From Desulfobacula sp. (GTDB lineage: Bacteria > Desulfobacterota > Desulfobacteria > Desulfobacterales > Desulfobacteraceae): a stretch of 39,483 nt of DNA. Positions within the stretch are counted from its first letter, which is position 1, and every line of letters starts with the position of its first letter. The notes beneath the pieces are model-generated. The model did not search any database. It saw only the letters and a program-made list of their open reading frames with translations, and was not told the origin of the DNA. The DNA lies in NCBI GenBank assembly GCA_021647625.1, contig JAKIUJ010000016.1, positions 1 through 39,483 of the forward strand, in the 5' to 3' direction. Made by a program: the position numbers and the translations under genes. Below, piece by piece: positions 1 through 39,483 of this stretch.

Positions 1-1571
1 TTACTGTCACCTTCAAATGCCAGGATATGGGTGGCAATCCTGTCTAAAAACCACCTGTCATGGCTGATGATGACGGCACATCCGGCAAAGTTTTCAAGGG
101 CTTCTTCCAATGCCCGCATCGTATTGACATCTAAATCATTGGTGGGTTCATCCAATAATAGAAGATTGGCTTCTTCTTTGAGCATTGTGGCAAGATGCAC
201 CCGGTTTCGTTCTCCACCGGAAATATCTTTCACCTTTTTTTGTTGGTCCGAGCCTGAAAAATTAAATTTGGAGACATAGGCCCTTGAATTGATTTCCCGA
301 CCCGCAATAAGCATCTTGTCACTGCCGCCTGAAATGATTTCAAAGATGGTTTTTGCTGGATCTAACGAATCTCTGTCCTGGTCCACATAGGCGGTCTTAA
401 CGCTTTGTCCAAGTTCTATTGAGCCGGAATCGGGCTTGTCTATGCCGGTGATCATGTTGAACAGTGTTGTCTTACCCGCACCATTGGGGCCGACAACACC
501 GATAATGGCACCGGGTGGAATAACAAAATTCATGTCTTCCACTAAAAGTTTGTCTTCAAAGGCTTTGGATACGTCCTGGGCAACAATGACTTTATCTCCC
601 AATCGGGGGCCTGGCGGAATAAAGATCTCCATTTTGTTTTCCTGATCTTTGGGATCTTTTTGCAACAGGTCTTCATAGGCTTTGATACGTGCTTTTGATT
701 TGGTTCGTTTGCCCTTGGGCGACATGTTGATCCAGTCAAGTTCGCGTTGCAGGGTTTGCTGACGCTTGGATTCGGATTTCTGTTCATTTGCCAGGCGTTT
801 TTGTTTCTGATCCAGCCAGGACGAATAGTTTCCTTTCCAGGGAATGCCTTCTCCGCGATCCAGTTCAAGAATCCAGCCGGCAACATTGTCTAAAAAATAC
901 CGGTCATGGGTGACGGCAATAATGGTGCCTTCATACCTATTTAAATGCTCTTCCAGCCAGCCAACAGATTCAGCGTCCAGATGGTTGGTTGGCTCATCCA
1001 ATAAAAGAATGTCCGGTTTTTGTAATAGAAGTCGGCATAGTGCTACTCGGCGTTTTTCACCACCTGAAATGATATTTACCGGAGTGTCGCCCGGCGGGCA
1101 GCGCAGGGCATCCATGGCCATTTTCAGTTTGGAATCAAGATCCCAGGCATCCATGTGATCCAGTTTATCCTGAATTTTGCCCTGTTTTTCGATAAGTTTG
1201 TCCATCTCATCGTCTGACATGGGTTCGGCAAATTTTTCAGAGATGGCTTCATATTCATTTAATAGATCAACGGTGTTCTGTACCCCTTCTTCAACAATTT
1301 GTCTGACAGTCTTGGTGCTGTCAACAAGCGGTTCCTGTTCAAGGTAGCCAATGGTATAGCCCTTTGAAGGAATGGTTTCACCGGCAAATTCAGTGTCCAC
1401 ACCTGCAAGTATTTTTAAAAGGGTGGATTTGCCCGAACCGTTTAAACCCAGCACCCCGATTTTGGCACCGTAAAAATAGGACAATGAGATATCTTTGAGA
1501 ACTTGTTTTGTGCCATGAAATTTACTGACCTGGATCATGGAATAGATGATTTTTTTTGTATCTTCGGACAT
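1..1571 (-). CDS. ettA: EttA-type ABC-F ATPase, C-terminus cut off by window edge
   Basis: This is a soluble protein with two ABC ATPase domains. EttA-type ABC-F proteins bind the ribosomal E site and gate entry into elongation according to energy state. I translated the minus strand from the ATG at 1569-1571, which has an AAGGAG ribosome site just upstream. Domain 1 has Walker A GLNGSGKST, signature ISGGEKRR and Walker B LLLLDEPTNHLD. A charged linker (KRTKSKARIKAYEDL) follows, as in EttA. Domain 2 has GPNGAGKTT, ISGGERNR and LLLLDEPTNDLD, then SHDRWFLDRIATHILAFEGD at the window edge. About 523 codons are visible; EttA is usually near 555, so roughly 30 residues are missing. It follows the RidA gene by 14 nt and is probably cotranscribed with it. 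The EttA assignment, rather than another ABC-F, rests on the linker and the overall length. Confidence 0.93.
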   Translation of the reverse strand, partial: MSEDTKKIIYSMIQVSKFHGTKQVLKDISLSYFYGAKIGVLGLNGSGKSTLLKILAGVDTEFAGETIPSKGYTIGYLEQEPLVDSTKTVRQIVEEGVQNTVDLLNEYEAISEKFAEPMSDDEMDKLIEKQGKIQDKLDHMDAWDLDSKLKMAMDALRCPPGDTPVNIISGGEKRRVALCRLLLQKPDILLLDEPTNHLDAESVGWLEEHLNRYEGTIIAVTHDRYFLDNVAGWILELDRGEGIPWKGNYSSWLDQKQKRLANEQKSESKRQQTLQRELDWINMSPKGKRTKSKARIKAYEDLLQKDPKDQENKMEIFIPPGPRLGDKVIVAQDVSKAFEDKLLVEDMNFVIPPGAIIGVVGPNGAGKTTLFNMITGIDKPDSGSIELGQSVKTAYVDQDRDSLDPAKTIFEIISGGSDKMLIAGREINSRAYVSKFNFSGSDQQKKVKDISGGERNRVHLATMLKEEANLLLLDEPTNDLDVNTMRALEEALENFAGCAVIISHDRWFLDRIATHILAFEGDS

Positions 1572-1585
1572 GGTTTACAACTCCT

Positions 1586-1963
1586 TTATGCGATGGCGGC
1601 AATACATTCGATTTCCACCAGAGCATCTTTGGGCAAACGTCCCACTTCAAATGCAGATCGGGCAGGTTTATGGCCCTTTAAGGCTTCTTCATACACTTTG
1701 TTCATACCCAGAAAATCATCCATGGTATTTAAAAAGATGGTGGCTTTGATGATTTTATCCATGCTTGTGCCAATGTCTGCAAGAACGATTTCAATGTTTT
1801 TCATCACCCGGGCGGTCTGTTCTTCAATTGTTATGCCGACAATTTCCATGGTGTCAGGGTCCAGAGGGATTTGTCCTGAGCAAAAGGCAAGATCGTTGTG
1901 TACAATGGCATGGCAGTATGGGCCGATGGCGGCGGGTGCTTTGTCTGCAAAAATTTGTTTCAT
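1586..1963 (-). CDS. ridA: RidA family reactive imine/enamine deaminase
   Basis: RidA (YjgF/YER057c/UK114) proteins hydrolyse reactive imine and enamine intermediates released by PLP enzymes, in the cytosol, usually as trimers. The 125-residue product has the family length. It begins MKQIFADKAPAAIGPYCHA and carries the typical FCSGQIPLDP segment, the VMKNIEIVLADIGTSMDKI helix region and the C-terminal VGRLPKDALVEIECIA motif. The ATG at 1961-1963 is preceded by GGAG at good spacing. The gene lies between the helicase gene (32 nt upstream) and ettA (14 nt downstream), all on the minus strand, so the three likely form an operon. The key arginine of active RidA appears to fall in the RSAFEVGRLPKDA segment. 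I cannot tell the RidA subgroup with certainty. Confidence 0.95.
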   Translation of the reverse strand: MKQIFADKAPAAIGPYCHAIVHNDLAFCSGQIPLDPDTMEIVGITIEEQTARVMKNIEIVLADIGTSMDKIIKATIFLNTMDDFLGMNKVYEEALKGHKPARSAFEVGRLPKDALVEIECIAAIA

Positions 1964-1995
1964 TTTATTGTCTCCATAATATTTGGTTCATATAT

Positions 1996-4230
1996 TTAAA
2001 TTGTTATAATAGGTTCTTTTAATATTAATTCAATCGCATCTTTTGCCGTCTTTGCAATACCCGGAAACGGTTCAGTTAATTTTGACAGCTGTCGAAGGTT
2101 TTCTGCGGTCCTTAGAACAAGTCTTGCAAAGTCACCCTCGGCATAATCCGATTGGGTGGTCAATTCATCCCAGGGGGTGTCGTGGGCCCAGCGATAAATC
2201 ATAACACTTGGTTGGATAAAAAGGTTGGGGGCATCAAAGCCCTGTTTAATCAATTTTATTGCAAAGGGTTTGAGTTGCATTCGATTTTCTAAAAAGGTTT
2301 CTTTTAATTTTTTTGGAAGGGTTTGATGGTAAAGGATATCATCTTTGAATTCCTTTTCATTTACAAAGGCACCCATGATAGCAGCAAGAATCGGAGGATC
2401 GTTTTCAGGTAAAAGGTTTTGCCGCAGGGCCTGGGCCACAAGAAGCGGGGTATCAATCCTCAGCTTTGAGGCCCAGTGACCATCCTCGGTCAGTTGACCA
2501 TCTATTGTGACAAAATTTTCTTTAACCAACAGGTCCATATGGTCCAGAAAATCAAACCACAACAGCTCAAGATCCTTTCCAAATTTTTTTCTTGCCCGTT
2601 TCCGTGTTTTTTTACCATGCCCGATGAGGTAGGAGGCAAAGGATTTTTCAAGCAACAGCCTAATCTGGTCGGGAGTGTTTGATAATAATAGATTTAATAC
2701 CATGGAAAAATTGATGGTGATCTGGCTTTCAATATCCAATGGAGGGCTGCTGATCAAATTGGCCACATATTTCAGATCCATGAATTTACCCGGCATCATC
2801 ATCCCGAATCCGATTTTGTCCATTCCGCGCCTGCCGGCCCTGCCGGTCATCTGCTGGAATTCACTGGGGGAAAGCGGCATAAATTCAACCCCGTTAAACC
2901 GGTCCGAATTAAGCACCACTACGGTTCGTGCGGGAAAATTTACACCGGCAGCCACCGTGGAGGTGGCAAACATAGCCAAAAGCAACCCTTCTGCCATCAG
3001 TGTTTCAACCACCACTTTCCAGGTCGGCAGATGCCCGCTATGATGTGCCGCCGTCCCTGTTTGTTCCAAATAGGGACGCTGGCGATGATTTTTTAAATGC
3101 GGGTTTTTGCTTAAAAGCTGATCCAGTCTTTCACACATGGCTTTTTTTTTCTTTGGGTATTTGGATAGCAGTGCTGAATTGCAAATCCGCGTTGCAGCAT
3201 CGCATTCTGCTCTGGATTTTAAAAAAAAGATAGCAGGTAAAAGATTGTAGGTGTTTAAAATATCTAGTATTTCAGCAAAGGGTGGCAATTTACCGGGTGG
3301 CGCCATAAAGGGGGGGCGTTTTGCCGTATGAAATTTATACACCTTTTTGTGCAGTCTGCCAGGTTCATAAAGAGCTTCCGGCTTGTCGGAATTATCTTGT
3401 TCGTTTGATTTTCCTGGTTCTTTGGCAATTTTTTTTTGCAGCAACGGAAACAGGGTTCCGGAAGGGTGCATAAACAAGGGATGCAAGGGTACCGGCCGCT
3501 CATGGCTTTCGATAACCTGACAGATTTTGCCCCGGATGGATTTGAGCCAGTCTGCTATTTGATACGGGTTGCCTATGGTGGCGGATAAAAGCAGCAAGGG
3601 AATCCGAACCGGCAGGTAAATCATGATCTCTTCCCAGACCACACCGCGTTGCTCATCACCCAGAAAGTGCGCTTCATCCAGAATAATCAGATCGCATTTT
3701 AAATCTTCACCTGTATACATGGCATCATACAGCTGGTTTCTTAAAATCTCGGTTGTACCAATAACGATGGGTGCATTGCTGTTCTCTTTGATGTCGCCCG
3801 TAAGAATACCTATGTTTTCCGGCCCGAAAAGAGTGCGGAAATGGGCGTGTATGGAATTGGTCAATGCCTTTAATGGTGTGGCATACCACACTTTTCCGTT
3901 TTCATTGAATATGGTTTGGGCCACCTGTTGTGCAATCCAGGTTTTGCCGGCACCTGTGGGGGCGGTGACCAGGCAGTCCGATCGTTTGATAGCCTCCACT
4001 GCTTCAAGTTGAAATGTATCCGGTGTGAATGGCGTTTTGTCAGGGATGCCGATTTTTTGAAATATCGTTTTTAAAGATTTATCAGCACCGGGTTTTATAC
4101 TGGAACTTCTGTTTGCGCTCCTGTTTGTTCCATTGCCAGAACGGGTGGACCGTCCCCTGGTCCGGCTGTCTGATTTTTTTTTAAATTTCGGGATGGATAA
4201 GCTCTTTTTTTCATGACAGAGATAAACCAT
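1996..4230 (-). CDS. Ski2-like superfamily II DEAD/DEAH-box helicase
   Basis: The 744-residue product has the motifs of an ATP-dependent superfamily II helicase. Walker A is APTGAGKT (about residue 90), motif II is DEAH in IILDEAHFLGDEQRG, motif III is LLSATIGNP and motif VI is QMTGRAGRRGMDKIGFG. That layout resembles Ski2/Mtr4-type RNA helicases and related bacterial proteins. The first 50 or so residues are rich in Lys, Arg and Ser and look disordered, perhaps a nucleic-acid-binding tail. The C-terminal 250 residues are helical and unassigned. The ATG at 4228-4230 lacks an obvious ribosome site, and the basic N-terminus makes the true start uncertain. It is the first gene of the operon with ridA and ettA. 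A role in RNA processing or surveillance would suit the EttA neighbour, but that is inference. Confidence 0.85.
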   Translation of the reverse strand: MVYLCHEKKSLSIPKFKKKSDSRTRGRSTRSGNGTNRSANRSSSIKPGADKSLKTIFQKIGIPDKTPFTPDTFQLEAVEAIKRSDCLVTAPTGAGKTWIAQQVAQTIFNENGKVWYATPLKALTNSIHAHFRTLFGPENIGILTGDIKENSNAPIVIGTTEILRNQLYDAMYTGEDLKCDLIILDEAHFLGDEQRGVVWEEIMIYLPVRIPLLLLSATIGNPYQIADWLKSIRGKICQVIESHERPVPLHPLFMHPSGTLFPLLQKKIAKEPGKSNEQDNSDKPEALYEPGRLHKKVYKFHTAKRPPFMAPPGKLPPFAEILDILNTYNLLPAIFFLKSRAECDAATRICNSALLSKYPKKKKAMCERLDQLLSKNPHLKNHRQRPYLEQTGTAAHHSGHLPTWKVVVETLMAEGLLLAMFATSTVAAGVNFPARTVVVLNSDRFNGVEFMPLSPSEFQQMTGRAGRRGMDKIGFGMMMPGKFMDLKYVANLISSPPLDIESQITINFSMVLNLLLSNTPDQIRLLLEKSFASYLIGHGKKTRKRARKKFGKDLELLWFDFLDHMDLLVKENFVTIDGQLTEDGHWASKLRIDTPLLVAQALRQNLLPENDPPILAAIMGAFVNEKEFKDDILYHQTLPKKLKETFLENRMQLKPFAIKLIKQGFDAPNLFIQPSVMIYRWAHDTPWDELTTQSDYAEGDFARLVLRTAENLRQLSKLTEPFPGIAKTAKDAIELILKEPIITI

Positions 4231-4591
4231 AAAACCGGTTAATATGCAACTTAATATGCCAATAGAAGATACTCTTTTTATAGCACAATACCAGGTGGCC
4301 GGGATATTATCTGTTTTTTATTTTTTAAAGGATATTTATGGCGGTTTAAAAAAGGATGATTATTCTACTCTCCAATTAAAACAGGACTGAAACAGGTAGA
4401 ACTGGATTGATTAATTTGATCCCGTGATTTTAGATCTTGCATTGGAATACCTTTAATTGTATTCTAATTTTCAATAGGTTTGATATGATGAAAGATTTGA
4501 TTTCCATTCAGACTTATCGACTTGTAAGATTCAAATTTCAGTTTTTTTTAGGATCGTCAAACTTCGCAATAATTTTTTATCGTAACAATTT
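4231..4591. other. Intergenic region between divergent operons
   Basis: About 360 AT-rich bases separate the minus-strand helicase operon from the plus-strand corrinoid-protein operon, so promoters for both should lie here. I see no sigma-54 GG-N10-GC pair, no convincing -35/-10 pair, no riboswitch-like conserved core and no ORF worth calling. Confidence 0.5.
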
Positions 4592-4606
4592 ATGGAGAAG
4601 CTATTC

Positions 4607-5284
4607 ATGATAAATCAATATCTGGAAGACTACTACAATGCTGTTTACGACACAAACAGGAATGAAGCTTTCCGTGTCATTGATGAAGCTTTGGCAAAGG
4701 GTGTACAACCCGAGGAAGTTGTTTTTAAAATTATTGTACCGGCAATTGATAAAATGATTAATGCTTTGACTACAGATCTGGATGCAACGATCAGCCAGCA
4801 CTTTATTGCCTCCCAGGTTGCAGAAGAGATAACCGAAAAGATGCTGGCCCGGTTTAAAATAAAACCTGGAATGGAAGGCAGGGTTATTATTGGTACGCCA
4901 TTGGGCGATTTTCATGGGCTCGGGAAAAAAATTGTCGCCGGCTGTTTGCGGGCAAACCTGTTCATGGTCGAAGATATTGGACTGAATATTTCACCGGAAG
5001 TCTTTGTAGATAAGGCAGAATCCTTTGGTGCACAGGTGATTGGCATCTCTTCAATGATGATACATACCGCAACCGGAGAGAACGGACCAAAAATGGTGAA
5101 AAAAATTCTGATACAAAGAGGCCTTGAAAACAAAATAAAGCTTGTCGTTGGCGGCGCACCTTACCGCTTTGATTCCGACCTGTATAAAGAGGTGGGTGCC
5201 GATGCTTATGCGGATAACGGTATTACAGCAACAAAAGTGATCCGGGAATTGTTGGGGGAGGTGAAAAATGAAACACGGGCTTGA
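4607..5284 (+). CDS. Corrinoid (B12-binding) methyltransferase protein, MtbC/MttC-like
   Basis: This cytosolic corrinoid protein would shuttle a methyl group between a substrate-specific methyltransferase and a second methyltransferase. The N-terminal 80 or so residues form the four-helix 'cap' typical of MtaC/MtbC/MttC proteins. The Rossmann-type B12 domain follows, with the cobalt-ligand signature DxHxxG seen as DFHGLGKKIV, then GISSMM and VVGGAP. I choose the ATG at 4607 because GGAG at 4594-4597 is nine bases upstream. An in-frame ATG at 4592 has no ribosome site. The product is 225 residues, normal for the family. Its 3' end overlaps the UroD-family gene by 17 nt, implying translational coupling. 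No MttB/MtbB/MtaB-type substrate methyltransferase is present nearby, so the methyl donor cannot be named. Confidence 0.9.
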   Translation: MINQYLEDYYNAVYDTNRNEAFRVIDEALAKGVQPEEVVFKIIVPAIDKMINALTTDLDATISQHFIASQVAEEITEKMLARFKIKPGMEGRVIIGTPLGDFHGLGKKIVAGCLRANLFMVEDIGLNISPEVFVDKAESFGAQVIGISSMMIHTATGENGPKMVKKILIQRGLENKIKLVVGGAPYRFDSDLYKEVGADAYADNGITATKVIRELLGEVKNETRA

Positions 5285-6296
5285 ACTTCTGGAACCTATG
5301 TTTCAAGGAAAGCTTCCTGAACGGGTGCCGGTAATCTTAAACCTCTTTGAGCAGGGAGCCAATGAACTGAACCTTTCCATCGAAGAATATTATTCAGATG
5401 TTGATCACATTGTAGAAGGACAGGTTAGAATGGCTGAAAAATTCGGTCATGACAATCTCTGGGCTACATTCTATGCTGCCATTGATGCTGAAACGCTTGG
5501 CTCAAAGAAAACCATTTTTTCAGATGACGGGCCACCCAACGTGGGGCAATTGATCATTAGACAGTATGCAGATGTTGATGAATTGACCATTCCTGGGAAT
5601 ATCAATGACTCTCCCTTTTTTTCAAAGCAGACGGAACTGGTTAAAAAACTTAAAAAAAAGGCTGCGGGACGTCTGCCGGTTTGCGCCTATGTGGTGGCTT
5701 CCTTTTCTCTGCCCGTGCTGTTGATGGGAATCGACAGGTGGCTGACCCTCCTGCTCACAGGGTCATCTGTTATTCGGGAAGCTCTGCTTGCCAAGTGCTC
5801 TGAATTCGTGATCAAGAAGATCATGGCTCTCAGAGAGGCAGGAGCCGACATGATCGCTTATGCAAACCCCATTGCTTCGGCAACCTTTATAAAAGCGCAT
5901 CAGTTTGATAAGCTCGCCGCAAAGTGGATTTCGTCTGACTTTAAGGGTGCCGGTTCCCGGAATCTTGTCTATTTCGGGGGTGGTGGTAAAATTGAACCTT
6001 TTCTTGAGAGGATAATAGATTCATCAGATGCCGGTGCCTATTATCTGAATCCTTTTGATGATATTGTCAGTGCAAAGGTAAAGGTAGGACCAAGAGGCCT
6101 TGTCACTGGTGCCATCAATGATATCAAGCTGATGAGCTGGTCATCCGGTCAAATCAGGGCCGAAGTCAAACAGATCATGGATAAAGGAAAACCCAATGGC
6201 GGTTTTCTGTTTGGAACTCAAATGATGCCCTATAAAATTTCAGATAAAAATATCCATATTATGGTTAAGGCGGCACACGAATATGGGCGATACTAA
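5268..6296 (+). CDS. Uroporphyrinogen decarboxylase (URO-D) family protein, putative corrinoid methyltransferase partner
   Basis: The 342 residues match the URO-D/MtaA fold family: an opening MKHGLELLEPMFQGKLPERV, a DNLWATFYAAIDAETLGS segment, and a C-terminal GGFLFGTQMMPYKISDKN block ending in HEYGRY. Next to a corrinoid protein such genes usually encode the methyltransferase that moves the methyl group from the corrinoid to an acceptor. In MtaA/MtbA-type enzymes zinc is held by a His-x-Cys pair and a later Cys. Here the first site reads LVYFGGGGKIEP and the second GTQMMPY, so the usual zinc ligands appear absent. It may be a non-canonical methyltransferase or bind another ligand. It overlaps the corrinoid gene upstream by 17 nt and the DUF1638 gene downstream by 14 nt. 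Confidence 0.85.
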   Translation: MKHGLELLEPMFQGKLPERVPVILNLFEQGANELNLSIEEYYSDVDHIVEGQVRMAEKFGHDNLWATFYAAIDAETLGSKKTIFSDDGPPNVGQLIIRQYADVDELTIPGNINDSPFFSKQTELVKKLKKKAAGRLPVCAYVVASFSLPVLLMGIDRWLTLLLTGSSVIREALLAKCSEFVIKKIMALREAGADMIAYANPIASATFIKAHQFDKLAAKWISSDFKGAGSRNLVYFGGGGKIEPFLERIIDSSDAGAYYLNPFDDIVSAKVKVGPRGLVTGAINDIKLMSWSSGQIRAEVKQIMDKGKPNGGFLFGTQMMPYKISDKNIHIMVKAAHEYGRY

Positions 6297-6891
6297 ATAT
6301 AAATTCAAAACAGATAAGATGGCCCTGGTTGGTTGCGGTATCCTTTCCAGGGAGATTCGATTTCTTATTCAAAAACACAAATGACCCCTGGAACTTCATC
6401 TCTTTGATTCCAGTCTGCATGTCAATTTTAAAAAGCTCCAGACTAAGCTTGAAAAGGGATTAAAAGAGAGAGGGGAATTACCGACAATTGTTTTTTATGG
6501 CGCCTGCCACCCGTTGATGGAGAAAGTTCTTCTTAGATGGAAAGCAATAAGAACCCCGGGGCAAAACTGTGTTGAGATTCTGCTTGGCCACGACCTTTTC
6601 ACCGAGGAGATTGAAAAAGGTGCTTTTTTTTTGATGGAAGATTGGGCACGACGTTTTAAGTATGTCACAGGCTTGGCCTTTAATGACAACATAGAGGTCA
6701 CCAGAGAAATTTTTCAAATGGGACATAATTATATGTTGGGAATACGAACACCCTTATCTCAAAGTTTTGTAAAGGATGCTGAAAAGGCAAGCCAGATGGT
6801 TGATCTTCCGCTGCACTGGATGGATATAACCCTTGATCATCTTGAAAAAAGGATGGAGCAAGCCATTGAGCAACGGAAAAATGAACTTTAA
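6283..6891 (+). pseudogene. DUF1638 family gene with an in-frame TGA at codon 34
   Basis: The frame opens at the ATG at 6283, inside the end of the UroD gene, and reads MGDTKYKFKTDKMALVGCG before a TGA at 6382-6384. The same frame then continues without a break to the TAA at 6889-6891. The halves join naturally as KHK-stop-PLELHLFDSSLHV, and the DUF1638-like parts (LVGCGILSREI, FYGACHP, LLGHDLF) lie on both sides, so this is one gene. TGG (Trp) to TGA is a single base change and the simplest explanation. Alternatives are selenocysteine insertion, readthrough or a sequence error. A hairpin starts three bases after the TGA (arms 6388-6393 and 6408-6413, inner pairing 6396-6398 with 6405-6407), but its loop lacks the G expected in bacterial SECIS elements. 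DUF1638 genes commonly accompany corrinoid methyltransferase genes; their function is unknown to me. Confidence 0.75.
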
Positions 6892-9055
6892 TCCAAAAGA
6901 ACAGACAGCCCGGATAGCAGAGTATGAGCGAAGACTGAAACAGCTAGCTGCCGAAAAATCTCAACTCCAGCTATATGCAGACCTTATTAACAGATTGAGT
7001 CAGGCAAAGGGTATTGATAATGTGTCTTATCAGATTATTTCCCTGCTCATGGGAACCCTGGGCGGTAATAATATCACCCTGTTTTATACCATGGATGATA
7101 CCTGGCATTCGATGGATGCATTCCGAAAAGTTTTGGTATTGGACAGTGCTCCGGAAAATGATGTCCGCGAGGTGCTTGCAAATACAAAAAATGTGTTCCT
7201 TGACGATGAAACCGACAACTATGTTCTGGAGGCTGATCGGGTTGGAAATCTTAGTCGAGGTACAACCTGGATCATCCCTTTGATTGTTGAGGATGAAGCC
7301 ATTGGCGCTGTTAAGATGGAAGGGATGCTTGTCGTTCGACCGGATATGATGGATCATCTTAAGCCATTTATCAATTATGCATCCCTGGTCTTGAAAAATG
7401 AGATTGAAAATTACTCTGAACTCAGTACAGCTTATGATGATATAAAAAAAATAAATACGGTGTTATCAAGAGAAGTCGATGAACGCAAAAAGGTGCAAAA
7501 GAACCTGCTGGTGAGTGAAGAACGATTTAAAAATACGTTTGAGAACGCACTTGTTGGTATGTGCCTGACCACGGTTGACAACAATTTTTTAATGGTCAAT
7601 CCAGCGCTTTGCCGGATGCTGGGTTATAAGCACAATGATCTTTCCGGGAAAAAAATCAGCACATTTACTCATCCGGATGATGTGGCACTGTGGTCCCGGG
7701 AAATTAGAACGCTTCTGGACAACAAGGTACAATCCGCCTACTTTGAAACTCGTTACATTCATAAATCCGGTGAGGTGATCTGGGCATCAATCGGTACTTT
7801 TCTATTCAGGGATGTCCAACAAGAGCCTCAATATTTCATTACTCATATAGAAGATATTACCCGTCGTAAAAAAATGGAAGAAGATAAAATTGTTCTTGAA
7901 AATCAACTTCAGAAAACACAGAAAATGGAGGCCATAGGAATTCTGGCAGGGGGTATAGCACACGATTTCAATAATCTTTTATTTCCAATTATGGGTATGG
8001 CGGAGTTGCTTCTGGAAGATTTGCCCCAAGGCAGCCTGGAGCATGAAAACGCACAGCAAATTTTGAACGCAGGGAAAAGAGGCGGTGATCTGGTTAAGCA
8101 GATTCTTGCCTTTAGCCGTCAATCTAAACAAAACAAAATTTCAATACGGATTCAGCAAGTATTAAAAGAAGTCTTCAAATTAACTCGATCGACAATCCCA
8201 TCGGATATTGAAATCGTGCTGGATATTCAAACCGATTGTGGCTTTGTAAAGGCGGACCCGACCCAGATACACCAGATTGCAATGAATCTGATCACAAACG
8301 CTTATCATGCTATAGAACAATCCGGAGGAAAAATTATCATCCATCTTAAGGAAACCGTCTTAGAAACAAAAGATTTGGTTGGTAGTCCCCTGAATCCCGG
8401 CAAGTATGCAATGTTGAGTGTCTCCGACTCGGGGAGCGGTATCGATACGGCTATACGGGACAAGATATTTGATCCATATTTTACAACGAAAGAACGGGGT
8501 AAAGGTACAGGTTTAGGTCTTGCAGTAGTATACGGGATTGTGAAGGAACATGGGGGTGATATTCAGATAGACAGCAAGATGGATAAAGGGACGACCGTTA
8601 CAGTGTTTTTTCCTTTAATTGAAAATTTTCATAAAGATGAATCAGTTAAAAAGGATCAAACCCTCCGGAAAGGAACAGAACAAATTCTTCTGGTTGATGA
8701 TGAAAAAGCAATCATCCAGATTGAGAAACAAGTCCTTGAACGTCTGGGTTATCAGGTGACCTCATTTACGAGTAGTCTTGAGGCTTTAGAATTTTTCAGC
8801 CTTCACCCTGAAAGATTCGATTTGGTGGTTACAGACATGACCATGCCGAATTTGAGCGGTGATCAACTCTCTAAATCTTTGATTTTAATTAAACCTGATT
8901 TGCCGATTATTATTTGTACCGGATTCAGTGAAAGGATGAATAAGAAAAAAGCCGAAGCTTCAGGCATAAAAGGTTTTTTAACCAAGCCTGTATCAATGTT
9001 TGAAATGGCCAAAAAGGTTCGTTGCGTATTAGATGAGCAAAATAATATATTTTAA
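6881..9055 (+). CDS. GAF-PAS hybrid sensor histidine kinase with receiver domain
   Basis: This soluble hybrid kinase (724 residues from the ATG at 6881) has no membrane segment, so it senses a cytosolic signal. Order of parts: an N-terminal coiled coil, a GAF-like region (about 30-175), a second coiled coil, a PAS domain (about 215-340), HisKA with the phospho-accepting His361 in GGIAHDFNNLL, an ATPase domain with N box NLITNAYHAIE and G boxes VSDSGSGID and GKGTGLGLAVVYGIV, and a receiver domain with LLVDDE, acceptor Asp652 in VVTDMTMPNLSG and KP near the end. I chose the ATG at 6881, overlapping the DUF1638 gene by 11 nt. A longer frame from 6833 would be read from within that gene and adds nothing domain-like. 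Its position suggests it senses the metabolite or state of the corrinoid cluster, which is inference. No output regulator lies beside it. Confidence 0.92.
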   Translation: MNFNPKEQTARIAEYERRLKQLAAEKSQLQLYADLINRLSQAKGIDNVSYQIISLLMGTLGGNNITLFYTMDDTWHSMDAFRKVLVLDSAPENDVREVLANTKNVFLDDETDNYVLEADRVGNLSRGTTWIIPLIVEDEAIGAVKMEGMLVVRPDMMDHLKPFINYASLVLKNEIENYSELSTAYDDIKKINTVLSREVDERKKVQKNLLVSEERFKNTFENALVGMCLTTVDNNFLMVNPALCRMLGYKHNDLSGKKISTFTHPDDVALWSREIRTLLDNKVQSAYFETRYIHKSGEVIWASIGTFLFRDVQQEPQYFITHIEDITRRKKMEEDKIVLENQLQKTQKMEAIGILAGGIAHDFNNLLFPIMGMAELLLEDLPQGSLEHENAQQILNAGKRGGDLVKQILAFSRQSKQNKISIRIQQVLKEVFKLTRSTIPSDIEIVLDIQTDCGFVKADPTQIHQIAMNLITNAYHAIEQSGGKIIIHLKETVLETKDLVGSPLNPGKYAMLSVSDSGSGIDTAIRDKIFDPYFTTKERGKGTGLGLAVVYGIVKEHGGDIQIDSKMDKGTTVTVFFPLIENFHKDESVKKDQTLRKGTEQILLVDDEKAIIQIEKQVLERLGYQVTSFTSSLEALEFFSLHPERFDLVVTDMTMPNLSGDQLSKSLILIKPDLPIIICTGFSERMNKKKAEASGIKGFLTKPVSMFEMAKKVRCVLDEQNNIF

Positions 9056-9057
9056 TT

Positions 9058-9082
9058 ACATAGTGACTGACCGAAAACCCTG
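9058..9082. repeat. End fragment of the dispersed palindromic repeat (copy A)
   Basis: ACATAGTG-A-CTGACCGAAAACCCTG matches the reverse complement of the right end of the complete copy at 21442-21597. It starts two bases after the kinase stop codon. The following bases to about 9145 form a separate imperfect hairpin (GCCGTGCAG against CTGTACGGC), so only the element's end is shared. Confidence 0.7.
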
Positions 9083-9257
9083 TACACTGCCGTGCAGCTT
9101 GGAAAAAAGAATTGGTAGACGGCATAATAAAGCCACTGTACGGCGCATTTAATAATTCATTCGCAAACTGTTGTAAAAGCCATGCTATAAAATTTATTAA
9201 TTATCGCATCAAAATATCTGGTTATAATTTAAAGTGAGTTACAAATTGTGTTGATTT

Positions 9258-9785
9258 TTAAAAATCATTCGCTCTCACCATATCAATGACTTTTTTCACA
9301 GAATCGAGCCCGAATTTATTTTTATCAAGCAGGTCGGGAAAAATAAATTCAAAATCACAGATATCATCTGCGGCCAGAATATGATCGAAGTTTTCAACCT
9401 TGCAGGCAAAGATAAAATCGGTGATATCATAGGTGACATCCTTGAATTGATAGGTGTTTGGAACCGAGCAGATATAGGTCAGTTTTGTCACATCAAGATT
9501 GAGTTCTTCTTTTATTTCCCGCACCAGACATTCTTCAATGGTTTCTCCCGGGTCTGCAAAACCGCCGGGAAAATCAAGAGATCCTTTTGCCGGTTCATAT
9601 TTACGTCTGGTAACCAGCAGTTTATTATCCGGTGTAAAAATAAGCGCAATGGCAGCTGCGGCACAATTTAAATAAAAATTAAATCTGCATTCAGCGCACT
9701 GGAATGATTTTTTATTAACAGCAGTAAAATTTTTTTCCCCGCAGCGTGGACAAAAGTTGAATAGATGAGAATTTGGGTTCTTCAA
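9258..9785 (-). CDS. Nudix hydrolase with N-terminal zinc ribbon
   Basis: The 175-residue protein has a zinc ribbon formed by CPRCG and CAEC near the N-terminus, then a Nudix domain. The Nudix box GX5EX7REUXEEXGU is visible as GFADPGETIEECLV followed by REIKEELNLDV, with the metal-binding glutamates in place. This layout recalls NADH pyrophosphatase (NudC) and related nucleotide-diphosphate hydrolases, but the protein is shorter than NudC (about 257 residues) and lacks its SQPWPFPxS motif, so the substrate is open. The start is a TTG at 9783-9785 with AAGGA upstream. It is a lone minus-strand gene, immediately downstream of the truncated Mth938-type frame on the same strand. Confidence 0.9.
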   Translation of the reverse strand: MKNPNSHLFNFCPRCGEKNFTAVNKKSFQCAECRFNFYLNCAAAAIALIFTPDNKLLVTRRKYEPAKGSLDFPGGFADPGETIEECLVREIKEELNLDVTKLTYICSVPNTYQFKDVTYDITDFIFACKVENFDHILAADDICDFEFIFPDLLDKNKFGLDSVKKVIDMVRANDF

Positions 9786-9796
9786 GATAAATTTCC

Positions 9797-9985
9797 TTAT
9801 AAGATCAGCAGGGTAAATGAAAACAGGCCCCTATGGGTGTGACGATGGCCGTTTTTTCGTATCCAATGATCAAAAATCTTTCCCGATGGAAAAATGACCA
9901 GGTCGGTTGTGTAGTGGCAACCGTCTATGGACATTTGTTCAAATTGATATGCATCTATGGCAGGCATGGTCGTCATATTTTTCAA
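9797..9985 (-). pseudogene. Truncated Mth938-domain (DUF498/NDUFAF3-like) remnant
   Basis: The 62-codon frame reads AIDAYQFEQMSIDGCHYTTD, then LVIFPSGKIFDHWIRKNGHR. This is the conserved N-terminal block of Mth938-domain proteins (typically I-x-Y-x-F-G-x-I-x-I-D-G-x-x-Y-T-x-D ... W-x-R-x-x-G-H). Full family members run to about 120 residues, with a GTG-rich second half and a C-terminal ALH motif. Here the frame diverges right after GHR and stops with an unrelated tail, so more than half the domain is missing. It lies 11 nt upstream of the Nudix gene on the same strand. It is most likely a decayed gene; a functional mini-protein is possible but unlikely. The rest of the stretch up to 10182 holds nothing I recognise. 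Confidence 0.6.
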
Positions 9986-10182
9986 TACCCGATCATGAAA
10001 AAGGAATCAAGGATAAACCACGAGGACTATAATTTTAAAGGAGTTTGAGAGTTGGGAATGGATTTGCAAAAAGTTTTTTACATGGTTGAAATATTATGGC
10101 ATAGTATTGGTTATAAGCGGTTCACGATTGGTTAGGAGCAACTTTTGACAGCATTTAAGATAGAAAGTATTAAAAGGGATAT

Positions 10183-11409
10183 ATGAATCTTCAGGGAGAT
10201 TTTGAAGGATTAACGCTGGCAAGCATTCTCCAATTGCTGTGCAATGATCAGAAAACTGGTGTATTGACGGTTTCCGGCGATGATCAGCAGAGTCGTGTTT
10301 TTTTTGAGCAGGGCACAATTATCTATGCTTCAGCATCTTTAAAAGAAGCAAGGTTGGGATTTTTAATGCGCAATGATGGTGTCATATCTGCCCAGCAGCT
10401 TCAAAAATGCCTTGCCGTTGCCAAAGCAGAAAAAAAGCATCTGGGCAAGATTCTTGTTGATAAAGGGTACATTGCCCTTGATACATTAAAAAAATATAAC
10501 ACCAAACAGGTTGAGGCCATTTTATATAATCTGTTGTTCTGGAAAAAAGGGCGGTTTGAATATAAAGATGCCAAACTGAATTTAAAGGGGATGATCATCA
10601 CCCAGCTCAACCCCATGAAACTCATTCTTGAAGCATCACGCAGGATTGATGAACTGTCGGTTTTAAAAGAACTCATCCCCAGTGATAAACTTGTTTTTAA
10701 AATGTCCGGTAAGGTCCAAAGCAAAGATGAAATAAAACTCAATGCTAATGAGTGGCGGGTTCTTTCTCTGATTGACGGAACCAGAACCGTTCGACAGGTA
10801 ATAAATGAAAGTAGCTATGACGAATTTGCTGTTTACAAAATCTTTTTTTCAGTGATTTCATCGGGGCTTATAGAGCAAAAGGAAGAAGTTCACCTGGATG
10901 ATCCAGCAGACGGAAATGATTTTAGTGCTATCTTGACTGTATATAATGATATTTTAGCCGTGATAAAAAATAATATTTCCGATGAACTTGGTGACAGAAG
11001 TTATTCTTTATTTGAAGAGATAAAGACAGGTTTGTCAATTGAGTTTCATCCGGTTTTCAAAGAATATCATCCTGAAAATCATAAAAATTCGAATCTCCAG
11101 GCGATCAATTTAGCAGTGGAACAAATAGATTTTCTCGAAGATCCAAGAGAGTTTTTGATCAATGGGTTTACAGAGTATTGTGCGCTTGTGCTGCACCAGG
11201 TAGCTGATATATTAGGCGCTAACCCGCTATCCAGTATTCTTTCGGATATCGAAAAAGTATTGGGATATGTAAAAAAATACCAGGCAGGATCAAAGGAAAA
11301 GAGCAAGATTGTCAATGACATGAAGATTATTATTTCAAAAATATATTCTGAATACAAAATAGAAAAAAATAAAGGCCGCAAAGGCGGTATTTTTTCTTTT
11401 TTCTCCTGA
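10183..11409 (+). CDS. PATAN (DUF4388) domain protein
   Basis: The 408-residue protein opens with MNLQGDFEGLTLASILQLLC and continues KTGVLTVSG, VFFEQGTIIYA and LGKILVDKGYI, the pattern of the PATAN/DUF4388 domain. These domains occur in receiver-domain proteins and in MglA-type GTPase loci of delta-proteobacteria and cyanobacteria and are thought to mediate protein-protein contacts in signalling. A second segment (about 175-240) resembles the winged-helix-like part that follows PATAN (EWRVLSLIDGTRTVRQVINE). The last 150 residues are helical and end in a basic tail, GRKGGIFSFFS. There is no signal peptide or membrane segment. The ATG at 10183 follows AAAAGGGA. It converges on the six-gene Roadblock/GTPase operon, whose theme it shares, so it probably belongs to that system. 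Confidence 0.8.
   Translation: MNLQGDFEGLTLASILQLLCNDQKTGVLTVSGDDQQSRVFFEQGTIIYASASLKEARLGFLMRNDGVISAQQLQKCLAVAKAEKKHLGKILVDKGYIALDTLKKYNTKQVEAILYNLLFWKKGRFEYKDAKLNLKGMIITQLNPMKLILEASRRIDELSVLKELIPSDKLVFKMSGKVQSKDEIKLNANEWRVLSLIDGTRTVRQVINESSYDEFAVYKIFFSVISSGLIEQKEEVHLDDPADGNDFSAILTVYNDILAVIKNNISDELGDRSYSLFEEIKTGLSIEFHPVFKEYHPENHKNSNLQAINLAVEQIDFLEDPREFLINGFTEYCALVLHQVADILGANPLSSILSDIEKVLGYVKKYQAGSKEKSKIVNDMKIIISKIYSEYKIEKNKGRKGGIFSFFS
11375..11395 (+). terminator. Possible intrinsic terminator inside the 3' end of the PATAN gene
   Basis: GCCGC (11375-11379) can pair with GCGGT (11384-11388) across an AAAG loop, followed by a T tract (11390-11395) and more Ts. It lies within the last codons, between convergent genes. 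The stem is short, so confidence is low. Confidence 0.4.
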
Positions 11410-11414
11410 TTTGT

Positions 11415-11690
11415 TTATGAGTTAGCAACCTTGGCCCCACCATAGGCTAAAAAGGAAAGTGCCGCAGTGCGGAATAATGATCGTATTGTTTCAAGAACTT
11501 CCGGGTCTACAGCCGTGTCAAAAATAATAACATAATCGGCCACAAATAATAAACAGACCGTAACCAGTATCAAGTTGATTACCTTGCCGACTTTTCCGCC
11601 GGCATACTTGATACGTGCTTTGTTAAAAACAAAAATAATAATTAGATAGATAACCAGCGTAAAAATAAGAATGATCGTTTGTGCTGTCAT
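11415..11690 (-). CDS. Small membrane protein, last gene of the Roadblock/GTPase operon
   Basis: The 91-residue protein has three hydrophobic stretches: residues 5-22 (IILIFTLVIYLIIIFVF), 38-57 (VINLILVTVCLLFVADYVII) and a weaker one near the C-terminus (TAALSFLAYGGAKV). The loop between the first two is basic (KARIKYAGGKVGK). I do not recognise a family. AGGAGG lies directly upstream of the ATG at 11688-11690. The start overlaps the stop of the preceding Roadblock-like gene by 4 nt (ATGA), so the two are translationally coupled. It may anchor the otherwise soluble GTPase-Roadblock proteins at the inner membrane; that is inference from position only. Confidence 0.75.
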   Translation of the reverse strand: MTAQTIILIFTLVIYLIIIFVFNKARIKYAGGKVGKVINLILVTVCLLFVADYVIIFDTAVDPEVLETIRSLFRTAALSFLAYGGAKVANS

Positions 11691-12037
11691 ATCGGCCTCC
11701 TTGTCTTGCGATCTTTCTTCATAATTTCAGTGAGAAAATTAACAATAGCATCAATCATAATGAAATTTTCAATTTCTTTTTGTTTTATCACTCCCAGGTA
11801 GTATTTGCCAACAGGAAAAACAAATAAATTCTTTTTGTTTTTTCTTGAAAATACGGCATGTTTAAAATTTGATTTTCCAATGGCATGGAAGCTTTTTCCA
11901 CATAAACAAACAATACGAGCCATAGTATCGGGAGTGTTCGCTTTTTTGGCAATAATACTGCCGTCATGGTCTGTGACAATATATTGTTCAACTCCTTCAA
12001 GAGTTTCGATTTTTTTTAGATTTTTTATATCAGGCAT
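11687..12037 (-). CDS. Putative Roadblock/LC7-like protein
   Basis: The 116-residue soluble protein starts MPDIKNLKKIETLEGVEQYI, followed by VTDHDGSIIAKKAN. This matches the opening helix and first strand pair of Roadblock/LC7 domains (hydrophobic helix, 'GV', then a strand with D-x-x-G). Strands such as FVFPVGKYYLGVI and a closing helix (IENFIMIDAIVNFLTEIMKK) also fit. Roadblock proteins act as regulators or scaffolds of small GTPases, for example MglB for MglA. The product is slightly diverged, so the family call is moderate. It is separated from the upstream zinc-ribbon gene by 19 nt and overlaps the small membrane-protein gene by 4 nt. Confidence 0.65.
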   Translation of the reverse strand: MPDIKNLKKIETLEGVEQYIVTDHDGSIIAKKANTPDTMARIVCLCGKSFHAIGKSNFKHAVFSRKNKKNLFVFPVGKYYLGVIKQKEIENFIMIDAIVNFLTEIMKKDRKTRRPI

Positions 12038-12056
12038 ATTCGATTTTTTTATTGAA

Positions 12057-12530
12057 TCAAATCGTTGAAATTAAATCGGAAAATTGTTTCTTAATCTTCT
12101 TTGGTAATGGACTTTTTTTAGTTACAAAGACAATGGCGATATTGTGATCAATCATTTGGATTGTTACTAATTTTTCCGAGATATGAAGGGTAAGTTCGTC
12201 AATATCTGTGTATTGCATATGGCAAAGCGTGTAGCTGTCTGTCAGTAGTTTTCCCAGAATTGCCAGATCCGAATCTTTAAGGATGCCGGGCATATGATTG
12301 ATGACAACCCGAGTTTTTAAATGGAAAATAAAGGCACCTATGATGATAGGATCGGTCAGGTTATTTTTCAAAAACAAATTAATTTTTCCCAATTTGCCTG
12401 TTTTGGGCGAATCCATTTTATACGCATTAAAATATCCACAATGCATACATTTAAATACAGCTTTGCCTTCACGAAATTCTTTGGGTTCCAGTGTGTTTTT
12501 TTTTCCGCAATCTTCACAAAAGTTAATCAT
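12057..12530 (-). CDS. Zinc-ribbon protein with Roadblock-like C-terminal region
   Basis: The 157-residue protein has two CxxC pairs near the N-terminus (CEDCG at 5-9 and CMHCG at 28-32), a clear zinc ribbon. After a short linker the C-terminal 100 residues read PIIIGAFIFHLKTRVVINHM, then a helix and two strands (LTLHISEKLVTIQMID, NIAIVFVTKK). The pattern is compatible with a Roadblock/LC7 fold, though I could not place it firmly. It would be cytosolic. It sits between the 526-residue gene (18 nt) and the Roadblock-like gene (19 nt) in the operon. No DNA-binding domain beyond the ribbon is evident, so the ribbon may serve protein contacts rather than transcription. Confidence 0.65.
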   Translation of the reverse strand: MINFCEDCGKKNTLEPKEFREGKAVFKCMHCGYFNAYKMDSPKTGKLGKINLFLKNNLTDPIIIGAFIFHLKTRVVINHMPGILKDSDLAILGKLLTDSYTLCHMQYTDIDELTLHISEKLVTIQMIDHNIAIVFVTKKSPLPKKIKKQFSDLISTI

Positions 12531-12548
12531 AATGATTAAGCAATAAGA

Positions 12549-14129
12549 TTAAGATGAAAAGATGTTCTTAATTTTTTGCCAGAATCCTTTTGGGATGTCC
12601 TTTTGGGTTTGGGAGGCATCTGCCAGAGTCTTTTTAATTTGATTGTCCAATAACAGCAGCACCGAGTCAAGGAGATCAAGAAGCGCAAGCTTATCGAAAC
12701 TTGTCTGCCAGTGTTCTTTAAGAAAGGAGATATCTTCCTGCACCAAACTATACCAGGATTCATCCACAACACTGTCAAAAGATTTAAAATAAGACTTGAG
12801 CCGTTTAACGGTTTCACCAAGCATTTGTTCTGTTGCATCATCCTCAACGTTCTCTGTTGCTTCATCCTCATCGTCAAAGGGTATAATCCCATCGGTTGTG
12901 TCGGCGTCGGTCATAGGTTCGGACTCAAATGCCTGTGTTTGAGAAGAGGGCTGTGTTAATTCGTCAAGTTGAGGTTCAGGTTCCGGAGCGCTTGTATCCA
13001 GGTTGAAAAATTCATCAAGCCGGTCGCCTATTTCCGGTATGGGGTCTGTATTAATCCGTTTGGGGGTATAGTTTTTTGTTCCATCGGCATCAAAATTACT
13101 TGAAGAATCCATCATTGTCATAGCCTGGTCCGGATTTGATCCATGTACATCCAGCAAATGGATGGCATCAAGCAACTCATCCGCCGGGGATTCTTTAATG
13201 CTGAAAAGATCGCCCATCACATCTGTTGATTCGTTTTCGGGTTTTCTTTTTCCGGACAATGCCGGTGTGATGTTTTGAGAGTCGATGTTTTTCGGAAGGT
13301 CGTCTATCTCAAGCGCGGTAATCGATGCATCCGCATCCTGGCCTGCGGACATGTTTGAAGGTGACTTTATGTGGGACAGGGCGGGTGCAATGGTTTGTTC
13401 CGGCACATCTCGGGGTTGTGTCTGTCTATATATTGGTTTTGATATTTTCAGCTTGAATTCATTAAATCGTTTGATGTCATCTTCAAGTAGTTTCTTTTTA
13501 TCTTTAAAAAGCATGTCCGGAGATTCAATAAGGTGTTCGAAATTTTTAAATATGGATCGTAAAAAAAAGATTGAATTTGCATGGGCTTTGGCTTTATGCG
13601 CGGCAACATAGCGCCCGGTACTGTGTATGATTTTTAAAAAAGTATGGTGAATGCCGTAGGCATTGAATATAATTAACTGGCGATTTATTTCAGCCTCAAA
13701 GTTACCCAGAGTTTCATCTGATATTTCCCAGTCAATGGACAGAATAACGGCTTTTAGATTTTGTATGTCAGCAGGGTTAACAATGGGAGTTGAAGATAGT
13801 TTGTTCTGAAATAGTTTGTAAATTTCAATTTGTCTGGCAACCATTTGTTTTTTGTTTTGTGTTTTAAGGTCTGGTTGCTGAATAATGATGTCGGCAATAT
13901 CAGCGATTGATTGTAAAACCGGGACAGATTCTTTGTGAGCACTGTTTTTACGGGTGCTTAGATATTTGCCTAAAGAGTGCATCATATTAAATAACGCGGT
14001 TAATGACGCGTCATTTTGATAGTGTTGGATCAGTTTTGAGAGTTCATTAAAAAAAGAGGAACAAGTATTTTTAGTTATCCGAGTCTCCATCTGTATTGCG
14101 ATGGATTTGAGTCTGGTAAGAGAATTCAA
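12549..14129 (-). CDS. 526-residue helical protein with internal duplication and acidic linker
   Basis: I do not recognise a family. The first 230 residues contain two related helical units of about 85-90 residues. They align without gaps around HSLGKYLSTRKNSAHKES and HSTGRYVAAHKAKAHANS and again at QQPD/ESPD, with 14 of 37 positions identical over that stretch. A long acidic, Ser/Thr/Pro-rich low-complexity linker follows (about 235-420). A C-terminal helical unit of about 100 residues starts at LGETVKRLKSYFKSFDSVVD. There is no signal peptide or membrane segment. The start is a TTG at 14127-14129 with a strong AAGGAGG ribosome site. It follows the GTPase gene by 10 nt. The architecture suggests a scaffold or effector for the MglA-like GTPase, which is inference. 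Confidence 0.75.
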   Translation of the reverse strand: MNSLTRLKSIAIQMETRITKNTCSSFFNELSKLIQHYQNDASLTALFNMMHSLGKYLSTRKNSAHKESVPVLQSIADIADIIIQQPDLKTQNKKQMVARQIEIYKLFQNKLSSTPIVNPADIQNLKAVILSIDWEISDETLGNFEAEINRQLIIFNAYGIHHTFLKIIHSTGRYVAAHKAKAHANSIFFLRSIFKNFEHLIESPDMLFKDKKKLLEDDIKRFNEFKLKISKPIYRQTQPRDVPEQTIAPALSHIKSPSNMSAGQDADASITALEIDDLPKNIDSQNITPALSGKRKPENESTDVMGDLFSIKESPADELLDAIHLLDVHGSNPDQAMTMMDSSSNFDADGTKNYTPKRINTDPIPEIGDRLDEFFNLDTSAPEPEPQLDELTQPSSQTQAFESEPMTDADTTDGIIPFDDEDEATENVEDDATEQMLGETVKRLKSYFKSFDSVVDESWYSLVQEDISFLKEHWQTSFDKLALLDLLDSVLLLLDNQIKKTLADASQTQKDIPKGFWQKIKNIFSS

Positions 14130-14139
14130 ACAAGCCTCC

Positions 14140-14745
14140 TTAGAAAATTTGATCTTGAATTGATGCCAGGGTCATGGATATTATTTTTTTTAGTGTGGCA
14201 ATGACATTGCCGCCGTTTAGCGCACTGGCCTCAAACGCAGGCACCCGCAACATGCTGTTCAGGTCTTTTTGCATGATATTTGAAGCAAGCAAGGGGACAG
14301 GTGTCTTTTTCAGATCGATTTTATTGTATTGCATAACTAAAGGAATATTGAAAAGATCCAGATTATAGCTTTCAAGATTTTCATAAAGCTGATTCAGGGA
14401 ATCAATGTTTTTTTTGCGTTGTTCTTTTTGAACATCTGCGACAAATACGATGCCGTCAACACCCCTTAAAACGAGTCGTCTTGTGGCATTATACTTTACC
14501 TGACCCGGCACGGTGTATAATTGAATCGTAATATCAAACCCTTTTATCTGTCCAACATCAAATGGTAAAAAATCAAAAAACAGTGTGCGGTCATCCTGAG
14601 TTTTTAAGCTGACCATTTCTGTTTTAATCTGGTTCCGGTAGGTCTCGTTTATGTATTCAAGATTGGTTGTCTTGCCACCTCTTCCAGGGCCATAATAAAC
14701 GATCTTTATTTGAACTTCTTTTGTTTTTACATTGATAAGCGCCAA
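14140..14745 (-). CDS. MglA-like small Ras-family GTPase
   Basis: MglA GTPases control polarity and motility in Myxococcus and related bacteria by cycling between GTP and GDP forms. This protein shows the MglA hallmarks: KIVYYGPGRGGKTTN (P-loop), RTLFFDFLPFDVGQIKGF (switch I region), LYTVPGQ (switch II; MglA-type TVPGQ rather than Ras DTAGQ), GVDGIVFVAD and NKID for guanine binding. I prefer the TTG at 14745, which has AAGGA six bases upstream and gives an N-terminus matching the MglA length exactly. A TTG at 14751 overlaps the ribosome site. The product is 201 residues, close to the usual 195. It sits 50 nt after an MglB-like Roadblock gene, the classic MglB-MglA pairing. Motility, polarity or another localisation role cannot be decided here. 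Confidence 0.92.
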   Translation of the reverse strand: MALINVKTKEVQIKIVYYGPGRGGKTTNLEYINETYRNQIKTEMVSLKTQDDRTLFFDFLPFDVGQIKGFDITIQLYTVPGQVKYNATRRLVLRGVDGIVFVADVQKEQRKKNIDSLNQLYENLESYNLDLFNIPLVMQYNKIDLKKTPVPLLASNIMQKDLNSMLRVPAFEASALNGGNVIATLKKIISMTLASIQDQIF

Positions 14746-14795
14746 ATTCAATCCTTGAGTTTTTTTCCGGATCAGTGTTCCTGAGTATTTTGCGG

Positions 14796-15185
14796 TTATG
14801 CGTTTTCAGTTAAAATTTTTTTTATTCCGTCAATTGTTTCGGCAACTTTTAATCTCACAAGACCTAAAGAGATATCTTTATTGAACATGGCAATTAAAAG
14901 TGTATCATCAGTGACTTTGCTAAAATGAATGCTTGATTTTTCACCTTTATGAAACAATAAAGAAAATTCAGTTTCACCCACAAGTTTTGCCATGGCGTCT
15001 ACAGCAGCAAAATTTCCGGCAGCAAGCGCAGCAAAAGCTATTGAATCCAGTTGGGTTTTGCCATTGTCATGTTTTGCAATGGCATTGCCTGCCATATCAA
15101 GAAAGATGACATTATCAAGTCCGGATTCTATCAGGTTGGCTTGAATGATATGATCTATGCCGTCAAGTTGACTTTGATTAAACAT
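14796..15185 (-). CDS. Roadblock/LC7 domain protein, MglB-like
   Basis: The 129-residue protein has a full Roadblock/LC7 domain: an N-terminal helix (QLDGIDHIIQANLIESG), a strand pair with VIFLDMAGNAIAKHD, a long Ala-rich helix (DSIAFAALAAGNFAAVDAMA), then SSIHFSKVTDDTLLIAMFNK and a C-terminal helix. MglB is the GTPase-activating partner of MglA, and this gene is the first of the operon, just ahead of the MglA-like GTPase, so that is the likely role. The ATG is at 15183-15185; the ribosome site is weak. It diverges from the Cache-HAMP kinase gene across 289 bp, so the kinase/regulator pair could control this operon. Confidence 0.85.
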   Translation of the reverse strand: MFNQSQLDGIDHIIQANLIESGLDNVIFLDMAGNAIAKHDNGKTQLDSIAFAALAAGNFAAVDAMAKLVGETEFSLLFHKGEKSSIHFSKVTDDTLLIAMFNKDISLGLVRLKVAETIDGIKKILTENA

Positions 15186-15285
15186 GTCTGAAGATTAGCT
15201 CAAATCATTGAATTGTGCAATACAAAAAGGAGCCTCTGGAATTTTACAACAGGAAGTTGATGCAAATCCCAGGAGCAACAGAGTG

Positions 15286-15336
15286 AAATGCGATACAAAA
15301 TTATTTTCAGGTGTTTGTAATCATATCATCGCATTT
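15286..15336. repeat. 9-bp inverted repeat in the divergent promoter region
   Basis: AAATGCGAT at 15286-15294 is perfectly inverted as ATCGCATTT at 15328-15336, 33 bases apart. It lies in the 289-bp stretch between the Roadblock operon and the kinase gene. A possible -35 TTGACA occurs nearby at about 15379, without a clear -10. A regulator site is possible; nothing else is evident in this stretch. Confidence 0.4.
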
Positions 15337-15474
15337 GTTAAAAAACATAGTGCACTATAATGGACTTCTTGATATTCTTGACACCGATACAAATATTTTG
15401 TTCGATGTTTTTTAAAAATTGCAGGCCGGTTAATAAATAAGGATCTGAAAACATACTGGATTAAAGAAAAAAAT

Positions 15475-17679
15475 ATGAGAATCTCTTTATCAAAAAAATT
15501 ATTCATTTTTATTTTCATCAGCCTGGCTTTTATCATCCTGCCATTGTTTTTTATTGCCAGAGCCTCTCTAAATCAGTTTGGATCGTATGCCTATGATGTA
15601 AATGAAAAACAGATCAAAAAATCTTCCCGGTTTTACATGGCGAGCATTGCTGAAGAGCAGGCAAAAACATATGACGAGATTTTTGAAAAGATAAGTATTG
15701 CTTCATCCCTTATGGGCCATCAACTCACACAGATTTATCAGCAAATGGACGGGCGAAGTCAATCCAGTCCACATCGTGTGGTTCCTTTAACAAAAAAACC
15801 GGAAAACGGGATTTTTTATACCCCGCACTATGAACCGGTGATAATGGCTTTTTGGGGGGATGATAAGATATCCCCAGAGATTGAGATTGAATTAGGTGCT
15901 TTATCGCAATTTATGCCGACATTGATGGAAGCCAAAGAAAAAATTCATGAAAGCCTTGCTGTTCACATTATTACGATCTCCGGTATCGGGTGTTATTATA
16001 CCACTAATTCCTTAGCAAAGACGGCTTGCTATCATCTTCCCCCTGTTTCCGAGTTTGATTTAAGACAAGGAGAACCTGTGACATTGTTTACCCGGTCTAA
16101 TACTCGGTATTTTGACACAAAATGGACCGGAATTTACAAGGATGATGTGATCGATGGGTTGGTGATCACGGCATCCACACCCATTTATGATTCAAACAAT
16201 CAATTTAAAGGGATAACTGGAATTGATATTTCTGTGGACTATATCACTAAAAATTTAATTGGAAATACCGCAAGGGTGGACGGCATTGATGAAAGTATCC
16301 TTTTTTCGTTCTTATTAAATCAAGATGGGAAAATAATTGCGTTTCCCCGGGAGTTTTTACCTCTTTTCGGGCTGGATGTTGATTTTAGACAATTTAAAAA
16401 TTCAAGCGATATTTTCAATTATAAATTGAGTGACTCAAAAATATCCGCTATTCGAAATACGGAAAATTTGATCACCCCAACCCGGCATGGAATAATTGAT
16501 GTACAGATTGAAAAAGAAAATTATCTTATGGCTGTAGGTTCTTTGAATTCGGTTGGATGGCATCTGGTGTGTGTTGCAAAGGAATCTGATTTAACCGCAT
16601 CTTTAGAAAAGACAGGAAAGGCCCTGGAAAAGAGTTTAACGACAATATGGCGGGATTTTTTGGGGTATTTCGGTTTCATTTTATTGGCGCTGATTTTCTT
16701 TGTGTTAACTGCAATCAGGGTTTTTATTATGCCCATTCGCGATTTTATTGATGCAACAAAAAAAGTATCCAAAGGAGATTTTACTTTAACATTGGATACA
16801 AATCGAACAGATGAAATCGGGCAATTGGCGCGGTCTTTTAATCTGATGGTTAAAAAATTAAAATTATCCGAAAATATTGAAAGAGAGCATGCCAATGAAC
16901 TTGAAAACAGGATACTATCGCGTACAGCCGAGCTTGAAAAGACCAATACCCAATTGAATCAGATTAAAGACAGCCTTGAGAAAATTATTACAAAAAGAAC
17001 GGTTCAACTTAGAAAATTAAACGAACACCTGGTCTATTCCGAGGAGACAGCAAGAAAAGCCATTGCATCTGATCTTCATGACAGTGTGACACAAAGTCTG
17101 GCCATGTGTATATCAAAGCTTAAGGATATACAGGAATCCGATACGCAAATGGATAAAGAGAATTTATTGCCTGTGCAGGAATATATAGAGCAAGCGGTAA
17201 GAGAAATTCGATCGCTTATCTACCAATTGAGTCCGCCTGTACTGGATGATTTTGATATTGATATTGCTTTGGGCTTTCTTATTGAAGAGACAAATATCAA
17301 ACATTGCAGTAAGTTATCATATGTCAATAATATCGAGTCTTCAATAAAAATGGAACAGTCCGTCAAAGTAACTCTATATAGAGCTGTAAGTGAACTGATT
17401 ATCAATATTATCAAGCATGCAAAAACAAAAACAGGCAGGGTTTCGATTGCATATACCAAAGGAATTATCAAGCTGACTGTTACAGATCAGGGCATTGGGT
17501 TTGATGTTAAATCAATAATAAATATCGAAACATCCGGGTTTGGCTTGAACAGTATCGCAGAGAGAATGGAAAATTTCGGAGGAAAGATTGAAGTTGAATC
17601 TACCCCCGGCACAGGAACATATATTTGCTTGACTCTGCCGGTTCAAATGCATAAAAAGTTTATAAATGAAAATGATTAA
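15475..17679 (+). CDS. Membrane sensor kinase, Cache-HAMP-HisKA_3 (NarX/LiaS type)
   Basis: The 734-residue protein has an N-terminal membrane segment (residues 10-30), a large extracytoplasmic region of about 360 residues with dCache features (SASTPIYDSNNQFKGITGID is a typical stretch, reading as ITASTPIYDSNNQFKGITG here), and a second membrane segment near 395-417. A HAMP domain follows (MPIRDFIDATKKVSKGDF), then a coiled coil, HisKA_3 with the phospho-accepting His535 in AIASDLHDSVTQSLA, and an ATPase domain (ELIINIIKHA, DQGIGFD, GFGLNSIAERM). Kinases of this class pair with NarL-type regulators, and one follows with a 14-nt overlap. The ligand is probably a small molecule in the periplasm. 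The gene diverges from the Roadblock/GTPase operon. Confidence 0.92.
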   Translation: MRISLSKKLFIFIFISLAFIILPLFFIARASLNQFGSYAYDVNEKQIKKSSRFYMASIAEEQAKTYDEIFEKISIASSLMGHQLTQIYQQMDGRSQSSPHRVVPLTKKPENGIFYTPHYEPVIMAFWGDDKISPEIEIELGALSQFMPTLMEAKEKIHESLAVHIITISGIGCYYTTNSLAKTACYHLPPVSEFDLRQGEPVTLFTRSNTRYFDTKWTGIYKDDVIDGLVITASTPIYDSNNQFKGITGIDISVDYITKNLIGNTARVDGIDESILFSFLLNQDGKIIAFPREFLPLFGLDVDFRQFKNSSDIFNYKLSDSKISAIRNTENLITPTRHGIIDVQIEKENYLMAVGSLNSVGWHLVCVAKESDLTASLEKTGKALEKSLTTIWRDFLGYFGFILLALIFFVLTAIRVFIMPIRDFIDATKKVSKGDFTLTLDTNRTDEIGQLARSFNLMVKKLKLSENIEREHANELENRILSRTAELEKTNTQLNQIKDSLEKIITKRTVQLRKLNEHLVYSEETARKAIASDLHDSVTQSLAMCISKLKDIQESDTQMDKENLLPVQEYIEQAVREIRSLIYQLSPPVLDDFDIDIALGFLIEETNIKHCSKLSYVNNIESSIKMEQSVKVTLYRAVSELIINIIKHAKTKTGRVSIAYTKGIIKLTVTDQGIGFDVKSIINIETSGFGLNSIAERMENFGGKIEVESTPGTGTYICLTLPVQMHKKFINEND

Positions 17680-18358
17680 AATTGTCATAGCAGATGATCA
17701 CAGTATTTTGCAGCATGGGCTCTGTAATTCGTTGGAATTGGAGAAAAATATTGTGGTTGCTGGTAAAGCAGAATCCGGTTATGAGGCCATTGAACTTGCT
17801 AAAAAATTCAGACCGGATATGGTGATCATGGATGTCAGTATGCCGGGGCTCAACGGTATAGAGGCGACTAAGCAGATTCTTAAGCTATATCCGGTAATTA
17901 AGGTTATGGCGCTGTCCATGCATACAGAAAGAATATATATAGCAGGAATGATGCAAGCCGGTGCATCCGGTTATATTTTAAAATCATGTTCATTTAATGA
18001 GTTGCTTGCCGGTATCCATGCCATAATATCCGGTGAATGTTATTTTTGTAGAGAAGTGAAGCATTTGGTTGGGGGTGTAAATAATGATAATGTTGATGAT
18101 CCGCCCGCATCTGTTTTTTCTTTGTTATCTAAAAGAGAGCGTGAAATTTTGCAATTAATTGCTGAAGGCGCTAAAAGCCGGCGAATTGCAGAGAAGCTGA
18201 AAATCAGTGTGAAAACCGTCGATAACCATCGGACCCGCTTGAAAATGAAATTGAATATTCACAGTATTGCCGAGCTAACTAAATTTGCGATAGCTGAAGG
18301 GTTGACGTCTCCTGCCATATCACCTTGTTTATCTAAATTTGTGAAAAAAAATACATAA
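17666..18358 (+). CDS. NarL/FixJ-type response regulator
   Basis: The 230-residue protein has a receiver domain (IVIADDHSIL; acceptor Asp56 in VIMDVSMPGLNG; conserved Lys in SGYILKS) and a C-terminal LuxR-type helix-turn-helix (LSKREREILQLIAEGAKSRR, then ISVKTVDNHRTRLKMKL). It should be phosphorylated by the kinase whose gene it overlaps by 14 nt and bind DNA as a dimer. The palindrome and inverted repeats directly downstream (18382-18467) are candidate targets, as is the inverted repeat upstream of the kinase. An alternative start two codons later is possible. The C-terminal 20 residues beyond the helix-turn-helix are unremarkable. Confidence 0.95.
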   Translation: MKMIKIVIADDHSILQHGLCNSLELEKNIVVAGKAESGYEAIELAKKFRPDMVIMDVSMPGLNGIEATKQILKLYPVIKVMALSMHTERIYIAGMMQAGASGYILKSCSFNELLAGIHAIISGECYFCREVKHLVGGVNNDNVDDPPASVFSLLSKREREILQLIAEGAKSRRIAEKLKISVKTVDNHRTRLKMKLNIHSIAELTKFAIAEGLTSPAISPCLSKFVKKNT

Positions 18359-18381
18359 AAATATAACCTGTTTTTCACAAT

Positions 18382-18440
18382 TGATTTATTGGTGTAACAA
18401 CTATATATTCGTTTTTATAGAAAATATATCCAATAAATCA
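18382..18440. repeat. 11-bp inverted repeat downstream of the NarL-type gene
   Basis: TGATTTATTGG at 18382-18392 is perfectly inverted as CCAATAAATCA at 18430-18440, with AT-rich partly complementary sequence between. No T tract follows, so it is not a classic terminator. It may be a hairpin in the mRNA 3' end or a binding site. Confidence 0.55.
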
Positions 18441-18449
18441 GATAGATAC

Positions 18450-18467
18450 AAAATCTTGCAAGATTTT
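18450..18467. promoter_or_regulatory. Perfect 18-bp palindrome, candidate operator
   Basis: AAAATCTTGCAAGATTTT reads the same on both strands. It ends 19 bases before the GG of the sigma-54-like promoter at 18487. A dimeric regulator, such as the NarL-type protein just upstream or a sigma-54 activator, could bind here. Confidence 0.55.
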
Positions 18468-18486
18468 ACAAAGCAATCGTAGGAAT

Positions 18487-18500
18487 GGTATGCTCCTTGC
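18487..18500 (+). promoter_or_regulatory. Sigma-54-like -24/-12 promoter
   Basis: TGGTATGCTCCTTGCT has GG at 18487-18488 and GC at 18499-18500, exactly ten bases apart, within a good match to TGGCAC-N5-TTGC. It is about 95 bp upstream of the small membrane-protein gene at 18597. Confidence 0.6.
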
Positions 18501-18596
18501 TATATAGTCTTAATAGTAATTGTTAGGACAGTCAGCCTTTCATATTAAAAAGTAAACTGGACAATCATTGCATATTGATAACATTTAAGGGTTTTT

Positions 18597-18860
18597 ATGA
18601 AATATATATTTTTAGCAGGTTCTATTATTTTCGGTATCGCAGGTATATCTCAAGCGATGGATGCATTCAGGGTAGAGGGATTCAAAGAGTTTGGCTCCTC
18701 TCCTGTAGTGTTTGATTTTCAATACTTAACGGTTTCTTTAACAACGGCTCCGGGATTTGTGAGAATCTTGATACTGAGTTTGGGTTTTTTTATCCTCTAC
18801 CTGATCTGGCACAAACTTAAGGGTTTGGGTATTGGGAAGGTATCTGAGTATTCCTGTTGA
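18597..18860 (+). CDS. Small membrane protein of unknown function
   Basis: The 87-residue product starts with a hydrophobic segment, YIFLAGSIIFGIAGISQAMD, which could be a signal peptide or a membrane anchor. A polar loop of about 30 residues follows, then a strong membrane segment (RILILSLGFFILYLIW) and a short basic tail. I do not recognise a family. The ATG follows AAGGG. It stands alone behind a sigma-54-like promoter and a perfect palindrome, suggesting conditional expression. It converges with the hydrogenase large-subunit gene, about 100 bp away. Hypothetical, but the hydrophobic pattern and promoter support a real gene. Confidence 0.6.
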   Translation: MKYIFLAGSIIFGIAGISQAMDAFRVEGFKEFGSSPVVFDFQYLTVSLTTAPGFVRILILSLGFFILYLIWHKLKGLGIGKVSEYSC

Positions 18861-18962
18861 GTGGGAATATCGAGCATTATTGCTCCTCATCATCCGGAGT
18901 CTATGATGATATGATCCTTCATTAATGAACAATACGTTGTGCCTTACCGTGTATCTATTGCC

Positions 18963-20417
18963 TTATGACTGACAGATGCGTTCATAGCGAATGTTCTTGC
19001 CGTTTGAATCAACGATATTAAGATTTATGAAACTGCCACCATCCAGGCGGTGCGTTGCGCAGGAAATTCAGGGGTCATAGGCCCGGACAGCCATTTCCAC
19101 CCGGTTCAAAATGCCTTCATCGATTTTTCCATTTTTGATTAATAGCCTTGCTGACTGTTCCACACTCATACTGATTGGTGCCAGATTATGTGTGGTGCCG
19201 ACAATCATATTAGCGGTAACAATGCACCCATTATCATCTGTTGTATAATCGTGAATTAATGTTCCCCGGGGTGCCTCTACATGGCCTACTCCCCGGCCGG
19301 CCTGGGGCATAACATTCAATCTGTGTTTGCCACCGGTAATATCATTGTTTTCAAGAAGTTCTTTTGTTTTTTCGCAGGCATAAACAAGCTCTATCAGCCG
19401 TGCCCAGTGATAGAGCAGGGTATGTTGCGCCGGTCGTCCGAAATTATTTCTGAACACTTCGAGTTCTTTTTGGGCAATAGGGGTTGAGATGCCGTCGCAT
19501 ACATTGATCCTGGCAAGACAATTGGATCGATATATACCTTTGGGGGTGTCAAGATCCATGGAAAATCCTTCTTCCCAGGATTTGGCATAGGGGAATTTCC
19601 CATAGGAGACATCAACTACATGTTCTCCAATATGATCAAGATAGGAAAAAGCATTAAAGTCATTAAAAGATCCATCCGGTTTCATCAGACGAATATCACC
19701 ATCGTAAAAATTGAGAGAACCGTCATTTCCAACAGTTCCGATAAATCCGGTGTTAATGGTGCCAAGGCTGGTCATTTCATCAGGATATCTGGGAAAGATA
19801 TTCTCTTTGGCATATGCAATGGTGAACTTGGCAAAGTCCAATAATTCCCTGGAATCGTTGAGAAGACTCCGGCGCTGGCTTTCAGACATGGATTTTGAAA
19901 ATCCACCCGGGACTGCAGCAACTGGGTGAATCACCTTGCCTGCAAATTTTTCCATCATCATCTGACCCAGTTGCCGCATTTTTATCACCCGTTTTGCCAA
20001 ATCAGGAGCAGCTTTTGCTATACCAATAACGTTTCTGACGGAATAATCCGAATCCGGACCCATAATAAAATCCGGGCCGGCCAGAAAATAAAAATGTAGA
20101 ATTTTATCATGAATATGGGCCATATTTTGCATACATTCTCGAAGCATGTGGCCGGCCGGTGCAACTTTCGCATTAAAACAGCCATCTACAGCTTTTGTAG
20201 ATGCCAGGTGATGGTGCCAGGGGCAGATGCCGCAGATACGTGTGACAATGCGGGTTACCTCTTCGGCCGGCTTGCCCTGTACATATTTTTCAAACCCGCG
20301 AATGCTGCTAAAGTGGGTAATCGTTTTATCTACGTTCCCCTGATCATCAAGTTCTATTTTGATGCTTGCATGCCCCTCAATTCTTGAAAGCGGCTGGATA
20401 TGGATTGTATTTCCCAT
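18963..20417 (-). CDS. mvhA: [NiFe(Se)] hydrogenase large subunit, MvhA/VhuA-like selenoprotein
   Basis: This is the catalytic subunit of a group 3 (Mvh/Vhu, F420-non-reducing type) hydrogenase. The first nickel motif is RICGIC (Cys62, Cys65). The frame meets TGA at 19068-19070 right after RAYDP. Reading through gives DP-U-ISCATH, the second nickel motif DPCxxCxxH with selenocysteine (residue 450) in place of the first Cys, and 28 further residues before TAA at 18963-18965. That tail is the expected peptide removed by the maturation protease after nickel insertion, and a protease gene lies just upstream. The full length is 484 residues; stopping at the TGA would remove half of the nickel site. 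In methanogens such as Methanococcus, VhuU carries DPUxxC as a separate small peptide; here the two are one chain. The ATG directly follows the mvhG stop codon. Confidence 0.93.
19036..19070 (-). promoter_or_regulatory. Selenocysteine UGA and candidate bacterial SECIS hairpin
   Basis: On the minus strand, 22 nt after the UGA (19068-19070), CCGCC (19050-19046) pairs with GGTGG (19040-19036), including one G-U pair, around the loop TGGAT. A G in the first two loop bases and this distance from the UGA agree with known bacterial SECIS rules. The stem is short, so a folding check is needed. Confidence 0.6.
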
Positions 20418-21413
20418 CTATTTATTTGACTCCTTTTTGCAGATTAAGCGGTTGTGGGCACCCGAAAACCGTAACAAACTGTCTCTATCCGGCAGGGTGT
20501 TTATGTCAATACCATTGCTTGCAAGCGCATTGAGCATGTCTAAAAGTTGGTTGCCATCCTGTTTTACAGGCCCGTAACACCCTCTACAAGGCACCCTGGC
20601 ACCCAGGCATCTTGGTATTCCTCCATTATTTTTGGCATACTCGTCGGAATAGCTGCTGGAATATCCACCGGAACATCCATCGGAACATCCGGCTTTTGTG
20701 ACCGGACCGGAACATAAGTAACCCTGTTCAAGGAGACATTCCATTTCATCGATGGGCTTTTGGGGGTCAAACTGTGGTGTCGTAATAAAGCGTTTAATTT
20801 GTTTGATATTGCCTTTGCCTTTTCGGATTGTTGGACAGGTATCACAAACACTTCTAAACGGCAGTTTTAATTTATCTCCCCTGAGTAACGCAAAAATGGC
20901 GCCCCCAATCTGATCCGGGTGGGGCGGGCATCCTGGCAGATAAATATCTACTTTTATGTGTTCGTCCAATGCATAACATCTATCCAGAAGCTTTGGCACG
21001 CCATTGAAAGGAATTGTTGCACCGGGCTTTGTACTCTTGGTGGTGTAGTATTGATCAAGCAGATCTTCAGTAGTAAAGGCATTGGCCATGGCTGGAATAC
21101 CGCCATGGGTGGCACAGGTTCCTAAACTTATTAAAACGTCACATTTCTTGCGCATCTCAGTGGCAATTGCAAGGTGGTCTTCATTCCTGATGCCACCTGA
21201 GACTATCCCCGCAGCAGCATGTGGGATATCGATGGCTGATTTTTCTCCTAATTGTCCATAATACTTATGATCCATGAGGATCGGAAAATGGACAAAATCA
21301 AGTTTTGGCAAGAGGTCTAAAAGTGTTTCTCCAATATTAAGGAGGGCGATTTCACATCCGGAACAGGCGTTGAGGCATTCACCGGCAATTTTTAATAAAC
21401 TATCATTTTCCAT
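20418..21413 (-). CDS. mvhG: [NiFe] hydrogenase small subunit, MvhG/VhuG-like
   Basis: The 331-residue protein carries the electron-transferring iron-sulfur clusters that partner the large subunit. The N-terminal proximal-cluster motif is visible in GECLNACSGCEIALLNIGE, followed by SLGTCATHGGIPA and DIYLPGCPPHPDQI, which match MvhG/FrhG small subunits. Further cysteines lie in CDTCP, YLCSGPVTKAGCSDGC and RVPCRGCYGP and would bind the medial and distal clusters. No Tat signal is present, so the enzyme is cytosolic, as in group 3. The stop codon abuts the mvhA start. No mvhD or hdrABC gene is seen within the window, so the electron acceptor is not defined by context. Confidence 0.93.
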   Translation of the reverse strand: MENDSLLKIAGECLNACSGCEIALLNIGETLLDLLPKLDFVHFPILMDHKYYGQLGEKSAIDIPHAAAGIVSGGIRNEDHLAIATEMRKKCDVLISLGTCATHGGIPAMANAFTTEDLLDQYYTTKSTKPGATIPFNGVPKLLDRCYALDEHIKVDIYLPGCPPHPDQIGGAIFALLRGDKLKLPFRSVCDTCPTIRKGKGNIKQIKRFITTPQFDPQKPIDEMECLLEQGYLCSGPVTKAGCSDGCSGGYSSSYSDEYAKNNGGIPRCLGARVPCRGCYGPVKQDGNQLLDMLNALASNGIDINTLPDRDSLLRFSGAHNRLICKKESNK

Positions 21414-21441
21414 CTGTTTTTATCACTCTTTAGGTTTTTAT

Positions 21442-21597
21442 ATGTAGTGTTTGAACGAAAACCCACCCATCTGCTTCGTTGCTGCAAAATCCTGAAATCC
21501 TCATGTACAGTAGTACACTCCGGTTTCAGGATTTCTTGCGCCTTGCATATGGGCAACTTTTCGCCCAAACACGGGTTTTCGGTCAGGCACTATGTAA
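21442..21597. repeat. Complete ~155-bp palindromic repeat (copy B)
   Basis: The ends are imperfect inverted repeats: ATGTAGTGTTTGAACG..AACCC at 21442-21464 and GGGTTTTCGGTCAGGCACTA within 21573-21595. The centre is also palindromic (AATCCTGAAA ... TTTCAGGATT around GTACAGTAGTAC). It encodes nothing. It lies between the maturation protease gene and mvhG. Related pieces occur at 9058, 30628 and 37207. It resembles MITE/REP-like intergenic elements. Confidence 0.8.
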
Positions 21598-21609
21598 TAA
21601 TATTCAAAA

Positions 21610-22185
21610 TCAGTCTAATATTTGATGTTTTGTCAAAACCTCTGGTTTTTTGGGCAAACCTGTATGAAAATCATGGCTCTGCCCCATGGTAGTCTGTTTG
21701 ATGTTATTAATTTCATGAACAATCCAATCGCATGCTTTTTTTATGGCCTTTTGGGCAGCAGGGCTCAACCCAGGTGAGATTTCGTTGGGTATGGATGGTG
21801 TATGCATTCCCAATATTTTTACCTGTACACCCGATTCCATCAGCTGATCTAACAAATTTGACGATGGCGATTGATGAAGAGAAAAATCAGATTTCTTTTT
21901 TTTAGGAAAATCTGAAAGATTGATTTCGAAAACGTCACCTTCATTTTTTTTCTCAACCGTGATGGCATCAATAATCCAGAGAACTGCCGGCTTTTTTTCG
22001 GCAAGCAGTAAATCAAAAATAAAATCTCTGACTCCTGTTCCTGCATCCAGCGCTAGAACATCTTCCGAAATCGAATACTCAGCGTTCAGTCTCTTAATCA
22101 CTTCGGGTCCAAATCCATCGTTTCCAAATAAGGTATTCCCGCAGCCGAAAATAAGTATTTTTTTTGTATAAATTAAAGTATTCAT
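21610..22185 (-). CDS. Hydrogenase maturation protease (HyaD/HycI/FrcD family)
   Basis: These endopeptidases cut the C-terminal tail of the hydrogenase large subunit after nickel is inserted. The family signature is GCGNTLFGNDGFGPEVIKRL at the N-terminus, with the metal-binding Glu (in FGPEVI) and Asp (ALDAGTG) and the later His (LGMHTPS). The length, 191 residues, is slightly above the usual 150-175 because of a C-terminal tail of about 30 residues (QTTMGQSHDFHTGLPKKPEV). It is upstream of mvhG and mvhA on the same strand, separated from them by repeat copy B. Its likely substrate is the Sec-containing MvhA-like subunit, which keeps a 28-residue tail. The ATG at 22185 has only a weak ribosome site. 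Confidence 0.9.
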   Translation of the reverse strand: MNTLIYTKKILIFGCGNTLFGNDGFGPEVIKRLNAEYSISEDVLALDAGTGVRDFIFDLLLAEKKPAVLWIIDAITVEKKNEGDVFEINLSDFPKKKKSDFSLHQSPSSNLLDQLMESGVQVKILGMHTPSIPNEISPGLSPAAQKAIKKACDWIVHEINNIKQTTMGQSHDFHTGLPKKPEVLTKHQILD

Positions 22186-22403
22186 GTAACTTAAAGATAA
22201 TTTGCCTTTATTCTTTCATAGATGCCATTGGTATAGATTTTGTCCTTTTAATTGTCTGATATTAAAATACAATGAATGTATAGGAATGGTCAAATGGTAA
22301 AATTCCTTGATAGAATTTCTTTGGGGATACTCTTTTATCCAGCATTATTTCTTGACACTTTTTGGAAAGGGTGATAAAAATCGCCTTGTCTTTTTGAGAC
22401 TGT

Positions 22404-22480
22404 CGGGGCGTAGCGCAGTCTGGTAGCGCACTTGTCTGGGGGACAAGTGGTCGCAAGTTCAAATCTTGCCGTCCCGACCA
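22404..22480 (+). tRNA. tRNA-Pro (anticodon GGG)
   Basis: The 77-nt cloverleaf is complete. Acceptor CGGGGCG pairs with CGTCCCG (one G-T), the anticodon stem CTTGT/ACAAG encloses loop CTGGGGG with anticodon GGG, the T arm is GCAAG-TTCAAAT-CTTGC, and the CCA end is encoded. Confidence 0.96.
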
Positions 22481-22492
22481 CTTCATACCAAG

Positions 22493-22522
22493 GGTTTTCG
22501 GTTTTTACTGAAAGCCTTTTTT
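22493..22522 (+). terminator. Intrinsic terminator of tRNA-Pro
   Basis: GGTTTTC (22493-22499) pairs with GAAAGCC (22510-22516), extended by two inner pairs around TTTTTA and followed by six Ts (22517-22522), 12 bases after the tRNA. Confidence 0.8.
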
Positions 22523-23337
22523 AGGTTTTTCATTCTACTTTTCTTAGTTATCCCTACCACGAATGCTATTGCTACTCCCATTTCAATACTGGCCAAAGAT
22601 TGGAACGAACATGCAGTAACAGGCAGTCTGCCAATTTTTGCAGATACAGCAGATGGGCTCAATATTCGTTCAACTTATTACAATTAATCCGTATGGTTCC
22701 AGCAACAAGAATTTTCCACAGATCCATTCCAGGTCGCCCTGTTTTTGAATTGATCTTTTGGGGAATCATCGTTTCCAACAGCTTAAAAAAACTTCCTTGC
22801 GTAATTCAAGGTTGCAATAGATATGCTGAAGCCCTAAAAGAAATTTTGGGATTTCATGTCGATCTTAATCTGGTCGATAGGGGGCTGGCCGAAACTTAAT
22901 TGGGGTTCAAAAGTTTTACACAAAATCATCTCGAAGATTTACTGATTTTTCAAATTTTTAATTTGTTCGGTTTGCTCATGCCTCTTGAAATCACTTTTAA
23001 TTTTAATGGGTTACGCTATCATGACAGTGAATAAAAATCAATTATTAAATCATAATTGTTGAAAATCACAACTCAGTTTAAAGATGGTGACACCAGTATT
23101 GATGGGGCTTTTGTGATTTTAGTTCAAGCACTATTGAACCCAAAACTGGCTTAACCTTGTTTTACTTTTTTTGTGACGATCTTTATCTTTGATGTGTATT
23201 TTTTAAGAAATAAAAACTTCATATCTGTTATAAAAAATTGATTGCTTTAAGTCCAAAATAATTTATTATTACGGATATTTTACTATGTTAGCGGTCAGGG
23301 AAATATTGTTTAAGTCTTTTTCTAAGGATTCTCGCCA
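22523..23337 (+). other. 815-bp stretch without a convincing gene
   Basis: A frame reading FFRFFILLFLVIPTTNAIA, which is signal-peptide-like, runs to a stop at 22687. Another frame continues at 22690-22899 (VFELIFWGIIVSNSL, YAEALKEILGFHVDLNLVD). The two overlap in different frames and neither matches a family I know, so they may be remnants of a disrupted gene. The segment from 22900 to 23337 is AT-rich and empty apart from the AAGGA ribosome site of the next gene at 23324-23328. An 18-bp sequence at 22751-22768 resembles the operator sites found at 27388-27529 with one mismatch. No sigma-54 pair was found before the racemase gene. Confidence 0.5.
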
Positions 23338-24378
23338 TTGAAATTTTTTAATGATTTTTCGAAGTTTTCAAAGGAATTTGGCAACTGTATTACAACCATT
23401 GATTCCCATACGGAAGGGGAAACCACTCGTCTGATAGTCAATGGTTTGGGTGATATTAAAGGGGAAACCATGATGGAAAAGCTTGAGTGGTTTAGATCCC
23501 GTTATGATCATATCAGGTGTCTTTTGACAAAAGAACCCAGAGGTTCCAAAGAAATTCTGGCAGCTCTGGTGACCGGGCCTGTCACTACGAATGCAAAATT
23601 TGGACTGATTTACATGGATGGTAAGAGATATCCTTATCTTTGCGGACATGCAACCATTGGTGCTGTTGCAACCCTTGCAAGAACAGAATTTTTAAAACTT
23701 GAGCAAGGAGAAAACAGTGTGCTTGTGGATACCCCGTCAGGGCTCATGAATGCCGGAGTGTTTGTTCAGGGTGATAGGCTTTCTTCCATAGCCATAAACA
23801 TGGTACCCTCCTTTGTTTATAATACGGGTCAGCAGATTGAGCTTAAGGGATTTGGAACCATAAAAATAGATCTTGTCTGCACGGGTGGTTGTTTTGCCAT
23901 GGTTGATTCTTGTGAGATTGGCATGGAACCTTCCTTGGAAAACAAGGAGGTTTTAATTGACTTGGGCATGAAAATTATTGATGCTGCCAATGAACAGCTC
24001 ACCGTTTCACACCCTGTCAGACCGGATGTCAAAACCATTGATGTTACAGAATTTTATGATTCACAATATAAAGAGGGGAAAGCTTCTGGCAAAGGCATGG
24101 TCATTTATGGAGAATCCCATGCGGATCGGTCACCTTGCGGCACGGGGACTGCCGCAAAATTAACCCTTCTTCATCACTATGGCAAAATTAAAATGAACCA
24201 GAGATATGTCAATTACAGTCCCTTGGGAACGTCTTTTGATGCAATGCTTGTAAAAAAAGAAAAGATCGGTTCTATGGATGGATTCATTGTTCAGATTAAA
24301 GGCATGGCTTATTTAACCGGTGTTCATCATTTCATAGTCGATAATAATGATCCCTTTCAACAAGGATTTGTAATGTAG
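23338..24378 (+). CDS. Proline racemase / 4-hydroxyproline epimerase family enzyme
   Basis: This 346-residue cytosolic enzyme belongs to the two-cysteine, cofactor-independent racemase family. Both catalytic cysteines are present: Cys102 in LCGHATIGA and Cys267 in RSPCGTGTAAK. Trans-3-hydroxyproline dehydratases carry Thr at the second site, so racemase or epimerase activity is favoured. Sequence alone does not decide between proline and 4-hydroxyproline. The opening TTIDSHTEGETTRLIV is also typical. The start is a TTG at 23338 with AAGGA nine bases upstream. The stop overlaps the next start by one base, so the enzyme and the amidohydrolase are coupled. Together with the sigma-54 activator and the ABC transporter downstream, it suggests uptake and catabolism of an amino or imino acid. 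Confidence 0.9.
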   Translation: MKFFNDFSKFSKEFGNCITTIDSHTEGETTRLIVNGLGDIKGETMMEKLEWFRSRYDHIRCLLTKEPRGSKEILAALVTGPVTTNAKFGLIYMDGKRYPYLCGHATIGAVATLARTEFLKLEQGENSVLVDTPSGLMNAGVFVQGDRLSSIAINMVPSFVYNTGQQIELKGFGTIKIDLVCTGGCFAMVDSCEIGMEPSLENKEVLIDLGMKIIDAANEQLTVSHPVRPDVKTIDVTEFYDSQYKEGKASGKGMVIYGESHADRSPCGTGTAAKLTLLHHYGKIKMNQRYVNYSPLGTSFDAMLVKKEKIGSMDGFIVQIKGMAYLTGVHHFIVDNNDPFQQGFVM

Positions 24379-25988
24379 TGAAATCTATAGCAGATATTAT
24401 TTTATATAATGGCAATATTCAAACCCAGAATGATGATCAACCCATGGCCCATGCCGTTGCCATATTAGGCAATCAAATTTTAAGTTTTGGATCTGACAAA
24501 GATATTTTGCAGCTGTCAGGAAACAGCACTCAAGTGCTTGATCTTAATAAAAGGCTTGTGTTACCGGGATTTATAGATACACACTTTCATTTTTATGAGT
24601 GGGCAGTGAACTATGACAGTATTGATCTTTCAAATGCCCGTACCTTTCGTGAAATGGAAGAAGCTGTTGCAAACAAAGCGTTGACTATGGGAAAGGGCAA
24701 CTGGGTATTGGGCCAGGGATTTAATGAATCGGAATGGCCGGAAAATAAAATGCCGGACCGTTATGATCTTGACAGAATTGCACCGGATAACCCTGTCTGT
24801 ATCTGGAGATGCGATCTTCATTTGTCTGTTGCAAACTCTCTTGCTTTAAAGCTTGCCGGGATAAGTTACAAAAGTCCTGATCCTGAAGACGGTGTGATTG
24901 AAACGGATTCCGATGGTTATCCCACGGGTGTTCTAAAAGAACTGGCAGCCAATTTAATCCGAAATGTTTTACCTGAACTTTCCCGGATTAAACTGCTTGA
25001 AAATATGCAAAAGGCCATTTGTGACGTCCATAAACTTGGATTGACATCAATTCATGATATCCGGCTTATGGGAGGGCTTGACGGGGCAGATGCGTTAAAG
25101 GCATGGCAAAGTCTTGCCCGGGAAAAGAGACTCTTTATACGTTGCCATGTCGGCCTCCCAGGTGAAATGACAGACCAGGCAATTGATCTGGGGATTACCA
25201 CCGGGTTTGGGGGCGATCTCTTAAAGATCGGCTATTTAAAGTTTTTTTCAGACGGTGGTATGGGCGCAAGAACCGGGTGGATGACACAAAAATATCTGGA
25301 TGCGGATTATGGAATGCCCCTGACACCGGTGGCTCAAATTGAAAAGGCTGTCCAAAAGGCAGACCAGGCAGGGTTAAGCGTCATGGTGCATGCCATAGGA
25401 GACAAGGCCAATAAAGAAATCATAGATATGTTCACAAGGATTGAAAGCCTTGGAAGGACAACATGTACCATCCCCCATCGTATTGACCATGTTCAGATGA
25501 TCCTGTCCGAAGATATTGAAAAGCTTTCATGCTTGAAAAACCTGGCTGTTTCCTGTCAGCCAAACAATTTAAGCCTTGATATCTCCATGATTGACCAATG
25601 TGTGGGCCCAAGGGGAAAATATGCCTATAAGTTGAGAAGTATTTTAAAAACGGGAATTCCCCTGATGCTCAACTCTGATGCGCCCGTCACAGATCCCAAT
25701 CCCCTGGCAGGAATTTATTCTGCTGTTACCAGAAAAAGGATGAATCGTACCCCTAAAAAAGGGTGGTACATGGACGAGGCACTCAGTGTTGATCAGGCAG
25801 TTAAAGGGTATACAATCACCCCTGCTATTGCATCCGGGTGTGGTGACCGTGTCGGCTCCATTTCAACGGGCAAACTTGCTGACATGATTGTTCTTGACCA
25901 GGATATCTTTAAGATTGCTCCGGATGCAATTGCTGATACACGGGTTGATATGACTATTTTTGATGGAAGAATTGTTTATGAAAGATGA
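24378..25988 (+). CDS. YtcJ-like amidohydrolase (amidohydrolase_3 family)
   Basis: The 536-residue protein is a metal-dependent hydrolase of the amidohydrolase superfamily, YtcJ/LAF3-like branch. The metal motif HxH is visible in PGFIDTHFHFYEW, with WVLGQGFNESEW, LHLSVANSLAL, the HAIGDKAN region and the C-terminal LNSDAPVTDPNPLAG and GKLADMIVLD. The N-terminal (DIILYNGNIQT) and C-terminal (TIFDGRIVYER) strands form the usual composite beta domain. The start is a GTG at 24378, overlapping the racemase stop by one base. The end overlaps the regulator by 11 nt. Substrates in this branch vary (amides, carbamates, formamides), so the reaction is not defined. It may release the amino acid on which the neighbouring enzymes act. 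Confidence 0.88.
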   Translation: MKSIADIILYNGNIQTQNDDQPMAHAVAILGNQILSFGSDKDILQLSGNSTQVLDLNKRLVLPGFIDTHFHFYEWAVNYDSIDLSNARTFREMEEAVANKALTMGKGNWVLGQGFNESEWPENKMPDRYDLDRIAPDNPVCIWRCDLHLSVANSLALKLAGISYKSPDPEDGVIETDSDGYPTGVLKELAANLIRNVLPELSRIKLLENMQKAICDVHKLGLTSIHDIRLMGGLDGADALKAWQSLAREKRLFIRCHVGLPGEMTDQAIDLGITTGFGGDLLKIGYLKFFSDGGMGARTGWMTQKYLDADYGMPLTPVAQIEKAVQKADQAGLSVMVHAIGDKANKEIIDMFTRIESLGRTTCTIPHRIDHVQMILSEDIEKLSCLKNLAVSCQPNNLSLDISMIDQCVGPRGKYAYKLRSILKTGIPLMLNSDAPVTDPNPLAGIYSAVTRKRMNRTPKKGWYMDEALSVDQAVKGYTITPAIASGCGDRVGSISTGKLADMIVLDQDIFKIAPDAIADTRVDMTIFDGRIVYER

Positions 25989-27387
25989 TGCTTCACAGAT
26001 GACAATGAAATATCTTCAGACTATTTTTGACCGGTCGGCTGACGGGTTGATGATCTGTGATGCTGATGGAATAATTCTTAAACTAAATCGTGCTGCTGAA
26101 GTCTTAAATGGAGTCAAGATATCCGAAGTACTGGGTAAAGACGTCAGGGCCCTTGTAAAAGAACGGCGGATTAACAGATCTGTCACACAGGAAGTTCTTG
26201 AGACAAAACGTCAGGTTAGTGTTGTTCAGACGACACCGGGATCAAAATATATGTTGCTGGTGACCGGAACCCCGGTTTTTGATGATCAGCATAATATTGT
26301 TTTTGTTGTTGTAAATGAACGCGATATTTCCCTTATTGAAAGCATGAGAAAACAGCTTGCTTTTGCAAGGCAGGAATCTGAAAAAATAAAAGATGAGCTC
26401 ACCGAGTTAACCCTGCTTGAATTAAAAGACAATAACATTGTGGCCGAAAGTGATTCAATGAAGCATACGCTAAGGCTTGCCTTAAAGTTATCTGCCATTA
26501 AAGCTTCCAATATTCTGATCCAGGGAGAATCAGGGACCGGCAAGGGATTGCTGGCAAAGTTTATCCACCAACACGGCAGTGGAAGTAAAAAACCCTTTAT
26601 TCAGATTAACTGTGCAGCCCTGCCGGAGAATCTTTTAGAGGCAGAATTGTTTGGGTATGAAAAAGGAGCATTTACAGGAGCCAGTGAAAAGGGAAAGCTC
26701 GGGCTTTTTGAATTAGCTTGCGGGGGAACGATTTTTCTTGATGAAATCGGGGAAATGTCCATGGGAGTACAGGCCAAGTTATTGAAGTGCCTGGATGACC
26801 ACGAAATTATGCCCATTGGTGGTATCACTCCAAAAAAAATAGATTGCTCGATCATTGCCGCCACAAACCGGAATCTTGACGATAGAACATTAAACAAGAA
26901 GTTCAGACTGGATCTTCTTCACAGGCTCAATACCTTTACGCTGTCAATTCCTCCATTGAGAAACCGGCCGGAAGATATTCTTGAGCTGGTTCGAATCTAT
27001 CTTAAAAAATATAACAAGCTATACAATCGAAGGGCAAAGATTGGCTACAAGGCCTTTGGCAGTCTTCAAGTCTATGATTTTCCCGGGAACGTTAGAGAAC
27101 TTATTAATATTATAAAACAGGCGATTGTCATGTGTGACGGCAGGTCTTTGGATGATTATCTGGTAAAAGCATTGAACCCGATTATGCCTGCTAAACTAAA
27201 AGCTATGCCTATGAAAGAGCATACTACTTTGGCGGATAAAATATGGGCCATTGAAAATGAGATGTTGATCCAGGCATCTATAAAATGCCGAACCACACGG
27301 GAGGCTGCCATATTTTTAGGAATCAGTCAGCCCTCTGTGGTAAGAAAATTTAAAAATCATGGGATCTCTATTATAAAAAATCAATAA
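25978..27387 (+). CDS. Sigma-54-dependent activator with PAS sensor domain
   Basis: This enhancer-binding protein has an N-terminal PAS domain (about 10-115: LQTIFDRSADGLMICDADG), an AAA+ domain with Walker A GESGTGKG (about 183), the sigma-54 contact motif GAFTGA (about 230) and Walker B GGTIFLDEIGEM, and a C-terminal TyrR-like helix-turn-helix (TTREAAIFLGISQPSVVRKF). No receiver domain is present, so a small ligand probably controls it through PAS. I chose the ATG at 25978 (GGAAGA nine bases upstream) rather than the ATG at 25960. It overlaps the amidohydrolase gene by 11 nt. Three operator-like repeats begin one base after its stop codon and a sigma-54 promoter follows, so its target is very likely the transporter operon immediately downstream. 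Confidence 0.93.
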   Translation: MKDDASQMTMKYLQTIFDRSADGLMICDADGIILKLNRAAEVLNGVKISEVLGKDVRALVKERRINRSVTQEVLETKRQVSVVQTTPGSKYMLLVTGTPVFDDQHNIVFVVVNERDISLIESMRKQLAFARQESEKIKDELTELTLLELKDNNIVAESDSMKHTLRLALKLSAIKASNILIQGESGTGKGLLAKFIHQHGSGSKKPFIQINCAALPENLLEAELFGYEKGAFTGASEKGKLGLFELACGGTIFLDEIGEMSMGVQAKLLKCLDDHEIMPIGGITPKKIDCSIIAATNRNLDDRTLNKKFRLDLLHRLNTFTLSIPPLRNRPEDILELVRIYLKKYNKLYNRRAKIGYKAFGSLQVYDFPGNVRELINIIKQAIVMCDGRSLDDYLVKALNPIMPAKLKAMPMKEHTTLADKIWAIENEMLIQASIKCRTTREAAIFLGISQPSVVRKFKNHGISIIKNQ

Positions 27388-27405
27388 TGATCCATTGTTG
27401 GATCA
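27388..27405. promoter_or_regulatory. Upstream activator site 1
   Basis: TGATCCATTGTTGGATCA is a dyad with 6-bp arms TGATCC/GGATCA (seven with the flanking A/T), starting directly after the regulator's stop codon. It shares its pattern with the sites at 27453 and 27512. Confidence 0.7.
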
Positions 27406-27452
27406 ATCAGTCAAATAGCCGCGCTCTATATGCTTCTATGTGGATGTGATTT

Positions 27453-27470
27453 TGATCCGTATTTGAATCA
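27453..27470. promoter_or_regulatory. Upstream activator site 2
   Basis: TGATCCGTATTTGAATCA is the same dyad pattern with one arm varied (GAATCA for GGATCA). Its centre lies 65 bp from that of site 1. Confidence 0.7.
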
Positions 27471-27511
27471 TTCTATATGTTGTATTATTTCAGATAGTTG
27501 AACTGATTTTT

Positions 27512-27529
27512 TGATTCGAATATGGATCA
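27512..27529. promoter_or_regulatory. Upstream activator site 3
   Basis: TGATTCGAATATGGATCA is nearly the reverse complement of site 2 (16 of 18 positions). Its centre lies 59 bp from that of site 2 and about 95 bp upstream of the -24 element. Confidence 0.7.
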
Positions 27530-27614
27530 AGACAGATTCTATGATATTTGCTACTATTTTACTCAAGATAAAATAGCTTTATTTTCAATTACTTACCACA
27601 TTGTTTTAAATTAC

Positions 27615-27628
27615 GGTATAAAAATTGC
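27615..27628 (+). promoter_or_regulatory. Sigma-54 promoter of the transporter operon
   Basis: ACGGTATAAAAATTGCTG has GG at 27615-27616 and GC at 27627-27628 with exactly ten bases between. It lies 58 bp before the permease start, downstream of the three activator sites, which fits a sigma-54 promoter with transcription starting near 27640. Confidence 0.7.
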
Positions 27629-27685
27629 TGTATTCAATAGCTTGAGTGCAACAAGAATCGTATGAGCGACATAAAGGATGGTTGA

Positions 27686-28555
27686 ATGAAAGATAAATCT
27701 TGGAAACCCTGGGTTTTATTATCCCCCTCTTTGACAGCTATCTTTTTCCTTTTGGTGATTCCCATCTGTTTTGTGATCGTATATAGTTTTTGGCTCAGAG
27801 CTCCAAGTGGTGCGGATATCCCTGCCTTTCAGTTTGGAAATTATGCGAAATTTTTTGACGATTTTTTTTATCCGTCTATCCTTCTTTCCACACTTAGGGT
27901 CGCCTTTGAGACGGTTATTTTATGTCTGGTTTTCGGTTACATTCCAGCATACTTTTTTTATAAGACAAGATCCCGATTCAAACCCTTTCTTATGCTGCTG
28001 GTCATGTTGCCATTCTGGATCAGCTTTATTATCAGAACTTTAAGCTGGATAAATATCCTGGGAGATTCGGGGTTGATAAATCATCTGCTGTTGAAGTTTC
28101 ATGTTATCTCAAGCCCCCTGGCGATGCTTTATAATGAAGGGGCGGTTATCATGGGTCTTTTACAATACCTTCTGCCATTTATGATTTTAAATATTTATGT
28201 GAGTCTTGATGGCATTGACAAGAGCCTGACCGAGGCCGCTAAAAGTCTTGGATGTACTGAGTGGCAGGCCTTTAAAGAAGTAACTCTGCCTTTGAGTCTG
28301 CCGGGTGTGAGTGCAGGTTGCCTGCTTGTTTTTGTATTGACCTGCGGAACATACCTTCCCCCGATGATTTTGGGGGGTCCAGGAAATGAAATGATCGCTA
28401 ACCTGATTTTTAAAAGAATAATTGGAACCCTTGACTGGCCGTTTGGTTCGGCCATCAGTGTTCTTTTAATGGTGCTGTTGATGGTTATTGTCTACACCTA
28501 TAACCGGTATATGGGGATCAATCAGATATTTAAAACTTTAAGCAATGAATCGTAA
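27686..28555 (+). CDS. Polyamine-type ABC transporter permease (PotB-like)
   Basis: The 289-residue protein has about six membrane segments, beginning WVLLSPSLTAIFFLLVIPIC. The cytoplasmic EAA loop, which contacts the ATPase, is seen in LTEAAKSLGCTEWQAFKEVT with G at the expected place. This is the PotB/PotH family (spermidine, putrescine and related substrates). The same family also carries other cationic or betaine-like amino compounds, so the substrate is open. The ATG follows a GGATGG ribosome site. It is the first gene of the sigma-54-controlled transporter operon, 3 nt before the second permease gene. Confidence 0.93.
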   Translation: MKDKSWKPWVLLSPSLTAIFFLLVIPICFVIVYSFWLRAPSGADIPAFQFGNYAKFFDDFFYPSILLSTLRVAFETVILCLVFGYIPAYFFYKTRSRFKPFLMLLVMLPFWISFIIRTLSWINILGDSGLINHLLLKFHVISSPLAMLYNEGAVIMGLLQYLLPFMILNIYVSLDGIDKSLTEAAKSLGCTEWQAFKEVTLPLSLPGVSAGCLLVFVLTCGTYLPPMILGGPGNEMIANLIFKRIIGTLDWPFGSAISVLLMVLLMVIVYTYNRYMGINQIFKTLSNES

Positions 28556-28558
28556 CAT

Positions 28559-29353
28559 ATGAAAGAATTTATTTCAGGATGGTCATTGATAAGATTATTT
28601 ACACTCCTGGTTTATGTCTGGATGTTTACTCCGATTATTGCCGTTATTATTCTTTCATTCAATCCCCAGCAGTTTGGCTCCTTTCCAATGGAAGGATTCA
28701 GCTTTAAATGGTTTGTAAAACTCTCCCATAATTCGACCATTCTGGATGCTTTTAAAAATTCACTGGTGCTGGGGTCCTGTACAGCTGTGTTATCAACAGC
28801 TTTTGGTGTGCCGGCTGCCATGGCGTTTATCCGGTATGAATTTCGGGGTAAGCAATTTTTAAACACTTTGTTAATAGCGCCCATCATGATTCCCGAAGTT
28901 GTATTGGGGGTTGCCCTGCTGCTGTTTATCAGATGGCTGCAACAGCCAAAGAGTTTTGCTTTATTGCTCATAGGACACGTTGTTTTGACTCTTCCTTATG
29001 TCCTTCTCATTGTCCAGGCAAGGCTTGTGGGAATTAAAAAGGAATATGAGGAAGCTGCACTATCCCTTGGTGCAAATCCGTTTCAAACATTTAAAGAGAT
29101 TACCTTCCCTTTGCTTGCACCTGCTATTTTTGCCGGAATGCTGTTTTCTTTTACCATTTCCTTTGACGATGTAACGGCAACTTTGTTCTGGGCTACGGCA
29201 CAAAATCAAACTGTTCCTGTGAAAATATTTGGTATGCTGCGAAACTCTGTCAGTCCTGAAATTAATGCCCTTGGTACGGTCATGATCATTTTAACCGTAT
29301 CAACGCCTTTTCTGGCCGGATATTTGTCCCGGCGGTTTGCAAGCGGGAAATAA
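28559..29353 (+). CDS. Polyamine-type ABC transporter permease (PotC-like)
   Basis: The 264-residue protein has six predicted membrane segments and the EAA motif in EEAALSLGANPFQTFKEITF. It follows the PotC/PotI pattern, including the N-terminal MFTPIIAVIILSFNPQQFG and the AMAFIRYEF segment. It pairs with the upstream permease to form the channel. The ATG is 3 nt after the upstream stop codon, so the two are translationally coupled. The hairpin over its stop codon separates it from the binding-protein gene. Confidence 0.93.
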   Translation: MKEFISGWSLIRLFTLLVYVWMFTPIIAVIILSFNPQQFGSFPMEGFSFKWFVKLSHNSTILDAFKNSLVLGSCTAVLSTAFGVPAAMAFIRYEFRGKQFLNTLLIAPIMIPEVVLGVALLLFIRWLQQPKSFALLLIGHVVLTLPYVLLIVQARLVGIKKEYEEAALSLGANPFQTFKEITFPLLAPAIFAGMLFSFTISFDDVTATLFWATAQNQTVPVKIFGMLRNSVSPEINALGTVMIILTVSTPFLAGYLSRRFASGK

Positions 29354-29371
29354 TAAAACGAAAAGTTTTAT
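29353..29371 (+). other. Intercistronic hairpin
   Basis: ATAAAAC (29353-29359) pairs perfectly with GTTTTAT (29365-29371) around GAAAA. It sits at the end of the permease gene, 84 bp before the binding-protein gene. It may adjust mRNA stability so that binding protein is made in excess, as is common in ABC operons. Confidence 0.5.
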
Positions 29372-29454
29372 ATGCAAACACAGAATGCTTAACTTTATGG
29401 CTTCAGAAGATTTTAGTGTTTGAAATTTTAATTGTTTGGTAAAAGGAGAAAAAA

Positions 29455-30618
29455 ATGAAAAAAGATCTGGAAAAAATTTTTGATGATGTTGTTGTAAATT
29501 ATAAAGAAGGCAATATTTCAAGACGGGATTTTGTAAAATTTCTTACTATCTCCGGTGCTTCAATGGGACTTTTGGGCGGACCTTTTGGTCTGGTGCAAAA
29601 CGCATTGGCCGGCAAAAAATCCATCACCCTGCATTCCTGGGGCGGTTCAACCTCTGAAGCATTAAGACAGTTTGCCTTTGATCCATTTACCAAAGCCGTT
29701 GGAGTTAAAGTCATTGATGCGGCATTTACAGGTATGGCCGCATTTTTAACACAGGTAAAAGCCTCTTATCCGCCTGGTGGAGAATTCAATATTGCCCATT
29801 TGAGCGCTGTTTATGATTATGCCCGTTACACAGACCTTGGCTTTGGTGTTAAATTGGATGAAAGTAAAATACCAAATCTTAAGAATGTAATGAGCAAAAT
29901 GACAAACACACTTAAAGCAATCAGTAATGGAACTCTTTCCGCAGTACCATATGATTTAGGCCAGACAGGTATTGCCTATAATACAGATAAAATTTCCAAA
30001 GAAAAAGCTGAAGAACTTGGTGCTTCACTATTATATGATAAGAGCCTTAAGGGGAAACTGGGATCATGGGGTGGAGATCACATAACCAACATGTGGTATG
30101 CCGCACTTCATACCGGACAGGATCCAAATAATATCACCGATGAGAAAGCTGTCTGGGCAGCTTTAAAAGAACAAAGAGGAATGATAAAAAAATACTGGGC
30201 ATCCGGTTCCGAGCTGATGAGTCTTTTAGGAAATAGTGATATTTATGCAACAGTTGCCTGGTCAGGCAGAGTTGGGCTGCTGCAAAAAGAGGGTCATCCA
30301 ATTGGATATCTTGCACCAAAAGGCACTTATTCCTGGATGGAATACATGTATGTACTAAAGGGGACAGATCTTGACCTGGCTCAAAAACTACTCAATTTTA
30401 TGCTTGAGCCCGAGGCGATAAAAGCTGTTTCCATAGGCATGGGCTATCCGCCAAGCCTTGACCCGACAAAAGTTGCCATGCCGGACGAAATCAAAAAATT
30501 ACCCGCATTTGACCCCACAGGCACGTTAGAGGGTTATAAATTTGCAGATCCTGTATATTGGAATGCCCATCAAATTGACTGGGCAGAAAAATGGGACCGG
30601 ATAATGGCCGGCAAATAA
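29455..30618 (+). CDS. Periplasmic substrate-binding protein (PotD-like), Tat-exported
   Basis: The 387-residue protein starts with a long N-region, then a twin-arginine signal SRRDFVKFLTISGASMG and a hydrophobic stretch ending in NALA before GKK, so it is probably folded before Tat export and cleaved by signal peptidase I. The mature part begins KSITLHSWGGSTSEALRQFA and has the PotD/PotF-type fold (SAVPYDLGQTGIAYNTDKIS; later WMEYMYVLKGT). AAGGAG lies just upstream of the ATG. It would capture the substrate for the flanking permeases. Tat export of such proteins is unusual compared with E. coli PotD, though not rare in the wider family. It sits between the permease genes and the ATPase gene. 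Confidence 0.92.
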   Translation: MKKDLEKIFDDVVVNYKEGNISRRDFVKFLTISGASMGLLGGPFGLVQNALAGKKSITLHSWGGSTSEALRQFAFDPFTKAVGVKVIDAAFTGMAAFLTQVKASYPPGGEFNIAHLSAVYDYARYTDLGFGVKLDESKIPNLKNVMSKMTNTLKAISNGTLSAVPYDLGQTGIAYNTDKISKEKAEELGASLLYDKSLKGKLGSWGGDHITNMWYAALHTGQDPNNITDEKAVWAALKEQRGMIKKYWASGSELMSLLGNSDIYATVAWSGRVGLLQKEGHPIGYLAPKGTYSWMEYMYVLKGTDLDLAQKLLNFMLEPEAIKAVSIGMGYPPSLDPTKVAMPDEIKKLPAFDPTGTLEGYKFADPVYWNAHQIDWAEKWDRIMAGK

Positions 30619-30627
30619 CTTAATCAG

Positions 30628-30644
30628 TTTTCGGTCAGGCATTA
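30628..30644. repeat. End fragment of the dispersed palindromic repeat (copy C)
   Basis: TTTTCGGTCAGGCATTA matches the right end of copy B (21573-21595), here nine bases after the binding-protein stop codon and just upstream of the ATPase gene. No matching left end is nearby. Confidence 0.6.
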
Positions 30645-30745
30645 ATTGCGATCACCTTCAGAATCAGGGCTTATCAAGCATGGTTTACCGGGTTATAATT
30701 TACTCTGGTTCTGAAGATTTTTATGCAAGATTAAGTTGGGAGACT

Positions 30746-31849
30746 ATGGTTTTGAAACAGGAAAAAGACCCTGCATTTGTGAAATTTACAGGGATTGAAA
30801 AACGGTTTGGAAAAGTTGTTGCAGTTAAAAAGATGGATCTTGAAATTCCTGAAGGGTCTCTTGTTACACTTCTGGGGCCGTCGGGATGCGGGAAAACCAC
30901 CCTGTTGCGAATGCTTGCAGGCTTGGAATCACCGACCTTTGGAGATATCCATATCAAGGGCAAACGAATAAATGACACCCCGATACATAAAAGAAATCTT
31001 GGGATGATATTTCAAAACTATGCACTTTTCCCCCATAAAACCATTTCTGATAATGTGGCATTTGGGCTTAAATACAGAAATGTTGCAAAATCCGTCATAA
31101 AACAAAGAGTTGAAAACGCATTGGAAACGGTTCGACTCCCAGGTGTAGGGGACAGGATGCCATCCCAGTTATCCGGTGGTCAGCAGCAGCGGATTGCACT
31201 GGCAAGAGCTATTGTTATTGAGCCGGATGTGTTGTTGATGGATGAACCCTTATCTGCTCTTGATGAAAATCTAAGGGAAGATATGAGAAGGGAAATTGAC
31301 AATCTTCAACAGGCAATAGGTGTAACCACAATTTTTGTCACCCACGATCAAAGAGAAGCCTTATCCATGTCAGATAAAGTCGTCGTCATGAAAGACGGAT
31401 TTATCCAGCAACAAGGCACACCGGAAGAGGTTTACAACAATTCAACCAATCATTTTGTTGCAGATTTTTTAGGGCATTCCAATTTTCTCAATGCAATTGT
31501 AAATAAGAAACAAGGAGACCTTTTAAGCGTAAGACTTGAAGATGAAAGCCACGGTCTTGCTGTTCCTGCAGCAGCATTTAACAAAGGGGACAAGGTGGAA
31601 ATGGTCATCCGGGCACAAAAATTTAATCTGGGTTACAGAGCCGACCATGTTCCGGAACAAGGTGAGAATGTTTTTTTCGGAAAGATCGTGGATCGCAGTT
31701 ACATGGGAGGAGAAGTCAGTTATTTTGTAGAACTTGATAACGGTCTTGTGCTGCATGCGATTAATTTTGTCAAGCGATCTCCATACAGGCGGGGTGATGA
31801 GGTGGCTATGACAGTTGCGCCGGAGCACTGCCGATTACTTAAAGTTTGA
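30746..31849 (+). CDS. ABC transporter ATPase (PotA-like)
   Basis: This is the cytosolic ATPase of the importer. It has Walker A GPSGCGKTT (about 44-52), Q-loop FQNYALFPH, signature LSGGQQQR, Walker B VLLMDEPLSALD and H-loop FVTHDQ. A C-terminal TOBE-type regulatory domain follows (VEMVIRAQKFNLGY, FGKIVDRSYMGGEVSYFVEL), as in PotA. I use the ATG at 30746, giving 367 residues in line with the family. A TTG at 30752 is also possible, and an upstream ATG at 30680 would add 22 unconserved residues. GGGAG at 30738-30742 supports 30746 or 30752. It is the last transporter gene, followed by a 237-bp gap containing a long inverted repeat. Confidence 0.9.
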   Translation: MVLKQEKDPAFVKFTGIEKRFGKVVAVKKMDLEIPEGSLVTLLGPSGCGKTTLLRMLAGLESPTFGDIHIKGKRINDTPIHKRNLGMIFQNYALFPHKTISDNVAFGLKYRNVAKSVIKQRVENALETVRLPGVGDRMPSQLSGGQQQRIALARAIVIEPDVLLMDEPLSALDENLREDMRREIDNLQQAIGVTTIFVTHDQREALSMSDKVVVMKDGFIQQQGTPEEVYNNSTNHFVADFLGHSNFLNAIVNKKQGDLLSVRLEDESHGLAVPAAAFNKGDKVEMVIRAQKFNLGYRADHVPEQGENVFFGKIVDRSYMGGEVSYFVELDNGLVLHAINFVKRSPYRRGDEVAMTVAPEHCRLLKV

Positions 31850-31939
31850 AGCACAAGATAAAGGTCATTTAAACCCAGCAACCAGGTAATCAGAATAACA
31901 CGATGAATTCAGGGATCGTTCAAAAACACTTCGCATAAT

Positions 31940-31982
31940 CTGTTTGCAAAAGTCCTAAAAACACTGGACATTTTGCAAACAG
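31940..31982 (+). repeat. 16-bp hairpin with one bulged base between operon parts
   Basis: CTGTTTGCAAAAGTCC (31940-31955) pairs with GGACATTTTGCAAACAG (31966-31982), leaving one unpaired A (31970) and a ten-base loop (TAAAAACACT). No T run follows, so it is not a typical terminator. AAAAACACT also occurs just before and after it. Confidence 0.7.
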
Positions 31983-32085
31983 AATGTGAAAGCAACGTGT
32001 TTCCTTTTCTTTGATGAAAAACACTTGACTAATTTTTGAGCCGACCCTTAACACAAGAGCTGCGTTAAAAGGGTGTAAGCAAAAT

Positions 32086-32403
32086 ATGTTTAAGGATTAT
32101 TCAGACAGTAAAATAATTGAACAAAGCTTTGACTGGATTAAGAAAAACCTTGATCCTTTAATGGGCTATATCATTTTTGACAATGATTTGAGCAACCAGG
32201 CAGATTCTATTTTTTCTGAATCCCTCATGGCATATCAATATTTAAAAAAGGAAAATTATGCCGTAAAAAAAATATATGATTCCAAAGCTTTTAAAGAATA
32301 TTTGATCATACAAATTGATCCTGGAAACGAAGATGCAACACTGGGTAAGGTTATGGGATACGGGTTTGACAAAGATACCGTATACTATTTGTATAAGGCA
32401 TAA
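32086..32403 (+). CDS. Hypothetical 105-residue protein
   Basis: I do not recognise this family. It is a small, acidic-to-neutral, soluble protein with a mixed helix/strand pattern (IIEQSFDWIKKNLDPLMGYI, then LIIQIDPGNEDATLGKVMG and YGFDKDTVYYLYKA). It lacks a signal peptide, cysteines and any obvious metal site. The ATG at 32086 has only a weak ribosome site in GGGTGTAAGC. It lies 25 nt before the KamA-like gene on the same strand, so it could be a small partner of that radical enzyme; this is position-based inference. Confidence 0.6.
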   Translation: MFKDYSDSKIIEQSFDWIKKNLDPLMGYIIFDNDLSNQADSIFSESLMAYQYLKKENYAVKKIYDSKAFKEYLIIQIDPGNEDATLGKVMGYGFDKDTVYYLYKA

Positions 32404-32428
32404 ATAGTGATTGTAAAGGAATATTGCA

Positions 32429-34915
32429 ATGGAAAGTAATGATCGTTCACTAAACATAGTGTTCAAACATTCAGGAAAAAAAACAGATGTGAGTCTTGAT
32501 TCTTTGAAAGGTGCTGTAATTGAATTTCTTGATATCTATGGGACGATACCGCTTGCAGGAAAACAATTCTGCAGTATCACGGGAGAGGGTCCTGGGGAGA
32601 AAAGATTTTCAAATCTTTTAATAAAGACTGGATACGCCAACGATCCAAGAGGTTTTTTTAAAGAACTTTTATCGATCCTTGTTAACGGGGAAATGAAAAG
32701 GATTGTAATTAAAGGGATCCAAATCCCCCATCTCATGCTCATGGCAATCCTTGAACAGGTCCTGCCGGGACATGGATATGTTTCTATTAAAGACACCCAC
32801 CAGCTTGAAAAAACAACCCATATTGCAGTCCCTGAAAAAGACAGGAAACAACTCCAAAAGGTAATTGAAACATACCCGGTACGATTGTCGCGCCATACCA
32901 TTCGCCAGATGATGGTTTCAAAGGATGTGGCCTGCCAGTATCTGCCCTTTGTTGAAGAGCTGGATTCAGGAGGTCATACCAACACCTGGATCGGCCAGTT
33001 TCATGATGGTCTGTTAGAGCAGATGTACCAGAACCGTGTCATCTTTCTTTTAAACATGGCCTGCCCGGTTTATTGTAGATTTTGCTTCAGAAAACATAAG
33101 GATTCCAGGAATGAAAAGAATCCCTGTGTGGCGGATGTAAAGAAAGCTGTCCAGCATGTAAAGGATTCTTGCGACATCAAAGAAATTGTGGTGACCGGGG
33201 GTGATCCTTTCATGAACAGGGCCAATATGGCCGCTGCAATAGACGGTCTCATGCAGGTGGATCATGTCCAGACCGTCCGGCTTGCCACACGTTCCATTGC
33301 CTATTACCCGGATCTTTTTTTTGAAAAGGAATCTGCTTATCTGAAATATCTTAAGCAAAAGAGCTTTGAACTCCAACAGCACGGTAAAAGAATGGAAGTG
33401 GCCACCCATTTTATTCATCCGGATGAAGTGTCGCCTGAAAGTCTTGATATTATATCTGATCTTGTCAACAATGGAATTAGCGTTTATATTCAGACCCCGT
33501 TTTTGAGTAACTGCAATGATAAAGGTCCGGAACTGGTAAGGCTTTTCAGCCTGCTGCGGGGCGCCGGTGCCGAGCTTCATTATATTTATATCCCTTGTAG
33601 TCCCATCCATGGGAACAGCATTTACTGGAGTTCTCTATCCGAAGGGATGGGGATTGCCAAACACCTCCGTGCCCACTTGTCTGACAGGGTCATCCCGAGA
33701 ATCTGTACGGCTACCCCCATAGGAAAAATGGACTGGTATACCAGCGGATGGGCAGTGGAAAAGGTGAAAGATCATGAAAATTTTATCTGGATCAGGACCC
33801 CATATACACCGAATTATTTTAAAGCCTTTGCCCCCCTTGCCAATGAGCTCACCAATATCAGAGTGAATGATGAAGGAACAATAGATATCCAGTATATGGC
33901 ACAGATCGGGGATGACTCTTATCTCCATGGGCCAAGACCTAAAAGATTGGCAATAAAAAATAAACCTGCCTCAATGGATGATATTGAAATGCTGAAATCC
34001 ATGTTGCTCAATGAAAGACAAACAGGGCCGTCTATTGTAAAAGTTGGTGTAAACGTTGGTGTGAATACCGGTGCTGAAAAACTTTTACGGCTCCATGAAA
34101 CAAGGGTTGAGATTGATGCCCGAGCTAAAACAAGTCAAATCGATTACATCAGATCCGATGACAGAATTACGGATGTGGTCATATCATCTTCAACCGATGC
34201 AATAGAGTCCCTTTTCTATATAAAGCCGCTCATTAAAAAACTTGCGGATATTCCCCATGTGAATGCTGTCCGGCTGTTCAGTCCGAAGTTTAATGCCCGG
34301 CCAAAAGCGTATACAAGGGCTGTGATCAATACCCTTGGAGATTTAAACAAGCTTTGTGTGGTGAATCCTCTAAGGTTGGAAATCGAAACATGGTTTACCC
34401 TGGCCGATGAAATAACAAATGCCCATGAAAAGTTGGTGAGAAGACTGAATAATAAAGGAATAACCGTTTATTGTAATACTGCACTTTTAGGCGGTGTCAA
34501 TGATTCTGATGTACATATCCATTCCCTTGCCTATAGCGTGCGAAAAGCAGGGATAGAATTTCATCACCTTTATGCTGCAGGGCTTCCCGTACAGCAAAAG
34601 TGGAATAGTGATCACCCTGTTGATTCCTATGATGTCATTGACATTGCTGCAAAAGTTCGAAGAGAAGGATCAGGAAGGGAAATCCCCAGATATATCATTT
34701 CAACGCTACTGGGCGAGGTGGATTATGGTCTGACTTCATCTTTCGTTAATGACAATGGTCAGGGAAGAATAAAACTTGGCTGTTATAACGTGTCGTATTA
34801 CAAAGGGCTGGATGAACATTTTGAGCTTCCAGAAGGCGTTACTACAGATAATGATGGTTCTCCCGTGGTTCAGGTGCCTGGATTTATAAAAACAAACAGT
34901 TTTCCAGTTTCTTAA
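32429..34915 (+). CDS. Bimodular KamA-like radical SAM protein
   Basis: The 828-residue protein resembles lysine 2,3-aminomutase (KamA) twice. Module 1 (about 140-470) has the radical SAM motif CxxxCxxC as CPVYCRFC (Cys212, 216, 219), TGGDPF, VATHFIHPDEVS and, near 424-433, PRICTATPIGK, where Lys433 falls at about the place of the PLP lysine of KamA. Module 2 (about 530-790) repeats the barrel pattern (IPHVNAVRLFSPKFNARPKA, TALLGGVNDSD, EIPRYIISTLLGEVDYG). It has no cysteine motif, and Glu763 replaces the lysine. About 130 N-terminal residues are unassigned. The family usually moves an amino group in lysine, glutamate or arginine-type substrates. The ATG has AAGGA upstream. An M23-like gene follows 14 nt later. 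Confidence 0.85.
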   Translation: MESNDRSLNIVFKHSGKKTDVSLDSLKGAVIEFLDIYGTIPLAGKQFCSITGEGPGEKRFSNLLIKTGYANDPRGFFKELLSILVNGEMKRIVIKGIQIPHLMLMAILEQVLPGHGYVSIKDTHQLEKTTHIAVPEKDRKQLQKVIETYPVRLSRHTIRQMMVSKDVACQYLPFVEELDSGGHTNTWIGQFHDGLLEQMYQNRVIFLLNMACPVYCRFCFRKHKDSRNEKNPCVADVKKAVQHVKDSCDIKEIVVTGGDPFMNRANMAAAIDGLMQVDHVQTVRLATRSIAYYPDLFFEKESAYLKYLKQKSFELQQHGKRMEVATHFIHPDEVSPESLDIISDLVNNGISVYIQTPFLSNCNDKGPELVRLFSLLRGAGAELHYIYIPCSPIHGNSIYWSSLSEGMGIAKHLRAHLSDRVIPRICTATPIGKMDWYTSGWAVEKVKDHENFIWIRTPYTPNYFKAFAPLANELTNIRVNDEGTIDIQYMAQIGDDSYLHGPRPKRLAIKNKPASMDDIEMLKSMLLNERQTGPSIVKVGVNVGVNTGAEKLLRLHETRVEIDARAKTSQIDYIRSDDRITDVVISSSTDAIESLFYIKPLIKKLADIPHVNAVRLFSPKFNARPKAYTRAVINTLGDLNKLCVVNPLRLEIETWFTLADEITNAHEKLVRRLNNKGITVYCNTALLGGVNDSDVHIHSLAYSVRKAGIEFHHLYAAGLPVQQKWNSDHPVDSYDVIDIAAKVRREGSGREIPRYIISTLLGEVDYGLTSSFVNDNGQGRIKLGCYNVSYYKGLDEHFELPEGVTTDNDGSPVVQVPGFIKTNSFPVS

Positions 34916-34929
34916 GGCAGGGTAAAATT

Positions 34930-35592
34930 ATGAAATACCCCTATATTGCATACAGTGAAAAGATTGATATTCAACCCATTTTCAAAGACCTGAAGGGTGA
35001 TCCGCTGGAAGTTGATATGTCGGTGCACTCGACCCTTTTTGATACCCTTGATGTCAGGGACCAGAAAGGGTTTCAAAAACTTTTGGATGATATGATGAAA
35101 GACAAGTATACATGGGGTGTTTCATCATATCTTGAAAATAGGCAAATTGTCCTGTCTCCCTGCCCCCAGATGGTTGAGGAAAAGCGGTTTTACCATCTGG
35201 GACTTGATATCATTGTTCCATTAGGCACACCCTTGCACGCTCCTTTGGATGCCAGGGTCAAGGAAAGTGGATATGAAGCAGGTGAAGGAAATTATGGAGC
35301 ACATGTCCTTTTGATGCATGAAAGCCATGATTTTGAAACTTTTTACAGCTTTTACGGCCATTTAAACAAAGAACGACTTCCTGCCGTCGGTACAAAATTT
35401 GCGACAGGAGAAGTCTTCTCCCATATTGGTGATTTCCATGAAAACGGAAACTGGTTTTATCATACCCATCTTCAGGTCATCACCCAAAAGGGGCTCGAAC
35501 AAGGGTATCTTTCCAAGGGATATTGCGCTGCAAGTGAGCTTGCACAAATGGAGGGTCTCTGCCCATCGCCTTTGTCTCTGTTCAAGATTTGA
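34930..35592 (+). CDS. M23-like (LytM-fold) protein, cytosolic
   Basis: Residues 85-185 show the M23/LytM zinc-site pattern: HLGLD (His89, Asp93) and HTH (His178, His180), with LGTPLHAPLDARV and YGHL between, as in LytM domains. There is no signal peptide, so a cell-wall role is unlikely. The closest pattern I recall is the M23-like module of bacterial fusion proteins that join it to an APH-type kinase and a class III aminotransferase. The N-terminal 80 residues are unassigned. The 220-residue frame starts at an ATG with AGGG upstream, 14 nt after the KamA-like gene, and the two are surely cotranscribed. It converges with a minus-strand gene whose stop is adjacent. Confidence 0.8.
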   Translation: MKYPYIAYSEKIDIQPIFKDLKGDPLEVDMSVHSTLFDTLDVRDQKGFQKLLDDMMKDKYTWGVSSYLENRQIVLSPCPQMVEEKRFYHLGLDIIVPLGTPLHAPLDARVKESGYEAGEGNYGAHVLLMHESHDFETFYSFYGHLNKERLPAVGTKFATGEVFSHIGDFHENGNWFYHTHLQVITQKGLEQGYLSKGYCAASELAQMEGLCPSPLSLFKI

Positions 35593-35826
35593 TCAGATAT
35601 CGTAAAAATGGCGGCATGTTATGGATTTTGATCCGGATCTTCCACAGATTGATTTTTTTTCTAACATAATCCACCAGGGATTAGGGCAGTCGAGCAGCCA
35701 TTTGCTCCTCTTAAAAAAAATGGAAAAGCCGCTGCCCATTCCCTGCCAGCGAAAGATTGGTCCTCCTTCAGCCTTTAAATGAAAATCGGCATAGACCTCG
35801 ACATGACAATCTAACAGACACGCCAT
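35593..35826 (-). CDS. Small ORF coupled to the ATP-grasp gene, possibly real
   Basis: The 77-codon frame starts at an ATG three bases after the TAA of the ATP-grasp gene and ends at the adjacent stop of the convergent M23-like gene, so it fills the gap exactly. The translation, starting MACLLDCHVEVYADFHLKAE, has a Trp/Gly-rich middle (GPIFRWQGMGSGF) and ends without a recognisable motif. I do not know the family. Tight coupling favours a real gene; an unconserved product would argue against it. Confidence 0.45.
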   Translation of the reverse strand: MACLLDCHVEVYADFHLKAEGGPIFRWQGMGSGFSIFFKRSKWLLDCPNPWWIMLEKKSICGRSGSKSITCRHFYDI

Positions 35827-35829
35827 GGG

Positions 35830-37065
35830 TTAATGGCGGCAGATGATAGGTCGGCCTTCAGCATCAATATCAATACCAATGACATCGTTTGTCCTGAATC
35901 CAAGACGCATAAACTCATTGACAACCTTATCATGTCTGCCCATATGCCAGTACGCCGACCATATTGGATTTCGGATAGAGGCAATACCATATGCATCATG
36001 ACTGCCCAAATTGATTCGAAATTTATCCTTTGCGATCAGAGTATCTGCCTCGGCCAGAAAAATATCAATCTGGTAAAGATTTTCGTGCAAAGCCCTTGAA
36101 AGGGGCTTTTGAAGCTCAGGTACATCATCCAGGTAATGGTTGGCAATCTGATAAAGCTCGCCTGAATCCTGAATGGAAAAACCAATAACAGCAAATCGTT
36201 GGTGATTTAGAGCAAAAGACTCGAGTTCTTTTTCATATTCCTTTATGCTGGATATAATACCTTTTATATCAGGTTTTGAGTCAGTATCATCCAGAACAAG
36301 ATCTTCACACTGGCTTATGATATTAATATAAAAGGCCTTGTTGTCCATTATATAAACCGGTCTTTCCCGGTAGTTTTTGCGTTTCCGCATGCGCCGGATG
36401 CCATCGAGTATTACAGAACGTTCGCTCTCTTTTCCCTCCAGAGTCTCAATATTTGAGATATCCCTTGCCTGCACCACATGTATCTCACCATCAACAGTAA
36501 TAATATATTCAATCTCACATATGAACCCCAGTTTCTTTTGTATATCTTCTGAAAGTTTTAATAATCTTCGGTCATGGGGAACTTTTGTGATATATGGTTC
36601 GTTTTGCACCTTGCTCATTCGACTTCTGCAATAACCAAATTCCCAGGCATTGCCGATCTTTTTAACCATAACATTTGAACCGTTGACAAAGGGCATGATA
36701 ATAACACCCATATCGTTCATATCTATCTTTGGGGCATGGTGGAATACTTGCTGCCGGTGGATGGAAAGTCGTTTGGATGTTTCAGCGATTTTAATCATAC
36801 GTTTGCGTGCATATTTTATTCCGCCCACATCTGCATATGTTTCAAGGGAATCAAAGGTGCCGCCCTTGTACTCTGATTCAAGAGGATGCGCGCTTCTTGC
36901 AATTACTTTATAGCTTTCACGATGGGTGCCTAAAAACGAGTCCAATTGCTTAAAATCTTCACTCTTAAATTTCTGTGCAGGTACATAAATAAAATCCGGA
37001 ACATTAAATCCGCTTTTTCTGAGTTTTTCAAGCAGTCTCGCTTTTTCAGGTATTTTATTTATCAT
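35830..37065 (-). CDS. ATP-grasp protein, PEP/pyruvate-binding (PPDK_N-like) domain
   Basis: The 411-residue protein resembles the N-terminal ATP-binding domain of pyruvate phosphate dikinase/PEP synthase. The diagnostic pieces are KVIARSAHPLESEYKGGTFD (compare RSSxxxED), IMPFVNGSNVMV, and EIEYIITVDGEIHVVQARDI with the metal/ATP residues E and QxR. It lacks the swivelling His domain and the PEP-binding barrel of the full enzymes, so it may phosphorylate or ligate a small molecule on its own. The C-terminal 200 residues are unassigned. The ATG at 37065 follows AAGG. It is transcribed against the KamA/M23 operon, with a small ORF three bases downstream. A link to those genes is plausible but unproven. 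Confidence 0.75.
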   Translation of the reverse strand: MINKIPEKARLLEKLRKSGFNVPDFIYVPAQKFKSEDFKQLDSFLGTHRESYKVIARSAHPLESEYKGGTFDSLETYADVGGIKYARKRMIKIAETSKRLSIHRQQVFHHAPKIDMNDMGVIIMPFVNGSNVMVKKIGNAWEFGYCRSRMSKVQNEPYITKVPHDRRLLKLSEDIQKKLGFICEIEYIITVDGEIHVVQARDISNIETLEGKESERSVILDGIRRMRKRKNYRERPVYIMDNKAFYINIISQCEDLVLDDTDSKPDIKGIISSIKEYEKELESFALNHQRFAVIGFSIQDSGELYQIANHYLDDVPELQKPLSRALHENLYQIDIFLAEADTLIAKDKFRINLGSHDAYGIASIRNPIWSAYWHMGRHDKVVNEFMRLGFRTNDVIGIDIDAEGRPIICRH

Positions 37066-37206
37066 GTTTGACCTTATTAACAGATTTCAATTTTTTAACA
37101 AAATTGACCGATCATTCGATAGGCGTTACTTCTTTTTAGGTATCATATGCCAAAACGCAATGCAATACTAACAAACGTACATTAAAGGAACCTTCAAACC
37201 GTAACC

Positions 37207-37350
37207 AGTGCCCGAGCTAAAATCGCCAATTTCCCCGATTACCGTGTTGGTCAGAAATTAGAATCCTAAAAATACTCCATGTATTCCTCCTGTTAGAATT
37301 TCCGTCTGCCTTGTACTCAAGCAAATTTTCAGGTTTTCGTTCAGGCACTA
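37207..37350. repeat. Diverged full-length palindromic repeat (copy D)
   Basis: The right end GGTTTTCGTTCAGGCACTA (37332-37350) matches copy B almost exactly. The left end AGTGCCCGAGCTAAAATCGCC and inner AATCCT...ATGTA and GCCTTG blocks match more loosely. The copy is about 145 bp and lies directly upstream of a kinase remnant. Confidence 0.6.
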
Positions 37351-37390
37351 CCTGAAATCATTAATATGGAAAAGATAGATGGGTTTACCC

Positions 37391-37501
37391 TGGTTCGCCA
37401 TTACTTACGGATTGATCAAAGAGCTTGGTAATGATATCATGGTATAAGGTGAAAATGATAAAGGGAAGCATTTTGCTATGATACTGCCCTTAAGCCCATA
37501 G
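37391..37501 (+). pseudogene. C-terminal remnant of a histidine kinase
   Basis: In one frame the bases read WFAITYGLIKELGNDIMV, a stop (TAA at 37445-37447), then GENDKGKHFAMILPLSP and TAG at 37499-37501. This is the end of a histidine kinase ATPase domain (typically ITYGIIKELGGDI...SExxKGTxFxIxLPL). The upstream part is missing; repeat copy D lies about 40 bp before it. It is not expressed as a kinase. Confidence 0.65.
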
Positions 37502-37593
37502 ACAAGACAATATATAAAACCGTCTTGCTAATGTTGTCTGATTTTGATTTAAACTTAATTTAAAAAAAGAAAAAAATAGCATCGAGGCTGCGT

Positions 37594-38247
37594 ATGGCAG
37601 AAAATGAAAATATACTGGCACTGGCAGGGTTAAAATTTTTCGGAAAAATGTCTGTTTCTGCAACACATGAGATTAAAAATACCCTGGCTATCATAAAGGA
37701 AAGTGCAGGATTATTGGAAGACCTGTCCATTATGGCGCAAAAAGGGCAATCTTTGTCTACACAACACATCAATACTATTTCACAAAGGGTCGCAAGACAG
37801 GTTAAACGCTCTGACATGGTATTGAGAAAATTAAACCGATTTTCCCACAGTGTTGATCAATCAAAGGAAATTGTCGATCTTGAGAAAACTTTTGGATTTG
37901 TTCTGAATTTGGCATCAAGACTTGTGGAAATGCAAGGGGTAAGTTTTAAGGTAACATCTCCTGTAGCGCCTTTGCGAATTAACACAAGCCTGTTCTATAT
38001 GGAAAATATGATATGGCAGGCCATTGAAGCCGCCTGCAGTATAGTTGACAAAGAAAAACAAATCATGATTTCCTTTGGAACCGATGGCGCAAAAGTCTCG
38101 ATCAAATTTGAGATGACAATAGTTAAAGATGATTTAATGGAAGGTTTGTTTGGGTCAAAAGAAGATCTGGCCTTAATGGAATATTTGGATATTTCCATTG
38201 AAAAAAACAATAAAGGTTTTGCCCTTTTTAGGTACAAAAAAAATTAA
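37594..38247 (+). CDS. Histidine kinase-like protein with degenerate ATPase region
   Basis: The 217-residue soluble protein begins with a dimerisation/phospho-acceptor region: the H-box SATHEIKNTLAIIKESAG places His25 where HisKA kinases are phosphorylated. The rest is about the size of an ATPase domain, but the N box (MENMIWQAIEAAC) has no Asn-rich NLxxNA form, and no DxGxG or GxGLGL boxes are visible. It may be a phosphotransfer protein or an inactive kinase that needs a partner. It lies 177 bp upstream of a single-domain response regulator on the same strand, the likely partner. The ATG has CGAGGC upstream. No membrane segment is present. Confidence 0.75.
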   Translation: MAENENILALAGLKFFGKMSVSATHEIKNTLAIIKESAGLLEDLSIMAQKGQSLSTQHINTISQRVARQVKRSDMVLRKLNRFSHSVDQSKEIVDLEKTFGFVLNLASRLVEMQGVSFKVTSPVAPLRINTSLFYMENMIWQAIEAACSIVDKEKQIMISFGTDGAKVSIKFEMTIVKDDLMEGLFGSKEDLALMEYLDISIEKNNKGFALFRYKKN

Positions 38248-38261
38248 TTTTTTACACCAGA

Positions 38262-38378
38262 GGCTCTTGCAGATAAAATATATTATGGCTTGATCCCGCT
38301 ATATATCGTATTGTAACAATCATGAACTACAGTATATAGTGAGCAAGAGCCATTAACCGGTATTTTTGCAAGAGGCTC
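38262..38378. repeat. Inverted and partial repeats between kinase-like and regulator genes
   Basis: GGCTCTTGC (38262-38270) is perfectly inverted as GCAAGAGCC (38343-38351); a third related piece, GCAAGAGGCTC, is at 38368-38378. They fill the 177-bp gap and could be a regulator site or an mRNA hairpin. No T tract follows the second arm. Confidence 0.5.
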
Positions 38379-38423
38379 AACAGTTTGATATAATAAAAAC
38401 ATTAAGGTCATGAGGAAAAAATT

Positions 38424-38852
38424 ATGTCGGAAAAAGTATTGCTTGTGGATGATGAAAAAGAATTTCTGGAGATCATGTCTGAACGGATGACAGCTCGCGG
38501 AATGGAAGTTACCACTGCCGAATCTGCGAGTGAAGCCCTGTCTATTTTAGGAAATAAATCATTTGATGTCATTCTCCTGGATTTTCAGATGCCGGAAATG
38601 GACGGTGTGGAGGCATTAAAGGCCATTAAAAATTTGAAACCCGAACTGCAGATCATTTTGTTGACAGGCTATGCTACTACGGAAAAAACAGTTGAAGCTA
38701 TGAAAATCGGTGCAACGGATTTTCTTGAAAAACCAGCAGATCTTGAAGCACTTTCAAAAAAAATAAAGAACGCAAAAGCAGAAAGAATGCTCATTGTTGA
38801 AAAACGAACAGAGGAAAAGATTAAAGATATTATTCAACGGCATGGTTTTTAA
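38424..38852 (+). CDS. Single-domain response regulator
   Basis: The 142-residue protein is a receiver domain with VLLVDDEKEFL, acceptor Asp53 in VILLDFQMPEMDG, LLTGYAT and FLEKPAD, followed by a basic helical tail (KKIKNAKAERMLIVEKRTEE) but no DNA-binding or enzymatic output. It may act like CheY/Spo0F-type relays. The ATG has GAGGA upstream. The kinase-like gene just before it is the natural partner. The tail of about 20 residues could contact a further protein. Confidence 0.93.
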   Translation: MSEKVLLVDDEKEFLEIMSERMTARGMEVTTAESASEALSILGNKSFDVILLDFQMPEMDGVEALKAIKNLKPELQIILLTGYATTEKTVEAMKIGATDFLEKPADLEALSKKIKNAKAERMLIVEKRTEEKIKDIIQRHGF

Positions 38853-39483
38853 CCCGGGGGCCATGCTGTAAATTTAGCTGAGCTTGATTTATAGCGACTA
38901 TGTGTACCGTTAAAATTAAATTTATAACCCAGTATTGATCATATGAGATACCCTTAAAAATTCAACAAAAATAATAAATTGAAATCTTGACAACATCTGT
39001 AAGATGTTTGATGGATTTAACCATGAAAATAAAGATTAACAGCTCAAAAGTTTTCTTAACCTTATCTCCATTAGGAATCGTTACAAAATAACTTGATCTA
39101 AATTGTTTCCAAAACCCCTTAAAAGACTGGGTATTTTGAAAATAAAAGATCAAATAATTTTGAAGCCGATCCTTACGTTGAATGTCGAACTTTTTTTCTT
39201 CCAACAAGTCTAATGATCAAAGGAATATTATATCCATGTAATGCGCTGATTGATTGATCAACTAAGAAAAATTGTTATGCGTACTCTTAAAAAAGAAAAA
39301 TTTATAGACAAAGAAAATAGTGAATTTTTGATAACATTGATTCAAGACTCTGGATGGAACTCACATTCAACACCCTAAATACAAAAAGTTAAGGTTTTAT
39401 CTAAAAAACAATTTGTAGTTATTTTAAGTGGTTAATTTGGTTAAGAGTGTTTTTGAATGAAATTTATTCGCTGAACAATATTT
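38853..39483. other. Terminal stretch without a convincing gene
   Basis: The last 630 bp are AT-rich. A minus-strand frame at 38962-39207 (81 codons) is Phe/Lys-rich, with an N-terminus (RKDRLQNYLIFYF) faintly like PilZ-domain proteins, but the rest does not follow that family. I see no tRNA, terminator or known repeat. The window ends before any further gene is evident. Confidence 0.5.

Follow-up and report, generated by a model that had tools for sequence, protein, structure and literature searches.

The gene at positions 18963 to 20417 (minus strand) of the window, the stretch of 39,483 nucleotides analyzed here, very probably encodes selenocysteine (Sec) at the nickel site of a hydrogenase through an in-frame TGA at positions 19068 to 19070. 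Our reading, to which comparative sequence analysis leads us to assign a probability of about 0.97, is that the product is the large subunit of an Mvh/Vhu-type [NiFeSe] hydrogenase and that its UGA is decoded as Sec via SelB, tRNA-Sec, and a downstream hairpin. What we observed is the sequence, its conservation, a hairpin with compensatory changes, and most of the genes needed for Sec insertion. On the proposed mechanism, the large subunit would be the nickel-binding part of an enzyme predicted to be cytoplasmic; SelB and tRNA-Sec would insert Sec at the UGA, guided by the hairpin, which lies within the coding sequence directly 3′ of that codon; and Sec450 would stand in for the first Cys of DPCxxCxxH and bind nickel. 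The gene contains the following features:

18963..20417, minus strand: large subunit mvhA/vhuA plus the vhuU part in one chain, predicted Sec-containing Mvh/Vhu-type [NiFe] hydrogenase (484 aa counting Sec450)
20223..20234, minus strand: first nickel motif CGIC (Cys62, Cys65), from sequence and translation
19068..19070, minus strand: in-frame TGA, predicted selenocysteine codon (Sec450) for the first ligand of the second nickel motif, DPUISCATH
19036..19050, minus strand: putative bacterial SECIS hairpin, stem CCGCC/GGUGG with a 5-nt loop UGGAU, from the alignment and a hairpin test
18966..19049, minus strand: C-terminal tail, 28 residues past His456, predicted target of the maturation protease

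On the minus strand from 20417 to 18963, the frame opens with ATG and runs for 449 codons, ending in VRAYDP, before reaching the TGA as codon 450; ISCATH, a tail of 28 codons (RLDGG...ICQS), and TAA follow. This rereading agrees with the original prediction, which had the frame stop at TGA after RAYDP and had readthrough give DP-U-ISCATH plus 28 codons to TAA. Both nickel motifs are then present, CGIC at residues 62 to 65 and DPUISCATH at residues 448 to 456, in a protein of 484 aa if the TGA is taken as Sec. ORF calling with table 11 ends the large subunit at the TGA (449 aa), as would be expected if the codon were a real stop and the gene a pseudogene or the source of a truncated protein. 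We consider this highly improbable: the conserved ISCATH motif is encoded past the TGA, and the relatives, the hairpin, and the remainder of the genome, described below, all speak against it. Ordinary ORF calling loses a catalytic residue here, and annotation of such genomes should take the TGA as Sec.

The 484-aa read-through product matches the Pfam family NiFeSe_Hases. Its best NCBIfam match is VhuA (residues 4 to 428; 468 bits, below the cut-off of 800), compared with 140.7 bits on the HysA model; VhuU, which in NCBIfam is a model of its own with 45 positions, matches residues 432 to 459 (38.7 bits, below the cut-off of 70). The three best solved chains are all VhuA/MvhA-like (E = 1.5e-125, 5.9e-113, and 2.2e-110). 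The best of these stops short of the second motif, and the other two, both one-chain enzymes, have Cys at the place of the TGA; the solved one-chain Mvh large subunit 9sw2 aligns across the TGA (residues 6 to 476). The gene had been predicted to join VhuA and VhuU in one chain, and one chain it is, but this arrangement is not unusual, since the solved Mvh chains 9sw2 and 5odc are built likewise. By its VhuA/MvhA similarity, its two nickel motifs, its conserved Sec codon, and its cognate small subunit, the predicted protein classifies as an Mvh/Vhu-type [NiFeSe] large subunit.

Conservation of the TGA was examined by a motif search of related loci (L020 to L092), which yielded 71 sites, 51 of them distinct; two were HysA-type by motif, leaving 49 of the vhu type. 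The TGA occupies the same codon in 48 of these 49 distinct sites, which span many genera, and the sole exception is a TGC in a Dehalococcoidales draft (L081). Chance therefore does not explain the in-frame TGA, and its recurrence speaks against a real stop. This comparison of Mvh/Vhu homologs, in line with a check that had been proposed, supports the placement of a Sec codon at the position of the first Cys of DPCxxCxxH, in keeping with the motif DPUISCATH. The window genome is a draft of 332 contigs with 92.86% completeness and could in principle contain a sequencing or assembly error hiding a true Cys codon. Such an error is extremely unlikely given that other assemblies carry TGA at the same codon, among them that of Desulfospira joergensenii (L060) and two complete chromosomes, from Desulfoluna limicola (L063) and Desulfosarcina widdelii (L075). 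Across 389 genomes of the order, homologs at E ≤ 1e-60 were detected in 123, and among the matches listed, all those at least 58% identical and reaching the codon carry TGA.

A quick tree with 79 rows, rooted at the midpoint, puts all 51 Sec rows into one clade of 52 (SH-aLRT 99), where L081 is the lone Cys row; the Sec/Cys label needs two changes on the tree. The tree omits eight loci that yielded no motif or no frame of sufficient length (L085, L089, L091, L136, L138, L139, L147, and L150), as well as duplicates and L092. It includes 28 Cys rows, with Cys at the position of the TGA, which is known in this family as a nickel ligand. Both points argue against the TGA being read as some other amino acid, whether as tryptophan, as in some codes, or by near-cognate read-through; a tRNA-Sec with anticodon TCA in the genome also stands against that reading, to which we give next to no weight. 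The Dehalococcoidales site (L081:3821-3868) lies on a draft contig; it belongs to the Sec clade but has TGC for TGA and lacks the usual stem letters. An apparent second Sec group, consisting of eight listed matches with 38 to 42% identity and one TGA each (L140 to L147), was rejected: its TGA falls directly after CATH and is an ordinary stop. These eight genes encode Mvh-like Cys large subunits that end at CATH and have no cleavable C-terminal tail; seven of them are in the tree.

Bacterial SECIS elements carry a G early in the loop, at a distance from the UGA close to that seen here: the candidate hairpin has 22 nt from the UGA to the loop and G as its second loop base. In the alignment, which took in 48 of the 49 distinct sites and excluded L081 (TGC) as well as the Sec sites of L152 to L155, the stem occupies columns 21 to 25 and 31 to 35, numbering from the U of the UGA, and UGGAY forms the loop. 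Over 47 distinct rows, a six-pair helix was paired in 96.1% of 282 cells. Both sides had changed in 23 cells (17 at pair 21-35 and 6 at pair 22-34), and none of 500 shuffles scored as high on cells paired, both-side changes, or covariation score; versions of the helix slid along the alignment were all lower on cells paired and covariation score. Two of the five helix measures failed to exceed the shuffles, and the outermost pair (20-36) showed no covariation and was unpaired in 8 of the 47 rows. That the helix downstream of the TGA covaries is not what a real stop would predict.

A simple hairpin test was positive at 44 of the 48 Sec sites, with 4 failing, compared with 2 of 28 Cys sites and 33 of 1,727 TGA triplets on both strands of the window. 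When the codons of the window gene were resampled synonymously, 1,351 of 5,000 sequences also passed the hairpin criteria, so the hairpin in a single sequence proves little. Folding, as had been suggested with the original prediction, gave no support by energy: given its composition, the 50-nt hairpin stretch has no unusual stability (z = −0.14). The weight for this putative element comes from comparing sites and from the compensatory changes rather than from one fold. At gathering thresholds, Rfam placed no RNA family at the TGA site; its only match in the window is a tRNA, identified as tRNA-Pro by ARAGORN.

Most of the machinery for Sec insertion is encoded in the same genome: SelB (344.7 bits, open frame of 637 aa), tRNA-Sec (76.4 bits, anticodon TCA), and two SelD genes above the cut-off on separate contigs (C46 and C207; L016 and L017). 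Both SelD genes have an in-frame TGA at their CGU site (CGU-AAK), and a second hydrogenase gene bearing a TGA (L021) is HysA-type by motif. TGA codons at known Sec places in other genes, alongside this machinery, again weigh against a real stop in the large subunit. Neither TIGR00474 nor PF03841 detected SelA in the window's own genome, where the inspection around selB covered the 4,556 bases of L001, and this miss is the remaining point in favor of a stop; an absent Sec machinery had been named at the outset as grounds for abandoning the Sec reading, and SelB, tRNA-Sec, and SelD were found where SelA was missing from the draft. Because SelA is present in the 25 other genomes of the genus that were searched (25 of 26 in all, the window's own being the only miss), SelA probably lies in an assembly gap, and a true absence was set aside as less likely.

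The large subunit is one of several genes in a cluster, with the following neighboring features:

21610..22185, minus strand: hydrogenase maturation protease, HycI/FrhD type, by profile match
21455..21595, minus strand: high-copy palindromic repeat, at the place of hdrA-mvhD in most relatives
20418..21413, minus strand: small subunit mvhG/vhuG (Oxidored_q6; NCBIfam VhuG is the best match, below its cut-off)
17666..18358, plus strand: LuxR-family response regulator, convergent, with one at the same place in the congener G350 (L023/L052)
15475..17679, plus strand: histidine kinase, overlapping the response regulator, with one at the same place in G350 (L023/L052)

The order on the minus strand is protease, repeat, small subunit, and large subunit, so that the protease gene is not adjacent to the large subunit as had been claimed. 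Its product shares 60% identity, across 159 residues, with the protease from the Desulfospira cluster (L060). The earlier suggestion that the C-terminal tail is cut by a maturation protease fits the short tail past the motif and the protease gene in the cluster; this protease would probably remove the last 28 residues past His456 after nickel insertion. The adjoining small subunit is the likely partner of the large subunit.

Of 41 named relatives, 32 carry HdrA-like and MvhD-like genes on the upstream side of the small subunit. Among the nine others, five (L064, L073, L078, L079, and L080) have at most about 1 kb of upstream sequence, too little to tell, and two (L071 and L086) have less than 3 kb upstream of the small subunit. 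Neither hdrA nor mvhD was found in the window cluster; unlinked paralogs of both are present elsewhere in the genome. In G350 (L052), the protease and small subunit likewise stand side by side next to the same convergent regulator pair, without hdrA-mvhD. The HdrA of the Desulfospira operon has counterparts 75 to 76% identical in three genomes (G360, G361, and G377), whereas its best counterpart is only 56% identical in G350 and 50% in the window genome; for this reason both of these draft genomes seem to have lost the dedicated hdrA instead of having it at another place.

The electrons from H2 would probably pass to an MvhD-HdrA module encoded elsewhere. Among the fetched loci L093 to L100, the gene nearest to the operon MvhD is a copy on contig C146 (67% identity, no in-frame TGA), which adjoins an HdrA-like gene truncated at the edge of the contig as well as a CCG- and Fer4-domain gene that we read as HdrD-like. 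We tentatively suggest, as a scenario more doubtful than probable, that the selenium hydrogenase was severed from its dedicated Sec-containing HdrA-MvhD and now uses another acceptor, such as the unlinked MvhD on C146. If so, Sec would have been kept at the nickel though Sec in the electron partner was lost.

Several other observations were made in and around these loci. The repeat at 21455 to 21595 is a palindrome of ~138 bp (RNA fold z = −5.25) with at least 40 matches in the genome, itself included, at 93 to 100% identity (40 of 199 candidates scored); the gap between protease and small subunit in G350 is too short to hold it. In Desulfovibrio cuneatus (L088, 4004 to 6594 and 10086 to 10841), genes for a molybdopterin oxidoreductase and a 4Fe-4S protein lie upstream of the hydrogenase pair and a ferredoxin-MvhD-like gene lies downstream; the stretch retrieved for this locus showed no HdrA-like gene. 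Elsewhere in the window, a small Ras-like GTPase and a roadblock gene (MglB match below cut-off) form an MglA/MglB-like pair (14140 to 15185, minus strand).

Among known systems, the Vhu enzyme of Methanococcus (VhuA plus VhuU) has Sec at the same nickel ligand as that predicted for the window enzyme. In that enzyme the Sec segment forms a small subunit of its own, whereas the window enzyme is one chain, and the SECIS elements of archaea occupy other places in the mRNA. The periplasmic [NiFeSe] hydrogenase HysA likewise has Sec in the second nickel motif but belongs to a different hydrogenase group from the window enzyme (140.7 bits on HysA against 468 on VhuA). The 2006 account of Deltaproteobacteria (PMC1794560) describes Sec in this family and an operon hdrA-frhD-frhG-frhA; by that description rather than by sequence, it resembles the window cluster in having Sec in the large subunit, a bacterial in-frame UGA, and the small subunit just upstream, and differs in that the window cluster has neither hdrA nor mvhD. 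In Desulfobacterium autotrophicum HRM2, MvhA2DG was described in 2009 as a cytoplasmic selenocysteine-containing hydrogenase (PMC2702500), although the relevant passages do not state outright which subunit bears Sec; it is clustered with HdrA1 and HysAB, whereas the window cluster, again compared by description rather than by sequence, is without HdrA. Two later sources list such hydrogenases among the Sec proteins of a marine deltaproteobacterium (2021; PMC8318568) and MvhA/VhuA/VhuU, motif UxxC, as a Sec family verified by experiment (2026; PMC13188914). The one unusual point in the window, shared with G350, is the absence of hdrA-mvhD between the protease and the small subunit, which may help to probe whether Mvh hydrogenases can exchange one acceptor module for another. 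Enzymes of this kind have been on record in bacteria related to sulfate reducers for some twenty years, and the window gene adds one member to a known subclass.
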